Below are positions 1 to 64,000 of a DNA stretch of 64,000 bases, piece by piece. Each line of letters begins with the position of its first letter. The stretch's first letter is position 1. The notes under the pieces are model-generated. The model saw nothing but the letters and a program-made list of their open reading frames with translations, was not told the origin of the DNA and made no database searches. A program made the position numbers and the translations under genes. The stretch spans positions 62,001 to 126,000 of the forward strand of contig NZ_CABPSJ010000001.1 of NCBI RefSeq assembly GCF_902459745.1, read 5' to 3'. This DNA is from Pandoraea communis (lineage in GTDB: Bacteria > Pseudomonadota > Gammaproteobacteria > Burkholderiales > Burkholderiaceae).

Positions 1-296
1 CTCAAGACATCCCCCTGAGTTGATAGACATGTTGCGAGTGGATACCCTGCGATCCACGCAGCTTGCATACATTCACCAATGTCGTGAACCAACGGCTCTC
101 CACACGTCTCTATCAGATCTGTCTTGCTCTCCCGCCACACTTGGCGCCCCCACTCCAACTCCATGAAATCGTTCATGGAATACAAGTCTGAGAACCGCAA
201 CTTTTTATTAGAGATGATCGCTAGAAATGTTTCTGGCTTGCAATAGTGATAGAGAACGTCCCCATCATTAGGTTCGTATGAACGATTTTTCAACAT
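1..296 (-). CDS. DUF2971 domain protein, N-terminal part (runs off left edge)
   Basis: Reading leftward from an ATG at 296, the frame stays open to the window edge (about 98 residues). The opening contains LYHYCKPETFLAII, then SMNDFMELEWG, and near the edge YPLATCLSTQGDVLS. This is the usual order of DUF2971 proteins: a Y-H-Y start, an S-x-x-x-MND block, then a C-x-S-x-x-G-D-x-LS block. The function of the family is not established. Such genes are common in accessory regions, and some sit near phage or defence genes. The C-terminal half lies outside the window, so intactness cannot be judged. Only a weak ribosome-binding site precedes the ATG. Confidence is good for the family and none for the function. 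Confidence 0.72.
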   Translation of the reverse strand, partial: MLKNRSYEPNDGDVLYHYCKPETFLAIISNKKLRFSDLYSMNDFMELEWGRQVWRESKTDLIETCGEPLVHDIGECMQAAWIAGYPLATCLSTQGDVL

Positions 297-696
297 ATTT
301 TTGATCGCATGAGATTGCTACTTGACATTTCATTTATGAATATCAATATTAAACCATGACATTCCAACCAAGCTAGCCAAGAAGGCCATTCGGCTCTGCA
401 ATCTGTTCCAGAGAATCGACCTATTTGATCCGTTGGAAGGAATTCTTCGGCGCTGGACGAGAGCGAACGGTAGGCCCGGTTCCGGCCAGTATGCGACAAC
501 CGCACTGGCCACTGGAGGAGCGATGCCGTCTTCGGCCACGTCGTTGCTATGCCCGCTCCCCGCTTCGAGCCCCGAGCGCAGCGCCAAGTACGCGGCGCTC
601 ATTTCAATCTCGATGGACAAGCGAGCGCTCAGGTGTATCGCTCAGCTATCTCCATCTCCAGCAGTTCGTCGCCACTAGGATGACCGTCTCTTCCAA
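297..696. other. stretch without a convincing gene
   Basis: Several short overlapping reading frames exist here on both strands, the longest about 96 codons. None shows a recognisable family or a good ribosome-binding site. The part next to 297 must hold the promoter of the leftward DUF2971 gene. The rest looks like decayed accessory DNA. Confidence 0.4.
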
Positions 697-813
697 TCAA
701 TGCGCTCTGAGTGCCTCATTGATCAATGCCTTCGCGAATTGGAGGCCTGCAAGCGCCTTTGCCTTCGCCAGTAGTTCGTAGTCAAGCGTGAGGGATGTGA
801 GCATTCGATACAT
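697..813 (-). pseudogene. VapB-like antitoxin remnant
   Basis: Read on the minus strand, this frame gives a short peptide containing LTSLTLDYELLAKAKALAG followed by ALINEALRA. That resembles the ribbon-helix-helix N-terminus of VapB (DUF2191) antitoxins, where a T-x-D-x-x-LL-x-x-A-x-x-L-x-G strand-helix unit is followed by an ALI-x-EAL helix. The frame stops right after EALRAH, where VapB proteins usually continue for another 25-30 residues. A one-base shift keeps an open frame for about 20 more codons, but that tail does not match the family well. No PIN-domain VapC gene follows. I infer an orphan, frameshifted antitoxin remnant. Confidence 0.4.
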
Positions 814-881
814 CCAGTAACGTGGCTGGAGCAGCTGTTCAGGATTCTGGCGGCTGAGGGGAGTTGTAGCACCGCCCACAA

Positions 882-983
882 AACCCTACATTGAACCCTA
901 CATTTATCTGCACACAAAATCAAAAAAAATCTATAATTCACAAACACTTAGACATCCTACAACCCTCCAAACAACCCTACATT
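882..983 (+). promoter_or_regulatory. Fic-gene promoter flanked by direct repeats
   Basis: The 11-mer AACCCTACATT occurs three times, starting at 882, 894 and 973. A perfect TATAAT lies between copies two and three at 932-937, with a weak -35-like TGCACA at 909-914. The stretch is AT-rich compared with the Fic gene downstream. The arrangement suggests a promoter with operator copies on both sides, perhaps bound by the winged-helix domain of the Fic protein itself; that is inference. Confidence 0.5.
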
Positions 984-1058
984 CGTCCCTCCAAAAAGCT
1001 ATACAAACCCGGGAGAATAGGCGAGTTCACGAGGAAAAATCTACGCAAAGAAGGTCCC

Positions 1059-2261
1059 ATGGTTACTGTCGTCTCGATCCAGCCCCTCTTCCCGGAAGAC
1101 CGCGTGCTCGACGGTTCACTCGAACTGGCGGCCACTCTGTCTGAGAAAGCCCGCGAGTTGCAGGCCGACGGGAAAGGCCCGGTCGCTGAGGCACTCATTC
1201 CGCTCCTTCGTAATATGAACTCGTATTACACGAACAAGATCGAGGGGCAACACACCACTCCGGCGCAGATTCAGCAGGCTCTTGAGCAACACTATTCGTC
1301 GGACACGGAAGAGCACAAGAAGCAGCTGATGGCCACAGCGCATATTCACGCTGAGGAGCAGCTAGAAAGGCAATGGGGAGATACAACGGTTGGCAAGATG
1401 TTCGATGCGGAGCGCGTGTGCACCATACACCGACTGTTCTTCGAAGCGCTGCCGGAAAAATTCCGACTTACGAACGAAGGCGACCTTATCCGACCTGGCG
1501 AATTTAGGGAGAAGGATGTCACCGTTGGCAAGCACATGGCGCCCCCCGCAGATCTCATACCCCAGCTAATGGAGGAATGGGGGAAGCGCTACTCCCGCAT
1601 CAAGGCCTCTGAGTACCAACTGATAGCGACAGCTTGCTCACATCATCGCCTCGCGTGGATACACCCGTTCATCGACGGCAATGGTCGCGTCTGCCGCTTG
1701 CATTCGCATTTGACGCTACACGCATCTAGATTGACCGACGGCCTTTGGTCCCCGTTACGCGGATTCGCTCGTACCCACGATGAGTACTACGCTCGCCTCG
1801 CCGCAGCGGATATGTCTCGACGCAACGACTTGGACGGACGAGGCAACCTGTCGCAGGAGGAGCTAGCCAAGTTCATCAATTACTTCCTCGACTGCTGCCT
1901 GGATCAAGTCACCTTCATGTTGAAGATGATGGAGTTCGGAGGCTTCACAGCACGGTTGCGCGACTTGCTCTACTACCTTGACGCGAACCCGTGGCAGATA
2001 GGTTCCGACAAATCGGTTATCAGGCCGGAGAAGTCGGCCCTAGCCCTCGAATTCATCGCTCGCACCCGACCGCTTTCGCGGGCGGAATTCGCACAGATTC
2101 TCGGAGAGAGCGATGCAACTGCGAGACGTATTACCCGGAGCCTTTTGGATTTCGGGATTCTTCGTTCTGACTCACATCGGGATAATCTTGCCTTCGCTCT
2201 GTCGCTAAAGAGCTTGAGATTCCTGTTTCCGAAGCTCTGGCCCGAAGTAGATTCCGAGTAA
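1059..2261 (+). CDS. Fic family protein with C-terminal winged-helix domain
   Basis: Fic proteins transfer AMP or another nucleotide moiety to hydroxyl side chains of target proteins. The active-site loop reads HPFIDGNGRVCR, matching HxFx(D/E)GNGRxxR with all key residues. Near the N-terminus TNKIEG matches the inhibitory (S/T)xxxE(G/N) motif, so this is a class II Fic whose own N-terminal helix should block ATP binding. After the Fic core a helical region leads to a C-terminal winged-helix-like part (SRAEFAQILGESDATARR). I chose the ATG at 1059, preceded by AAGAAGG, over an upstream TTG at 891, because the extra 56 codons are AT-rich and overlap the promoter. About 400 residues. The target is unknown. 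Confidence 0.88.
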   Translation: MVTVVSIQPLFPEDRVLDGSLELAATLSEKARELQADGKGPVAEALIPLLRNMNSYYTNKIEGQHTTPAQIQQALEQHYSSDTEEHKKQLMATAHIHAEEQLERQWGDTTVGKMFDAERVCTIHRLFFEALPEKFRLTNEGDLIRPGEFREKDVTVGKHMAPPADLIPQLMEEWGKRYSRIKASEYQLIATACSHHRLAWIHPFIDGNGRVCRLHSHLTLHASRLTDGLWSPLRGFARTHDEYYARLAAADMSRRNDLDGRGNLSQEELAKFINYFLDCCLDQVTFMLKMMEFGGFTARLRDLLYYLDANPWQIGSDKSVIRPEKSALALEFIARTRPLSRAEFAQILGESDATARRITRSLLDFGILRSDSHRDNLAFALSLKSLRFLFPKLWPEVDSE

Positions 2262-2285
2262 ACACCGCCGTCATTCGATAGATAC

Positions 2286-2353
2286 CGTTCCCGTGCGGGA
2301 ACGAAATGCCGAAATTGCACCGCTTTAACGGCTTTCGTTCCCGAGCGGATACG
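2286..2353. promoter_or_regulatory. two operator-like dyads
   Basis: CGTTCCCGTGCGGGAACG (2286-2303) is a perfect 8-bp dyad with a 2-bp centre. Fifty bases further, 2336-2353 repeats the left half exactly (CGTTCCCG) with a right half carrying two mismatches (CGGATACG). TTCCCG-n2-CGGGAA dyads resemble operators of XRE-type repressors such as HipB. No such repressor gene is in the window. The first dyad lacks a T-run, so it is not a good terminator for the Fic gene. Confidence 0.4.
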
Positions 2354-2403
2354 AAACAGTGTCCTTAGACGCGGTTGAACCAATCGCCCGCTTACACGTG
2401 AGT

Positions 2404-2423
2404 GGAGCCCAAGGCTCCGTTTT
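2404..2423 (+). terminator. small rho-independent terminator
   Basis: A GGAGCC / GGCTCC stem (2404-2409 and 2413-2418) with loop CAA is followed by GTTTTC. It could end transcription coming from the Fic gene. Confidence 0.45.
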
Positions 2424-2676
2424 CATGCAACACATTGTTCAGACCGCCCACATCAACCAAGAAGAGTCCCTATTGAGGCATCGGAATGTTCCGAATCGCA
2501 ACGAGTGACCTAGAATGGGACTCGGAACGCGTGGTGCCGATATTGTCGGATCGCTAATCTTGTCCCCGTCGCGCCACAAACGCGACCGGGTTTAGCGACC
2601 CGAACGGTCATATCTCCGGCACACGGCCGCGAAATTTGCGGCTTTCGTGTGCGTAGTGCCGCGCATCCGTGTCAAC

Positions 2677-2789
2677 GGGCGGGCCTGGATTGGGACACCT
2701 TCGGGTGTGCCGCCTATCGGAGTGACCAGCGGTTCGCTAACCTAGTCCAGTGCCCGCCCACCTCTGCGCAATGCGGTGGGTGGCGGGGC
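2677..2789 (+). ncRNA. C4 antisense RNA-like phage regulatory leader
   Basis: GGGCGGGC plus CTGGA (from 2677) pairs with TCCAG plus GCCCGCCC (ending 2759), giving a long closing stem with one bulged base. Inside lie a hairpin GGACACC-TTC-GGGTGT and a smaller GGTT/AACC hairpin. This two-hairpin-in-a-stem layout, with the segment GCCGCCTATCGG, resembles C4 antisense RNA of phages P1/P7 and the CI RNA of P4. The 3' arm (CCCACC, 2757-2762) can instead pair with GGTGGG at 2775-2780, so two folds exclude each other. It precedes a small ORF and a phage-like module. Identification is from memory of the family's shape; a covariance search would settle it. Confidence 0.55.
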
Positions 2790-2820
2790 TCTCGAAAGTT
2801 GGCTAGAACGAGGCACTCGC

Positions 2821-3042
2821 ATGACTTCCTATTTCCCTGCAGGTCCCTTAGTCCACGCTTCCGTGGATAGACTCAACACCCTCTCAGAACGCATCCTCGC
2901 TCTCGCGATGTGCTCGACCACAGACGCAGGCAAAGAGATCCCTCACAGATTTCTACTCGCGATCTTCGAAGAACTCGGCGAAATGGCCGGGGAACTTGTC
3001 AGCGAATGCCATAGGCTGAAAACCAACCTTCTGGCGGCATAG
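2821..3042 (+). CDS. small hypothetical protein behind the C4-like RNA
   Basis: This encodes 73 residues starting at an ATG with a weak GAGGC upstream. It is predicted mostly helical (ASVDRLNTLSERILALA, then FLLAIFEELGEMAGELVSE), with no signal peptide or obvious metal-binding site. I do not recognise the family. Its position directly after a C4-like RNA matches where P1/P4-type elements put the gene controlled by that RNA, such as an antirepressor or Icd-type host-inhibition ORF. Small size and acidic helices would also suit a regulatory phage protein. The function is unassigned; that it is a gene is supported by position and a consistent frame. Confidence 0.5.
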   Translation: MTSYFPAGPLVHASVDRLNTLSERILALAMCSTTDAGKEIPHRFLLAIFEELGEMAGELVSECHRLKTNLLAA

Positions 3043-3810
3043 CCTCAACCTCAGCGTCTAACTCTGCCCCCGGCATGGCCCCCCGCATGTTTCGGCTGCT
3101 CTCATAGCATCGCGCTGCGCACGACGCGGCGCGCTGCTTCAATCTCAAGCCACGCCACTCGCCATGCAAGCCATCACCCTCCCCACTTCCGCGCCAATCG
3201 GAATTTCCCTATATACGCTGATTTCGCGCGCTGCTTTAATACCCAGACATTCCCGCCGCGTATACATGCGCGGCCTACGTTTGTACCGTTGTATTCAGTG
3301 CATAGAAGCATGGGTTCGCACTGGCCCATATTATTTCCGGCGACAAATGCCGGATTTACATCGGCGCTCAGATGCGTACGCTGGGGCAGTTTTACGAGAG
3401 CTCGGCCAATCCCTAATGCGGGCAGTAACCTTCGTCGTGCTGCGGCCATCATCCAAAAAATTTCCTATCTCACCCGGCAGGTAACACAGTCGTAACCCAA
3501 CCTCACCGTTGGTTCGTGCATTGACGTTTTTACTTCCGCTAACCGGTCGTCTTTCAGGACGTCTAGCGTCGGGAGTGTCAGCGCCGTACCCGGAGAGAGG
3601 GTTGCGTGTGCGTGCCTGCGGAGTCCGGGCGGTTATCGCGCGGCTCAGCGCGGCTCGCGTGACCGAGCAGCGGGTCTCTCCTCGTGCGCTTGCCACAACC
3701 TCATACCTATGCATTCCGGCTTTGATGCCGAACCTTTCTGCGATCGATGCAGCGATATCGCTTGTCTTGAACGTGAAGGGTTACGGAAAAAAGTTGGGAA
3801 GCGCTGCGAG
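3043..3810. other. intergenic stretch of the integrative element, no firm gene
   Basis: Short frames overlap on both strands without a clear winner. The most gene-like on the plus strand is 3289-3495 (68 codons, basic). It is only vaguely like the small Ash/Icd-type ORFs of P4-like elements, and I do not call it. A plus-strand frame from 3709 starts with a cysteine-rich segment but runs through the hairpins at 3811-3892, which argues against coding. Confidence 0.35.
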
Positions 3811-3892
3811 CGCCCGCCGCCCGCAGGGGCGAGGACGGCGGGCGCGCGAAGCGCGCCCTTAGACTTGTATCTACAACACTTAACGTACAAGT
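3811..3892. other. hairpin cluster, candidate rolling-circle origin
   Basis: Three inverted repeats lie in 82 bases just upstream of the Rep gene: CGCCCGCCG (from 3811) with CGGCGGGCG (3836-3844), GGGCGCGC-GAA-GCGCGCCC (3840-3858), and ACTTGTA (3863-3869) with TACAAGT (3886-3892) around a 16-base AT-rich loop. HUH replication initiators nick single-stranded or hairpin DNA, often close to their own gene. The AT-rich loop of the third repeat is the most plausible nick region. The assignment is inference from position and structure. Confidence 0.4.
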
Positions 3893-3987
3893 CATCGGAA
3901 TCGCCGGCCAGATCAGGCACGACAAGAACACTTACCCCCAAGCGATCAATGCGAGGGGCATCCTGATCAGAGAGATAGAGGTTTGCG

Positions 3988-4788
3988 ATGAATGACACCC
4001 CCTTGATGGATTACTCGCCGTTCCGCCGTGAATGGATCGTCCGCCGACGTGTGTTTGAGGATGGACAAGTTGAAGCCTTTGCAATCCGCTTTGATCGGTA
4101 CATGAAAGCTCAAGATCTTCATCTCATGCCTAGGGCAAAGCGTGGCGAGTCGAAGGACGAGGAGAAGAGCATGCTGAGCGCCGCAAAACGCGCCAAACAA
4201 CAAGTGCGGTTGCGCTGCAAAGCAATTGGCGCCGACCGCATGATCACGCTTACGTATCGAGAAAACGTGCTCGACAAAGAGCGAATCAAGCGCGATTTCG
4301 ACGCGCTGCGGCGCCTCTTGGGTCGAGTTCAGAACTTTCAATACGTCGCTGTCCCCGAGCGACAAAAGCGGGGTGCGTGGCATCTGCACATCGCGGTCAA
4401 AGGGCGGCAGAACTATCGCGTCCTGCGAGCGATGTGGCTCCGTGTCGTCGGCGAGGGTAACGGCAACGTTGATGTGCGCAACCCGAATCGCGAGGTCGGT
4501 CTTCGTCACAAGATCGCGACTTACATTGGGAAGTACATCGTCAAGAATTTCGACGAGCACAATCTCAATGAAAAGCGGTACTGGGCAAGTCGGGGGATCA
4601 AGGTTCCGGAAGCGGAGACTATTGTTCATTTTCTCGAAGACGAAGCTCACGATGCCATTGTTGCCGCGTACAACTCCGCAACTGAGACCGGCGTATCGCT
4701 CGAAGGTCACCAGTTTTACTGGAACGAGGACGCGGGATATTTCTGGCTCGCAACACGAGAGCGACGTGACTCCGACGGCAAGGCGTAA
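3988..4788 (+). CDS. HUH-type rolling-circle replication initiator
   Basis: 266 residues. Motif I is MITLTYRE (about 85-92), motif II is WHLHIAVKG (131-139) with the metal-binding HLH, and motif III is YIGKYIVK (179-186) with candidate nicking tyrosines 179 and 183. The order and spacing match the Rep family related to phage ORF2/G2P proteins (Rep_ORF2-G2P). Such proteins nick one strand of the origin and start rolling-circle replication. The gene heads a tight operon: the DUF4224 gene follows 12 bases later and the integrase overlaps that. The hairpin cluster upstream is a likely target. GC and codon use are lower than in the core genes, consistent with a mobile element. Confidence 0.82.
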   Translation: MNDTPLMDYSPFRREWIVRRRVFEDGQVEAFAIRFDRYMKAQDLHLMPRAKRGESKDEEKSMLSAAKRAKQQVRLRCKAIGADRMITLTYRENVLDKERIKRDFDALRRLLGRVQNFQYVAVPERQKRGAWHLHIAVKGRQNYRVLRAMWLRVVGEGNGNVDVRNPNREVGLRHKIATYIGKYIVKNFDEHNLNEKRYWASRGIKVPEAETIVHFLEDEAHDAIVAAYNSATETGVSLEGHQFYWNEDAGYFWLATRERRDSDGKA

Positions 4789-4800
4789 GGAGGTACATCG

Positions 4801-5046
4801 ATGAGAAATCTGACCTCGATGTTTCTCGAACCGGATGAGTTAGTGACACTGACTGGACGCACTCAGAACCGTGCTCAGGCACGCGCATTGCGCATGATGG
4901 GCATTGAGCACCGTGTGCGGCCAAACGGCACGATTGTGGTGTTGAGCGAACATGTTGCCGTGGTGCTTGGCGCGCAAACGGCCATAGCCGCCCGTGACGC
5001 CTCCATCGAACCAGACTGGAGGGCGATGAATGCCGCGAAAGCGTGA
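4801..5046 (+). CDS. DUF4224 domain protein
   Basis: 81 residues, preceded by a strong AAGGAGGT. It begins MFLEPDELVTLTGRTQNRAQ and continues ALRMMGIEHRVRPNGTIVVL. That is the typical DUF4224 pattern: an L-x-x-LTG-x-x, then A-Q-x-x-x-L-x-x-M-G-I, then R-x-x-G-x-x-V. The family is found almost only beside phage-type integrases. A role as excisionase or integrase cofactor is plausible but not established. It overlaps the integrase start by 17 bases, so the two are probably translated together. Confidence 0.82.
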   Translation: MRNLTSMFLEPDELVTLTGRTQNRAQARALRMMGIEHRVRPNGTIVVLSEHVAVVLGAQTAIAARDASIEPDWRAMNAAKA

Positions 5047-6082
5047 TCCCCGCAATAAGGGCTTACCAACGCGCTGGCGGCATATCAGCGGCGCGTACTA
5101 CTACCAAGTACCTCCGGGCCTCGAATCGATGTGGGATGACAAACAAACGTTCCGTCTCGGATCGTCGCTTCCCGAGGCATATCGAGTCTGGTCGGATCGG
5201 CTTGCCGATCTGGAAAACGTGCGAACCATCGACAAGTTGCTTGAACGCTATGCCCGGGAGGTCTTGCCGACCAAGGCGGTAACAACACAAGCGCAGAACA
5301 CGTCTGCGTTGAAGTCGCTTAAGCCGGTTTTCGGACGCATGCCTCTCAATGGTATTAAGCCTCGTCACGTCTATCAGTACATCGACAAGCGCGAAGCAAA
5401 GGTGGCTGCACGTCGCGAAGTCGAAGTGCTATCGCACGCGCTGACGAAGGCTGTCGAGTGGGGGTACATCGACCGGCATCCGTTTAAAGGCGAGTTGCGC
5501 TTGGCGAGCATTCCACCGAGGACGCGGTATGTAGAAGACTGGGAGATCTTGGAATGCTTCTCGCTAACGTCGAAGCGGAAGACCGGCAGCATCCTCGCTG
5601 TGCATGCCTATATCCGCGTAAAGCTACTCACGGGATTGCGTCGTGGGGATCTATTAAGGCTTCGTCTCGATGAACTGAAGGAGGACGGAATACACGTCAT
5701 GCCAGCAAAAACGGTGAACACCACCCGCAAGCGGTTGATCATCGAGTGGACGGATGCGTTGCGGGAGGCTGTGGAGGAGGCTAAGGCCGTGAGGCCGTCT
5801 CAAAGGTCCGAGTGGTTATTTTGCACTCAACAAGGGGAGTGCTTCCTCAGCGAGAAGACAGGTAGGGCTGGCTCATGGGACTCGATGTGGCAAGGATTTA
5901 TGCGACGGGTGCTAGCCGAAACAAAGGTCGAAGCTCGGTTCACGGAGCATGATCTTCGTGCCAAGTGCGCCAGCGATGCTGAGACGCTTGAGCATGCCCA
6001 AACACTTCTCGCGCATGCCGATAGCCGCCTAACCGCGAGGGTCTATCGACGCAAACCGGAGCGTGTCAAACCGCTCCGCTAA
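5030..6082 (+). CDS. tyrosine site-specific integrase
   Basis: 350 residues. The N-terminal part (about 1-60) includes RWRHISGAYYYQVP, an arm-type DNA-binding region. A core-binding domain follows, then the catalytic domain with R in LLTGLRRGDLLRLRL, the HxxR box FTEHDLRAKCA, and the nucleophile in ARVYRRK near the C-terminus. All key positions of a functional tyrosine recombinase are present except that I cannot place the catalytic lysine with certainty. GGAGGGCG precedes the ATG. It should integrate and excise the Rep-DUF4224-Int element. The tRNA-Ser gene 1.4 kb away is a candidate attachment site, but no duplicated tRNA end is visible in the window. Confidence 0.9.
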   Translation: MPRKRDPRNKGLPTRWRHISGAYYYQVPPGLESMWDDKQTFRLGSSLPEAYRVWSDRLADLENVRTIDKLLERYAREVLPTKAVTTQAQNTSALKSLKPVFGRMPLNGIKPRHVYQYIDKREAKVAARREVEVLSHALTKAVEWGYIDRHPFKGELRLASIPPRTRYVEDWEILECFSLTSKRKTGSILAVHAYIRVKLLTGLRRGDLLRLRLDELKEDGIHVMPAKTVNTTRKRLIIEWTDALREAVEEAKAVRPSQRSEWLFCTQQGECFLSEKTGRAGSWDSMWQGFMRRVLAETKVEARFTEHDLRAKCASDAETLEHAQTLLAHADSRLTARVYRRKPERVKPLR

Positions 6083-6118
6083 GCATCTGAAGGTTACGCA
6101 TGTCGCATGGGAATGTGC

Positions 6119-6145
6119 GAAGGGCTTCCTGCGCGGAAGCCCTTC
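6119..6145. terminator. terminator between convergent int and antitoxin genes
   Basis: A perfect 11-bp stem GAAGGGCTTCC / GGAAGCCCTTC with a 5-base loop lies between the integrase stop and the end of the leftward toxin-antitoxin pair. It lacks a long T-run, so strength is uncertain. Confidence 0.6.
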
Positions 6146-6186
6146 GGTTCATCTCTGGTTTTGAGTCTCGCTCCAAGACGAGGAAT

Positions 6187-6612
6187 TCAGGCCAGCACTT
6201 CCAATCCATGCTTCTCTATGACTTGAAGGAGTTTCGCGGCCGCCCCGCTGGGCTTCTTTGTGCCCGCCTCCCACTTTTGAACTGTCGACGGACTGGTGTT
6301 GAGATATGCGGCAAGCACGCCTTGGCTCACGTGAACGCTCTTGCGAATCTTAATGATCGCAGTCTTCGTGTACTCAGGCACCGGGGGCACGCACAATTCG
6401 TCGTACTCGCGCATCGTCCGCTTACTGATACCGCCAGCGGCATGCATATCTTTAGCAATCTCATGAATCGCCGCTAACGGATCAGACTCATCGATGGCAG
6501 CACGGCGTTTCGATCTTTCCTCTGAGGCTGTATACATCGCGGTTCTCACCTTAACGGCCATTTTTCGGCTTGGCTTGGTCACAGCATTGGATGCAACAGT
6601 AGATTTAGTCAT
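6187..6612 (-). CDS. HTH antitoxin (NadS/HigA-like)
   Basis: 141 residues. The N-terminal half is basic and variable. The C-terminal half is a helix-turn-helix: IRKSVHVSQGVLAAYLNTSP then VQKWEAGTKKPSGAAAKLL. The motif W-E-x-G-x-x-x-P-S-G-x-x-x-x-LL is typical of HTH partners of RelE-type (PF06296) toxins. Its ATG overlaps the toxin stop by 8 bases, so the order is toxin then antitoxin, as usual for HigBA/RelE-NadS pairs. It should neutralise the toxin and repress the operon through the dyad at 7044-7058. It most likely acts as a stabiliser of the island. Confidence 0.8.
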   Translation of the reverse strand: MTKSTVASNAVTKPSRKMAVKVRTAMYTASEERSKRRAAIDESDPLAAIHEIAKDMHAAGGISKRTMREYDELCVPPVPEYTKTAIIKIRKSVHVSQGVLAAYLNTSPSTVQKWEAGTKKPSGAAAKLLQVIEKHGLEVLA

Positions 6613-7009
6613 TTTTGCAAATCTCCACTAACGCGCCCGACCTAAGCATTTCCTCAAATGCCTTTGCAGGCAAGTTTTTGAAGTCTTTCGCAAGCTTCTT
6701 AAAGCCCGTCAAAGTCTTCGGCCCAACATTCTTTTCGTCTTGCTTGTCGAACAGGTAGGCAAAAATTATCCATATCTCCTCTTTCTCCAAGAAGAGCGCT
6801 CGGAAGTCTCCATTGCGAAGTCGCGCCTTTACAACTCCCGCGCCCAATGGATTACCACCCACTCCCCTGCTGGCCCATTCCCTTGCCACTTTGTATAGCT
6901 GGTCGTTCGCTATTCCGGCATTCCTCGCGTCTCCCGCAAACTTCCGTGTTACGAAGATCCGGATCCTCTCTTGACCGGTCTCGGTCGCTCGATTTCTCGC
7001 TACAGGCAT
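6605..7009 (-). CDS. RelE/HigB-like toxin (PF06296 type)
   Basis: 134 residues. The core reads IRIFVTRKFAGDARNAGI, then VKARLRNGDFRALFLEKEE, then WIIFAYLFDKQDEKNV and LKKLAKDFKNLPAKAFEEML. This is the RelE fold of the PF06296 group: a K-x-R-x-x-x-G-x-x-x-R strand, a hydrophobic Y-x-F-x-K strand, and a C-terminal L-K-x-LA-K helix. The family generally cleaves mRNA at the ribosome. The first 10-15 residues are extra; an internal start is possible. It is the first gene of the pair with the HTH antitoxin and is transcribed away from the tRNA-Ser gene. Confidence 0.8.
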   Translation of the reverse strand: MPVARNRATETGQERIRIFVTRKFAGDARNAGIANDQLYKVAREWASRGVGGNPLGAGVVKARLRNGDFRALFLEKEEIWIIFAYLFDKQDEKNVGPKTLTGFKKLAKDFKNLPAKAFEEMLRSGALVEICKND

Positions 7010-7043
7010 CTGGTCAGGTTGTGTGTATTATGACCGAAAACTG

Positions 7044-7076
7044 TAGCACCCAGTGCTATAGATCTCAATTTAGCAC
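7044..7076 (-). promoter_or_regulatory. operator of the toxin-antitoxin pair
   Basis: TAGCAC-CCA-GTGCTA (7044-7058) is a perfect 6-bp dyad with a 3-bp spacer, 35 bases upstream of the toxin start. A third TAGCAC half-site follows at 7071-7076. The position fits autoregulation by the HTH antitoxin, alone or with the toxin. Confidence 0.6.
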
Positions 7077-7432
7077 CAATCTGCGGACACCGCTGGACGA
7101 CGCGTTGATCGCTGCAATTGCATATCAAATCGCCTATCGGGAGACAGTATGCGGCTGTCCGAGGCGAACTCAGGTGTTATCGAGCGGCGCTGACGCCGTT
7201 CAAGGGCGCCTAGGAGAATTTCCGAGGGTGTGGCTGGGGAGCAAAGTGGAATGTCAGCACCTCGAATCGAGGCACTTAGTCAAACTGCTGGCGTGACTTT
7301 CGCGCACACATGCGCGAGCAAGGCGGAGATGCTACCGAGCGCTCCGACACCTCATCTCTCGGGAGCCGGAGTACGTCGAACCGCCCCCGCCAGCCCCCGG
7401 AATAGTAAACATCCGCCCTATAGTAAAACGCG
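7077..7432. other. gene-free stretch between the TA pair and tRNA-Ser
   Basis: No supported gene, and no obvious copy of the tRNA 3' end. It probably contains the right boundary of the inserted DNA, but I cannot place it. Confidence 0.4.
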
Positions 7433-7459
7433 AAAGGGCTCCCTTGCGGGGAGCCCTTT
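7433..7459 (-). terminator. terminator of tRNA-Ser
   Basis: An 11-bp stem AAAGGGCTCCC / GGGAGCCCTTT lies just downstream of the tRNA on the minus strand, followed in that direction by CGCGTTTTAC. Confidence 0.7.
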
Positions 7460-7468
7460 AAACATCTG

Positions 7469-7559
7469 TGGCGGAGAGAGGGGGATTCGAACCCCCGATA
7501 GGCTATTAACCTATACACGCTTTCCAGGCGTGCGACTTAAACCGCTCATCCATCTCTCC
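7469..7559 (-). tRNA. tRNA-Ser (anticodon GGA)
   Basis: On the minus strand the acceptor 5' arm GGAGAGA pairs with TCTCTCC near the 3' end, followed by the discriminator G and an encoded CCA. The anticodon loop context GCCTGGAAAGC gives GGA. A long class II variable arm (GTATAGGTTAATAGCCTAT) and the T-loop GGTTCGAATCC are visible. The length of 91 bases is normal for tRNA-Ser. tRNA-Ser 3' ends are frequent integration sites and an integrase lies nearby. Confidence 0.95.
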
Positions 7560-7644
7560 TGAAGGTCGCGCATTATAGCAGATCGTCGGCAACATCCCAT
7601 ACCCTTTCGTGCGGACCCCGCAAAATTTCTTCGCGATCTCCTCG

Positions 7645-9663
7645 TTACGGACGGCGCAAATGGTCCACCAGATGCCTGTCCCGCGCGCTCGGACGTCCGC
7701 CCAGCAAGCTGAACACAATCGCCACCGCAAACCCCACCGGCACCCCGAACGCCCCCGCCGAAATCGGATCCACTCCCCACCAGCGCGCCCCAGCAAATCC
7801 CGTCAACCGCGTAAAGAACGGATACGTCGTCGTGATGTAGTACACGCACACCAATAACCCGCTCACCATCCCCGCCGTCGCTCCCAATCGCGTCGTACGC
7901 TTCCAAAACACCCCCAGCACCAATGCCGGGAACAAACACGACGCCGCCAACGAAAATGCCGCACCCACCAGAAACAAGATATTCCCAAGCTTCAGCGACG
8001 TGACATATGACGCAAACATCGCCACGCACAGTAACAAGATCTTCGACGTCGTTACCCGCTTCTGGCTCGACGCATTCCTGTCCACCATGTGGAAATAGAC
8101 GTCGTGCGACAACGCATTCGCAATCGTCAGCAGCAACCCGTCCGCCGTCGACAACACCGCCGCCAACGCCCCCGCCGCCACTAACCCCGAAATGACATAC
8201 GGCAACCCCGCGATCTCCGGTCCGGCCAACACCAGCATGTCCGGCTGCATCCAGATCTCACCCCACTGCACCACCCCGTCGCGATATACGTCCGAGATGT
8301 CCAACTGCACCGGCGTCGCATGACGCCATTGCGTCACCCACCCCGGCAGATTCTCATATCGCGCACCCACCAGATGCAGCAGCATGTCGTACTTGAGCAT
8401 CACCGCCAATGCCGGCGCACTCACATACAACAACGCCACAAAGAACAACGTCCACCCCACCGAACTGCGCGCGCCCTGCACCGTCGCTGTTGTGCCATAG
8501 CGCGTCAAAATATGCGGCAAGCTCGCCGTGCCTATCATCAGGCACACCATCAGCAACAAGAAGTTCAAACGCTGCGAACTGCGTGTCGTGTCGTCTCGCG
8601 CCGGAAACGGCTCCGTCATCGCATGCGGCGGCTCGCTGCGCTCAACATACTGATTACGCATCTCCAGCCACTGGTTTTGCGCCTCACCCACGTCGCGCGG
8701 GAAAGCATCAAGCTTCGTTTCAAGCACCTTCACGTCACGCAACGGCCCATTTCGACGCTTGGTATCCAGCAACTGCCGCTCCAGTTCCGCACGCTCGCTA
8801 TAGAAGCTGTCCGGCAAGCCATCCAGACAACGCTGCATCTGCTCCGCCTGCTCGCGGTAATAATCCCGCACCTCGCGCTCCGGCACCGATTGCTGGATCT
8901 CTCGCTCCAACGCCTCAACCTTCGCCAACGCCTCGCCATAAGCGAACTGCGGAAACCAGCCATTGCCCGTCTGATGACCAATCATGGCCGTCGGCACCAG
9001 GAACGCGGTAATCATGATGATGTACTGCGCGACCTGCGTCCAAGTCACAGCGCGCATGCCGCCCAGGAACGAGCAAACCAGAATGCCCGCCAACCCGAAA
9101 AAGATGCCGATAGTGAACTCGACACCAATGAATCGCGACGCAATCAGGCCCACGCCCTGAATCTGCGCCACGAGATAAACGAACGAACACAGAATCGTCG
9201 AGAACACGCCCAGCGCCCGCACCAGATTGCTGTCGTATCGCGTGCCAAGAAAATCCGGCACCGTGTAACGCCCCATCTTGCGCAAATACGGCGCCAGCAG
9301 GAACGCCACCAGGCAATACCCCCCCGTCCATCCCATGACGTACGCAAGGCCGTCGTAACCCGACACGTACAGCGATCCCGCCAGCCCCATGAACGACGCC
9401 GCACTCATCCAGTCCGCCGCACACGCCATGCCATTGAACATCGGCGGCACACGTCGACCCGCAACGTAGTACTCCGTCGCGTCAGAGGTCCGGGAGATCA
9501 AGCCGATCACCGCGTAGACGGCAATCGTTACGAACAGAAAGGCATAGCCGATCCACACGCCCGGACCATTGACCCGCTCAAGCAAGCCAATCATCAGCAC
9601 GAACGCAAGAAAGCCCGCCGTGTAATACAGATAGTAGCGCAGCAGTCTGCGCGTGAAACTCAT
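7645..9663 (-). CDS. VC_2705-type sodium:solute symporter (acetate/short-chain acid uptake)
   Basis: 672 residues with about 13 membrane segments of the SSS family: FNGMACAADWMSAASFMGLAG near the N-terminus and GALAAVLSTADGLLLTIANAL in the second half. A charged helical insertion of about 120 residues lies at roughly 245-365, typical of the VC_2705 subgroup. The gene overlaps the DUF4212 gene by 4 bases and lies downstream of acs on the same strand. The natural reading is a two-part importer feeding acetate or a similar acid to acetyl-CoA synthetase. Substrate is inferred from context. Confidence 0.85.
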   Translation of the reverse strand: MSFTRRLLRYYLYYTAGFLAFVLMIGLLERVNGPGVWIGYAFLFVTIAVYAVIGLISRTSDATEYYVAGRRVPPMFNGMACAADWMSAASFMGLAGSLYVSGYDGLAYVMGWTGGYCLVAFLLAPYLRKMGRYTVPDFLGTRYDSNLVRALGVFSTILCSFVYLVAQIQGVGLIASRFIGVEFTIGIFFGLAGILVCSFLGGMRAVTWTQVAQYIIMITAFLVPTAMIGHQTGNGWFPQFAYGEALAKVEALEREIQQSVPEREVRDYYREQAEQMQRCLDGLPDSFYSERAELERQLLDTKRRNGPLRDVKVLETKLDAFPRDVGEAQNQWLEMRNQYVERSEPPHAMTEPFPARDDTTRSSQRLNFLLLMVCLMIGTASLPHILTRYGTTATVQGARSSVGWTLFFVALLYVSAPALAVMLKYDMLLHLVGARYENLPGWVTQWRHATPVQLDISDVYRDGVVQWGEIWMQPDMLVLAGPEIAGLPYVISGLVAAGALAAVLSTADGLLLTIANALSHDVYFHMVDRNASSQKRVTTSKILLLCVAMFASYVTSLKLGNILFLVGAAFSLAASCLFPALVLGVFWKRTTRLGATAGMVSGLLVCVYYITTTYPFFTRLTGFAGARWWGVDPISAGAFGVPVGFAVAIVFSLLGGRPSARDRHLVDHLRRP

Positions 9664-10148
9664 CGGTGAGTCGGCGCCGAAACGGCGCGAGAGGAAGCAC
9701 TTCTCGATGTTGCGGGTGCCGCCGACTGGCCCAGCCCGGCACCGTCAGGCCCCAGACTGTCGCGATGGGCATCGCGCAATGCGTGCAACTCACGGTGGTA
9801 GCGGGCGTCATTGCGACGCTGCCGCCACGCATAAACGACGATCAGTCCGATGTCGATCAGGATCGAACCCTGCGCGCCCATGTAGAACGGCAGCGGCCAC
9901 CCGGCCACCCGCAGCGACGCCCACTCGCGCGCCCAGAACTGCGGCACGAACGTCGTCACGAAGCCGATCACCATGAGGACCGCCACCAGCCGCAACGTGC
10001 GCCACCAGTGACGCGACGCAATGCCAGCCGCGGCCCCATGCCAATCGACATCGGGCCGCGGACCGCCGGAAGCAGCGCCCGGCAGCGACCCGCCGACGCG
10101 CATCGTGTCAGCCGTGCCGGCCGCGCCGGTCGGCGAGCGATTTGCCAT
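9660..10148 (-). CDS. DUF4212 small subunit of the symporter
   Basis: 162 residues. The DUF4212 core spans about 45-125: HWWRTLRLVAVLMVIGFVTT is the first membrane helix, FVPQFWAREWASLRVAGWPL follows, then FYMGAQGSILIDIGLIVVYA as second helix. The proline/alanine-rich N-terminus (about 40 residues) is unusual, so the true start may be internal. DUF4212 proteins are encoded directly upstream of VC_2705-type symporters and overlap them, exactly as here. A subunit role is known only by association. Confidence 0.82.
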   Translation of the reverse strand: MANRSPTGAAGTADTMRVGGSLPGAASGGPRPDVDWHGAAAGIASRHWWRTLRLVAVLMVIGFVTTFVPQFWAREWASLRVAGWPLPFYMGAQGSILIDIGLIVVYAWRQRRNDARYHRELHALRDAHRDSLGPDGAGLGQSAAPATSRSASSRAVSAPTHR

Positions 10149-10169
10149 AGCAGGCCGGGTACCGCGCGC

Positions 10170-12152
<1,983 letters not shown>

Positions 12153-12388
12153 GAGTTGTCCCCTCTTATGGATATGCAAAAACGATTGCAATCAAGCCTA
12201 AACAAATCGCTAACGTCACATTAAGACGAGCGACTTACTAACGCCTTACACTGCTGCATCCGAGTTCCGCGCCCCCCGTGCGGGACTCACGCGAACGCAT
12301 TACCGCATGGCAACAGACTGTGGCGTATTCGCTACAATCCTACCCGTATCAACCCCGTCTCGCCACCCCGGACTCGCCCGGAGCCCCC

Positions 12389-13378
12389 GTGAATTCGACA
12401 TCTCCGCCTCAACCGTCCGCCGACATTCCCTCAGCGCCCTCGGCCACCGAGCGTGTCTTTGCCCGTTTTCCGAGCTTCGCGCTCGCCCTCGCGATGACCT
12501 TCGTGGGTATCAACGTCGGCATCGGCAAAACAATGGTCGCCGTCATGCCCGTGGCCGCCTTCGCCCTGTGGCGCTTCGTGATCGCCGTCATCGCCCTCGC
12601 CCCCCGCTACCGGCCAGCCGCCATGCGACGCGTGACGCGCGGCCAATGGGGACACCTCTTCGTGCAAACGTTCTTCGGCACGTTCCTCTTCACCCTGCTC
12701 ATGCTCTCGGGCGTGCGGATGACGACGGCCACCGCCGCCGGCGTCATCACCGCCACGTTGCCCGCCTGCGTGGCGCTACTGTCGTGGGCGGTGCTGCGCG
12801 AACACCCGTCGCGGCGCACGTTGGTGAGCGTTGCGCTCGCGATTGCCGGTGTGGCGCTGCTGAACCTCTCTCGCGACGACGCGCACAGCGCCGGCGCCTC
12901 CGAGGCAGGCAACGCATGGCTCGGCAACGCCCTCGTGCTGGGCGCCGTCGTTTGCGAAGCCATTTACGTGATCGTCTCGAAGCGGCTCGCCGCAGAATTG
13001 TCCGCCATCGATATCTGCGCCTATACGCATCTGATAGGCGGCGTGCTGATGCTGCCGCTCGGCGTGGTCGGGCTGATGGCTGTGGATTACGCGTCGCTCA
13101 CCCCCGGCCATTGGGCTCTCATCGTCTGGTACGGCCTCGCCGCCAGCGTGTTCTCGTTCTTCCTGTGGATGCGCGGCATTCGACACGTCAGTGCACAACT
13201 GGCAGGGGTCTTCACCGCCATGGTGCCCGTGGCCGCCACGGCGTACGGCGTGATCTTTCTGAGCGAGCGGCTGACGGTGGCGCAGGGCGCTGCACTGGCC
13301 CTGACGGTGGCCGGGATCGTGCTCGCCGCGTTGCCGTCCGCCGGGACGCGCAAAACGCTATTGCCGGCCCGGGACTGA
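12389..13378 (+). CDS. EamA-family (DMT) transporter
   Basis: About 330 residues with ten predicted membrane helices in two EamA repeats. The first begins at FALALAMTFVGINVGIGKTM and the second at LGNALVLGAVVCEAIYVIVS. DMT exporters move amino acids, purines or other metabolites outward; the substrate cannot be read from sequence. I prefer the GTG at 12389, preceded by CGGAG, because the 37 codons upstream of it look non-coding; an ATG at 12278 is in frame. The gene is divergent from acs. Confidence 0.8.
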   Translation: MNSTSPPQPSADIPSAPSATERVFARFPSFALALAMTFVGINVGIGKTMVAVMPVAAFALWRFVIAVIALAPRYRPAAMRRVTRGQWGHLFVQTFFGTFLFTLLMLSGVRMTTATAAGVITATLPACVALLSWAVLREHPSRRTLVSVALAIAGVALLNLSRDDAHSAGASEAGNAWLGNALVLGAVVCEAIYVIVSKRLAAELSAIDICAYTHLIGGVLMLPLGVVGLMAVDYASLTPGHWALIVWYGLAASVFSFFLWMRGIRHVSAQLAGVFTAMVPVAATAYGVIFLSERLTVAQGAALALTVAGIVLAALPSAGTRKTLLPARD

Positions 13379-13407
13379 ATCGGACACGGCGTCCCCGGCA
13401 AGACGTT

Positions 13408-13415
13408 GTAAAATG
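13408..13415 (+). promoter_or_regulatory. -10-like GTAAAATG upstream of the UPF0114/fumarase genes
   Basis: The same octamer occurs upstream of queA (30437) and yajC (32886). I see no convincing -35 element, so this is a weak promoter call. Confidence 0.3.
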
Positions 13416-13563
13416 CCCGCCATGCCGATTTTTGCGACGCGCCATCCGTGACGTTTCAGCGGTAAGCGCGTTGCCCGGTGGTTTCGCATTTGCTTTGCGT
13501 ATTTGATAACTACAGCCTGCGGCCGTCATCGCAGGCTTATGCCTCCACTCCGTCAAAATAGCC

Positions 13564-13824
13564 ATGTCGACTCCCGGCCGCCCGTCCGACGCGCCGATGC
13601 GCCCCTTGCCCCGCGTCATTTTCTTCAGCCGCTGGCGCCAACTGCCGCTGTACCTGGGCCTGATCGACGTGGTGATGATCTCGAACCTGCTCGTCATGGT
13701 GATCATTCACCGTGCCTTCCTGCTTTCCGCCGTCGTCGTGGCGTTCGTCAACAAGATGACGAACGACAGCCACGCCCCGGTGTACGCGACCCCGCAAGTC
13801 CTCACCCATACCAGTCCCCACTAA
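13564..13824 (+). pseudogene. UPF0114 family gene with two internal in-frame deletions
   Basis: 86 residues, about half the family's usual 160-180. Three UPF0114 blocks are fused directly: the N-terminal RWRQLPLYLGLI, the central DVVMISNLLVMVI, and the C-terminal IHRAFLLSAVVVAFVNKMTND. In full-length homologues, as I recall them, about 50 residues lie between the first two blocks and about 70 between the last two. The junctions coincide with residues that recur at both ends of the missing pieces (LGLI and VI/II), as expected from recombination between short repeats. Either a decayed gene, a retained mini-membrane protein, or an assembly artefact. It lies 15 bases before fumarase. Confidence 0.65.
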
Positions 13825-13839
13825 GTCGAGAGCCGTTTC

Positions 13840-15363
13840 ATGTCTACCGTCATTAAAGAAGACGACGTCATTCAGAGCGTCGCCGGTGCCCTGCAGTACA
13901 TCAGCTACTACCATCCGGAAGATTACATCCAGGCGCTGGGCCGCGCCTTTGATGCTGAACAAAGCCCCGCCGCGAAGGACGCCATCGCGCAAATCCTGAC
14001 CAACAGCCGCATGTGTGCCGAAGGCCGCCGCCCGCTGTGCCAGGACACCGGCATCGTGACGGTGTTCGTGAAGGTCGGCATGAACGTGCGCTGGGATGCC
14101 AAGCGCAGCCTCACCGACATGATCAACGAAGGCGTGCGTCAGGCTTACCTGCACCCGGACAACGTGCTGCGCGCCTCGATCGTGGCGCCGCCCGAAGCCG
14201 GCCGCAAGAACACGAAGGACAACACGCCCGCCGTCATCCATTACGAAATCGTGGAAGGCGACAAGGTCGACATTACGGTCGCGGCCAAGGGCGGCGGCTC
14301 GGAGAACAAGTCGAAGTTCGTGATGCTCAATCCGTCCGACTCGATCGTCGACTGGGTCGTGAAGACCGTGCCGACGATGGGCGCCGGCTGGTGCCCGCCG
14401 GGCATGCTCGGCATCGGTATCGGCGGCACGGCGGAAAAAGCCATGGTGCTCGCCAAGGAATCGCTCATGGACCCGATCGATATCCATGACGTAATCAAGC
14501 GCGGCCCGCAGAACTGGAACGAAGAACTGCGTATCGAGCTGTTCGAGAAGGTCAACGCCCTCGGTATCGGCGCACAAGGCCTGGGCGGTCTGGCCACCGT
14601 GCTTGACGTGAAGATCCTCGACTATCCGACGCACGCCGCGTCCAAGCCGGTCGCCATGATCCCGAACTGTGCGGCCACGCGCCACGCACACTTCACGCTG
14701 GACGGCTCGGGCCCGTCGTTCCTTGCCGCACCGTCGCTCGACGCCTGGCCGAACGTTCACTGGGCACCGAACACCGAGACGAGCAAGCGCGTCGATCTGG
14801 ACACGCTCACGCCGGAAGAAGTCGCAAGCTGGAAGCCGGGCCAGACCCTGCTGCTCTCGGGCAAGATGCTCACGGGCCGCGACGCCGCCCACAAGCGCAT
14901 CGCCGACATGATCGCCCGCGGCGAACCGCTGCCGGTCGACTTCAAGGGCCGCGCCATTTACTACGTCGGCCCGGTCGATCCGGTGCGCGACGAAGTCGTC
15001 GGCCCGGCAGGTCCGACCACGTCCACGCGTATGGACAAGTTCACCGACATGATGCTGTCGAAGACGGGGCTCACCGTCATGATCGGCAAGTCGGAACGTG
15101 GCCCGGCCGCCATCGAAGCCATCAAGAAGCACAAGGCTGCGTACCTGATGGCGGTCGGCGGTGCCGCTTACCTCGTCTCCAAGGCGATTCGTGCCGCGCG
15201 CGTGCTGGCCTTCGAAGACCTCGGTATGGAAGCGATCTACGAGTTCGACGTCAAGGACATGCCGGTGACCGTGGCCGTCGATTCGACCGGCGTGTCGGTG
15301 CACCAGACGGGCCCGAAGGAATGGCAAGCCAAGATCGGCAAGATTCCGGTCGCGGCCGAGTAA
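13840..15363 (+). CDS. class I fumarate hydratase (4Fe-4S)
   Basis: 507 residues, full length for the class I (FumA/FumB) family that interconverts fumarate and malate in the TCA cycle. The N-terminal alpha domain contains [15 protein letters not shown], whose cysteine is a cluster ligand, and [16 protein letters not shown] with a second cysteine. [18 protein letters not shown] carries the third. The C-terminal beta domain starts near [17 protein letters not shown]. These clusters are oxygen-sensitive. A strong terminator follows at 15433. Whether it is the main fumarase cannot be told here. Confidence 0.95.
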
Positions 15364-15432
15364 TTCAGGCCAGCAGAACAGCAACACAGGCTGCACGAGA
15401 CCCGCAAAGGGCCTCGTCGGCCCGCAGGACCC

Positions 15433-15457
15433 AGCCCGGCATCGACCGGGCTTTTTT
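15433..15457 (+). terminator. rho-independent terminator after fumarase
   Basis: AGCCCGG / CCGGGCT stem with a 6-base loop and a T6 run. Confidence 0.9.
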
Positions 15458-15625
15458 GTGCACCGGCGCCGCCTTGCGCCACGTCGATGTCGCGTCGATG
15501 GGCGCGAATGGATCGTATTTCCATTCGCACCTCGGTTCACGAAAAGCCTTGCGAAGCTTGGCTTCCCGGCCTTTTCAGGCTACGCTTCAACCGCTCGCAA
15601 ATTGCATGAAAAACAGGGATCCGAA

Positions 15626-16105
15626 ATGAAAGGCGACAAGAAAGTCCTCGAACTCCTCAACGCACAGCTCACGAACGAACTGACGGCGATCAACCAGTAC
15701 TTTCTGCACGCCCGGATGTACAACCACTGGGGTCTCAACAAACTCGGCAAGCACGAATATGACGAGTCCATCGGCGAAATGAAGCACGCCGACAAGCTGA
15801 TCGAACGCATCTTCATGCTCGACGGCCTGCCCAACCTGCAAGACCTGCACAAGCTGCTCATCGGCGAGGACACGCTGGAAATCCTGAAGTGCGATCTGAA
15901 GCTCGAATGCCTCTCGCAGAAGACCTGCAAGGAAGGTGTCGCGCATTGCGAAAGCGTGAAGGACTTCGTCTCGCGTGAAATCTTCAACGAGATCCTGCAC
16001 GACACCGAAGAACACATCGACTGGCTCGAAACGCAGATCGAACTGGTCGGCAAGGTCGGTCTTCAGAACTACCAGCAGTCGGGCATGGCGTCGTTCGAAG
16101 AATAA
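15626..16105 (+). CDS. bfr: bacterioferritin
   Basis: 159 residues, the normal length of the 24-subunit, haem-containing iron store. All ferroxidase ligands are at family positions: E18 ([13 protein letters not shown]), E51 and H54 around the haem ligand M52 ([13 protein letters not shown]), and the E-x-x-H pair in [11 protein letters not shown] near the C-terminus. I chose the ATG at 15626; a frame upstream is open but has no ribosome-binding site. Bfd, which releases iron from bacterioferritin, is encoded about 1.1 kb downstream, with murI between. Confidence 0.97.
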
Positions 16106-16184
16106 GCCCGTCACTCCCCACAAGACACATAACAGGCGCATCGCCGGGTCAGTATCGGCCGGCAAGGTTTGCGCTAGAATTTCG

Positions 16185-16209
16185 GGGCCGGCATTTGCCG
16201 GCCCTTTTT
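16185..16209 (+). terminator. terminator between bfr and murI
   Basis: A perfect 8-bp stem GGGCCGGC / GCCGGCCC with loop ATTT and a T5 run, ending 9 bases before the murI start. Confidence 0.85.
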
Positions 16210-16217
16210 CATTTGCC

Positions 16218-17087
16218 ATGCCCTCCAACGCGCCGATTGGCGTCTTCGATTCCGGCCTCGGTGGCCTGTCGGTCCTTCAGGCCGTACGCGCCCTGCTCCC
16301 CCATGAGTCGCTGCTCTACGTGGCCGACTCGCGCTTCGCCCCCTACGGCGAACGCCCCGATTCGTTCATCGAACAACGCAGCCTCGCGATCGGCCGGTGG
16401 CTGCGAGAGCGCGGCGCCAAGGCGCTCGTCGTTGCCTGCAACACGGCAACGGCGCATGGGGTGGCAGCGCTGCGCGCCGACGCGTCGTGGCCGGTCGTCG
16501 GCGTCGAACCCGGCATCAAGCCTGCCGCAGCGGCATCGCGCAGTGGTGTCATCGGTGTGCTCGCCACAGCCGCTACGCTGCGTAGCGCCCGGTTCGCGGA
16601 TCTGCTCGCGCGTCACACTGCGCAGGGGCAACGCTTCCTTTGCCAGCCGGGCCACGGGCTTGTCGAGCGCATCGAAGCCGGCGACGTCGACTCCCCAACG
16701 GTCATGGCGCTTCTCGACCGCTTCATCGAGCCGATGGTGGCGCAAGGCGCCGACACGCTCGTACTCGGCTGCACCCACTACCCGTTCCTGATCCCCGCCA
16801 TCCAGCGACGCTTCGGCACGGCCCTCACCCTCGTCGACACAGGCGCCGCCATTGCCCGCCAGCTTCAGCGACGTCTTGAAACCAATGGGCTGAACGCTTC
16901 CCAACCGTCAGACGGACACGGCAGTCTGCAACTGATGACGACCGCCAACGCGGAAGCGCTGCAAACCATGGCAGATCGGCTGCTGCCCAACGCCCCCCGC
17001 GTACAAACGGTTGACATTGCCGGGATCGCGCCGCACGGCCCGGCCTGTCTGGATCGGCCGCCGAACCTTCCCATCATTCCCGCTTAA
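16218..17087 (+). CDS. murI: glutamate racemase
   Basis: 289 residues. It makes D-glutamate for peptidoglycan in the cytoplasm. The family start IGVFDSGLGGLSVL is present, and the two catalytic cysteines sit in VVACNTATAHG and LVLGCTHYPFLIP. The start at 16218 fits the family N-terminus and lies right behind the bfr terminator. The C-terminal 40 residues (after TTANAEALQTMADRLL) are longer and less conserved than in many homologues. Its position between bfr and bfd is seen in related genomes and implies no functional link. Confidence 0.95.
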   Translation: MPSNAPIGVFDSGLGGLSVLQAVRALLPHESLLYVADSRFAPYGERPDSFIEQRSLAIGRWLRERGAKALVVACNTATAHGVAALRADASWPVVGVEPGIKPAAAASRSGVIGVLATAATLRSARFADLLARHTAQGQRFLCQPGHGLVERIEAGDVDSPTVMALLDRFIEPMVAQGADTLVLGCTHYPFLIPAIQRRFGTALTLVDTGAAIARQLQRRLETNGLNASQPSDGHGSLQLMTTANAEALQTMADRLLPNAPRVQTVDIAGIAPHGPACLDRPPNLPIIPA

Positions 17088-17155
17088 AACCGCCGACGTA
17101 TATCCCTGCGCGGACTATGGGATAGGTCGATGGGGCTTGCAAAACACTAGGTCTT

Positions 17156-17175
17156 GAATAATAATTATTCTCATT
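17156..17175 (+). promoter_or_regulatory. Fur box upstream of bfd
   Basis: AATAATAATTATTCTCATT closely resembles the 19-bp Fur consensus of three NAT(A/T)AT-like hexamers and ends 26 bases before the bfd start. This fits iron-starvation induction of bfd, so that iron is released from bacterioferritin. Confidence 0.75.
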
Positions 17176-17200
17176 AGTGTTACATTTTGACGTTTTCACC

Positions 17201-17461
17201 ATGATCGTCTGTGTCTGCAAATCCGTTTCCGAGCGCCAGATCAAGGCTTGTCTCGACGCTGGCGCCTCCACGATGGAAGATCTCCAGATCGACCTCGGCG
17301 TTGCGCTATGCTGCGGCAAGTGCGGGCCGTACGTTCAGGAGATGGTGTCGGGTGCCACGCCGTGCTGCGGCCGCTCGTGCGGGGGCTGCTGTCAATCCGC
17401 GCAGGTTGAAACCTCGACCGAAGCCGTGGTCGTGACACGAGAATTCGCACTGGCGGCATAA
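17201..17461 (+). CDS. bfd: bacterioferritin-associated ferredoxin
   Basis: 86 residues. The N-terminal [2Fe-2S] module has C-x-C in MIVCVCKSVSERQI and C-x-x-C in ALCCGKCGPYVQ. Bfd passes electrons to bacterioferritin to mobilise stored iron. The C-terminal 30 residues add more cysteines (TPCCGRSCGGCCQ), more than the usual Bfd; these could bind a further metal. A Fur box lies directly upstream. A following terminator at 17725 separates it from tonB. Confidence 0.92.
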   Translation: MIVCVCKSVSERQIKACLDAGASTMEDLQIDLGVALCCGKCGPYVQEMVSGATPCCGRSCGGCCQSAQVETSTEAVVVTREFALAA

Positions 17462-17624
17462 TCGCTGCCAGCACGTTCGGTGAAGGCGAAACTTCGCCCA
17501 TATCATCCATGTCGATATCACCGTCATGACCGGAGTGCGTCCGGATCACGACGGCTACGGAGCCAGCCAGGCGTCTCGCAGACGTCATGCGCCAGCCAGC
17601 GATTCGTCACCCTGGAGGTGTCCG

Positions 17625-17687
17625 ATGGAACTCCTGATTGGCTTTGTCTCGACGCTATGCTTGTCTTTTTTTCTGTTTAGAAGGTGA
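17625..17687 (+). CDS. candidate 20-residue membrane peptide
   Basis: A 21-codon frame behind an excellent GGAGGTG (7-base spacing) encodes MELLIGFVSTLCLSFFLFRR: one hydrophobic helix ending in two arginines. It lies between bfd and the terminator preceding tonB. I know no named family for it. Ribosome-binding-site strength, helix-like composition and basic end favour a real small membrane protein; it could also be a leader peptide affecting read-through into tonB. Confidence 0.4.
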   Translation: MELLIGFVSTLCLSFFLFRR

Positions 17688-17724
17688 GTGCAAGCCCGGT
17701 GCTTTTACTCACTGCGTTCGCCGA

Positions 17725-17746
17725 CCGCGCCCCTTGGCGCGGTTTT
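17725..17746 (+). terminator. terminator or attenuator upstream of tonB
   Basis: CCGCGCC / GGCGCGG stem with a CCTT loop and TTTTCCTTT. It lies 100 bases before tonB. Confidence 0.75.
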
Positions 17747-17845
17747 CCTTTGATCGTACGTCCGGCCCTCCCGAACTCCGAGGCTTCGCACACCGCGCTT
17801 GCCTCATCGTTCACCGCCGCAATTTAGCGTACCCTAGCCGTTATC

Positions 17846-18550
17846 ATGTCGACCGCCGTGCCCCCATCTGGCCTTGCGCTCACGCAGATCCGAGATCCGC
17901 TGACGTCGCCGCACGCCATCGCGATCGCGGCTGCGATCGTCGTCCTTCACATTGCCACCTTGGTCGGTCTGTCGCACCTGCGCAGCGACCCCGAGAAGGC
18001 AACGATCGAACCGACGACATTTACCGCCACGATTATTCCGCTCACGCCCGCGCCAACGCCACCGCAACCCGCGCCGCCCAAACCACAGCCGGAACCGCCG
18101 AAACCGAAGGTCGCACAGCCGCTGCCCAAGCCGCGCGAGCAACCGAAGAACGCCATCACCCAGAAGGCCGAACCGGTCGCACCGCCGCAGCAGCAAGTCG
18201 AACCGGTACAAAACGCCGCGCCGACGCCCCCCGCCCCGCCCGCACCGGCCCCGGCACCCGCGCCGTCGGGTCCGATCGAAGGGCTCGCCGTCAAATGCGA
18301 AGAACCGCGTACGGTCTATCCTACGCAGTCACGTCGCGTTGGCGAGGAAGGCACCGTCACATTGCGTCTTGTGATCGACACCCGCGGTGTGGTCTCGAGC
18401 GCCAATGTCGTCAAATCGAGCGGCTTCCCCCGTCTCGATCAGGCCGCCCGCACCGCTGCACTGGCGATGCGCTGCGCGCCCCCGATACAAAACGGCCGAG
18501 CGGTGGAAGCCGCGGCGACCAAACCATTTAATTTCAATCTGAACGATTAA
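17846..18550 (+). CDS. tonB: energy transducer TonB
   Basis: 234 residues. One N-terminal membrane helix (AIAAAIVVLHIATLVGLSHL, about 31-50) is followed by a long proline/lysine/glutamate-rich spacer crossing the periplasm (about 70-150), then a TonB C-terminal domain. That domain contains YPTQSRRVGEEGTVTLRLVI and RTAALAMRCAPPIQNG. TonB couples the inner-membrane proton gradient, harvested by ExbB-ExbD, to outer-membrane iron/haem receptors. exbB and exbD follow on the same strand within 40 and 28 bases, so the three form one operon. Confidence 0.95.
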   Translation: MSTAVPPSGLALTQIRDPLTSPHAIAIAAAIVVLHIATLVGLSHLRSDPEKATIEPTTFTATIIPLTPAPTPPQPAPPKPQPEPPKPKVAQPLPKPREQPKNAITQKAEPVAPPQQQVEPVQNAAPTPPAPPAPAPAPAPSGPIEGLAVKCEEPRTVYPTQSRRVGEEGTVTLRLVIDTRGVVSSANVVKSSGFPRLDQAARTAALAMRCAPPIQNGRAVEAAATKPFNFNLND

Positions 18551-18589
18551 CGTCACGATTTACGAACTGGATCTCCCGAGGAACGCAAA

Positions 18590-19327
18590 ATGCAAGAGTA
18601 TGGTTTGAGTCACGTCTGGGCGCAGGGCGATTTCGTCACCCGCGCGATCGCGATCGTGCTGTTGGTGATGTCGGTGCTGTCCTGGACTGTCATCATCATC
18701 AGGGGCACGCAAGTCTTCCGCCTGAGCCGCCTGACGCGCACCGCCGAGCCGGACTTCTGGCACTCGGAGAACTTCTCCGCCGGTTTGCAGAAGCTGGGCG
18801 AATCCGGTCAGAACAACCCGTTCCTCGCCCTCGCCCTCGCTGGTCAGGACGCCGCTGAACATCACCGCCAAAGCCAGCCGCATCTGCACGACAAGATGGA
18901 CGTGAGCGACTGGATCACGCGCGCACTGAAGAACTCGGTGGACGACACGGTTTCGCGTCTGCAAAGCGGTCTGGCCATGCTGGCATCGATCGGCTCGACC
19001 TCGCCGTTCGTTGGCCTGTTCGGTACGGTGTGGGGTATCTATCACGCCCTGCTGGCCATCGGCGCATCGGGTCAGACGACCATCGACAAAGTGGCTGGCC
19101 CTGTGGGTGAGGCGCTTATCATGACCGCCTTCGGTCTGTTCGTCGCGATTCCCGCAGTGCTGGGCTTCAACGCACTGACACGCGCCAACAAGGGCATCGT
19201 CTCGAAGCTCAACCGCTTCGCCCACAGCCTGCACGGTTACTTCCTGACCGGCGCCAGCCTGCACTCGACGCAGTTCGCGACCAACATCACGCCGGTGCGT
19301 AAGTCCACGCCGGCCAGCGCCAGCTAA
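18590..19327 (+). CDS. exbB: biopolymer transporter ExbB
   Basis: 245 residues, MotA/TolQ/ExbB family. It has one membrane helix near the N-terminus (IAIVLLVMSVLSWTVIIIRG) and two more around LASIGSTSPFVGLFGTVWGI and ALIMTAFGLFVAIPAVLGFN, with the large cytoplasmic loop between helices one and two. The G-x-x-x-T-S-P-F-x-G-L-F-G-T-V-x-G motif is classical. It forms the pentameric motor around ExbD. Its position between tonB and exbD identifies it as ExbB rather than TolQ. Confidence 0.95.
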   Translation: MQEYGLSHVWAQGDFVTRAIAIVLLVMSVLSWTVIIIRGTQVFRLSRLTRTAEPDFWHSENFSAGLQKLGESGQNNPFLALALAGQDAAEHHRQSQPHLHDKMDVSDWITRALKNSVDDTVSRLQSGLAMLASIGSTSPFVGLFGTVWGIYHALLAIGASGQTTIDKVAGPVGEALIMTAFGLFVAIPAVLGFNALTRANKGIVSKLNRFAHSLHGYFLTGASLHSTQFATNITPVRKSTPASAS

Positions 19328-19354
19328 GCGGCAGCGCAAAGGAAGGAGTTCGCT

Positions 19355-19780
19355 ATGGCTATGGGTTCATACAGCAGCGACGACGGTGCCGATGACGCCA
19401 TGATGAGCGAGATCAACATGACGCCGCTCGTCGACGTCATGCTGGTGTTGCTGATCATCTTCATCGTGACGCTGCCGGTGCTCAATCACGCGGTCAAGCT
19501 CGACTTGCCGCAGGCGAGCAGCCAGCCCGAAGACACCAAACCAGCCAAGGTCGACCTGTCGATCCAGGCCGACGGCACCGTCTTCTGGGACAAGCAGGCC
19601 ATCGACGACGCCACGCTCAAGGCGCGTCTGGCGCAGGCCGCCGCAGCGCAGCCGCAACCGGAACTGCATCTGTTCGCCGATAAGAACGTGCGTTACGAAA
19701 GTGTCGCGAAGTTGCTCTCGGAAGCCCAGACGGCAGGGGTGACCAAACTCGGTTTCGTGACCGAGCCGGCGGCCAAGTAA
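19355..19780 (+). CDS. exbD: biopolymer transporter ExbD
   Basis: 141 residues. One membrane helix begins after NMTPLVDVMLVLLIIFIVTL; the aspartate of PLVDVMLVLL is the proton-carrying residue of ExbD/TolR. A periplasmic domain follows (VDLSIQADGTVFWDKQAI and LHLFADKNVRYESVAKLL). It is the last gene of the tonB-exbB-exbD operon, closed by a strong terminator at 19811. Confidence 0.95.
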   Translation: MAMGSYSSDDGADDAMMSEINMTPLVDVMLVLLIIFIVTLPVLNHAVKLDLPQASSQPEDTKPAKVDLSIQADGTVFWDKQAIDDATLKARLAQAAAAQPQPELHLFADKNVRYESVAKLLSEAQTAGVTKLGFVTEPAAK

Positions 19781-19810
19781 GTCCGGCCGATCCACGAATC
19801 GCAGAAGGAA

Positions 19811-19839
19811 AGCGCGGTGCTCGCCACCGCGCTTTTTTT
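19811..19839 (+). terminator. terminator of tonB-exbB-exbD
   Basis: AGCGCGGTG / CACCGCGCT stem with a 5-base loop and T7. Confidence 0.92.
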
Positions 19840-20018
19840 CGTCCCTGAGATTCTCGATTCGCGCAACGCACCATCGTTTTCCCGATATTGTTCCAATCGG
19901 GTAACAATCCTTCCTGTGTTGCGGGCTACTCCCGATGGCATTTACCCCGATATAGTTTGGGCATGACATTGGACGCAAGACGCCATCTCGGCGCCCGTCC
20001 CCACAGGAGATTTCCCCC

Positions 20019-20915
20019 ATGAGCACTCCCTACGCCCGCCCGGTCGCCCGCGTCTTCACGGCAGCGCAAACGCAGGAAGGCGCCGGTTTCCACGTCAATC
20101 GTCCGTTCCCGACCCGCATGCTGGCGGACTTCGATCCGTTCCTGCTGCTCGACGAGATGGGCCCGATGCAAGTCGCCCCCGGTGATGCCAAGGGTGCGCC
20201 CGACCACCCGCACCGCGGCTTCGAGACCGTGACGTACCTGCTTGCCGGCGAGATGGAGCATCGTGACTCGCAAGGTCACGCAGGCAAGCTCACGCCCGGC
20301 GACGTGCAGTGGATGACGGCAGGCGCCGGCGTCATTCACTCGGAGATGCCCTCGCAAGCCTTCCAGCAGCGTGGCGGCGAGATGCATGGCTTTCAGCTCT
20401 GGGTGAACCTGCCGCGCACCGACAAGATGATGACGCCGCGCTATCAGGAACTGCCTGCGGCGGGCATCCCGAGCGCGACGAGCGACAACGGCAAGGTCTC
20501 GGTGCGTGTGATCGCAGGCGAAGCGTTGGGCACGCGTGCCGCCATCGAGACACGCACCCCGATCCTGTATCAGCACTTCACGCTGCAACCGCAGGCCTTG
20601 CTCGATCACCCGGTGCCCGCGGACTTCAACGTGTTCGCCTACGTGATTGATGGTGAGGGGCATTTCGGTGCCGATGCCTCGCTCGCAAAGACCCATCAAA
20701 TGGTCGTCTTCGGCAACGAGGGGGAAGGCGTCACGGTGCGCAACGATAGCGACAAGCCGCTGTCGTTCCTGCTGATCGGCGGCAAGCCGCTGGGCGAGCC
20801 GGTCGCACGTTACGGCCCGTTCGTCATGAACACGGAAGGCGAAATCCGTCAGGCCATTCTCGACTTCCAGGCGGGCCGGATGGGACGCATTCCCGCCTCG
20901 GGTTCCGCCACCTGA
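20019..20915 (+). CDS. pirin family protein
   Basis: 298 residues, bicupin fold. The metal-binding core reads [20 protein letters not shown], with a further histidine in [12 protein letters not shown]. Bacterial pirins bind iron or another metal; some have quercetinase activity and some influence pyruvate metabolism. Which applies cannot be told. Preceded by AGGAGAT. It is likely monocistronic; the OsmC gene follows 158 bases later. Confidence 0.9.
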
Positions 20916-21073
20916 ATCTGGGCCGGCGGGAAGGCCCCGCCGTTCACACCTGCTCGGCCAAATTGGGTCACAATGGCACGCAGAGTGCGTTGTGGCCCGA
21001 TGGCTTTGCCGGGCCGTGTTTGTCATCTCTCGACACGTTTCATGACGTGCATCGAGCCCCTACAGGAGTTGCC

Positions 21074-21484
21074 ATGGCCGCAGACGCGATTGTCACCGCC
21101 CATTTGGGCGCCGCAGGTTTCACCACTCATCTCACGGACGGCAAGCACGAATGGAGCGCCGACGAGCCTGCAACGCTCGGCGGTGCCGATCTGGGCCCTG
21201 TCCCGGCGGCGTTGCTGTTGTCCAGTCTCGGTGCTTGCACGTCGATTACGTTGCAGATGTATGCACGTCGCAAGGAGTGGCCGCTCAAGGACGTGAAGGT
21301 GACGCTCGCGATGAACCCTGACGGCAAACCGCCCGCCGGGACAACGCAGATCACCCGCAAGATCGAACTGGCAGGTGATTTGTCGGAAGAGCAACGTCAG
21401 CGCCTCTTGGAAATTGCCAACGCGTGCCCAATTCACAAGGTGTTGTCGGGCACCATCGCCATCGACAGTACATTGGTCGAGTAA
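21074..21484 (+). CDS. OsmC-family peroxide reductase
   Basis: 136 residues. The two redox cysteines lie in [17 protein letters not shown] and [13 protein letters not shown], as in OsmC/Ohr/YhfA proteins that reduce organic or inorganic peroxides. The sequence fits the OsmC/YhfA branch better than Ohr. I chose the ATG at 21074, behind AGGAG, over an in-frame start at 20963 whose extra 37 codons look non-coding. The neighbours (pirin and an AtaL-like protein) suggest only a loose stress cluster. Confidence 0.9.
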
Positions 21485-21553
21485 TAGCATCCGGCGCATT
21501 GCCGGCATGTCGTCACGACACGCCAGCCGTCATCGATTGAAGGGGAAATTTTC

Positions 21554-22024
21554 TTGCAGTACGAACACCTGATCGAGGTCAACGACCTCCTGAATCCGCT
21601 GGCCTTCGCGCTCACGCGCGACCAACTCTGGCGTGGCCTCGTGCTGCGCGCCGAGCAGCCGGAATCTTTCGTGCTGGGACTCGACGAGTGCATCGTGCAC
21701 GAACGCACCGACGACACGCTCACCCGAGAGCTGCGCTTTGGGCAAGCCGTGGTGCACGACCGGGTCGTCTTCGACGCCCTGCAGTCCGTGCGCTATGAAA
21801 CGGCAGCCACCGAGCAGCACGCCGGCGGCACCCTCACGATGCGTATCGAAGAGCCGACACCGACGCACTACTTCGTGCGCTTCACCTACAGCACGACGCT
21901 GCCGGAAGACGCCGCCACCGCCGACACGCGTTACAGCGAGTTCGTGAAATCCGCTTACCGCGAGGCCGACATCGACACGATTGGGCAGATCCGCGCGCTC
22001 GCCGAGCAGGGCGCACTGGGCTGA
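21554..22024 (+). CDS. AtaL-like (DUF1857) SRPBCC protein
   Basis: 156 residues starting at a TTG behind GAAGGGGAAA. It begins YEHLIEVNDLLNPLAFALTR, then QLWRGLVLRAEQPESF, and ends near the family's C-terminal SAYREADIDTIGQIRAL. This is the DUF1857/AtaL-like group of the helix-grip (SRPBCC) fold, which binds small hydrophobic ligands. No biochemical role is established. It is probably transcribed alone or with the OsmC gene 69 bases upstream. Confidence 0.82.
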   Translation: MQYEHLIEVNDLLNPLAFALTRDQLWRGLVLRAEQPESFVLGLDECIVHERTDDTLTRELRFGQAVVHDRVVFDALQSVRYETAATEQHAGGTLTMRIEEPTPTHYFVRFTYSTTLPEDAATADTRYSEFVKSAYREADIDTIGQIRALAEQGALG

Positions 22025-22145
22025 ACGGCCGGGAGCCGCCTCAGGCAGACCATTTGCCGGATGGTGACATCCACCGTCCGGCAAAGCGGCGTTTAGCCAA
22101 AATCTATGCGAAAAAAACAGCAATAACCAAATTTAAATATAAATG

Positions 22146-22164
22146 GGAATGATTCTCATTTAAT
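22146..22164 (+). promoter_or_regulatory. Fur box upstream of hemP
   Basis: The AATGA-TTC-TCATT dyad in an AT-rich setting lies 26 bases before the hemP start. It matches Fur boxes and the usual iron control of hemP. Confidence 0.75.
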
Positions 22165-22189
22165 ATTCATCTCACAGTCAGCCACACGG

Positions 22190-22444
22190 ATGAGCGAGAT
22201 GACCGCAAGCCCCCCCACTGCCCGCCAGACCCAGCCCGCTACGGCGCCGCGCCGCACCACCTTGTCGGTGTCGCGCACGCAAGTGGCTAGCCCGGCGGCA
22301 GAAAAGCCGGCCAGCCACGCCACGGGCCGAGTGCTGACCAGCGATCACCTGCTGCAAGGCACGCAATGTGTGAATATCCTGCACAACGGACAGACATATC
22401 AGTTGCGCGCCACGCGTTATGGCAAGTTGATTCTGACGAAGTAA
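22190..22444 (+). CDS. hemP: haemin uptake protein HemP
   Basis: 84 residues. The N-terminal 45 residues are low-complexity. The conserved HemP domain is at the end: VLTSDHLLQGTQCVNILHNG then YQLRATRYGKLILTK. HemP is a small protein encoded with haem-uptake genes and needed for their proper expression in Burkholderia and related genera; its exact mechanism is not settled. Here it stands alone: no haem receptor gene follows in this window, only a 3' region with terminator. The Fur box upstream fits induction by iron starvation. Confidence 0.88.
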   Translation: MSEMTASPPTARQTQPATAPRRTTLSVSRTQVASPAAEKPASHATGRVLTSDHLLQGTQCVNILHNGQTYQLRATRYGKLILTK

Positions 22445-22718
22445 GACGCCGGAGTTGTGACGAATTTTGGCGGCGGCATGACCACGACCGTGCCGTCGCC
22501 TTCACCGAGTTTTGTGGGGACCACCTCGCCTAAGAGGTGTTTGGCAGTAGCCAGCGAACGCAACGCGATCCCATGTAGTTACGGCAAGCCCCTCTCTACC
22601 TGCGTTGCACGCCAGCCAAGCCGCTTTTTTTGTCCATCCACTCGGGTTTCATTGATGTTCTCCTCGTGGCCCAGCCTGCCAAGCCTCAGGCGAGGCCATC
22701 CGGCCTGACAAGCCTTTG
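22445..22718 (+). other. long 3' region of hemP, possible sRNA source
   Basis: About 270 bases without a gene separate hemP from its first strong terminator. A CACCTC-GCCTAA-GAGGTG hairpin lies at about 22524-22541. A Fur-controlled transcript would carry this whole region, so a 3'-derived sRNA is possible; no sequence match to a known sRNA was recognised. Confidence 0.3.
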
Positions 22719-22747
22719 CCCCGTCCTCCCGGACGGGGTTTTCTTTT
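22719..22747 (+). terminator. terminator downstream of hemP
   Basis: CCCCGTCC / GGACGGGG stem with a TCCC loop, followed by TTTTCTTTT. Confidence 0.9.
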
Positions 22748-22756
22748 GATATGCGA

Positions 22757-22788
22757 AAAAAATCGCCGACTTACGTCAGCGATTTTTT
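22757..22788 (-). terminator. terminator of the GlcG-like gene
   Basis: AAAAAATCGC / GCGATTTTTT stem with an inner GAC/GTC pairing. It works in both directions and separates hemP from the leftward gene. Confidence 0.85.
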
Positions 22789-22833
22789 ATCCTTCCGGTG
22801 CCGAACAAAGCCCCGGACGCACCACCGCGCCGA

Positions 22834-23241
22834 TCAGGCGCCGGTCACGGCCGCAATGCCCGCGCGGGCGATCTGCGCGTCTTGCGCCGACTTCACGCCC
22901 GACACCCCGACCGCACCAATGACGTTGCCATCGACGATGATCGGCACACCGCCCTCGAGCATCGCGGTGTTCGGCGCGCTCAGGAACGCAAAGCGCCCGC
23001 CATTGATCATTTCCTCGAACGCACCGCTTTCACGACGGCCGACCGCCGAGGTCTGCGCTTTGCCCAGCGACATCATGGCGGTACTGGGGGCTGCGCCATC
23101 CATACGATGCAACGACAGGGCATGGCCACCGTCATCGACGATCGTGATGCATACGTTCCAGCCATTGGCGGTAGCTTCGGCCACGGCAGCGGCGTTGATC
23201 TTCTGCACGTCTTCAACGCTCAGAACTGCTTTCGTCTTCAT
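22834..23241 (-). CDS. GlcG/HbpS family protein
   Basis: 135 residues, covering the complete domain. It begins LSVEDVQKINAAAVAEATAN, then VCITIVDDGGHALSLHRMDG, and later GGVPIIVDGNVIGAVGVSG. The family (PF03928) includes HbpS, which binds haem and iron in Streptomyces, and GlcG of the glycolate operon, whose function is unclear. No signal peptide is seen, so it should be cytoplasmic. It is next to the YdcF gene on the same strand, 118 bases apart, but no common role is evident. Confidence 0.87.
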   Translation of the reverse strand: MKTKAVLSVEDVQKINAAAVAEATANGWNVCITIVDDGGHALSLHRMDGAAPSTAMMSLGKAQTSAVGRRESGAFEEMINGGRFAFLSAPNTAMLEGGVPIIVDGNVIGAVGVSGVKSAQDAQIARAGIAAVTGA

Positions 23242-23359
23242 ACGTCTCTCTCGTTTAAGGTTGGCAATTCAGGAAGCCTCGCCAACGCGGGGCTCCGGAC
23301 AATTCATCTTCGTGCCTAGGATGCCGGTGCTTCGTGACATTGTGCGGATACCGCGCGGG

Positions 23360-24148
23360 TCAGTGTCCCACCGCCAGGCCCATCCATTCGCGCAACGCCT
23401 GATGCGTGGTGCGCAGGCCGCCAACGGTCGGCCACCAGCCTGGGACGATATCCGGCTCGAACGCGTTCGCATTGCAGCACGGTGCCGGTACCACCGTGAG
23501 TCCGGCACGTTCGAACTGGTCGCGGGCACGGCGCATATGCCATGTGTTCGTGACCAGATAGATGCGCGATACGCCAGCGTTAGTCAGCATACTCGCGCTA
23601 AAAGCGGCGTTTTGCGCCGTATTCAATGATTGCGCTTCTATCCAGCGCACGGGTACACCGAACTCTTCCGTCGCAATCTGCGCCATAACGCGCGCCTCGA
23701 CAGCTTCGCCCGTCGGACTGCCCCCCGAGACAAGCACCGGCAACTGCGCCCGGCGTGCGAGAAACGCACCGTAACGCACGCGGCCCAGGGTGGCATCGCT
23801 GGCGTCAGCGCCGTTTGCACGGCCGAATTCCGGCGCGTGAAGGCTCGACCCACCGCCGAGGATCACCACGGCTTGCGGCAGCTTCGCGGTAGCGTCAGGC
23901 GCCTGACGCGCAGCGTCGAGCGCCTTGAGATCGATCGCAGTCCCGACCTCTAGCGGATAGGCCAGTTGCCGGCCGAACCAAGGCATCCCCTGCACCCAAA
24001 GCGCCAGCACGGCAGCGACTGCCAACGTCTTGCCGACGCGCGGCCAGCGCCGCCAGACGACGAGCGCAAGCCCTGCAAGCACCAACACATTGACCGGTGG
24101 CAGGAACAGACTGACGAGAAGGTTGCGGGCGAGCCAATCGAAGGGCAT
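23360..24148 (-). CDS. YdcF/SanA-like DUF218 membrane protein
   Basis: 262 residues. Two N-terminal membrane helices (about 8-28 and 38-52) precede a DUF218 domain with AVVILGGGSS, VLVSGGSPTGEAVEARVM and YLVTNTWHMRRARDQFERAG. Proteins of this group (ElyC, SanA, YdcF) act in or near the inner membrane; ElyC and SanA affect envelope polysaccharide or barrier function. The exact reaction is unknown. The ATG at 24148 is the likely start. Divergent from the ThiE-like gene. Confidence 0.85.
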   Translation of the reverse strand: MPFDWLARNLLVSLFLPPVNVLVLAGLALVVWRRWPRVGKTLAVAAVLALWVQGMPWFGRQLAYPLEVGTAIDLKALDAARQAPDATAKLPQAVVILGGGSSLHAPEFGRANGADASDATLGRVRYGAFLARRAQLPVLVSGGSPTGEAVEARVMAQIATEEFGVPVRWIEAQSLNTAQNAAFSASMLTNAGVSRIYLVTNTWHMRRARDQFERAGLTVVPAPCCNANAFEPDIVPGWWPTVGGLRTTHQALREWMGLAVGH

Positions 24149-24351
24149 CCGGCGAGTGTACTGGACTGCACTACGAAGTGCACCTTTTCTCTATGACATT
24201 TCTCGCCTGATAGGGGCTAGGTATGCGTACGTGGAAAAGCAAGCGCGCCGCCTCCGTACTTTCCTCGAGACGTTCGCCTCGGCATTCCGGTTACACTGCG
24301 CGCATACCTGCCGCTACCGCGGATTCAGCAGATTCCGCCTACCGCCTGTCG

Positions 24352-25032
24352 ATGCCCACTCATCCCGCCGGAATGTCACGCGCGAGCGCCGTTGCGAACG
24401 ACGCCTCATCCCCCGCTCAGATTCCCCTGCCCCGCCAGCTTCTGGTGACGCCCGATATCGCATCGCGCACACAGATCGCCACGTTTGCGTCGCAGCTCGC
24501 GCAAGCGCTCGCGCGCGGCACGCGTCTGGTGCAGCTTCGCAATCGGTCGCTCGATGCAGACGGCTATCGTGCCCTGGCTGAGAGTGCGTTGGCGTTGACG
24601 CATGCGGCTGGCGCGCAACTCATCCTCAATCCGCCGCACGACGTCGCGGATCTCTGGCTGGACGCCACGAACGGCGTGCATGCCGGCACTGTACCGCTGG
24701 CGGACGGCTGGCACCTGACCAGCGCGCGGCTCATGGCCTGCCACGAGCGGCCGGCGGGCTGGAAGGTCGTGAGCGCCGCCTGCCACGACGCCGCACAACT
24801 CGCGCACGCCACGCGTCTGGGACTCGACTTGGTAACGCTGTCGCCGGTGCTCGCCACTGCGACGCATCCCGACGCCACACCGCTCGGCTGGCCCGCGTTC
24901 ACAGCACTCGCCGCACAGACGTCGCTGCCAGTGTTCGCCCTCGGCGGCATGCGCGCCGACATGTTGACGAGCGCTCGCCATGCCGGGGCCTACGGCATCG
25001 CGGCGATACGTGCCTTCTGGCCGTCTGCCTGA
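24352..25032 (+). CDS. ThiE/TenI-like thiamine phosphate synthase
   Basis: 226 residues, TIM barrel. Visible blocks are LVQLRNRSLDADGYRALAES, LGLDLVTLSPVLATATHPDA and LPVFALGGM, with ANGVHAGTVPL-type strand residues between. The T-x-x-HP-x-A segment after LSPV is the phosphate-loop region. The sequence is closer to the ThiE-like domain fused to MutT/Nudix hydrolases in proteobacteria than to canonical ThiE, but no Nudix domain is attached. It may condense thiazole and pyrimidine phosphates, or act on another substrate. I use the ATG at 24352; a frame upstream is open. Confidence 0.7.
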   Translation: MPTHPAGMSRASAVANDASSPAQIPLPRQLLVTPDIASRTQIATFASQLAQALARGTRLVQLRNRSLDADGYRALAESALALTHAAGAQLILNPPHDVADLWLDATNGVHAGTVPLADGWHLTSARLMACHERPAGWKVVSAACHDAAQLAHATRLGLDLVTLSPVLATATHPDATPLGWPAFTALAAQTSLPVFALGGMRADMLTSARHAGAYGIAAIRAFWPSA

Positions 25033-25167
25033 CGCCTCCCACGAACCACGGTCCACAAGCCACCGCCGCCAGCAGTCGCGGCAGCACGGGGACGGTGCCA
25101 CCCGCCCCCGCCGACTGACTGAGCGTCTTGCTTCGGCGCGATTGCGCCGTCGCACGACGCCTTTGCG

Positions 25168-26616
25168 TTACTTCTCCAACGCCTCACGTGCGGCGATCAC
25201 CCCTTGCGCGTACGCCGGATCGATCTTGGCAAAGTGACCGATCTGACGCTCGGCCACATCGTCCGGCACGCCCTGCATGGCGGCGGCAATATTGCCGAAC
25301 AGGCGCGACTTCTGCGCATCGTCGAACAGATTGAACAACGCGCGCGGCTGCGAGTAGTAATCGTCGTCCTCGCGATGGTCGAAGCGATCGGCCACGGTGC
25401 CCACGGCCTGCGGGGGCTCGCGGAACGCCGGCTGCTCGGCAAACGCGCCGTAGCGATTCGGCTCGTAGTTCGGTGTGCTGCCCAGATTGCCGTCCACACG
25501 CATCGCGCCATCGCGATGGAAGCTGTTGTGGAACGGGCACTTCGGCGCGTTGACCGGGATCGCGCTGTGATTCACGCCCAGGCGATAACGCTGCGTGTCG
25601 CCATACGAGAACAGACGCCCCTGCAACATGCGATCCGGCGAGAAGCCGATGCCTGGCACGACGTTGGCCGGATTGAACGCCGCTTGCTCGACGTCGGCAA
25701 AGTAGTTCTCCGGGTTGCGATTGAGTTCCAGCACACCGACGTCGATGAGCGGGTAATCCGCATGCGGCCACACCTTCGTCAGATCGAACGGGTTGATACG
25801 ATAGGTCGCGGCGTCTGCCTCGGGCATCACCTGCACCTGCATGCGCCAGCGCGGGAAGTTGCCGGCCTCGATCGAGGCGAACAGATCACGCTGCGCGCTC
25901 TCGCGATCGCCTGCCACCACTTCCGCCGCCTGCGCGTTCGTCAGGTTCTCGACACCTTGCATCGACTTGAAATGGAACTTCACCCAGAAGCGCTCGTTCG
26001 CGGCGTTGATGAAGCTGAACGTATGCGAGCCGAAGCCGTGCTGCTGGCGATAGTTCGCCGGCAAGCCGCGATCGCTCATGAGAATCGTCACCTGATGGAG
26101 CGACTCGGGATGACGCGACCAGAAGTCCCAGGCGGCCGTCGGGTTGCGCAGGTTGGTCTTCGGATCGCGCTTCTGCGTATGGATGAAGTCGGGGAACTTG
26201 AGCGGATCGCGCACGAAGAACACGGGCGTGTTGTTGCCTACGAGATCCCAGTTGCCCTCGTCGGTATAGAACTTCATGGCGAAGCCGCGCACATCGCGCT
26301 CGGCGTCGGCCGCACCGCGCTCGCCCGCCACCGTCGAGAAACGCAGGAAGACCGGCGTTTCCTTGCCAATCGCCTCGAACACACGAGCGCGGCTGAACTT
26401 CGTGATGTCATGCGTGATGGTGAGCTTGCCGAATGCACCCGAGCCCTTCGCGTGAACACGACGCTCGGGAATCACCTCGCGGTCGAAGTGCGCGAGCTTC
26501 TCGAGGAACCACACGTCTTGCAGCAATGCCGGACCGCGGGGTCCGGCCGTCATCGTGTTCTGATTGTCGGGCACCGGTGCACCAGCGGCGGTGGTGAGTT
26601 TTTTCGTATCTGACAT
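25168..26616 (-). CDS. monofunctional haem catalase
   Basis: 482 residues, the size of small-subunit clade 3 catalases that destroy hydrogen peroxide. The distal histidine lies in [20 protein letters not shown], the asparagine in [12 protein letters not shown], and the proximal tyrosine in [15 protein letters not shown]. The ATG at 26616 follows CAGGAGAG; the open frame extends further upstream but without support. oxyR is encoded just upstream on the same strand, and OxyR control is very likely. Confidence 0.95.
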
Positions 26617-26657
26617 GTGACGCTCTCCTGTTTCCTGATCGTGCAATCTCGCGAGAC

Positions 26658-26741
26658 TCAAGCGCTCATGAGCGCGAAGTCGGCGAGTATTCGTTCCAGC
26701 GTGGTTTCGATGTCGTGCAAATAGGCCTTCAGTTGGGTCAT
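26658..26741 (-). CDS. candidate 27-residue peptide upstream of catalase
   Basis: A short frame behind GAGGTG encodes [20 protein letters not shown] plus 7 more residues, a regular amphipathic helix. It lies in the catalase leader region. No family is recognised. It could be a small protein, a leader peptide, or chance. Confidence 0.28.
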
Positions 26742-26835
26742 CGTCGGCACCTCGAATGCGTCGTGCTGCGGGGGCAGCGATCGGCGTCTGGCAGCCCGGC
26801 ATCTCGGGTGGCACCGGTTTCAAACGCGCGACACC

Positions 26836-26890
26836 AGATTAATTATTTTTATTAAAACCGTCGAATTAATCGTTTTTATATATGCAATAG
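26836..26890 (-). promoter_or_regulatory. AT-rich promoter region of the catalase gene
   Basis: A 55-base AT-rich island with several ATTAAT steps (GATTAATT, AATTAATC) stands out in otherwise GC-rich DNA between oxyR and catalase. It is a likely promoter and OxyR target; I cannot align a full OxyR site. Confidence 0.35.
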
Positions 26891-26899
26891 GCAAAAGCA

Positions 26900-26928
26900 A
26901 TACGCCGCGGCACGAGGCAGCGGCGTAT
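26900..26928 (-). terminator. terminator of oxyR
   Basis: ATACGCCGC / GCGGCGTAT stem with an 11-base loop, followed on the minus strand by TGCTTTTGCC. Confidence 0.65.
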
Positions 26929-26979
26929 GGCGGTTTTGGGGGTGTCGGGGCGAGTGCGCCCCGGTGTGTCAGTGCGACA

Positions 26980-27924
26980 TCAGTTCGATGTTGCAGGGAG
27001 GTCGAGAGGAATCACGCCCGGCAGATGGCACCGGGCAATGGCCTGCGCCACGGCGTCGATGGCCGGCAGACGCGTGAAACTCTTGCGCCACGCCAGCACG
27101 ACACGACGGTCGGGCACCGGCGCCGAGAACGGCACATAGCGCAGCAAGCTGTCGGGCGCTTGCATATCGGGTACCGATGTTTTCGGCAGCACGGTGATGC
27201 CGACGCCGCTCGCGACCATATGACGAATCGTCTCAAGCGAGGAGCCCTCGAACGTCTTCTGGATGCCGTCGGCATTCTGCGAGAAGCGCATCAGTTCCGG
27301 GCACACACCCAGCACGTGATCGCGGAAGCAATGCCCGCTGCCCAGCAGCAGCATCGTCTCCTGCTTGAGATCGCCGGCGTCGATCTGCGAACGGTCGGCC
27401 CACGGATGCGAGCGCGGCAGCGCCACCACGAACGGCTCGTCGTATAGCGGACGCACCATCAGGCCGCTCTCCGGGAACGGCAGCGCCATGATCGCCGCAT
27501 CGATTTCGCCCTGCTTGAGCAATTCGATGAGCTTGAGCGTGTAGTTCTCTTGCAGCATGAGCGGCATCTGCGCCGTGGTCTCGATCATCTCCTTGACGAG
27601 CGCCGGCAGCAGATACGGCCCGATCGTGTAGATCACGCCAAGACGCAGCGGCCCGGCGAGCGGATCGCGGCCCTGCTTGGCAATTTCCTTGATGGCAATG
27701 GTCTGCTCGAGCACGCGCTGGGCTTGTGCCACGATCTGCTCGCCGAGCGGCGTCACGCTCACTTCCGCCGCACCACGCTCGAAAATCTGTACGTTCAGCT
27801 CGTCTTCGAGCTTCTTGATGGCCACCGAGAGCGTCGGCTGGCTGACGAAACAGGCTTCCGCCGCGCGACCGAAATGGCGTTCACGCGCCACCGCCACGAT
27901 GTACTTGAGTTCCGTGAGGGTCAT
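26980..27924 (-). CDS. oxyR: hydrogen peroxide-sensing regulator OxyR
   Basis: 314 residues, LysR family. The N-terminal winged helix (about 1-60) reads MTLTELKYIVAVARERHFGR. The two redox cysteines are C199 and C208 in GSGHCFRDHVLGVCPE, the same numbers as in E. coli OxyR. Peroxide forms a disulfide between them and turns on antioxidant genes. The catalase gene downstream on the same strand is the obvious local target. The terminator between them argues for separate transcripts. Confidence 0.94.
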   Translation of the reverse strand: MTLTELKYIVAVARERHFGRAAEACFVSQPTLSVAIKKLEDELNVQIFERGAAEVSVTPLGEQIVAQAQRVLEQTIAIKEIAKQGRDPLAGPLRLGVIYTIGPYLLPALVKEMIETTAQMPLMLQENYTLKLIELLKQGEIDAAIMALPFPESGLMVRPLYDEPFVVALPRSHPWADRSQIDAGDLKQETMLLLGSGHCFRDHVLGVCPELMRFSQNADGIQKTFEGSSLETIRHMVASGVGITVLPKTSVPDMQAPDSLLRYVPFSAPVPDRRVVLAWRKSFTRLPAIDAVAQAIARCHLPGVIPLDLPATSN

Positions 27925-28067
27925 GTCGTCCTAACCTGTGTAAATTAATCGAAATACCGCAATCGATAGATTTTCTTTTTTATAGCACAATCGGGCGGCA
28001 ATTGCCCGTTTTCGGGCGACGCGCTTACCGTCATCCTCCGGCCCCGCCGCCGTACAGACGCCGGGGG

Positions 28068-30368
28068 TCACGCTTTCAGATAGTCTTCCCGCGCCCCGAG
28101 CCAACGCTCCAGATGCGCCGCCACCGCGCCAGGATGGGACTTCAGCAGCACATCGGCCGCTTCCTGCGCCCCTGGGATCAACCAGGCGTCTTCGTTCAGA
28201 TCGACAAAGCGCAGCATGGCCGCGCCCGACTGCCGCGCACCGAGAAACTCGCCCGGGCCGCGGATCTCCAGATCGCGCCGGGCAATAACGAAACCGTCGG
28301 TGGTCTCGCGCATCGTCTGCAAGCGCGCTTTCGCGCCCATCGACAGCGGCGATGCATACATCAGCAGACAGACCGATTCTGCGGAGCCCCGCCCGACACG
28401 TCCCCTCAACTGGTGCAATTGCGCGAGTCCGAAGCGCTCGGCGTGCTCGATCACCATCAGAGACGCGTTGGGCACGTCCACCCCCACTTCGATGACCGTG
28501 GTCGCCACCAGCAGATGCGTGTCGCCCCGCGTGAAGTCGTCCATCACGGCGGCCTTTTCCGCAGGAGAGAGTCGCCCGTGAACGAGCCCCACGCGCAGTT
28601 CGGGCAGCGCCGCCACCAATTGCGCGTGGGTGTCGACGGCCGTCTGCAATTGCAGCGCTTCGCTCTCCTCGATCAGCGGGCAAACCCAGTACACCTGACG
28701 CCCGGCAAGCGCCGCCGCGCGAACGCGGTCGATCACTTCGGGCCTGCGCGTGTCGCTGATCAATTTCGTGACGACCGGGCTACGGCCCGGCGGTAACTCG
28801 TCGATCACCGAGACGTCGAGATCGGCGTAGTACGTCATGGCGAGCGTACGCGGAATGGGCGTCGCGCTCATCATCAACTGATGCGGCATCGCACTCTCGC
28901 CGATGCCTGCCGTCTGCATCTTGCTGCGCAGGGCCAGACGTTGCGCGACCCCGAACCGGTGTTGTTCGTCGACGACCGCCATGCCCAGCCGCGCGAACGT
29001 GACCGTGTCCTGAATGATGGCGTGCGTGCCGATGACGAGTTGCGCTTCACCGCTCGCCACACGGGCAAGGGCTTCGCGCTTTTCCTTCGCCTTCATGCTG
29101 CCCGCCAGCCACGCGACGTCGACGCCCAGCGGCACGAGCCACGCCGAGAGCTTGCGCAGATGCTGTTCCGCGAGAATTTCGGTCGGCGCCATGATGGCCG
29201 CCTGGAAACCGGCGTCGATGGCCTGCGCGGCCGCCAGCGCGGCAATGATCGTTTTGCCGCTGCCCACGTCTCCCTGCAACAGACGCTGCATCGGATGCGG
29301 TTCGGCCAGATCGGCCTGAATCTCCGCCCACACTCGCTGCTGCGCGCCCGTCAGCCGGAACGGCAGCGCCGCTTCGAAGCGCGCGAGCAAACCGCCCGGC
29401 ACGGGTTTGCCAAAGGACGGCGCCGCCAGACGCCGGCGCGCCGCCTGCGCCCGCTTGAGCGAGAGTTGCTGCGCGAGCAGTTCCTCGCACTTGATGCGCA
29501 ACCACGCCGGATGCGAACGCTCGATGAGCGCCGTCTCCGACACCTTGGGCGGGGGCGCGTGCAGCAAACGCACGGCGTCGGCCAGTGCCGGGAGCGGGTG
29601 ATCGGGACCGATAGCGTGCTGAAGCAGCCCCTGAGGCAGCAACTCCGGCAGCGGGGTACGCTCCATGGCGTTGTGAATCGCTTTGCGCAGATAGGCTTGC
29701 GAGAGTCCCGCCGCGCTCGGGTACACCGGTGTGAGGGCCTCCGGCAACGGTGCTGCGGCGTCCTGCACGACGCGATACGCGGGATGCACCATCTCCAATC
29801 CGAAAAAGCCGCCACGCACTTCGCCGCGCACTCGCACGCGGGTGCCGATGGCGAGCTGTTTCTGCTGGCTGCCGTAGAAATTCAGAAAACGCAGCACGAG
29901 TTCGTGGCCTTCGTCAGCGATGCGTACCACCCACTGACGGCGCGGCCGGTAGGCCACTTCGCTCGATGTGACAACGCCTTCGACCTGCGCCAGTTCGCTG
30001 GGCAGCACGTCGCCGATCTTACGTAGCGTGGTTTCGTCCTCGTAGCGCATCGGCAGATGCAGTATCAGGTCGATATCGCGCTTCAGGCCGAGCTTGGCGA
30101 GCTTGTCGGCGGTGCCGGAGCCCGCCGTCTTTCGTACGGCCGGCTTGACCGCTTTCGAGGCCTTGGCGGATTTGGAAGGCTTCCCCGATTTGGCGGGAAC
30201 CGGCGTGTCGATGTCAGTCTGCGCGTCGGCTGGCGAGGACGTGCGCCGCGCGCGTTTCGCAGCGGGGCGTGGCGCGGGGTCTGCCTGAGCGCCTGCGGCA
30301 CCGGCAAGATCCACAAGGTCGGCAGGGGCGTCGTCAGGCGCGGTGGCGGGCATTCTGCGTTCGGTCAT
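28068..30368 (-). CDS. recG: ATP-dependent DNA helicase RecG
   Basis: 766 residues against about 690 in E. coli. RecG reverses stalled replication forks and branch-migrates Holliday junctions. An N-terminal extension of about 75 residues rich in Ala, Pro, Lys and Ser precedes the wedge (OB) domain. The helicase core has LLQGDVGSGKTIIAALAAA (Walker A), VVDEQHRFGV (DExH box), MSATPIPRTLAMT and QLRGRVGRG. The ATG at 30368 is one of few reasonable starts; the frame is open much further upstream, but that stretch is antisense to queA and tgt. Divergent from queA. Confidence 0.95.
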   Translation of the reverse strand: MTERRMPATAPDDAPADLVDLAGAAGAQADPAPRPAAKRARRTSSPADAQTDIDTPVPAKSGKPSKSAKASKAVKPAVRKTAGSGTADKLAKLGLKRDIDLILHLPMRYEDETTLRKIGDVLPSELAQVEGVVTSSEVAYRPRRQWVVRIADEGHELVLRFLNFYGSQQKQLAIGTRVRVRGEVRGGFFGLEMVHPAYRVVQDAAAPLPEALTPVYPSAAGLSQAYLRKAIHNAMERTPLPELLPQGLLQHAIGPDHPLPALADAVRLLHAPPPKVSETALIERSHPAWLRIKCEELLAQQLSLKRAQAARRRLAAPSFGKPVPGGLLARFEAALPFRLTGAQQRVWAEIQADLAEPHPMQRLLQGDVGSGKTIIAALAAAQAIDAGFQAAIMAPTEILAEQHLRKLSAWLVPLGVDVAWLAGSMKAKEKREALARVASGEAQLVIGTHAIIQDTVTFARLGMAVVDEQHRFGVAQRLALRSKMQTAGIGESAMPHQLMMSATPIPRTLAMTYYADLDVSVIDELPPGRSPVVTKLISDTRRPEVIDRVRAAALAGRQVYWVCPLIEESEALQLQTAVDTHAQLVAALPELRVGLVHGRLSPAEKAAVMDDFTRGDTHLLVATTVIEVGVDVPNASLMVIEHAERFGLAQLHQLRGRVGRGSAESVCLLMYASPLSMGAKARLQTMRETTDGFVIARRDLEIRGPGEFLGARQSGAAMLRFVDLNEDAWLIPGAQEAADVLLKSHPGAVAAHLERWLGAREDYLKA

Positions 30369-30436
30369 GCAGTCGCGAGTCGGGGGCGTTCGCCCGTGCG
30401 GCGCACACCGTGCCGGCAGGCCTTCGGACGAACCAA

Positions 30437-30444
30437 GTAAAATG
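30437..30444 (+). promoter_or_regulatory. -10-like GTAAAATG upstream of queA
   Basis: Lies 27 bases before the queA start; same octamer as at 13408 and 32886. No clear -35. Confidence 0.35.
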
Positions 30445-30470
30445 TCGGTTGCTACGCATTGTAAACGCTG

Positions 30471-31553
30471 ATGTATACCCTTTCCGATTTCGATTTCGAC
30501 CTGCCGCCCGATCTGATCGCGCAGACCGCGCTTACCGAGCGCACGGCCAGCCGCCTGCTGGAGGTCGACGGCAGCGTCGCGCCCCCCCATCTGTACGACC
30601 GGCACTTTGCCGATCTGCCCAACCTGCTCGCGCCGGGCGACCTGCTCGTGTTCAACGACACGCGTGTCATCAAGGCCCGCTTGTTCGGCCAGAAGGCGAG
30701 CGGCGGCAAGATCGAAGTGCTCGTCGAGCGCGTGATCGACCGCCACACGGCCCTCGCCCAGATTCGCGCAAGCAAGAGCCCGGCGCCCGGCACCGTGCTG
30801 CGTCTGGCCGATGCCTTCGAGGTGACGGTCGGCGAGCGCGTCGAGCCGTTCTACACCCTGCATTTCCCTGACGACTGCTACACGCTGCTCGAGACCTACG
30901 GCCGCTTGCCGCTGCCGCCGTACATCGAGCACGACGCCGACGCAGCCGACGAAACGCGCTACCAGACTGTCTACGCCCGCAATCCGGGCGCTGTGGCCGC
31001 GCCGACGGCCGGCCTTCACTTCGACGACGCCCTTTTCGCCCGCCTCGACGCGCTGGGCGTCCAGCGCGCCGCGCTCACGCTGCATGTCGGCGCGGGCACG
31101 TTCCAGCCGGTACGCGTGGAGAACATCGCCGAGCACAAGATGCATTCGGAATGGTACGAGATCACGCCCTCGCTGGTAGACGCCGTGGCCGCCACACGGG
31201 CGCGCGGCGCTCGCGTGATCGCGGTGGGCACGACGTCGATGCGGGCGCTGGAATCTGCGGCACAGGCCACGCTGGCAGCCGGCGGCACACCGGGCACCCT
31301 GCGCGCCGGGAGCGCCGAGACGAACATCTTCATCACGCCGGGCTACCGTTTCCAGTTGGTTGACCGTCTCGTCACCAACTTCCATTTGCCCAAATCGACG
31401 CTGCTCATGCTCGTGTCGGCATTCTCGGGCGTTGAGACGATCCGCGCGGCCTACCGGCACGCCATCGAGCAGCGTTACCGCTTCTTCAGCTACGGCGACG
31501 CCATGATCCTCTCGCGCGTGGCGCTGCACGACGCACCGAAAGCCGCCGCCTGA
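30471..31553 (+). CDS. queA: S-adenosylmethionine:tRNA ribosyltransferase-isomerase
   Basis: 360 residues, full length. QueA adds the epoxycyclopentane ring precursor to preQ1 in tRNA, the penultimate step of queuosine synthesis. It begins [20 protein letters not shown]; the conserved blocks [37 protein letters not shown] and [13 protein letters not shown] are all visible. tgt follows 144 bases later on the same strand, giving the usual queA-tgt-yajC-secDF order. Confidence 0.97.
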
Positions 31554-31571
31554 AGTCGCATGGCCGTCTGA

Positions 31572-32828
<1,257 letters not shown>

Positions 32829-32885
32829 GTGGCCGGAGCCCGGCAGCGGGCACCGAATCCCCCGGGGGAACGGGGTCGGGCAGTG

Positions 32886-32893
32886 GTAAAATG
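32886..32893 (+). promoter_or_regulatory. -10-like GTAAAATG upstream of yajC
   Basis: 103 bases before the yajC start; it would give yajC-secD-secF its own promoter in addition to read-through from tgt. No clear -35. Confidence 0.35.
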
Positions 32894-32995
32894 CCGGGCT
32901 TGGATCATGCGTCCTCGTACCGAAACACACGCCGCGCGTGTCCGGAGACCCGGCCACACGCGGCTTTTACACGTCTTACATAAGGAGAACCGAAC

Positions 32996-33322
32996 GTGCT
33001 GATTTCCGAAGCCTTCGCTCAGACGGCTGGCGCTGCCAGTCCGACCAGCAACCTGATGAGCTTCCTGCCGCTCGTGCTGATGTTCGTGGTGTTGTACTTC
33101 ATCATGATCCGTCCGCAAATGAAGCGCCAGAAAGAGACCCGCAACATGCTGGCGGCCCTCACCAAGGGCGACGAAGTCGTGACCTCGGGCGGTCTGGCCG
33201 GACGCATCTCGAAGGTCGGCGAGACCTTCGTGACCGTGGAGATCGCCGAGAACGTCGAGATCAACGTGCAGAAGGGCGCTATCACCACCCTGCTGCCGAA
33301 GGGCACCATCAAGGCGCTCTGA
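32996..33322 (+). CDS. yajC: Sec translocase accessory subunit YajC
   Basis: 108 residues starting at a GTG behind AAGGAGAA. One membrane helix (LMSFLPLVLMFVVLYFIMI) leads into RPQMKRQKETRNMLAAL and a cytoplasmic domain with KGDEVVTSGGLAGRISKV. YajC binds SecD-SecF at the inner membrane. First gene of the yajC-secD-secF set. Confidence 0.95.
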   Translation: MLISEAFAQTAGAASPTSNLMSFLPLVLMFVVLYFIMIRPQMKRQKETRNMLAALTKGDEVVTSGGLAGRISKVGETFVTVEIAENVEINVQKGAITTLLPKGTIKAL

Positions 33323-33457
33323 TCCTTCGCGCATCCGCACGCGGCCGCCACGACTGGCGGCCGCAGTGCATGGCGACGCCGGTCGTGGCGACCTACGTCG
33401 CCATGCCGGCCGGTCCGAAGCACGGTTTGCCACGAGGCATCACCCTAGCCCGCTGCT

Positions 33458-35350
33458 ATGAATCGCTATCCTCTCTGGAAATACATCGTCATTCTGGTGG
33501 CACTTGCCATCGGGGTGCTCTATACACTGCCGAACCTGTTCGGTGAAACGCCGGCAGTACAGATTTCCAGCGTCAAGGCGACCGTCAAGGTCGATCCCTC
33601 GACGCTTTCACGCGCCGAAGACGCGCTCAAGGCACAGAACATTGTCTATAACGGCGCCGTGTTCGATAACACGGGCGCCAACCCGAGCGTACGCATTCGC
33701 TTCGCCGATACCGACACGCAGCTTCGCGCCAAGGATCTGCTTCAGTCGTCGCTGAACACCGATCCGACCGATCCGACCTATGTCGTCGCGCTCAACCTGC
33801 TCTCGGCCTCGCCGGCATGGCTCTCCCGAATCCACGCGCTGCCGATGTACCTCGGCCTCGACCTGCGCGGCGGGGTCCACTTCCTGCTGCAAGTCGACAT
33901 GGCAGGCGCCATCACCAAGCGTCTGGATGCTGCCGCAGCCGATGCCCGGACGCTGCTGCGCGACAAGAACATCCGCCATAACGGCGTGACGCGCACGGAT
34001 ACCGGTATCGAAGCCGTCTTCAGCAGCCAGGACGACGCGGACCGTGCCCGCACCGCCCTCACCGATGGTCTGTCCGATCTCACCTACACCACGCAAGCCG
34101 GCCCGAACGGTACGTTCAAGGTGGTGGGTGCGTTCACGGAAGCGGCACGGCGCGCCGTGCAGGACAACGCCGTCAAGCAGAACATCGTCACGCTGCATAA
34201 CCGGGTGAACGAACTCGGTGTGTCCGAACCGGTGATTCAGCAGGAAGGCCCGGATCGCATCGTGGTGCAGTTGCCCGGCGTGCAAGACACCGCCAAGGCG
34301 AAGGACATCATCGGCCGTACGGCGACGCTCGAAGCCCGTCTGGCCGATCCGGATGCGCCGCGTCTGGTGTCGGCCGACACGCCGGTGCCGCCGCAGGACG
34401 AACTGTTCCTGCACGGCAATGGCGCACCGGTGATGCTCAAGCGTCAGGTGATCTTCAGCGGCGATCGCATCACGAGCGCTTCGGCTGGCTTCGACGATCA
34501 CCAACAGCCGTCGGTCAACATCAAGCTCGACGCCGCAGGCGGCCGTGTGTTGCGCGATGTCTCGCGCGACAACATCGGCAAGCCGATGGCCATCGTGCTG
34601 TTCGAGAAGGGCAAGGGCGAAGTGCTGACGGTGGCGAACATCCGCAGCGAACTGGGCCAGAGCTTCCAGATCACCGGCATGGGCTCGGCGCAAGGCGCCA
34701 ACGATCTGGCGCTGCTGTTGCGCGCCGGTTCGCTCGCCGCCCCGATGGAAATCATCGAAGAACGTACGATCGGCCCGAGCCTCGGTGCAGATAACGTGCA
34801 AAAGGGTGTCGACTCGGTGATGTACGGCCTGATCGCCATCGCGGTGTTCATGATGCTGTACTACATGCTGTTCGGCGTGTTCTCGGTGATCGCCCTGCTG
34901 TTCAACCTGTTGCTGCTCGTGGCCGTGCTCTCGATGATGCAGGCCACGCTCACGCTGCCGGGCATTGCCGCTATCGCGCTTACGCTCGGTATGGCCATCG
35001 ACGCCAACGTGCTGATCAACGAACGTATCCGTGAAGAACTGCGCGCGGGAGCGTCGGCCCAGAAGGCGATTTCGCTGGGCTTCGAGCATGCCTGGGCAAC
35101 GATTCTGGACTCGAACGTGACGACCCTCATCGCCGGTCTGGCGTTGCTGGCGTTCGGTTCGGGCCCGGTGCGCGCGTTCGCCGTGGTGCACTGCCTGGGT
35201 ATCCTGACCTCGATGTTCTCGGCCGTGTTCTTCTCGCGCGGTCTGGTCAACCTGTGGTACGGCGGCCGTCGCAAGCTCAAGACGCTGGCGATCGGTCAGG
35301 TGTGGCGCCCGGATGGTGCGACGAACGCACCCGACGCAGGCGAGCAATAA
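33458..35350 (+). CDS. secD: protein translocase subunit SecD
   Basis: 630 residues. It has one N-terminal membrane helix (about 8-25), a large periplasmic part whose P1 region starts after LPMYLGLDLRGGVHFLLQVD, and five C-terminal helices including ALTLGMAIDANVLINERIRE. The aspartate in GMAIDANV is the conserved proton-pathway residue. With SecF it uses the proton gradient to pull preproteins out of the SecYEG channel. Confidence 0.97.
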   Translation: MNRYPLWKYIVILVALAIGVLYTLPNLFGETPAVQISSVKATVKVDPSTLSRAEDALKAQNIVYNGAVFDNTGANPSVRIRFADTDTQLRAKDLLQSSLNTDPTDPTYVVALNLLSASPAWLSRIHALPMYLGLDLRGGVHFLLQVDMAGAITKRLDAAAADARTLLRDKNIRHNGVTRTDTGIEAVFSSQDDADRARTALTDGLSDLTYTTQAGPNGTFKVVGAFTEAARRAVQDNAVKQNIVTLHNRVNELGVSEPVIQQEGPDRIVVQLPGVQDTAKAKDIIGRTATLEARLADPDAPRLVSADTPVPPQDELFLHGNGAPVMLKRQVIFSGDRITSASAGFDDHQQPSVNIKLDAAGGRVLRDVSRDNIGKPMAIVLFEKGKGEVLTVANIRSELGQSFQITGMGSAQGANDLALLLRAGSLAAPMEIIEERTIGPSLGADNVQKGVDSVMYGLIAIAVFMMLYYMLFGVFSVIALLFNLLLLVAVLSMMQATLTLPGIAAIALTLGMAIDANVLINERIREELRAGASAQKAISLGFEHAWATILDSNVTTLIAGLALLAFGSGPVRAFAVVHCLGILTSMFSAVFFSRGLVNLWYGGRRKLKTLAIGQVWRPDGATNAPDAGEQ

Positions 35351-35374
35351 CCGCAGGCGCGAGAGGAAACAGTC

Positions 35375-36352
35375 ATGGAATTTTTCCGCATCAAGAAAGA
35401 CGTGCCGTTCATGCGGCACGCCCTGATCTTCAACATCATCTCGGCACTCACGTTCGTGGCGGCGGTGTTCTTCCTGCTCACGCGGGGCCTGCACCTGTCG
35501 ATCGAGTTCACCGGCGGTACGGTCATGGAAGTGGCCTACACGCAGGCGGCCGATCTCGAGAAGATCCGTAGCGAAGTCGGCAAGCTCGGCTATCGCGACG
35601 TGCAGGTGCAGAGCTTCGGCACCTCGCGCGACGTGATGGTCCGTCTGCCGATTCAGACCGGTTCGGACGGCAAGCAGGTCACCAGCGCGCAGCAAAGCGA
35701 CGCGGTGATGACCGCGCTGAAGGCCGACGCCCCCGACGTGCAGTTGCGTCGCGTGGAATTTGTCGGTCCGCAGATCGGCCACGAGTTGTTCACGGACGGT
35801 TTGCTGGCCCTGACCTTTGTGGTCGTCGGCATCATCATCTACCTGTCGTTCCGCTTCGAATGGAAATTCGCCGTGGCCGGCGTGATCGCCAACTTGCACG
35901 ACGTGGTGATCATTCTGGGCTTCTTCGCGTACTTCCAGTGGGAGTTCTCGCTGGCGGTGCTCGCGGGGGTGCTCGCCGTGCTCGGTTACTCGGTGAACGA
36001 GTCGGTCGTTATCTTCGACCGGATTCGCGAGACGTTCCGCAAGATGCGCAAGGCGACCGTGCAGGAAGTGATCGACCACGCCATCACGACGACCATGTCG
36101 CGTACGATCATCACGCACGCGAGCACGGAAATGATGGTGCTGTCGATGTTCTTCTTCGGCGGCCAGACGCTGCACTACTTCGCACTTGCCCTGACCGTGG
36201 GTATTCTGTTCGGTATCTACTCGTCGGTGTTCGTGGCCGCGGCACTCGCGATGTGGCTCGGCGTGAAGCGTGAAGACCTTATCAAGCACAGCAACAAGGA
36301 CGAGGAAGAAGGCGCCGATCGCAACGACCCGAACTTCGGCGCACGCGTCTGA
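35375..36352 (+). CDS. secF: protein translocase subunit SecF
   Basis: 325 residues, preceded by GAGAGGAA and 24 bases after secD. It has a first helix near ALIFNIISALTFVAAVFFLL, then IEFTGGTVMEVAY, and five C-terminal helices with ANLHDVVIILGFF and LGYSVNESVVIFDRIRE, the standard SecF motifs. A strong terminator at 36384 closes the operon. Confidence 0.97.
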   Translation: MEFFRIKKDVPFMRHALIFNIISALTFVAAVFFLLTRGLHLSIEFTGGTVMEVAYTQAADLEKIRSEVGKLGYRDVQVQSFGTSRDVMVRLPIQTGSDGKQVTSAQQSDAVMTALKADAPDVQLRRVEFVGPQIGHELFTDGLLALTFVVVGIIIYLSFRFEWKFAVAGVIANLHDVVIILGFFAYFQWEFSLAVLAGVLAVLGYSVNESVVIFDRIRETFRKMRKATVQEVIDHAITTTMSRTIITHASTEMMVLSMFFFGGQTLHYFALALTVGILFGIYSSVFVAAALAMWLGVKREDLIKHSNKDEEEGADRNDPNFGARV

Positions 36353-36383
36353 CCGGCTCGCAACGCATCGTCAGTCAGAAAAG

Positions 36384-36410
36384 CCGCCGGCATGTCCGGC
36401 GGTTTTTTTT
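36384..36410 (+). terminator. terminator of secD-secF
   Basis: CCGCCGG / CCGGCGG stem with a CATGT loop and T8. Confidence 0.93.
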
Positions 36411-36540
36411 CACCCGTGATTCGTCCGATGCGCCGTTGTGGGGACGCGTTGGGTTCGGCTCGCGGCTTACCTCCGAACGTGCAGGCGTAGCGGGCTTACG
36501 GTAATCTCGCGGAATTCGTCAATTACCAAACGTCACATCA

Positions 36541-37227
36541 ATGAAGCCGATCCGCATCTGGGACCTGCCCACACGTCTGTTCCACTGGTCATTCGTCGTG
36601 CTCGCCGTCGCCGCTTACGTCACCGCCAAGACCGGCGGCAACGCGATGGTCTACCACTTCTGGTGCGGCTACGCGGTCCTCGCGTTGTTGCTCTTCCGGC
36701 TGGTGTGGGGCATCACGGGGCCGCGCTATGCGCGCTTCAGCGCGTTCATGACCGGGCCGCGAGCGTTCGTCCGGTCGTTACGCAGCGCCCCGGACACCGA
36801 CGCGCGCTTCGCAGGCCACACACCGCTGGGCGGCCTGTCGGTCATCGCCATGCTGCTGTTCTTCGGCATTCAGGTCGTGCTCGGCCTGTTCTCGAACGAC
36901 GACATCTTCAACGACGGCCCGCTCGTCAAATTCATCGACAAGGACACGAGCGACATGCTCACCGGCTGGCACCTGCGCAACCAATGGGTGCTGGTGGCGC
37001 TGGTGGCGCTGCATGTGCTTGCGATTCTCTACTATCGCATCGCGCGCAAGAAAGATCTGATCAAGCCGATGCTCGTGGGCGACAAGCGGCTCGCCGCACC
37101 GGTGCGCCCGGCGCGTGACGACTGGCGAGTGCGCGCGGGGGCGCTGGTGCTGATCGTGCTGGCCTCGGCGCTGGTGTACCGGATCGTGCACCTGACACCG
37201 GCCGTGGCGGCGCTGCCGTCGTATTGA
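36541..37227 (+). CDS. cytochrome b561/Ni-hydrogenase b-type protein
   Basis: 228 residues, four or five membrane helices. It starts IRIWDLPTRLFHWSFVVLAV, the typical opening of the PF01292 b-type cytochromes, with histidines in LFHW, YHFWCGYAV, GHTPLG and GWHLRNQ as candidate haem ligands. Such proteins pass electrons between the quinone pool and periplasmic partners such as c-type cytochromes. No partner gene is adjacent. A terminator isolates it from secF. Confidence 0.85.
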   Translation: MKPIRIWDLPTRLFHWSFVVLAVAAYVTAKTGGNAMVYHFWCGYAVLALLLFRLVWGITGPRYARFSAFMTGPRAFVRSLRSAPDTDARFAGHTPLGGLSVIAMLLFFGIQVVLGLFSNDDIFNDGPLVKFIDKDTSDMLTGWHLRNQWVLVALVALHVLAILYYRIARKKDLIKPMLVGDKRLAAPVRPARDDWRVRAGALVLIVLASALVYRIVHLTPAVAALPSY

Positions 37228-37299
37228 AGGGGCCGCTTGAAGGTACGTCGCCGGCGAGAAACGTCGCTGTCCAGTCCTAAGCAAGTACGCATGCAGTCC

Positions 37300-38331
37300 C
37301 TATTTGCTCAACACCCTGTGGAGCTTCTCGGCGCGCCGTGTGCCGGGTTGCAGCGACTGGAGCGGCAACTGACTGACCTTGCCACTGTCCTCGTACCGGC
37401 GCCGCAAGAGGTAGACAGGCCGACCCTTCGCCTCATCGTAGATGCGTCCGACATATTCGCCGACCACGCCGATACCGATGAGCTGAAGGCCGCCCAGGAA
37501 GAGCAGCGCGCTCAGCAGCGAGGCGTAGCCGGGCACGTCGATGCCGAGCACGAGCGTGCGCCCGACGATGAACGAGCCATAGAAGAAGGCAGCGAAGGCG
37601 ATTGACAGTCCGATGTAGGTCCAGCAGCGCAACGGCAGCGAGCTGAAGCTCGTGATGCCTTCGAGCGCGAAATTCCACAGGCGCCAGCCAGAGAACTTGG
37701 ATTGCCCCGCGCAGCGCGGCTGCCGCTCGTAGCGCAGCACGGCGGTGCGGTAGCCGACCCACGCGAACAACCCCTTCATGAATCGGTGCCGCTCGGGCAG
37801 ACGCTTGAGCGCCTCGACCACGCGCCGGTCCATGAGGCGGTAGTCGCCCACGTTCTCCGGCAACTTCACGTCAGAGAGCCGATTGTGCACACGATAGTAA
37901 AGGCCCGCCGTGACGCGCTTGGCCCACGAGTCGCAGACGCGGCTGCTGCGCTGCGCGAGCACGACTTCGGCGCCGTCACGCCATAGCTCGACCATCCTCG
38001 GAATCAACTGCGGCGGATCCTGCAGGTCGACGTCCATGGGGATCACGGCGTCGCCGCGCGCTTCGTCGATGCCGGCCGTGAGCGCGGCTTCCTTGCCGAA
38101 ATTGCGCGTGAGGTCGAGCACCCGGATGCGCGCGTCGCGGCGGCGGTGCGCGATGAGGCGCCCGAGCGTGTCGTCGGTACTGCCGTCGTTCACGCACACG
38201 ATCTCAAAGCGCGTGTCGGGCACCGCCTCGAGAATCGGCACGACGGTGCCGAAGAAGGCGTCGAGCGACTCGCTTTCGTTGAAGCACGGCACCACGAGAG
38301 ACAAGCGCTTGATGTGGATGGGTTTGCTCAT
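37300..38331 (-). CDS. GtrB/ArnC-like polyprenyl-phosphate glycosyltransferase
   Basis: 343 residues. The family 2 GT-A domain (about 1-230) has LSLVVPCFNESESLDAFFGT, DGSTDDT, VDLQDPPQLIPRMV (DxD region) and QRSSR. Two C-terminal membrane helices follow (SLPLRCWTYIGLSIAFAAFF and SLLSALLFLGGLQLIGIGVV). Such enzymes load a sugar onto undecaprenyl phosphate for transfer to lipid A, O-antigen or other glycans. It overlaps the PAP2 gene by 4 bases and is the last gene of that operon. Confidence 0.88.
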   Translation of the reverse strand: MSKPIHIKRLSLVVPCFNESESLDAFFGTVVPILEAVPDTRFEIVCVNDGSTDDTLGRLIAHRRRDARIRVLDLTRNFGKEAALTAGIDEARGDAVIPMDVDLQDPPQLIPRMVELWRDGAEVVLAQRSSRVCDSWAKRVTAGLYYRVHNRLSDVKLPENVGDYRLMDRRVVEALKRLPERHRFMKGLFAWVGYRTAVLRYERQPRCAGQSKFSGWRLWNFALEGITSFSSLPLRCWTYIGLSIAFAAFFYGSFIVGRTLVLGIDVPGYASLLSALLFLGGLQLIGIGVVGEYVGRIYDEAKGRPVYLLRRRYEDSGKVSQLPLQSLQPGTRRAEKLHRVLSK

Positions 38332-39263
38332 GATGTTTCCCCGGAAACTTGGCGCGTGGCTGCAAGCCCCCGCTCATGCACGGGCTCGGACGCGAGCGCC
38401 GGTGTGGGCAGCGAGGGGGTCTTCAAAGGGACGCCATGCCGGCGCGCGAGTTTGATGGCAACGATAGCCAGGGCGATGCCGGCAAGCACGTCGACGAGGT
38501 AGTGGCCGCCTTCGCTGAGCGTCGAGAGCAGTACCAGCGCGTTGAGCGGTGCAAGCACAGCGAACGCCGCCCGGCAGCGGCGCACCGCGTAGGCGAGCAG
38601 CACAGCCATGACGGCATGGAACGACGGCATCGAGATCAGGCCCTGCAAGGCCGACAGGTCGACTACGGTCAGGGTGTGGGCACGTAGCGGCGCAAAATGC
38701 GACAGCGTGGCCAGCTCGCCCGGCGAGCCCCCGAAATGGACGAAGGCGCCGGCCGCAGGGATGAGTCCCGAGATGGCGATGGTCGCCAGGCACGCGCCGG
38801 TCATTGCGTTGGCGAACTGGCGCAGCTCGGCGAAGCGTCCGGTGAACGACAGCAGCAGGACCACCAGCGCGATCTGTGGCATGCCGCTGTCATAGGCGAG
38901 CGGCAACACGAGCGAGAGCATGCGCGAGCCGCGCACGGTGGCGTGCCACGCCGTCCAGTCGAAGCCGAGACGCCCGTCCAGGGTGGCCAGCACCTGATCG
39001 ACGAGCGGTGCGCCGGTGGCGACCACGGCGTAGTCGAGCGCGGCGGCCGCGTGCGTGAAGACGATGAGGCCGATGACGTGGCCTGCCGCGGCACCGATGC
39101 GTGCATCGGGCCGGCACCACGTGTAGACGGCCCAAAGGCACGCCAGCGCCAGGCAAGCGAGTCCCGGCATGGCGAGGCTCGCCAGCTCGACGCCCATGCC
39201 GAGCCAGCCGAGCGCCAGGGCGGCGAGTGCCACCGTAGTCAGGTTGATCTGCAGCCAGTTCAT
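38328..39263 (-). CDS. PAP2-family membrane phosphatase/phosphotransferase
   Basis: 311 residues, about seven membrane helices. The PAP2 signature is present as SMPSFHAVMAVLLAYAVRR and GGHYLVDVLAGIALA, i.e. SxxxxH and H-x-x-x-D. The layout is like the Aur1/Ipt1-type PAP2 group rather than short BacA-like enzymes. It may recycle polyprenyl phosphate or transfer a phospho-headgroup, in line with the neighbouring polyprenyl glycosyltransferase. Its ATG overlaps the stop of the upstream GT87 remnant (ATGA), and its own end overlaps the glycosyltransferase start. Confidence 0.85.
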   Translation of the reverse strand: MNWLQINLTTVALAALALGWLGMGVELASLAMPGLACLALACLWAVYTWCRPDARIGAAAGHVIGLIVFTHAAAALDYAVVATGAPLVDQVLATLDGRLGFDWTAWHATVRGSRMLSLVLPLAYDSGMPQIALVVLLLSFTGRFAELRQFANAMTGACLATIAISGLIPAAGAFVHFGGSPGELATLSHFAPLRAHTLTVVDLSALQGLISMPSFHAVMAVLLAYAVRRCRAAFAVLAPLNALVLLSTLSEGGHYLVDVLAGIALAIVAIKLARRHGVPLKTPSLPTPALASEPVHERGLAATRQVSGETS

Positions 39264-39658
39264 GGCGACACCGCGTACATGTTGTCACCGCCACCATCGC
39301 CACCGTTGCCATGCGCCTGGCCGTGCGCGCACAGCCAGGCGATCAGGATTCCGAACCATGCCACATCGTAGTCATGGACATAGGGACTCATCAGCGACGC
39401 GGCCGAGAGCAGGGCCCAAGCGAGCCACAGCGGCGCATGCGCCATGATGAAAACGGATGGTATGCGAAAGCGATGGGCCTGCCCCGCGCTCGCGGCAGCC
39501 TGCGCACTCTGTACGCCGTGCAGGAAGCCCGTGATCGTCTCGGGGCCAAACACCACCACGCTGGCGGCCACGCTGAGCACGAGTGTCGCCAGACGACGCG
39601 GCTCGTTCCCCGACGGTTGGCGCGCGTGCACGACGTCGCCCGTGTCGCTCGTCTTCAT
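39260..39658 (-). pseudogene. remnant of a GT87 (DUF2029) mannosyltransferase
   Basis: 132 residues with two or three hydrophobic segments. VVVFGPETITGFLHG, RFRIPSVFIMA and LLSAASLMSPYVHDYDVAWF match the C-terminal third of GT87 membrane glycosyltransferases. The N-terminal 200+ residues with the catalytic site are absent, and an in-frame stop lies just upstream of the ATG. Residues expected between PSVFIMA and HAPLW also seem to be missing, as does most of the last helix. It still overlaps the PAP2 start in ATGA fashion, so it was the first gene of this glycan operon and may still be translated. I infer a deletion derivative. Confidence 0.6.
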
Positions 39659-39815
39659 GTCCCGGTCCCCGAATCATTGTTGTGGCTGCCGCCTCGACGT
39701 TCCATCGCGATCGGGCGCGATTCCCCAGGGCGGTCTTGGCGCACCGACGGCATAGACGCGTTGCGTGGCGGCACCTCATGCAGAGCATTGTTGGCACACC
39801 TTTTTAAAAATACAA

Positions 39816-39945
39816 CTAGGTGTTTATCCGAAATTAATCGACTAGGTGTTTATCCGAGATCAATCAACTAGGTGTTTATCCTCAATCAACTGACTAGGTG
39901 TTTATCCGAAATTAATCGACTAGGTGTTTATCCGAAATCAATTGA
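39816..39945. repeat. five tandem 26-bp repeats (iteron-like)
   Basis: The 14-mer CTAGGTGTTTATCC occurs five times, at 39816, 39842, 39868, 39894 and 39920, exactly 26 bp apart. The 12 bases between copies are related but variable (GAAATTAATCGA twice, GAGATCAATCAA, TCAATCAACTGA, GAAATCAATTGA). The array is AT-rich and lies between the glycan operon and the Tad locus. Regular spacing of about 2.5 helical turns suggests a multimeric DNA-binding site. TTATCC resembles part of a DnaA box; copy three (TTATCCTCA) differs from the perfect box by one base. Confidence 0.92.
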
Positions 39946-40740
39946 ATTTTCCACCCTAGAATTTTCCTTAGTTTCAGAAATGTTACGGATTACTTCATTT
40001 GCCGACGCAACGCTTTTCTACGTTTGCATGCCGTAGCTGGTCATTGCGACCCTGAAGATTTCGGCAAAGCGGCAGCGACTCTCCATCAATATCCTTTGCA
40101 CACCTGAAGTCGTTATCTGGCGGTGGCTCCGGCGAACCTATGCAGCGCGATGGGCGAAGGAAGCGAAGGCAATCTCAGCGCAGACCCTGTCAGCGAAAAC
40201 CCCCGGCGGCACGCATGCCAATCAAGGGTAATCCTTTAAATCTCAGGTACGGCTTTTCCCTGATTAAATCAGACATCCAGAATTAATTTTTAAATCAAAT
40301 CGATTTACCGGATGCCTGCGGCGATACGCGGACCGATTGAAATTACCTGGCGCGCGGCCTGATGTTTCATTTTTGAAACGTTTTTCCGCACCCGGCCGGA
40401 TTTGCCGTTGCCGGCGGGGATGGCTGGCACGTCCAAACCCGCATGCCCACGGCTTTTCACGTGAAGCTGGCCCGCCTCTTGCTCGATCCGGGGCGTGCCG
40501 CCAAGTCACGGGGCGGACGGGTCGAGAACAACACTGCGTCACGCGCATCTGATCCGTCCGAGCGAAACGAGGGTTTCGCATGATCGAACGGCCACACGGC
40601 TTAGCCGCTGCATCCGACAGGAGCACGGCAGGCCGACCGGGGGAATGAAATGTCGACACCAAGACATTCGCAGACCAGATACGCTGGGCACGCACGACGC
40701 TGTGTAGCAGCCAGACGTGCGTTCCGAGCGCAACCTCTCC
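39946..40740. other. gene-poor stretch upstream of the Tad operon
   Basis: No convincing gene. AT-rich patches near 39946-40010 and 40230-40320 stand out against GC-rich surroundings. A GTTTCA-TTTT-TGAAAC hairpin with a following GTTTTT lies at about 40364-40385. The Tad promoter is probably here or just before flp, but I see no clear sigma-70 or sigma-54 match. Confidence 0.4.
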
Positions 40741-40902
40741 ATGGCATTGCCGGTGCCGCGCGCCATCGCGCCGCGAGAGCCGGTGCCATCCCCTTTCGCT
40801 TCACGCCGCTGCGCACGCTGCGGCCAGCCCATCTTTGCGTCGCGGCACGCCAACGGCGCCGCCACGTCGCATCCCGAATCTGCCGCCTCCTGCGGCAGAT
40901 AG
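40741..40902 (+). CDS. candidate small zinc-ribbon-like protein upstream of flp
   Basis: 53 codons, high GC at third positions, ending 28 bases before flp. The peptide has RRCARCGQPIFASRHANG with a CxxC knuckle, two possible histidine ligands and one late cysteine. No family is recognised and no good ribosome-binding site is seen at the ATG; a GTG at 40717 is in frame. It could equally be a chance frame in the flp leader. Confidence 0.28.
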   Translation: MALPVPRAIAPREPVPSPFASRRCARCGQPIFASRHANGAATSHPESAASCGR

Positions 40903-40930
40903 CCCCTGCAATCTCATGAAGGAGTCTGTC

Positions 40931-41116
40931 ATGCAAGCCATTCTGACTTTCAGCAAGCGTTTTTTTCGGGACGAAAGCGGTGTCACCGCAGTCGAGTACG
41001 GCCTGATCGCGGCACTGATCGCCGTGGTGATCATCACCGCCGTGACCACGGTCGGCACGCAGTTGAACGCCACGTTCAGCAAGATCGGGTCGGCGTTGAC
41101 TTCGGCCAACGCCTGA
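40931..41116 (+). CDS. flp: Flp-type IVb pilin
   Basis: 61 residues, start behind GAAGGAG. The prepilin leader ends in DESG and the mature pilin begins VTAVEYGLIAALIAVVI, with the glutamate at mature position 5 and the Tyr next to it that are typical of Flp pilins. It is the main pilus subunit, cleaved by the prepilin peptidase encoded next and assembled by the Tad machinery. Being first and followed by a 170-base gap, it is probably the most strongly expressed gene. Confidence 0.95.
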   Translation: MQAILTFSKRFFRDESGVTAVEYGLIAALIAVVIITAVTTVGTQLNATFSKIGSALTSANA

Positions 41117-41284
41117 GCGTGCGGTCGGCTTCACCTGGTGATGGCGGGCCGGCCCGGCCGGTTCGCTGTCGACAGGCGATGCCTGGGGCAGCGCAGTCGC
41201 GTCGCCCCGGCAAAGATTCGAGGGGCCGCTGCCCTTTTTAGACAGTAGCCACGCGAAATGAACGGACACGAAGGAGACACAGCG

Positions 41285-41875
41285 ATGAATGCAAGCACAG
41301 TCGCCGCACCGAATTACATCGCCATCGGCGCCGTAACGCTGGTCATCGCTGCGGCCGTGTGCGACGTGCGCGCGCGCCGCATCCCGAACCGCCTGGTGCT
41401 GGCCGGCTGGCTCGCGGCATTGCCCGCGCAGTGTGCCGCGCATGGCCTGGCGGCCGGGGCACTGGCCTGGCTGGCCGGGTGGCTGACTGGATTCGCGATG
41501 CTGCTTCCGTTCTATCTGCTGCGCGGCATGGCCGCCGGCGACGTCAAGCTAATGGCCGGCGCGGGCGCCTGGCTCGGCACATCGCTGGCGTTCGACGCGG
41601 GGCTTGCGACGTTCGTGCTTGGCGGCATCGGCAGCGTGGCCCTTGCCATGTACCGGGGCCGGACACGCGACCTGCTGGCGGGCGCCTGCGCCGTCTTGCG
41701 CGGTCAGGCATGGCAGGTCCCGCATGCCGGCGGCGCCGACGGGGCGAGTTCATCGGCCGCTGAGTCGAGTGCTACAGCGCTCAACACTGCGGCCGTCCGC
41801 AGCCCGATCGGTGCCCTGCCGTACGGCGTGGCCATCGCGCTCGGCACGATCGGCGTGCTGTTCGCGCAGGCCTGA
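41285..41875 (+). CDS. tadV: prepilin peptidase (TadV/CpaA)
   Basis: 196 residues, several membrane helices. The A24 aspartates are in AAVCDVRARRIPN and RGMAAGDVKLMAGAGAWLG (GxGD-like loop). It cuts the leader of Flp and of the TadE/F-type pseudopilins. ATG at 41285 behind GAAGGAG; an upstream in-frame ATG at 41258 is less likely. A poorly conserved alanine/serine-rich loop lies near 140-165. Confidence 0.9.
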   Translation: MNASTVAAPNYIAIGAVTLVIAAAVCDVRARRIPNRLVLAGWLAALPAQCAAHGLAAGALAWLAGWLTGFAMLLPFYLLRGMAAGDVKLMAGAGAWLGTSLAFDAGLATFVLGGIGSVALAMYRGRTRDLLAGACAVLRGQAWQVPHAGGADGASSSAAESSATALNTAAVRSPIGALPYGVAIALGTIGVLFAQA

Positions 41876-41934
41876 CTTCGGACGCTCATTCTCATACGCA
41901 TTCACACCATTGCGCTCACACGGGGAACGGACCA

Positions 41935-43391
41935 TGACAAGTATGCAAACGGACTCGGCAAGCGTGGCGGCCACCACGCCGTGGAACCACGGTGCCAGCC
42001 ACGTGGGTGATGGTGCCGGCGTGCAGTCGATTCGCTCGGTCGCCGACACCGGGATCCCGCTGGCGCTGCTCGTCGACCTGGTCGGCAAAGTGGGCCTTCA
42101 GCGCGGCTCGATCTGCATGCTCGACCTGATGGCGGTGCTCAAGCTGCCGCTTAGCGTGCTCGACGAGGTCGTAGCGTTCGCGGTGCGCGAGCGCCTGATG
42201 GAAATCACGCATCGCGGCGCGCTCGACGCCGACGTGTCTCTGCGCCTGACCGACGCCGGCACCGCCCGTGCGCGCGAGTCTATGGCGCGCTGCAGCTACG
42301 CGGGGCCCGCCCCGGTCACGCTTGAAGATTACATACAGGCCGTGCACGCGGTGTCCGTGCGGCACCAACATGTCAACCACGCGTTCGTGAAGGACATTTT
42401 TCGCGACACCACACTCGACGCCCGCCTGCTCGACGAGGTCGCCTCGTCGCTCAACGCCGGGCGTCCGCTCATGCTGTTCGGCCCGGCAGGCAGCGGCAAA
42501 ACCTATCTGGCCGAGCGCCTCGGACTGCTGCTCGAAGGGCTCGTGCCAGTGCCGTTCGCGGTCTGCGTCGACAGCGAGATCATCCAGGTGTTCGACCCGC
42601 TGATCCACGAGGCGCTCGAGGGCGAGACACTGGCCGCCGTGTGCGCCAGGATCGATGCGGCGGGGGCCCCCAGCGTGCGCGACCGCCGCTGGCAGTGGTG
42701 CAAGCGCCCAGTCGTGGTCTCCGGCGGCGAACTCACGCTCGACATGCTCGAAGTGTCCTTCGACGCGGCCGCCGGTTTCTATCAGGCGCCGCCGCACCTG
42801 AAGGCCAACGGTGGCATCTACATCATCGACGACTTCGGCCGCCAGTTGGCATCGCCGCAGGCGCTGGCCAACCGCTGGATCATGCCGCTCGATCGCAACG
42901 TCGACGTCTACACGCTGCATACCGGACGGCGCTTTACCGTGCCGTTCGACGTCTGGACCGTGTTCTCGTCGAATCTCAATCCCTGGGAAGCCTGCGACGA
43001 AGCGTTCCTGCGCCGCCTGGGCTGCAAGCTCTTCGTCGGCCCGGTGGACGTTGCCGCATACCGCCGCATCTTCGACGCGGAATGCCATCGCTTCGGGATG
43101 TCGGCCGAAGCGGGTGCCTTCGCCTACCTGGCGTCCACGCTGCACGGCCGGTCGGCCACGCCGCTCATGGCGTGCTATCCGCGCGACCTGCTGGCGCTCG
43201 TCGATGCCGAGTGCCGCTACAAGGAATATCCGAAAGTCGTCACGGCCGACCGGCTCGACGAGGCGTGGCGGCGCTATTTCGACATGACTCACCGCCCGCG
43301 CCGGCACTCCGCCGGAACCGGCCCTGCGCACGGGCACCGAAGACGCAGCCCACGCCAAACCATTCGATCGTCACTGAGGAGCACATCATGA
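41935..43391 (+). CDS. AAA ATPase of unknown role in the Tad operon
   Basis: 485 residues. The N-terminal 110 residues look winged-helix-like ([20 protein letters not shown], then LKLPLSVLDEVVAFAVRERL). The AAA core has Walker A LFGPAGSGKTYLAE (near 185), Walker B GGIYIIDDFGR (near 300) and an arginine-rich sensor region. The C-terminal 30 residues are basic and low-complexity. Its stop overlaps cpaB by ATGA, so it belongs to the operon. It is not a standard Tad component such as TadA. A chaperone-like or regulatory role is possible; I do not assign one. Confidence 0.8.
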
Positions 43392-44221
43392 AAAACCCGA
43401 AGGCAATCTCGATGCTGCTGGTGGCCGTGTTGGCCGGGCTGGCGTCGGTGGTCTTTGCCGCGCAATGGCTCTCGCGTCAATCCTCGGCCTCGGTGACTAC
43501 CGTGGCCGTGGCCGCCAACGACGTCAACCTGGGCCAGCCGCTGACCGCCGAGTTCGTGAAGGTGGTCAACTGGCCGGCCGACAGCATTCCTCCCGGCGCG
43601 TTTGCCGACGCGCAGCTCCTCCAGGGCCGCGTGGCGCGCGTGGGGCTGCAGCGCGGCGAGCCGATCCTCGAGTCGAAGCTCGCGCCGCAAGGCACCAAGG
43701 GTGGGCTGTCGGCCGTCATCGGCGAAGGCAAGCGCGCGATCACGGTACGCGTGAACGACGTCGTCGGCGTGGCGGGCTTTGCCCTGCCGGGCAACTACGT
43801 CGACGTGATCGTCAATACAACAGATGCCGAGAAGAAGAGCGCGGAGCAGAGCATCTCGAAGATCGTGCTCGAGAAGATTCTCGTGCTCGCCGTGGCCCAA
43901 CAGGTCAGTCGTGACGACACTCAGCCGAAGGTCGTCAACGCGGTGACGCTCGAGGTCACACCCGAGCAGGCCGAGAAACTGGACCTCGCACGCAGTGTGG
44001 GCACGCTCTCGCTCGTGCTGCGCAACCAGGTCGACGGCGCACAGTTCGCCACGCTCGGCGCCACCAAGAACACGCTGCTCAACGTGCCGGCGGCCCCGGA
44101 ACCGGTCAAGCCGGCCGTCAAGACCATTGTGGTGCGCAAGCCCGCGCCGCACGTGGCGGCACGCCAGGGGGATTGCGTTGGCGTGTTGACCGGCGCGCAC
44201 GGCGGCGTCGAGTGCTTCTAA
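43388..44221 (+). CDS. cpaB: Flp pilus assembly protein CpaB/RcpC
   Basis: 277 residues. N-terminal signal/anchor (MLLVAVLAGLASVVFAAQWL), then a SAF-type domain (TTVAVAANDVNLGQPLTAEF) and the RcpC/CpaB core (GKRAITVRVNDVVGVAGFAL, GNYVDVIVNTTD, VVNAVTLEVTPEQAEKLDLA). It sits in the periplasm and helps the secretin. Translationally coupled to the AAA gene; the secretin follows after 124 bases. Confidence 0.93.
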   Translation: MKNPKAISMLLVAVLAGLASVVFAAQWLSRQSSASVTTVAVAANDVNLGQPLTAEFVKVVNWPADSIPPGAFADAQLLQGRVARVGLQRGEPILESKLAPQGTKGGLSAVIGEGKRAITVRVNDVVGVAGFALPGNYVDVIVNTTDAEKKSAEQSISKIVLEKILVLAVAQQVSRDDTQPKVVNAVTLEVTPEQAEKLDLARSVGTLSLVLRNQVDGAQFATLGATKNTLLNVPAAPEPVKPAVKTIVVRKPAPHVAARQGDCVGVLTGAHGGVECF

Positions 44222-44345
44222 GCACGTCGCACGAAGTGAACAACAACAAGGACACGACAGCCAGTCGTCAATGAGACGCCGCGAGGGGGTTGCGCAGCAG
44301 CCAGGCCTCGCGGCCGGAACGAACAGGATCAGCCGGGGAAATGCC

Positions 44346-46157
44346 ATGAACAGGACACGTCAATCGAGTAGAACTCACGCCTTCACGCGGGCCGCGCTGG
44401 CCGTGGCCGCCTGCGGCATGCTGGCTGCGACGGCGCCGGCCGGGGCGCAGACCGCCGTCGAATATGGTGCTGTCGCCAATGGCGCACCGGGCAAGACGGG
44501 CGCTTCGGCCGCAAAGGGCAGCGCACCGATGCAGATGACCATCAGCATGACGCCATCCGCGCCGCCAGCCAACGCCGCTGCGGCGTCCGCGCCGGGCAGC
44601 ACGCGCGGACCGAACTGCACGGGCGAGTTGCGCAACGAGCGCACGGTCGTCGTGCCGATCGGCAAGTCCACCGTGCTGCAGCTTGAAGAGCCCGTGCGCA
44701 ACCGTACGCTGGGCGATCCGTCGGTGGCGCAGGCCGCCATGGTCTCGCCACGCGCCATGTACCTGCTCGGTCTGTCGGTGGGCACCACCAATATGATCGT
44801 GCAGGGCCGCAGCGGCGCTTGCGAGATCGTGAACGTGGTGGTCAACGGCGACGCCGGCGGCGTGCAGACCTCCCTTGCGCAACTCATGCCCGAGGAGCAC
44901 GGTATTCGCGTGACGAGTGCGGGCGCCAACCTCGTTCTGGCCGGGCGGGTATCGAGCGCGATAGCCGCGCAGCAGGCCGTGGAGATCGCCAAAGCGTACG
45001 CCAAGCGCGGCAACGCCGACGGCACGGTGCTCAACATGATGTCGGTCGACACCCCGCAGCAGGTCATGCTCGAGGTCAAGGTCGCCGAAGTGTCCAAGAC
45101 ACTCATCAACCAGCTCGGCTCGGCCCTGAACCTGCAGGGCGGCTTCGGCACATGGACCGGCGCACTGGTCAGCAACCTGCTCTCGGGCGCGGCCACGGCG
45201 CTAACGGCATCCAAGGCGAACCGGCTGCCGCTGCAGCTCTCGCTCGACGCGCAGAAGACCGACAACCTCGTGAAAATCCTCGCCGAGCCGAACCTCGTCA
45301 CGCTCTCGGGGCAGGAAGCGAGCTTCCTGTCGGGCGGCAAGATCTTCATCCCGGTGCCGCAATCCAATGGCTCGACCACGGTCATCACGCTGCAGCAGGA
45401 GGAGTTCGGCGTTGCGCTCAAGTTCCTGCCAACCGTGCTCGACGGTGGACGCATCAATCTGCGCGTCGCGCCCGAGGTCTCGGAACTCTCGCCCACCGGT
45501 GTCACGCTCACGGCGACCAACATCAACGGCGTGAACATCCTGCCGCTGATCACCACGCGGCGCGCCTCGACCACGGTGCAGATGCGCGACGGCGAGACGT
45601 TTGCCATCGGCGGCCTGGTCAAGAACAACATCTCCGGCGCGCTCAAGGCGTTCCCGGGCCTGGGCGAAGTGCCGGTGCTCGGCACACTCATGCGCAGCAC
45701 GTCGTTCCAGAACGACCTGACGGAGCTTGTGTTCATCATCACCCCGCACCTTGTCAAGCCGCTGCAAACGGCCGCCGCGGAGCTGCCGATGCCGACCGAC
45801 AGCTTCACCACGCCCAGCGCCATCGACATCTACGCCACGGGCAACATGGAAGGCCGCGGCCAGAAGTCTGCACCGTCGGCCCCCAACGCACCTGCGCCGC
45901 AGCCCGCCGCAGCACCCGGCCCGCAACCGGCGCGTCCCTCGTCGTCGGCGCCGTCGAGCACGCCCAACCCGGCCAACGCGCCAACGTCATCGACCGGTGC
46001 TGCGCCAGGGACGCCTGCTGCGACGGCAGCGGCACCCGGGGCGGCACCGGCATCGGTGCCGGCACCGGCAGCACTTCGCGCGGTGCGTACTGAAGCGCAC
46101 ACCCAAGCGCCGTCCTTGCCCGCGTTCGCCGATGCGGGCTCGCCCTATCTCCATTGA
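44346..46157 (+). CDS. rcpA: Tad secretin RcpA/CpaC
   Basis: 603 residues. Signal peptide ends near AGAQ (about 36). A pilus-secretin N-domain (STVLQLEEPVRNRTLGDPSV) and a BON-like region are followed by the secretin core (VMLEVKVAEVSKTLINQLGS, LAEPNLVTLSGQEASFLSGG, FLPTVLDGGRINLRVAPEVS and DLTELVFIITPHLVKPL). It forms the outer-membrane pore for the pilus. The C-terminal 100 residues are Pro/Ala/Ser-rich and variable. ATG at 44346 gives a good signal peptide; the in-frame ATG at 44271 does not. Confidence 0.95.
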   Translation: MNRTRQSSRTHAFTRAALAVAACGMLAATAPAGAQTAVEYGAVANGAPGKTGASAAKGSAPMQMTISMTPSAPPANAAAASAPGSTRGPNCTGELRNERTVVVPIGKSTVLQLEEPVRNRTLGDPSVAQAAMVSPRAMYLLGLSVGTTNMIVQGRSGACEIVNVVVNGDAGGVQTSLAQLMPEEHGIRVTSAGANLVLAGRVSSAIAAQQAVEIAKAYAKRGNADGTVLNMMSVDTPQQVMLEVKVAEVSKTLINQLGSALNLQGGFGTWTGALVSNLLSGAATALTASKANRLPLQLSLDAQKTDNLVKILAEPNLVTLSGQEASFLSGGKIFIPVPQSNGSTTVITLQQEEFGVALKFLPTVLDGGRINLRVAPEVSELSPTGVTLTATNINGVNILPLITTRRASTTVQMRDGETFAIGGLVKNNISGALKAFPGLGEVPVLGTLMRSTSFQNDLTELVFIITPHLVKPLQTAAAELPMPTDSFTTPSAIDIYATGNMEGRGQKSAPSAPNAPAPQPAAAPGPQPARPSSSAPSSTPNPANAPTSSTGAAPGTPAATAAAPGAAPASVPAPAALRAVRTEAHTQAPSLPAFADAGSPYLH

Positions 46158-46181
46158 CTCTCGTGTTTCGGGGGAACTGCC

Positions 46182-46517
46182 ATGAAAACGCTTACCGCTA
46201 TCCTGTCCCGCGCCGGTGCCCTTGCGTCGCTGTGCGCAGCCTGCCTGCCGCTGGCGGCCTGCATGAGTTCGTCGCCGATCTGGGACGCCCACATGGGCGA
46301 GGCCATGCACAAGGTCATGAAGGCACAGATCATTCATCCCGGCCCGCCGGACGACGCCGGGCCCATGAGCACCGACGGCAAGGCGGCCGTCTCGGCGCTG
46401 AACAGCTACGACAAGGCGATGCGCTCGCCCGCGCCGAATTCCAACCCGTACGTGATCGGTGTCAGTCAGGGCGGTGCGCCGCTTGCGCCGAGCGGCGGCT
46501 CGGGCATGAATCAGTAG
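46182..46517 (+). CDS. Tad-locus lipoprotein
   Basis: 111 residues. Signal peptide with lipobox LPLAAC; the mature part starts at that cysteine. Later DGKAAVSALNSYDKAMRSPA is the most conserved-looking block. Size and position between secretin and TadG suit the small lipoproteins (RcpB/TadD/CpaD-like or pilotin-type) of Tad loci, but it is not clearly any of these. It probably helps secretin assembly. Confidence 0.75.
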   Translation: MKTLTAILSRAGALASLCAACLPLAACMSSSPIWDAHMGEAMHKVMKAQIIHPGPPDDAGPMSTDGKAAVSALNSYDKAMRSPAPNSNPYVIGVSQGGAPLAPSGGSGMNQ

Positions 46518-46554
46518 TGCATTGACAGACTCCGACCCAAGGAGGCAAACCGCA

Positions 46555-47811
46555 ATGCGTAACTCTGTGAATCCCCAACGCTCGCGCGCCGCCAAACCAC
46601 GGCGCGAAGACGGCGCGATCACCATCGTGGTGGCGCTTGTGCTGGCGGTGCTGATCGGCTTCGCCGGTCTGGCACTCGACCTGGGCAAGCTCTACGTCGC
46701 GCGCAGCGAACTGCAGAACAGTGCCGACGCCTGTGCACTGTCCGCCGCACGCGACCTCACGGGCGCCACGGCGCTGACGGTCTCCGAGGCCGCCGGCATC
46801 GCTGCGGGCTATGCCAACCGCGCCCTGTTCCAGTCGGCCAACGTCAGCATGAACGTCAACAGCAGTGTCACCTACAGCGCCTCGTCGAGCGGCCCGTTTC
46901 TGACCAAGGACAACGTGACCGGCAACATCAATACGATCAAGTACGTACAGTGCACCACCTCGATAAGTGGCATCGTGCCATGGCTCATCAGCGTGCTCAA
47001 CGTCTTGCCGGGCATCAACATCGGCCCGAGTTCGGTCTCGGCGCGGGCGGTGGCGAGCACCACCTCCGCGCAGACCTCCTGCGCCATTCCCGTGTTCATC
47101 TGCGACCCGTCGAAGTTCTCGCCGGCGGCCAGTTACCTCCAGGGCCAGTGGCTGCAGGGTAAGGGCGACAGCCGCACCGGCACCTACAACCAGGGCGACT
47201 TCGGCTGGGCCAACCTGAACGGCACCGGCAACAGCGGCACACCGAACCTGGCCGGGCAATTGACCGGCAGCGGCCAGTGCAATCTGCCTGCCATCGGCAC
47301 CAACATCGGCACGCCCGGCAACAAGTCGTCGCTCGACGATGCGTACAACACGCGCTTCGGCATCTACAAGAACGGCACGCCACCCGGCGACGGCAGCTCG
47401 GTGACCGATTTCACGGGCTACGCGTACACGGGTTCGACCTGGGCGGCGGGCGCCAACGCCTACAGCGATTTCGTCAACCAGCGCAAGAGCTACACGCCGT
47501 ACCAGAACATCCCCGGCATGAAGCTCAGCGGTACTGCAGCGGCCGGCGCAGTCTACAGGAGCGGCGCCGACCGCCGCTTGCCGATCGCGCCGATGGTCGA
47601 CTGCAGCAAAGTCGCATCGTCCACCGGGGCGCCTGTCACCAAGTGGGCCTGCGTGCTGATGCTCGACCCGATGCAGCAGGGCGGCGACATCAACGCGGTC
47701 CATCTCGAGTACCGCGGCCTGGCCAGCGACCCGGACAGTCCCTGCGCGACGCAGGGTACGCCGGGGCCGTCGACGTCGGTCGGGCCGCTCGTGCCGGTGC
47801 TCGTGCAATAG
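46555..47811 (+). CDS. tadG: TadG-like Flp pilus assembly protein
   Basis: 418 residues behind AAGGAGG. A short basic N-terminus is followed by a hydrophobic helix EDGAITIVVALVLAVLIGFA and LALDLGKLYVARSELQNSAD, the TadE/G putative Flp pilus domain (PF13400). The rest is a Ser/Thr/Gly/Asn-rich extracytoplasmic part without a recognisable VWA domain. It is anchored in the inner membrane or incorporated in the pilus base. Followed closely by tadE and tadF. Confidence 0.87.
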   Translation: MRNSVNPQRSRAAKPRREDGAITIVVALVLAVLIGFAGLALDLGKLYVARSELQNSADACALSAARDLTGATALTVSEAAGIAAGYANRALFQSANVSMNVNSSVTYSASSSGPFLTKDNVTGNINTIKYVQCTTSISGIVPWLISVLNVLPGINIGPSSVSARAVASTTSAQTSCAIPVFICDPSKFSPAASYLQGQWLQGKGDSRTGTYNQGDFGWANLNGTGNSGTPNLAGQLTGSGQCNLPAIGTNIGTPGNKSSLDDAYNTRFGIYKNGTPPGDGSSVTDFTGYAYTGSTWAAGANAYSDFVNQRKSYTPYQNIPGMKLSGTAAAGAVYRSGADRRLPIAPMVDCSKVASSTGAPVTKWACVLMLDPMQQGGDINAVHLEYRGLASDPDSPCATQGTPGPSTSVGPLVPVLVQ

Positions 47812-47825
47812 GACCGGAGACCATC

Positions 47826-48371
47826 ATGACCCATCCCGCGCAAGCGCGCCGCACCTCCCGCCGCCCCCTTCACCACCAGACCGGTGCCGTGGCAGTCGAG
47901 TTCGGACTGCTGCTGCCGGTGCTCCTGATCCTGTTCGGCGGCATGGTCGAGATGGGGCATGCGCTCTACGAATACGACACGCTAACCAAGGCCTCGCGCA
48001 ATGCCGCGCGCTACCTGTCGGAGTATTCGCCGTCGGATCCGACCTATCCGATCGGCGCCGCCAAGTGCCTGACAGTGTATGGCACCACGGATTGTTCGGG
48101 CACGGTCCTGGCACCGAACCTGAGTACCGCCAACGTCGTGATCTGCGACCGCAGCAACCCGACGGACGCCAACTGCCAGGACCTCGTGTATGGCAACTAC
48201 ACGGTATACGACACCACCGACAACAACGGGGCCACCGGCAGCTCGGTCGGCACCATCAACCTCGTCGCGGTGAAGATCGTCAACTACCAGTACACGCCGA
48301 TCCAGGCGATCCTGGACGTCACAGGTCTGGTGTTCGGCAACATCGCGACCGTCATGAGGCAAGTGCTATGA
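47826..48371 (+). CDS. tadE: TadE-like pseudopilin
   Basis: 181 residues. The processed helix region reads HQTGAVAVEFGLLLPVLLIL, with G-AVAVEF as prepilin-type cleavage context and Glu at position 5. Then YEYDTLTKASRNAARYLSEY, the TadE motif. The C-terminal 100 residues contain several cysteines. It ends overlapping tadF by ATGA. Confidence 0.88.
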   Translation: MTHPAQARRTSRRPLHHQTGAVAVEFGLLLPVLLILFGGMVEMGHALYEYDTLTKASRNAARYLSEYSPSDPTYPIGAAKCLTVYGTTDCSGTVLAPNLSTANVVICDRSNPTDANCQDLVYGNYTVYDTTDNNGATGSSVGTINLVAVKIVNYQYTPIQAILDVTGLVFGNIATVMRQVL

Positions 48372-48817
48372 AACCCGCCCATTTCCATTGCACCTGTGCC
48401 GGACGCCGTCGCCAGCGCGGTGCGGCCATGGTCGAGTTCGCGCTGGTGGCGGCGCTGTTCTTCACGCTGCTGATCGGCATCATGGAGTTCGCGCGCATCC
48501 TGTTCTATTGGAATACGGCCGTCGAGGCGGCACGCCTCGGTGCACGCGTGGCGGTCGTGTGCGACGTGAATGCCGCGGCGGTCAAGAACCGCATGACGAG
48601 CCTCATGCCGCAGCTCGCCGACGCGAACATCCAGATCAGCTACGTGCCGGCCGGCTGCGACGCCACGTCATGCACGCTGGTGACCGTGAGCTACACGGGA
48701 CTGACCTTCAAGACCTTCATTCCCTTCGTGCCCCTGAGCCTGCCGCTGCCGGCGTTCGCCACGACGCTGCCGCGCGAGAGCCTCTCCAGCGCGACGGGCA
48801 ACAACGTTTGCAGCTAA
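48368..48817 (+). CDS. tadF: TadE/TadF-like pseudopilin
   Basis: 149 residues. RQRGAAMVEFALVAALFFTL again has a prepilin cleavage context with Glu in the helix, then EFARILFYWNTAVEAARLGA. The C-terminal part carries VCDVNAAAVKNRM and a C-x5-C-like pair (GCDATSC). Whether it is TadE or TadF in strict nomenclature cannot be decided; order suggests TadF. Coupled to the preceding gene. Confidence 0.85.
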   Translation: MKPAHFHCTCAGRRRQRGAAMVEFALVAALFFTLLIGIMEFARILFYWNTAVEAARLGARVAVVCDVNAAAVKNRMTSLMPQLADANIQISYVPAGCDATSCTLVTVSYTGLTFKTFIPFVPLSLPLPAFATTLPRESLSSATGNNVCS

Positions 48818-48862
48818 GCGGCCATATCCACAACCCAATCGACAACGAACCCAGAGGCCATC

Positions 48863-50083
48863 ATGTTGAAAGTCCTGCTTGCATCACATGCCCCCGAGCG
48901 CCTCGCATTGCTCGCCAGGCTCGTGCGCGATCATCCCGAATACGATGTCGCAACGCTGGCCGCGACACCCGCGCAACTGCTCAACGCCGACGTTCGGCTG
49001 GAAGACTTCGACGCTGCCGTGGTCGACCTGCCAGGCACCCAGCAAGGCGAACTGTGCGATGTGCAGGTCATGTGCCAGCAATGGCCGAAGCTCGTATGCA
49101 TCCTGGTGATGCACGAGGCCACGCCGGCACTGCTCATCGCCGCGATGCGCGCTGGCGCGCGCGACGTGCTGCCCTGGCCGCTCGAGCAGCACGGCCTTGA
49201 CGATGCGCTTGCCCGCGTGCAGTCGCAGCATGGGCAGGATGCCCCCCGCCCGCTGCCGTCGATCGCGTTCATGTCGTGCAAGGGCGGGGCCGGCACGAGT
49301 TTTCTCGCCGCCAACTTCGCGCGCGGGCACGCCGCACAAACCGGCGAGCGCGTACTGCTCGTCGACCTCGATCCCGATTTCGGCGACGCCGCGTTCCTCG
49401 TCACCGACAAGGCACCGCCGGCCACGCTGCCCCAAGTCTGCGCGCAAGCCGAGCGCATTGATGCCTCGTTCCTCGATAGCTGCGTCACCCGCGTCGAAGA
49501 CGGCTTCGACGCCCTGGCCGGCGCGGGCGACCCCGTGGCCAGTCTCGACGTGACCGAGGAGAGCCTCAAGCGCATTCTTGCTGCCGCTGCGCAACGCTAC
49601 GACCTCGTCGTGTTCGACGCGGGCCGCACCGTCAACGTAAGCGTGACCTGGGCTTTGCAACGCAGTGAGCGCGTGTACGTGGTGCTGCGCGCGAGCATGC
49701 CGTTCCTGCGCGCCGCCTGCCGCCTGTTCGATCTGCTGCGCAGGCTCGGCGTACCGATGGACAAGGTCGGCTACCTCGTCAACCGGTCGAACCGGCACGA
49801 CAGCGTGACGCACAAGGAACTCGAGCGTGCGCTTGGCATGCCAGCACTGGCGGTTCTGCCTGAGGACGGCGCTGCCGTGGCGGCCGCCATGAGCCAGGGC
49901 GTGCCCATCGCACGGGTGGCCAGGCGCAGCGCGATCGCCCGGGCGCTTGCAGCGCTCGTCGTGCGCCATGCCGCACACGCCGACACGCCACGCACGCCCC
50001 CGCCCGGCGGCGAATCGCTGTTCGGGCGGTTGTGGAGCAAAACCCACACGACTGAACGTGCGACGCCGCCGACGTTGATTTGA
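48863..50083 (+). CDS. tadZ: TadZ/CpaE localisation ATPase
   Basis: 406 residues. The N-terminal 130 residues form an atypical receiver-like domain (MLKVLLASHAPERLALLARL, DVLPWPLEQ). A ParA/MinD-type ATPase follows with the deviant Walker A FMSCKGGAGTSFLAANFA and VLLVDLDPDFGD. TadZ places the Tad machinery at the cell pole. The final 40 residues are variable. Confidence 0.92.
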   Translation: MLKVLLASHAPERLALLARLVRDHPEYDVATLAATPAQLLNADVRLEDFDAAVVDLPGTQQGELCDVQVMCQQWPKLVCILVMHEATPALLIAAMRAGARDVLPWPLEQHGLDDALARVQSQHGQDAPRPLPSIAFMSCKGGAGTSFLAANFARGHAAQTGERVLLVDLDPDFGDAAFLVTDKAPPATLPQVCAQAERIDASFLDSCVTRVEDGFDALAGAGDPVASLDVTEESLKRILAAAAQRYDLVVFDAGRTVNVSVTWALQRSERVYVVLRASMPFLRAACRLFDLLRRLGVPMDKVGYLVNRSNRHDSVTHKELERALGMPALAVLPEDGAAVAAAMSQGVPIARVARRSAIARALAALVVRHAAHADTPRTPPPGGESLFGRLWSKTHTTERATPPTLI

Positions 50084-50187
50084 GTCGCATTAACGGACCG
50101 ACAGGTCAACAAACCGCCCAACGGATTGATAGACAGATCGAATCACCCGATTAACGCATCGAATTCAGCCTCACCCGGGAGCCCCTC

Positions 50188-51558
50188 ATGTCAGCCACCA
50201 CACAATCCCTGCTGCTGTCGCCCGCCGTCGCCACGCCTGAGCGGACGACGGCACGCGCGAGCAACCTGAGCCCAGGCGTCGGCCCGCACTACGCCGAGCT
50301 CAAGCGCCGCATGCACGAGATGGTGCTCGAGCGCGTCGAGCTCGAGAAACTAGCGCGTCTGACCGAACTCCAGGTCAAGACCGAACTCGCGCTGCTCATC
50401 GACCGTGTCGTGGGTGAGCAGAACGTGCTCGTCAACGAAGCCGAACGGCGCCAGCTCGGCAGTGACATCTACGACGAGATGTTCGGCCTGGGGCCGCTCG
50501 AACCGCTACTGCGCGATGCGACCATCTCCGATATCCTCGTCAACACCCATCGGCGCACCTTCGTCGAGCGCTTCGGCCGCCTCGAGGCGACCGACATCAC
50601 GTTCTACGACGACGCGCATCTGATGAAGATCATCGAGAAGATCGTCTCGCGCGTGGGCCGCCGCATCGACGAATCGAGCCCCATGGTCGACGCACGCCTG
50701 CCCGACGGCTCGCGCGTGAACGCCATCATCCCGCCCTCGGCGATCGACGGCCCGCTCCTGTCGATCCGCCGCTTCGGCTCCACGCCGCTGCAGATGGCCG
50801 ATATCCTGCGCCTGGGCACCCTGATCGAGCCGATGGCGCAGGTACTGACCGCGCTCGTCGCGGCCAAGGTCAACATCCTTGTTTCGGGCGGCACCGGCAG
50901 CGGCAAGACCACACTGCTCAACATCCTGTCGGCCTCGATTCCGGATACCGAGCGCGTCGTCACCATCGAGGACGCCGCCGAACTGCAGCTCGACCAGCAA
51001 CACGTGCTGCGGCTCGAGACGCGCCCGCCCAACATCGAAGGCAAGGGCGAGATCACCCAACGCACCCTCGTACGCAACGCCCTGCGTATGCGCCCGGACC
51101 GCATCATCCTTGGCGAAGTGCGCGGCGCCGAGGCGCTCGACATGCTCAACGCCATGAACACCGGCCACGAGGGGTCGCTCGCCACGGTCCACGCCAACTC
51201 CCCGCGCGACGCGCTCACGCGGCTTGAAAACATGGTGAGCATGTCGGGCGTACCGCTGCCGTCGCGCGCGATGCGCCAACAGATTGCCTCAGCGATCACC
51301 GTGATCGTGCAGACCGCGCGCCTGACCGATGGGCGGCGGCGCCTGACGAGCCTTCAGGAGATCACCGGCATGGAGGGCGAGATCATCACAATGCAGGAGC
51401 TCTTCACCTTCAAGCGCACCGGCGTGGAGCGCGACGGGACGGTACGCGGCTACTTCTGCGCAAGCGGCGTGCGGCCCAGGTTTGCCGAACGGCTGCAGAC
51501 CTACGGTATGGCCTTGCCCGATGCCATCTACGATCCGTCGCGCCGTTACGAGGTGTGA
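50188..51558 (+). CDS. tadA: Tad secretion ATPase TadA/CpaF
   Basis: 456 residues, type II/IV secretion ATPase. Walker A is [17 protein letters not shown], followed by the Asp box [14 protein letters not shown], Walker [21 protein letters not shown] and the His box [17 protein letters not shown]. It powers both assembly and retraction in Tad systems. About 104 bases after tadZ; a GGGAGC ribosome-binding site precedes the ATG. Confidence 0.96.
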
Positions 51559-51633
51559 CGACGCAGGCTCGGCGAGCGCAGCGGATTCCGGCAGTTACGG
51601 GGAATATTCGGGGAATATGCGGGGGAAATAGCC

Positions 51634-52614
51634 ATGGGTAATACGCCTTTCTACATCTTTGCCGTACTGTTGTTCCTGGCAGTGGTGCTTGCCGTCGAGG
51701 GCATCTACTACTGGTGGAGCAGCCAGCACAGCGCTGCGGCCAAGCGCGTCAAGGCACGCATTCGTGCCCTGTCGGCGGGCGGCAACGTCGACCGCGAGCA
51801 CATCTCGATCCTCAAGTCGCGCCTGCTCAGCGGCTCGCCGGGCGTCGAGCGCATGCTCCTGCGCATGCCTCGCGTGCACGCGCTCGACCTGCTCATCCAG
51901 CAATCGGGCCTGTCGTGGTCCGTGGCACACCTGCTCATGTGGATGCTGGTGCATGGACTGGGGCTCGCCATGCTCGTCCTGCTGCTGCCGCTGACCTGGC
52001 GCCTGGCCGTGCCGGCGGGACTCATCGGCGCGAGCTTGCCAGCGCTATACGTCAGTCGCCGGCGCGGCAAGCGGCTCGAACGACTTGAGCGGCAGTTGCC
52101 GGAGACGGCCGACACCATCGCGCGCGCCTTGCGTGCCGGCCATGCTTTCCCCGCGGCCATCGAAATGATCGGCAACGAAATGGCCGAGCCCATCGGCGGG
52201 GAGTTCCGCATCATGTTCGACGAGATCAACTACGGTGTGGGCATCAACGACGCCTTGCGCAACCTCGCCACGCGTGTGCCGATCGACGACCTGCGTTATT
52301 TCATCACCGCCGTGATGATCCAGCGCGAGAGCGGCGGCAATCTCGCCGAAATCATGACGAATATTGCCGAGCTCACGCGCGAACGGCTCAAGCTGCTCCA
52401 GAAGGTGAGAGTGCTTTCGGCCGAGGGCCGGCTCTCGGCGATCATCCTCGAGGTCCTGCCGTTTGGTGCGGCGGGGCTACTGATGATCGTCAACCCGACC
52501 TTCCTCGAGGTGCTGTGGAAAGACCCGGCCGGCATCAAGATCAGCGTGACGGCGCTGGGATTGATGGCACTTGGGATGCTCTGGATGCGCCGGATCGTGC
52601 GCATCCACGTGTGA
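51634..52614 (+). CDS. tadB: Tad inner-membrane platform protein TadB
   Basis: 326 residues, four membrane helices: about 7-27, two near 95-140, and a last pair near the C-terminus (GAAGLLMIVNPTFLEVLW and ISVTALGLMALGMLW). The T2SSF domain reads RQLPETADTIARALRAGHAF and IQRESGGNLAEIMTNIAELT. With TadC it forms the platform turned by TadA. The short leader has repeated GGGGAATAT units. Confidence 0.95.
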   Translation: MGNTPFYIFAVLLFLAVVLAVEGIYYWWSSQHSAAAKRVKARIRALSAGGNVDREHISILKSRLLSGSPGVERMLLRMPRVHALDLLIQQSGLSWSVAHLLMWMLVHGLGLAMLVLLLPLTWRLAVPAGLIGASLPALYVSRRRGKRLERLERQLPETADTIARALRAGHAFPAAIEMIGNEMAEPIGGEFRIMFDEINYGVGINDALRNLATRVPIDDLRYFITAVMIQRESGGNLAEIMTNIAELTRERLKLLQKVRVLSAEGRLSAIILEVLPFGAAGLLMIVNPTFLEVLWKDPAGIKISVTALGLMALGMLWMRRIVRIHV

Positions 52615-52662
52615 GCCCGCGCGCGGGCGATTGAACCAGATAGACCATTCGGGGAGTGTGCC

Positions 52663-53640
52663 ATGTTGCATTGGAACGAAGGACATATCGCGTTGCTGGC
52701 GGGGGTATTCCTGATGACGTTCAGTGTCGTGCTCGGACTCGTGCTGCTGCTCGCGCCGGGGCGCACGCGCGGGCGCGTCGAGAGCATCGAGGGTTTTGCG
52801 GGAAGCGGGGGCCGCGGTTCGTCGAGCGCTCCCGTCGATGCGGGTGACAGCCCCTGGGTCGAGCGTCTCGCGAAGTGGTCGAAGCCCGTTTCTAAACTGT
52901 CCCTGCCCAAAGAGGGCAGAGAGTCATCGACGCTGCGCACCCGGTTCATCAACGCCGGCTGGCGCGACGCCTCCGCCCCGGCGTTGTATTTCTCGGCCAA
53001 GACATTATTGGCGCTGGCCCTGCCGTTCATCGGCTTCGAGGTCGCGAGTCCGCATTACGCAGCCACGCATCGCGACTTGCTGATGGGGCTGCTGCTGGTG
53101 CTCGGCGCCGTCGGCTACTACCTGCCGAACATGGTCCTGTCGCGCCGCATCGCGTGGCGCCAGGGTGTGATCTTCGAGGACTTTCCCGACGCGCTCGACC
53201 TCATGACCGTGTGTGTCGAAGCGGGCCTGAGCCTCGACGCCGCGCTCATGCGTGTGACTGGCGATATCCACGTACGCAGCCCCGTATTGTCCGACGAGTT
53301 CGAACTGCTTCTGCTGGAGTTTCGTTCAGGCTTCTCCAAGGAGCAAGCGCTGCGCAACCTGAGCCTGCGCACCGGCGTCGAGGACATCGACACCTTTGTC
53401 TCGATGTTGATCCAGGCGGAGCGTTTTGGCACCAGCGTTGGCGCGTCGTTGCGGGTGCTGTCCGAGATGCTGCGGACCAAGCGGCGCATGCGGGCCGAGG
53501 AGCGCGCGGCCAAGATCGCGCTCAAGCTGTTGTTTCCGCTGGTGTTCTTCATCTTCCCGACGCTGTTGCTAGTGCTGCTCGGACCGGCATTTATCCAGAT
53601 TTACCGTGTACTGCTGCCAACGTTGTCGGGCGCGCTCTAG
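52663..53640 (+). CDS. tadC: Tad inner-membrane platform protein TadC
   Basis: 325 residues, first helix at about 9-31, then three more. T2SSF domain: FEDFPDALDLMTVCVEAGLS, SDEFELLLLEFRSGFSKEQA and FGTSVGASLRVLSEMLRTKR. The C-terminal helix is LLFPLVFFIFPTLLLVLLGP. 48 bases after tadB and 19 before the methyltransferase-like gene. Confidence 0.95.
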   Translation: MLHWNEGHIALLAGVFLMTFSVVLGLVLLLAPGRTRGRVESIEGFAGSGGRGSSSAPVDAGDSPWVERLAKWSKPVSKLSLPKEGRESSTLRTRFINAGWRDASAPALYFSAKTLLALALPFIGFEVASPHYAATHRDLLMGLLLVLGAVGYYLPNMVLSRRIAWRQGVIFEDFPDALDLMTVCVEAGLSLDAALMRVTGDIHVRSPVLSDEFELLLLEFRSGFSKEQALRNLSLRTGVEDIDTFVSMLIQAERFGTSVGASLRVLSEMLRTKRRMRAEERAAKIALKLLFPLVFFIFPTLLLVLLGPAFIQIYRVLLPTLSGAL

Positions 53641-53659
53641 CCTCATAAGGACCGTGATC

Positions 53660-54388
53660 ATGCATAGCGAAAAAGAGTTTGACGTATCGTCGATCGAAGA
53701 CTGGCGCGCCAACCCTTATGCCGTCGCGCCGATGATTCCGCCCTTGGCGGTCCCTTCGTTACCCAATCGCCGCAGTCTGCGAGAGATGGCCGTGGAAGTC
53801 TCCGTGCGCTTGATGGGCAGCCTCGTGCTGGGTGCGTTTGCTTTCGTCGCGTGGCTTCAGTGGAGCGCGGCGCCGGAGCGCATCACCTTGCTGCTTCTGG
53901 TCGCCACATCGTCGCTCACTGTCGGACTGGCACTCTTCACACGCGTACCGGCCAAGCGCGATTGGCGGCTGGTGCCGGTCATCGTATCCGTGTGCGGCAC
54001 GTTCTACTTCCTCGCCGTGCGGCTCGATCCCGGCATACGACTGATTCCGGAGAGCTCCGGTGCGTTCCTGTGCGGCGCGGGAATACTGTGGCAGTTGTAC
54101 GCCAAGGCATCGTTAAGGCGCTCGTTCGGCATCGTTCCGGCCAATCGCGGCATCGTTTCCAGTGGTGCCTATCGATGGGTTCGCCATCCGATCTATCTTG
54201 GGTACGTGATTGCGGACATGGGGTTCCTGCTGACCAACTTCGGCGCGTGGAACGTCATGGTGTACGGAGGACTGTTCACGCTACAGGTCACGCGCATTAT
54301 CCAGGAGGAACGTTTCCTGGCCTCCGATCCGGCTTATGCCGAGTACCGCTCGAAGATCCGCTACCGAGTACTGCCCGGGCTGTTCTGA
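53660..54388 (+). CDS. ICMT-family membrane methyltransferase, last gene of the Tad operon
   Basis: 242 residues, five or six membrane helices. The C-terminal half has the isoprenylcysteine carboxyl methyltransferase (ICMT/PEMT) signature: GAYRWVRHPIYLGYVIADMG, then RIIQEERFLASDPAYAEY. RHPxY and the EE pair bind S-adenosylmethionine. Family members methylate lipids or prenylated carboxylates; the substrate here is unknown. It starts 19 bases after tadC behind ATAAGGA and is closed by a strong terminator, so it is co-transcribed. It might modify a pilus or lipid component; that is speculation. Confidence 0.85.
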   Translation: MHSEKEFDVSSIEDWRANPYAVAPMIPPLAVPSLPNRRSLREMAVEVSVRLMGSLVLGAFAFVAWLQWSAAPERITLLLLVATSSLTVGLALFTRVPAKRDWRLVPVIVSVCGTFYFLAVRLDPGIRLIPESSGAFLCGAGILWQLYAKASLRRSFGIVPANRGIVSSGAYRWVRHPIYLGYVIADMGFLLTNFGAWNVMVYGGLFTLQVTRIIQEERFLASDPAYAEYRSKIRYRVLPGLF

Positions 54389-54486
54389 CCCGTCGCCTTT
54401 CGGATAACACTCCCGTTCCTTACCCCCGGACGGGACGATGCTTCGAAAAAGTGCCGGACTGTTTCAGGACGTGTCAGGGTCAAAAA

Positions 54487-54518
54487 AAGCCGGTCGCTGA
54501 ACACGACCGGCTTTTTTA
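54487..54518. terminator. bidirectional terminator at the end of the Tad operon
   Basis: AAGCCGGTC / GACCGGCTT stem with a 9-base loop, A-run before and T-run after. It serves the Tad operon and the convergent cytochrome c' gene. Confidence 0.93.
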
Positions 54519-54536
54519 TCGGGAAGCGGACGACGC

Positions 54537-54986
54537 TTACTTCGCGCGGAAGCCGTCGTGGCAGCTCTTGCAAGTCTGCGCAGCTTCGCCGAATGCCGTC
54601 TTGATCGACGCGAGGTCGCCGCCCTTGGCCACGGTATTGAGCTTTGCGACGGCCGTCTCCATCTTCTCGGCGGCTTGCTGGAACTTCACCTTGTCGGAGA
54701 AGACTTCCGGCTTCGCCTTGCTCTTCGCGGTGGTCTGGCCGCCTTCGAACGCCGGCCACGGCAGCTTCGACAGGCTGGCGACGAGTTCGGCGTTCTTTGC
54801 CACGTCGTCCTTGTTGAACGGCACGTCGCCCTTGACGACGGCACCGATGCGGCCGAAGTGATTGCCGAGCAGGAAGAGCGACGACTGACGATACTCCACG
54901 GCGTCGTCGGGCTTGGCGAACTGGGCTTGGGCGAGGGCCGGAACAACGGCGGCGGCGAGTGCTGCAACTGCAAAAGTGAACTTCAT
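54537..54986 (-). CDS. cytochrome c'
   Basis: 149 residues with a signal peptide ending near AQAQ (about 22). A four-helix bundle has the haem site QTCKSCHDGFRAK at the very C-terminus, the layout of class II cytochromes c'. The R-x-x-x-F-x-x-x-G start (RQSSLFLLGNHFGRIG) is typical. These periplasmic proteins bind NO or CO and may protect against nitrosative stress. Confidence 0.93.
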   Translation of the reverse strand: MKFTFAVAALAAAVVPALAQAQFAKPDDAVEYRQSSLFLLGNHFGRIGAVVKGDVPFNKDDVAKNAELVASLSKLPWPAFEGGQTTAKSKAKPEVFSDKVKFQQAAEKMETAVAKLNTVAKGGDLASIKTAFGEAAQTCKSCHDGFRAK

Positions 54987-55142
54987 CTGCGGGGTTCTCC
55001 TTATGGGTTATGCAGCTATGATACACAGCAACCCGGCAGCATGTATGACAGCCAGCCACCTGAATCCTCGCTGCCGGATAGCCGCTTTCCCGTGTCGTTT
55101 TTCACTTCGGTATCGCGTAAGGGGTGTGCAACGCACCATGCA

Positions 55143-55167
55143 AAACGGGCCGCAATGCGGCCCGTTT
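55143..55167 (-). terminator. terminator of purB
   Basis: Perfect 11-bp stem AAACGGGCCGC / GCGGCCCGTTT with an AAT loop, immediately downstream of purB on the minus strand, followed by one further T. Confidence 0.85.
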
Positions 55168-55185
55168 CGGTCAAGCGCAGAAGAC

Positions 55186-56718
<1,533 letters not shown>

Positions 56719-56743
56719 CTACAGCGATTTTTCAAGGATCCAC

Positions 56744-57352
56744 ATGAAGTTGATCGGTGCCCTCGCCAGTCCCTACGTTCGCAAAGTCCGCATTGTGCTG
56801 GCTGAAAAGAAGCTCGATTACAAGCTCGAGCTGGAGAATGTGTGGGCCGACGACACCTGTATCCAGCAGTCCAACCCGCTCGGCAAAGTACCGTGTCTGG
56901 TCATGGAAGACGGCGAAGCCGTATTCGATTCGCGAGTGATCTGCGAGTACATCGACACGCTTTCGCCGGTCGGCAAGCTCATTCCCCCTTCCGGGCGCGA
57001 GCGCACCGAAGTGCGCTGCTGGGAGGCGCTCGCCGACGGCCTGACGGACGCCGCCGTGCAGATCCGCGTCGAGACGATGTTCCATGACGAAGCCTCGCGC
57101 TCGCCGGCGCTCATCGCGCGGCAGCTCAGCAAGATCGAAGAAGGCTTGCGGGCCATGGAGCATGGGCTCAACGAACGCCAGTGGTGCGCGAGCAACCGCC
57201 TCACGCTGGCCGACGTGGCTGTCATCTGCGCCCTCGGCTATCTCGACTTCCGCAACCCCGAGATCCTCTGGCGCGACGCGCATCCGAACCTCGCCAAACA
57301 CTTCGAGCGCATGTCCGTCCGCGCCTCGGTCGCCGATACCGTCCCCGTATAA
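56744..57352 (+). CDS. glutathione S-transferase
   Basis: 202 residues. The N-terminal thioredoxin-like domain starts MKLIGALASPYVRKVRIVLA, with SPYVRK as the glutathione-activating site, then NPLGKVPCLVMEDGEAVFDS (cis-proline and G-site). The helical C-terminal domain has LTLADVAVICALGYLDF. Bacterial GSTs of this type detoxify electrophiles; substrate unknown. It lies between purB and the type III operon with no functional tie. Confidence 0.92.
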   Translation: MKLIGALASPYVRKVRIVLAEKKLDYKLELENVWADDTCIQQSNPLGKVPCLVMEDGEAVFDSRVICEYIDTLSPVGKLIPPSGRERTEVRCWEALADGLTDAAVQIRVETMFHDEASRSPALIARQLSKIEEGLRAMEHGLNERQWCASNRLTLADVAVICALGYLDFRNPEILWRDAHPNLAKHFERMSVRASVADTVPV

Positions 57353-57388
57353 CAAGCCACGCTGACTGCCCGCCCGCCGGGCCGGCGC

Positions 57389-58453
57389 TCACGGCATGAG
57401 CACTGCCGGACGGTCGCGTCCGTGCCCGCCTGCGGCCTCGACCGACGGGCTGCGCGTCAGCAACGTTCCCAAGCCTCGCAGCAGATGCCAGGTCCGATCC
57501 GCCGCGACCTCGCCGGTCCCGGCCGTCCGGGCCGGCGGTTCCGCCCGGACGGCCTTCGGGTGGGGGGCGCCTTGCGCAACGGTGGTCGCGATCTCCCGGA
57601 CGGCCGGGCGAGGTGTCGATCTGCGCGGTGGCACTGGCTCGCGCCGCGGTGCGACGGTTTGCGGCACATTCGTGGCCCGCAAACGCGAGTATCCCGTCAT
57701 CACCTTGCGAACGTAGTTCTGCGTCTCGGGAAACGGTGGGATCTGACGCCCATAACGCAGCACAGCGCCTTCTCCCGCGTTGTAAGCAGCCAACACTAGC
57801 GACAGGTCGCCGTCGAAACGCGATAGCAACCAGCGGATGTAGGCCGCCCCGGCGCGCACGTTCTCTGCGGGATCTTCGAGACGCCTAACGCCAAAGCGCG
57901 CTCCCGTGCCCGGCAGCACCTGCATCAACCCGATCGCGCCTCGCCCGGACAACGCCTGCGGATCGTATCCCGACTCGACGTCGATAATCGCATGCAGCAA
58001 CGCTGCGTCGACCGACGCCACCTCGGCCGCGCGTCGCACCAGCGAATCGAACGGTAACGCTCGCGTGGCCGGTACGGGGGGTTGCGCGGGCGGCAAGGCC
58101 GAGGCGGGTGCCGATGCCTGGGCCGGTACGAAGGCCGAGGCCATCGCCGTCGCCGAAGCGGGTGCCGCCGGGGCGGATTCGCGCACTGCATCGGGTGCTT
58201 CCGGCACATCGGCGAGCCGGACATCGGGGGCAACACCTGCGTCTACAGGCGGCCGGGCCGGGCTCGCTGCGGCGCGCGGTTCGGGCACCAGAAGCTGAGC
58301 ATCGGCCACGCGCGGGTGAAGCGGCAGCAATGCCCGGTTGACGGCCAATGCGGGCATCGACAAACCCAGCAGGCTCAACACGATCAAGACACGTCGTAAC
58401 GCCTCGCGCCCGGGTGAGCGCAGGTGCGAAATCGGGCCAAGAGAAACGCTCAT
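57389..58453 (-). CDS. lytic transglycosylase of the type III operon
   Basis: 354 residues. An N-terminal hydrophobic segment (LRRVLIVLSLLGLSMPALAV) is a signal peptide. After a Pro/Ala-rich linker (about 40-135) the SLT domain has DVESGYDPQALSGRGAIGLM with the catalytic Glu, then AAYNAGEGAV. The C-terminal part is basic and low-complexity. It should open the peptidoglycan for the secretion machine, as IagB in SPI-1 or BapC next to Bsa. Its ATG overlaps the sctU stop by 4 bases. Confidence 0.88.
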   Translation of the reverse strand: MSVSLGPISHLRSPGREALRRVLIVLSLLGLSMPALAVNRALLPLHPRVADAQLLVPEPRAAASPARPPVDAGVAPDVRLADVPEAPDAVRESAPAAPASATAMASAFVPAQASAPASALPPAQPPVPATRALPFDSLVRRAAEVASVDAALLHAIIDVESGYDPQALSGRGAIGLMQVLPGTGARFGVRRLEDPAENVRAGAAYIRWLLSRFDGDLSLVLAAYNAGEGAVLRYGRQIPPFPETQNYVRKVMTGYSRLRATNVPQTVAPRREPVPPRRSTPRPAVREIATTVAQGAPHPKAVRAEPPARTAGTGEVAADRTWHLLRGLGTLLTRSPSVEAAGGHGRDRPAVLMP

Positions 58454-59610
58454 GCCCGCCTCCCATCGCCGGCACGCCCCGATGGGTCGCCGCCATCCCC
58501 TTCGTGAGGAGCTTCCGCTGGCTTCGCGTCGACGGTCTGCCCTTCCTGCTCGTCCTGCGCCGTTTGCACCTCGTACGGCAAATCGAGAGCGAGCCGCAGA
58601 ATGGCCGCGACGGCATCGAACAGATCGGCGGGAATCGGTGCATCGATCTCGACATCGCTCATCAGACGGCGCGCGACGGGCACATGCTCGACCACCGGCA
58701 CGCCTTCGCGTTCGGCGAGCCGGACAATCGTCCTGGCGCGCGCGTTACGGCCCTTCTCGATCACCAGCGGCACCGGTGTCTCGCCGGGCACATAGCGCAG
58801 GCAGATGGCAATGTGCGCCGGGTTGCGCACAACGGCGGTCGAGCGCTTCACGTTGTTCGACAGACTGCCGCTTTCAATCGTCTCCCGGTGAATGTCGCGC
58901 CGCTTGTTCTTGAGATCCCGGTTGCCTTCGACCTCCTTCGACTCGCGCTTGATCTCGTCGTGAGACATCCTCAACTGCTTGTGCAACTGGTATTTCTGAT
59001 ACGCGAAGTCGAGTCCTCCGAACACCACGTAGGCAACGACAAGCACAGACATCAGCCAGAACAGCAGCTTGGCCGTCAGGGCAATGCCACAGGCGGGGCC
59101 GCATTGCGGCAGCGCCGCGAGCGACGGCGTGTATTGGCGAATGAGGTAGAAGAAGACCATCCCCAGCACCCCGACCTTGACGAGCGACTTGCCGAACTCG
59201 AAGAGCGACTGCATCGAGAACAACTGCTTGGCCTTGGCGATCGGGTCGATGCGTTCGTACTTGGGACGAATGACCTCCGGGGCGACGAGCGCGCCCACTT
59301 GCAACACCATCGCAAGCCACGTCGTCACGATCAGCAGCAGCGCGAGCCCGCCGCCGAAACGCACCAGGAGCAGCAACGATGGCCCCAGCATGCCGCGCAC
59401 AGCATCATCCACCGGATCGTTCAGCACGAGCAGCATGCGCGACACGAGCCCCTCCATCGCGTGGTAAAGCGCGGGGCCTTCGAACGTCAGCCATGCGAGC
59501 ACCACACCGAGCTGCATGCACACGGCAAGGTCGGCGCTTTTCGCGACACGCCCTTTCGCGCGTTCGTCCTTGATCTTCTTGGGGGTAGGCGGCTGACTCT
59601 TCTCGCTCAT
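58450..59610 (-). CDS. sctU: type III export switch protein SctU
   Basis: 386 residues. N-terminus SEKSQPPTPKKIKDERAKGR is classical, followed by four membrane helices and a cytoplasmic domain. The autocleavage site reads VVRNPAHIAICLRY, i.e. NPAH (263-266) instead of the usual NPTH; the cleaved N-P bond is kept. The C-terminal 40 residues are acidic and Gly-rich. SctU switches export from needle subunits to translocators. Seven bases separate it from sctT. Confidence 0.95.
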   Translation of the reverse strand: MSEKSQPPTPKKIKDERAKGRVAKSADLAVCMQLGVVLAWLTFEGPALYHAMEGLVSRMLLVLNDPVDDAVRGMLGPSLLLLVRFGGGLALLLIVTTWLAMVLQVGALVAPEVIRPKYERIDPIAKAKQLFSMQSLFEFGKSLVKVGVLGMVFFYLIRQYTPSLAALPQCGPACGIALTAKLLFWLMSVLVVAYVVFGGLDFAYQKYQLHKQLRMSHDEIKRESKEVEGNRDLKNKRRDIHRETIESGSLSNNVKRSTAVVRNPAHIAICLRYVPGETPVPLVIEKGRNARARTIVRLAEREGVPVVEHVPVARRLMSDVEIDAPIPADLFDAVAAILRLALDLPYEVQTAQDEQEGQTVDAKPAEAPHEGDGGDPSGRAGDGRRA

Positions 59611-59617
59611 GCAGACC

Positions 59618-60460
59618 TCACGATGCGGGCAGCGTCAGCGCGGTCCAGGCGCGGAACACATCGGGTAAGCGATACCAGCCCGCGAGCGGCACCGCGACGG
59701 CAAACGGCAGGCTCGCCACGGTCACCAGCAGCGCCATCGCGCTTTTCACAGGCATGGCGAGGAAGAACACGTTGAGCTGTTGCGCCGCGCGGTTGACGAA
59801 ACCCATCGACATGTCGACCAGCACCATCACGACCATCGCGGGCAACGCGACGGCCACGCACATGACCTGCATCGCCTGCCAGAGCGCGAGCAGCCACGCC
59901 ACGCTGTCGTCGTGCCATTGCCATGGCTGTCCCACCGGCAACGCGACGTAAGAGGTGTACAGCGCGGTGAGCAGCGCATGCGCCGCCGGGGTGACGAAGA
60001 ACAGCACGCAGAGCATCTGCGTGAGGGCGATACCGAAGATAGACGACTGCGCTCCCATCAACGGATTGAGCACGCTCGCCATGGAGGCGCCTCGCATCGT
60101 GTCGATCACGTATCCCGTCATGTCGACGGCCCAGAACGGCAGCGCAGCGGCGAACCCCAGCAGCCCGCCGATGCACAGTTCGCGCAGAATCAGCACGCCC
60201 CAGGCCCCCCAGTGCGCGGGCATTTCCGGCGTGGCGTGCACCAGCGGCACGACCGGCAATGCGAGCGCGAGCACCAGCGCATTGCGCAACATACCGGCCC
60301 CGAGCATGCCGACGGAGAACACCGGCAGCAGCATCGCAATGCCCAGCGGGCGCAGCATGGCCACGCCCCACGCAACCAGCCAGCCATAGAGGTCGACCCA
60401 CAACGGCGAGAGCAACGTGTCGACGGCGGGGTCCATGCCCGGCACGAGAGAAGTCGCCAT
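59618..60460 (-). CDS. sctT: type III export apparatus protein SctT
   Basis: 280 residues, about eight membrane helices, FliR/SpaR/YscT family. Typical parts are RPLGIAMLLPVFSVGMLGAG, ELCIGGLLGFAAALPFWAVD and SMGFVNRAAQQLNVFFLAMP (the R-x-x-x-Q-x-N-V-F cap residues). ATG at 60460 fits the family start; upstream in-frame codons overlap sctS. Part of the R5S4T1 export gate. Confidence 0.93.
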   Translation of the reverse strand: MATSLVPGMDPAVDTLLSPLWVDLYGWLVAWGVAMLRPLGIAMLLPVFSVGMLGAGMLRNALVLALALPVVPLVHATPEMPAHWGAWGVLILRELCIGGLLGFAAALPFWAVDMTGYVIDTMRGASMASVLNPLMGAQSSIFGIALTQMLCVLFFVTPAAHALLTALYTSYVALPVGQPWQWHDDSVAWLLALWQAMQVMCVAVALPAMVVMVLVDMSMGFVNRAAQQLNVFFLAMPVKSAMALLVTVASLPFAVAVPLAGWYRLPDVFRAWTALTLPAS

Positions 60461-60465
60461 GCCGC

Positions 60466-60732
60466 TCACCGCATCCGGCTGATCTGCTCGAACGCGTTGC
60501 CCGCGTAATGCAGCAGTACGTGGCCCATCCACGCATAAGTGGCGGCGAGCGTGACCGACACGGCGATGAGCTTGATGAGGAACTGCACGGTCTGGTCCTG
60601 CACCTGCGTGAGCGCCTGCACCAGCGAGACGAACACGCCGACCACCGCCGCCACGACCACGGTCGGCAGCGACATGAGCAAGGTGAGCCACAACATCTCG
60701 CTCGTCAGATTGACGACGATGGCTTCACTCAT
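60466..60732 (-). CDS. sctS: type III export apparatus protein SctS
   Basis: 88 residues, two membrane helices: LTLLMSLPTVVVAAVVGVFV and LIKLIAVSVTLAATYAWMGH, joined by SLVQALTQVQDQTVQF. This is the FliQ/SpaQ/YscS fold that wraps the export gate. Tightly placed between sctR and sctT. Confidence 0.95.
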   Translation of the reverse strand: MSEAIVVNLTSEMLWLTLLMSLPTVVVAAVVGVFVSLVQALTQVQDQTVQFLIKLIAVSVTLAATYAWMGHVLLHYAGNAFEQISRMR

Positions 60733-60751
60733 CGGCGTGCTCCGGGGGCCG

Positions 60752-61402
60752 TCATGCGTACGAGAGCATCAACTGACGCACCAACTGCTCCCACCCGTTC
60801 ATCATCACGAAGATCAGCAGCTTGAACGGCAGCGCGATAGTCATCGGCGAGACCATCATCATCCCCATCGCGAGAAGAATGTTCGAGATCACCAGATCGA
60901 TCACGACGAACGGCAGATACAGCAGCAGGCCGATCTTGAACGCCTCGGCCAGTTGGCTCAGTGCGAAGGCCGGCATCAGCACGAGCAGGGAATCCGGCCC
61001 CAGACGATCGCGATGCGCTTCCGGCCACGTCTCGCCCGCGATGTTCGCGAAGAAGTCGCGTTGTCTCGCGTCGGTGTGACGCGTGAGAAACGCGCGGTAC
61101 GGCGACAGGATGCTTGCGTCGACATCGGCCACGAAGGTCTTGGACGACAGCGCCACAGGACGCGCCTCGAGATTCGCCTCGATGTCGAACGCCACCGGGG
61201 CCATGATGAAGCAGGTAAGCACGAGCGATAAGCCGTAAATGGCGATGTTGGGCGGAATCTGCTGCGTCCCCAGCGCATTGCGCAGCAGCGCGAACACGAC
61301 GGCCAGTTTCAGAAATGCAGTCCCCAACACCACCAGCAGCGGCATGATCGATAGCAGCGACAGCAACACGATGAGCTGCACCGGGTGGTCGAGCAGGGAC
61401 AT
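60752..61402 (-). CDS. sctR: type III export apparatus protein SctR
   Basis: 216 residues, four membrane helices. LGTAFLKLAVVFALLRNALG, QQIPPNIAIYGLSLVLTCFI and KIGLLLYLPFVVIDLVISNI with MGMMMVSPMTIALPFKLLIF are the FliP/SpaP/YscR signatures. ATG at 61402 matches the family start (SLLDHPVQLIVLLSLLSIMP). A 261-base gap separates it from sctQ. Confidence 0.95.
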   Translation of the reverse strand: MSLLDHPVQLIVLLSLLSIMPLLVVLGTAFLKLAVVFALLRNALGTQQIPPNIAIYGLSLVLTCFIMAPVAFDIEANLEARPVALSSKTFVADVDASILSPYRAFLTRHTDARQRDFFANIAGETWPEAHRDRLGPDSLLVLMPAFALSQLAEAFKIGLLLYLPFVVIDLVISNILLAMGMMMVSPMTIALPFKLLIFVMMNGWEQLVRQLMLSYA

Positions 61403-61663
61403 GCAGACTCCAATGAGCGTTGTTGGCCGCCCGATCTGCATGCCTGTCGGCGTCGATAACGCGGGAGGACGCAGAACGAAGCAGGACAAATCGGCTGGAA
61501 GAGGTCACCGCGCGAACGCGCGACGATGCGCCAGGCAGACAGACGATCGCGCATGGCGGCGACAGCACGAGCGATGTTAGGTCGCCACCGGATGCACGCC
61601 CATCGGGTCACGACCCGAAATCTCGCCGGGCGGATCGTCGCAGGCCGGCAGGCCATGCCCACG
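61403..61663 (-). other. gap between sctQ and sctR
   Basis: 261 bases in an otherwise packed operon, with no frame that I recognise. It contains a TCGGGTC-GT-GACCCGA hairpin near 61605-61620. It may be a remnant of sctQ sequence. Confidence 0.4.
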
Positions 61664-62680
61664 CTATGCGCCGTTTTTTTCGTCGATATGCACTGCGAGC
61701 CGCCCGTCTTCGAATCGCAGCAAACGCCCGCTGGCCCACGGCAAGCGGGCGTGCCAGAGCGCGATTCGTCCGGCATGCAGCGCGCATGTCGTCGTCTCCC
61801 GATGCGACGCCACGGGCACGCCCGAGCGCCAGGCCATCAACAACGGAATGGGAAATCGCCTCTCGGCAACGACGGCGAACCACCGGGCGGTGTCCGTGTG
61901 ATCGAACTGCACGACATGGCGATCGGATGGCTGGCCATCGCACATGGCGACAGCGTAGTCGCCATCCACCAGCCAGTACTCGCCCCGCTCGATATCGGCC
62001 GCCACGTCGAGGAGGACGGCATCGCCCGCATGCAGGTCGTCGCATTGCGTTGCAGGCAACGCCACCCATCCCGCCACGAGCACGCACTGGCGCTCAGGCC
62101 AGCCCGCCGGGTCCAACGGCACATCGCAAGGCGTCGCCCGTCGGCAGCGCTCGCGCAGCCACGCGTGCGCCCCATCGAGGTAGGTCAGCGCCAACTGACG
62201 CCCCTCGCGCTGCAACACCATGCCGACGCGCCATGTCGTCTCGACACATTCACGCGACAGGGCCGTCGCACTTGGCCACGTTGATGTCTCGCAAGCGTCG
62301 AGCCGCGTCTCGCGAGCGGCATCGTTCGACGTGCCGCCGTTCAGATCCATCAAATCGCGCCTCTCACCGGCGCCCCCCGCCGCCAGCGTAAGCGACGCGG
62401 CGCTCGCGTGCCAGGCTGGCGGAAGGTCGTCCCATGACGGCACCGGCAAGCTCGCAGCAAGCCAGTCGCACCACTGCTGCGCATCGCACCAGAAGCGCGT
62501 CTGGCCGATCACACCTTCGTCGACGCGCGCGGTCACGACAAGGCCGTCGCCCCCGGCACGAAGCCACCCGACGCGTACTTGCGTATCGCTTTCGACGAAG
62601 GTCAGACTGCCCTCGCTTGTGAGCAGATCGTCCAACGGCCCCGGGGAGACCGTCGGCTCGGTGGTCGACTCATGGCGCAT
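61664..62680 (-). CDS. sctQ: type III sorting-platform protein SctQ
   Basis: 338 residues, SpaO/YscQ-like. The N-terminal part is divergent. The C-terminal 80 residues (RRFPIPLLMAWRSG, then ASGRLLRFEDGRLAVHIDE) read like a SPOA domain with a weak middle. Identity rests on operon place (between sctP and sctR) plus that ending. SctQ makes the cytoplasmic pods of the secretion machine. It overlaps sctP by 11 bases. Confidence 0.75.
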   Translation of the reverse strand: MRHESTTEPTVSPGPLDDLLTSEGSLTFVESDTQVRVGWLRAGGDGLVVTARVDEGVIGQTRFWCDAQQWCDWLAASLPVPSWDDLPPAWHASAASLTLAAGGAGERRDLMDLNGGTSNDAARETRLDACETSTWPSATALSRECVETTWRVGMVLQREGRQLALTYLDGAHAWLRERCRRATPCDVPLDPAGWPERQCVLVAGWVALPATQCDDLHAGDAVLLDVAADIERGEYWLVDGDYAVAMCDGQPSDRHVVQFDHTDTARWFAVVAERRFPIPLLMAWRSGVPVASHRETTTCALHAGRIALWHARLPWASGRLLRFEDGRLAVHIDEKNGA

Positions 62681-63116
62681 ATCGCGCCTCGACCTCGACG
62701 GTGACGGAGAGCCCGAGGCGCGACGTCAGGGCGCGAGACAGTCGACCGCGATGGGCCAGCAATCGCCGGTACATCGCGAGCCGGACGCACAGCAGACTCA
62801 CCGTGACGCCCTGCCGCCCTCGCCGTGCCTCGACGACCAACGTGTCGAGCGCGCCCCCATGCACGATGACGCGCAGCGAACTGCCGCCGTCCCAGTTAGC
62901 GTCCTGACGAGCGTGCCAGACACGCAACCAGCGCAGCACATCGGCGGGGCCCGTCACGCGTGCAGCGGTTTCGGATGCCAGCGAGAACGCCGGGTCCCCA
63001 TTGTCTTCGTGGCGCTTGCCATGGCTCGTTGCGATGTCACGCCGATGCGAAGCCGATTTATCCGACAGGCCGAGGAAAGCATCGGCCGACAGGGCACTTC
63101 GGTGAATGGTGGTCAT
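62670..63116 (-). CDS. sctP: SctP-like needle-length/switch protein
   Basis: 148 residues from an ATG behind GAGGA. The C-terminal half (ADVLRWLRVWHARQ, LRVIVHGGALDTLVVEARRG, LLCVRLAMYRRLLAHRGRLS) resembles the FliK/HpaP-type C-terminal domain. The N-terminal half is polar and disordered. Position between sctO and sctQ matches InvJ/SpaN. The protein is short for a ruler; the family is very variable. An open frame upstream overlaps sctO and is not used. Confidence 0.65.
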   Translation of the reverse strand: MTTIHRSALSADAFLGLSDKSASHRRDIATSHGKRHEDNGDPAFSLASETAARVTGPADVLRWLRVWHARQDANWDGGSSLRVIVHGGALDTLVVEARRGRQGVTVSLLCVRLAMYRRLLAHRGRLSRALTSRLGLSVTVEVEARYAP

Positions 63117-63229
63117 CGTGAAGTCCTCGTGATGGCGAAGGTTATGAACGCATTTCGATTGATGTGCGGGTTCGAGCTTCTCGACGTCGCGCGACACGGC
63201 GGCATGTGCCCCGTGGTCTCGCTGCCGAT

Positions 63230-63640
63230 TCAACTGCGGTAAAGCGCCAGCAACTCCCTCAGTTTTTCCTGCTTGCGCGCGTTGGTCTGCAAACGTTCGC
63301 GCTGTTGCCGCAACGCGGCTTCGGCCTGTTGCACCTGTTCGAGCGCTGCGCCGTGCCGGGCCTTGGCCTCGCCCAGCGCCATGCGCTCCGCTTCCACCGA
63401 ACGCGTCGCGCCGGCGGCCTCGCGTTGCCCATAGACGCCGCCGCGCGACAAGGCTTCCTGCCACACCCGACGCTGCGTGTCGCAAGCGCGCTCGCGCTCG
63501 GCAACCGCTTCACCGGCGTCGCGTGCTGCGGCCGTCATGCGAGCCATTGCGGCGCGCAGGGCGGCTTCGCGGCGCTTCGCGAGCGCGGCGAGCGCGTCAA
63601 TGCTTTCATGCGCTTTCACGTCACCAGATGATCGAGCCAT
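63230..63640 (-). CDS. sctO: type III stalk protein SctO
   Basis: About 136 residues, almost entirely coiled coil (LAALAKRREAALRAAMARM to RERLQTNARKQEKLRELLA), as in YscO/SpaM/FliJ, which fits in the ATPase ring. The start is uncertain: ATG at 63640 overlaps sctN by 25 bases, while a GTG at 63619 overlaps its stop as GTGA and would give a more usual coupling. 113 bases before sctP hold nothing recognised. Confidence 0.8.
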   Translation of the reverse strand: MARSSGDVKAHESIDALAALAKRREAALRAAMARMTAAARDAGEAVAERERACDTQRRVWQEALSRGGVYGQREAAGATRSVEAERMALGEAKARHGAALEQVQQAEAALRQQRERLQTNARKQEKLRELLALYRS

Positions 63641-64000
63641 GTGCGGGTATCGTCGAAGGGCGCCACGTCGTGCTGCGACTGGCAAAGGAATGCGCGAATA
63701 TCCGGGGCGCGTGTGAGCGCATCGTCCGTCTCGGGATCGTTGCCCACCTGGTATTCGCCCACACGCACCAGCAGTTCGACTTCCGCCGCCAGCGCCATGG
63801 CACGCCGGACACGGGCAGCGGCTTCGACATGCTTCGCATCGGTCACCTGCGGCATCACCCGCGAGAGGCTTTTCGCGACGTCGATGGCGGGATAGTGGTT
63901 CTCCTGCGCGAGACGCCGCGACAGCACGATATGACCATCGACAATCGAGCGCACCTCGTCGGCCAGCGGCTCGTCGAGGTTGTCGCCTTCGACAAGCACG
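63616..64000 (-). CDS. sctN: type III ATPase SctN, C-terminal part (runs off right edge)
   Basis: The last 128 residues are visible. VLVEGDNLDEPLADEVRSIV, DGHIVLSRRLAQENHYPAID and VAKSLSRVMPQV are the highly conserved C-terminal blocks of FliI/YscN/InvC ATPases, followed by the helical tail. The ring powers chaperone release and unfolding of substrates. The Walker motifs lie outside the window. Confidence 0.95.
   Translation of the reverse strand, partial: VLVEGDNLDEPLADEVRSIVDGHIVLSRRLAQENHYPAIDVAKSLSRVMPQVTDAKHVEAAARVRRAMALAAEVELLVRVGEYQVGNDPETDDALTRAPDIRAFLCQSQHDVAPFDDTRTWLDHLVT

Follow-up and report, generated by a model that had tools for sequence, protein, structure and literature searches.

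Introduction

Homotypic clusters consist of several near-identical regulator-binding sites that lie in one direction upstream of a -35 element. Plasmid iterons are direct repeats of ~20 bp, set at constant steps and in one direction in A+T-rich DNA. The array of 26-bp repeats described here, found in a 64,000-nucleotide stretch of the Pandoraea communis genome (the window), resembles homotypic clusters in having several near-identical sites of one direction beside a promoter, but its period does not equal an integral number of helical turns and the protein that would bind it is putative. Like iterons, it consists of direct repeats at constant steps, in one direction and A+T-rich, yet it has no Rep gene in the scanned neighbourhood, occurs in one or two copies in relatives and lies in a chromosomal promoter setting. 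It shares with bacterial minisatellites, or VNTRs, a copy number that varies between relatives at one locus, although the comparison made here is between species, with one genome each, and not between strains.

The nearest studied case that we looked at is nadA of Neisseria meningitidis, which has a promoter repeat of changeable length; the length of the tract is reported to alter the spacing of NadR operators (PMC2791445). Both loci have a variable-length tandem repeat in the promoter region of a surface factor, with regulator sites around it in nadA. The nadA repeat is a simple-sequence tract that works by operator spacing and not by copies of one operator, whereas here the 26-bp unit is itself the conserved element and the variation is seen between species (PMC2791445). 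The array adds an example to a known kind of element, the tandem repeat within a promoter region. A literature search for promoter tandem repeats in Pandoraea returned nothing about this array in titles and the starts of abstracts, and the papers on promoter repeats among the matches listed were, by title, general or about other organisms.

Results

Five 26-bp units in exact register

The sequence CTAGGTGTTTATCC occurs exactly five times in the window, always on the plus strand, at 39816, 39842, 39868, 39894 and 39920, in steps of exactly 26 bp. Beyond these five sites the window holds no place at up to two mismatches and one at three; at up to three mismatches, chance would supply 1.06 matches, and a total of six was reached in 0 of 100 shuffles. 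Tandem Repeats Finder placed the array at 39815-39942 with a period of 26 and a score of 200, against 60 for the runner-up among its 11 rows, which makes it the strongest tandem repeat of the window. Both the exact-match count and Tandem Repeats Finder bear out the five tandem repeats at exact 26-bp steps reported by the first-pass annotation, a reading of the letters that preceded this work. In register, five full units span 39815-39944:

39815..39840, minus strand: unit 1 (type A), which shares its outer base 39815 with a candidate -35
39841..39866, minus strand: unit 2, differing from unit 1 at 3 linker positions
39867..39892, minus strand: unit 3, differing from unit 1 at 5 linker positions
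39893..39918, minus strand: unit 4, identical to unit 1
39919..39944, minus strand: unit 5, differing from unit 1 at 2 positions; column 21 is C, and AATTTT follows the unit

The identity of units 1 and 4, noted in the same annotation, was recovered in this in-register comparison. Typed by column 21 (A for T, B for C), the units run A-B-B-A-B. At 10.5 bp per turn, 26 bp corresponds to 2.48 helical turns, which would place every second unit on about the same face. The "exact phasing" originally described therefore holds for the steps themselves and not for helical phasing of neighbours, and cooperative stacking of neighbouring units is not implied by the spacing.

An RNA function for the array was considered and rejected, as its folds were no better than those of shuffles on either strand (z 2.37 on plus, -0.11 on minus). 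In a search of 39200-41200 against Rfam at E <= 1, mir-2071 at 40827-40879 was the single match (E 0.12; 20.9 bits, where the gathering score is 100), and it was taken as chance.

The array adjoins a candidate promoter of a divergent glycan operon

When 32 genomes of the genus were searched with the DNA of 39260-40960, five gave matches, one of them the present genome (G000); the relatives, compared at one genome per species, are G013 and G021, which are close, and the more distant G008 and G029. To the left of the array, the following features are read away from it:

39810..39815, minus strand: candidate -35 TTGTAT, 3 of 6 consensus bases in G000; TTGATA in G008 and TTGAAA in G029
39787..39792, minus strand: candidate -10 AACAAT, with a 17-bp spacer in G000
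39260..39658, minus strand: first gene, remnant of a GT87 glycosyltransferase, 132 aa, with its start codon at 39658; 435 aa in G021 and 431 aa in G029
38328..39263, minus strand: second gene, PAP2_3 family protein (Pfam), intact
37300..38331, minus strand: third gene, family 2 glycosyltransferase (Pfam Glycos_transf_2), presumably GtrB/ArnC-like, intact

Read toward the glycan operon, the repeated element is CGATTAATTTCGGATAAACACCTAGT, and its final T is the first base of the -35. In this direction G000, G013, G008 and G029 all present the core GGAKAAACAC, four bases, TTG, 18-22 bases and ACAAT. Of 398 family genomes searched for the pattern GGAKAAACAC-N4-TTG-N(18-22)-ACAAT, 4 have it, always at this locus, and a control pattern gave 0 matches; G021 was missed because its first core base is A and not G. 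The distance from the core to the -35 is equal in both clades, and CATTGTT, which holds the candidate -10, is present in all five species. When the ~740-bp intergenic stretch was scanned for sigma-70 promoters, the sole site in G008 was TTGATA-18-AACAAT and in G029 TTGAAA-18-AACAAT, each beside the unit, with 0.7 and 0.6 sites, respectively, expected by chance. The same scan listed none in G000 across 39260-41120, where TTGTAT-17-AACAAT falls below its limit. The element thus lies at a promoter, in a position conserved across species, with the promoter being a sequence match that in G000 is under the limit of the scan. Units 2-5 continue upstream of this candidate promoter, beyond unit 1.

The operon itself had been described as decayed, which fits its first gene and not the other two. 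The GT87 gene has shrunk by in-frame deletions to 132 aa in G000 (~70% lost) and 227 aa in G013 (about half lost), with the frame and both ends kept in each; neither protein retains a GT87 match at E <= 0.01, and those of G021 and G029 do match. Its dN/dS is 1.16 between G000 and G013 (81 codons); comparison of these two with G021 gives 0.45 and 0.48, and the intact G021 and G029 genes give 0.29. For the PAP2 gene dN/dS is 0.20-0.27 within the three close species, and for the family-2 glycosyltransferase gene it is 0.10-0.16. Both genes look to be under purifying selection, and there would therefore still be an operon to regulate.

Relatives carry one or two units at the same place

Alignment of the orthologous intergenic regions shows that the place of the array holds five units in G000, two in G013 and one in G021. 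The alignments with G013 and G021 extend across the entire intergenic region; other indels there are unrelated, the largest being of 32 bp near flp. In the more distant G008 and G029, which share the divergent layout with PAP2 and flp in the same order and a GT87 gene between them (a profile match in G029, assigned by eye in G008), the equivalent place holds one diverged unit each, CAAGTCAGTGTTTCTCCnAAAnAATC against CAACTAGGTGTTTATCCGAAATTAATC. The place of unit 1 is therefore occupied in all five species, by a diverged unit in G008 and G029. Local alignment with the G000 unit plus promoter located these diverged units 145-200 bp before the start codon, at scores equalled by 1 of 1000 shuffles in G008 and 9 of 1000 in G029. 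With the unit alone the corresponding counts were 1 and 41 of 1000, the latter being weak, and the tests in G008 and G029 are not independent because the two species are related. PAP2 protein matches at E <= 1e-50 are confined to 5 of 299 family genomes, the same five species, and no further species could therefore be added to the comparison.

Copy number at this locus, as in a regulatory VNTR, thus differs between relatives. The outermost units of the G000 array resemble, in the same order, the pair of units in G013: type A, with T at column 21, comes first, and type B, with C there, comes last. Unit 5 and the last G013 unit are alike both in this C and in the AATTTT behind it. The succession A-B-B-A-B in G000 suggests repeated use of an A-B block of two units. 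Since G008 and G029 each have a diverged unit at the corresponding position, the 26-bp element appears to be older than the array, and from these alignments the array is well supported as an in-place amplification of a single ancestral element.

Variation among units is confined to the linker

Among the five G000 units, 7 of 26 columns vary, all within 11 neighbouring columns, and columns 1-15 (ACTAGGTGTTTATCC) are constant. Clustering this tight arises in 0.85% of random draws (P 0.0085). With the units of G013 and G021 added, 8 variable columns fall within 12 (0.53% of random draws, P 0.0053), and the sole core change among the eight units is at the last core base, in G021. A core that is kept beside a linker that varies is the pattern of an array of regulator sites, and it favours a kept core ACTAGGTGTTTATCC, with the qualification that the P values of 0.0085 and 0.0053 rest on few changes among units that share descent.

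The same observations have to be weighed against a neutral tandem repeat, in which slippage duplicated a single site that works, or once worked, and the additional copies have no effect; the duplications would then be recent, and the few changes would have landed in the linker by chance. The copy numbers of 1, 2 and 5 in close relatives and the identity of units 1 and 4 are in keeping with such an origin. Its strongest point is that the multi-copy species are those with deletions in the first gene, where dN/dS between G000 and G013 exceeds one. G000 units differ pairwise at up to 6 positions, however, all outside the 15-bp core, and the probability of such clustering by chance is only ~0.5-0.9%. 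We regard neutral amplification as a serious rival, if a rather unlikely one.

The Tad pilus operon has its own candidate control elements

On the other side of the array lie the Tad pilus genes, preceded by two further elements:

40363..40380, plus strand: inverted repeat TGTTTCA-N4-TGAAACG, in five species (CGTTTCA in G021), candidate flp enhancer site
40468..40483, plus strand: sigma-54-like promoter TGGCCCGCCTCTTGCT of the Tad operon, one mismatch to the consensus, kept in five species
40931..41116, plus strand: flp pilin gene (Flp_Fap, Pfam)

The consensus of sigma-54 promoters is TGGCACGNNNNTTGCW; elsewhere in the window, the same rule yields one one-mismatch site (47278, minus strand, inside a Tad open frame) and seven two-mismatch sites. 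In each of the five species the inverted repeat TGTTTCA-N4-TGAAAC precedes the TCACGGGG block of the leader by 143-144 bp; in G000 it ends ~88 bp before the sigma-54-like promoter. The two are likely to be the enhancer site and the start of flp transcription. No enhancer-binding regulator was recognised among the Pfam-scanned neighbour proteins. In a sulfate reducer, Tad-like pilus genes are reported to be among the targets of a sigma-54-dependent regulator (PMC3333781). A literature search for Pandoraea with the tad pilus had a Delftia review, by title, as its only match.

The first-pass annotation had proposed, as one of two possibilities, that the array regulates flp. Control of the flp promoter from upstream, at a distance or by looping and possibly coordinating both operons, would suit an array in the intergenic region common to the two, and the divergent layout and the element have been kept together in five species. 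Against this, the end of the array is 524 bp away from the sigma-54-like promoter that flp itself has, flp also has an inverted repeat at a kept leader distance in five species, and the units touch the other promoter, that of the glycan operon. We consider flp control quite improbable. Because unit 1 abuts the glycan -35 and the sigma-54-like promoter is so distant, we assign the array to the glycan operon: judged by position, it more likely belongs there than to flp. What stands of the earlier proposal is, in part, the regulatory array, and not its target.

Several other features of this side were observed. Directly behind the sigma-54-like promoter, 40490-40579 (plus strand) is a possible structured leader in five species, with 92.5% of cells paired and a covariation score of 0.358 that was reached by 0 of 500 shuffles; slid versions paired at most 46.7%. 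Pair changes on both sides were seen in 6 of 24, a count reached by 61 of 500 shuffles, and mostly split two clades. The fold energy is unremarkable in G000 (z -1.76) and has a z of -3.27 in G029, and the leader is without an Rfam match at E <= 1. Run over 32 genomes, a covariance model based on the five leaders recovered its own members by construction (E below 1e-10), and with them three others with E 0.1-0.9. At ~41900-43390 (plus strand), between the prepilin peptidase and CpaB genes, lies a protein whose AAA match is weak (E 3e-4) and falls below the curated cut-off, and open frames resembling it were seen by eye at the same place in G013 and G021. Open frames at 57389-62680 (minus strand) resemble, by eye, type III secretion export apparatus genes.

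The 26-bp unit was found at this locus only

The array had also been read as a possible relic of a replicon. Its direct repeats are roughly of the iteron length class, and the TTATCC string had been called part of a DnaA box, for which the consensus is TTWTNCACA. The five units do not each come within one mismatch of that consensus, as their TTATCCnnn sites depart from it at 2, 3, 1, 2 and 2 positions, and in the diverged G008 and G029 units the corresponding string is TTTCTCC. Region 39660-40960 had no match among 72,556 plasmid records, 39780-39980 had none among 50,697 phage records, and the number of viral contigs with two exact cores was 0. Neither a Rep gene beside the repeats nor repeats shared with plasmids or phages were found, and no replication initiator was present among the 19 Pfam-scanned proteins (16 from the window and 3 from relatives); the one ParA/CbiA match among them lies in the Tad gene cluster. 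Relatives hold one or two units at the same chromosomal place, with G021 having a single unit between matching flanks. That the array descends from the iterons or DnaA boxes of some plasmid or another replicon accordingly has next to no probability, and the DnaA assignment is not supported.

The annotation had suggested a search for the repeat 14-mer in genomes and plasmids. The 14-mer is present in at least 113 stretches of public genomes; the 80 stretches listed have one match each, are scattered over unrelated phyla, and were taken as chance. At up to one mismatch it occurs in 13 of 32 genomes of the genus, with those of G000, G013 and G021 at this locus. Six others (G001, G002, G004, G006, G009 and G027) carry CTAGGGGTTTATCC in one shared other intergenic context, by eye beside a kdgT-like permease gene (only L124 was translated); G014 and G019 carry CTAGGGGTTTATCC in a second context, and a third context, in G007 and G031, has another one-mismatch form. 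These near-matches of ten genomes were rejected as unrelated. Of 249 family genomes, 2 have the exact core as a tandem pair, namely G000 and G013. With two mismatches allowed, the unit pattern, which then misses unit 3 of G000 and the G008 unit, gave 8 matches in 4 of 5 genomes, all at this locus, and 0 control matches.

Within G000, the motif had 7 other matches at up to two mismatches versus 8 for a reversed control, which is no excess. Further sites of the same regulator were likewise absent from the five genomes at up to two mismatches, a search that would overlook a degenerate site or a regulator acting only locally; with no second unit site, no regulon is visible. Single-target regulators do exist, and further genomic sites are usual for a regulator but not strictly defining. 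No regulator was recognised among the 19 Pfam-scanned proteins, the 16 from the window lying between 36541 and 54986. Nucleoid proteins need no unique motif elsewhere and would therefore explain the missing regulon: the array could be a nucleation site for a silencer of H-NS/MvaT type or for IHF, in an A+T-rich island and with no dedicated regulator. The fall in G+C to 34-37% in the array stretch, versus 61-73% in the coding DNA to its left, agrees with this, but the fixed 15-bp core and fixed -35 distance probably exceed what such a protein would need, and we give nucleoid-protein binding a small probability.

Discussion

We favour, at somewhat better than even probability, the explanation that the array arose by in-place tandem amplification of an ancestral 26-bp cis element abutting the -35 of the divergent glycan operon promoter. 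The element is likely to be a regulator site of that promoter, with protein binding being putative, and the most likely role of the array is that of a multiplied putative regulator-binding site of the glycan operon. The core would be the site of a transcription factor, either activator or repressor. Slippage or unequal recombination probably produced the copies, the extra units would add sites further upstream, and copy number may set the strength of the operon response. More tentatively, and with well under even confidence, we propose that a single site beside the -35 of a surface-glycan operon is being multiplied in steps (1, 2, 5) as a dial for glycan expression next to the Tad pilus operon, read by a putative regulator with one genomic target. 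The competing explanations are not mutually exclusive, and their probabilities need not sum to one.

Several observations count against the favoured explanation, namely the weak G000 promoter, the lack of a visible regulon, the lack of a regulator among the scanned proteins and the opposite helix faces of neighbouring units. In addition, the multi-copy state is found only in G000 and G013, the two species with a truncated first glycan gene, which fits relaxed constraint equally; this coincidence of multiplication and GT87 shrinkage involves five related species and does not amount to a test.

If the copies are neutral, the locus would be an ordinary minisatellite in a promoter region. If amplification of a regulator site is correct, control of the glycan operon would be separate from that of the adjoining Tad pilus, and three close species would offer a natural series of 1, 2 and 5 copies, at one place, for promoter tuning by site copies.
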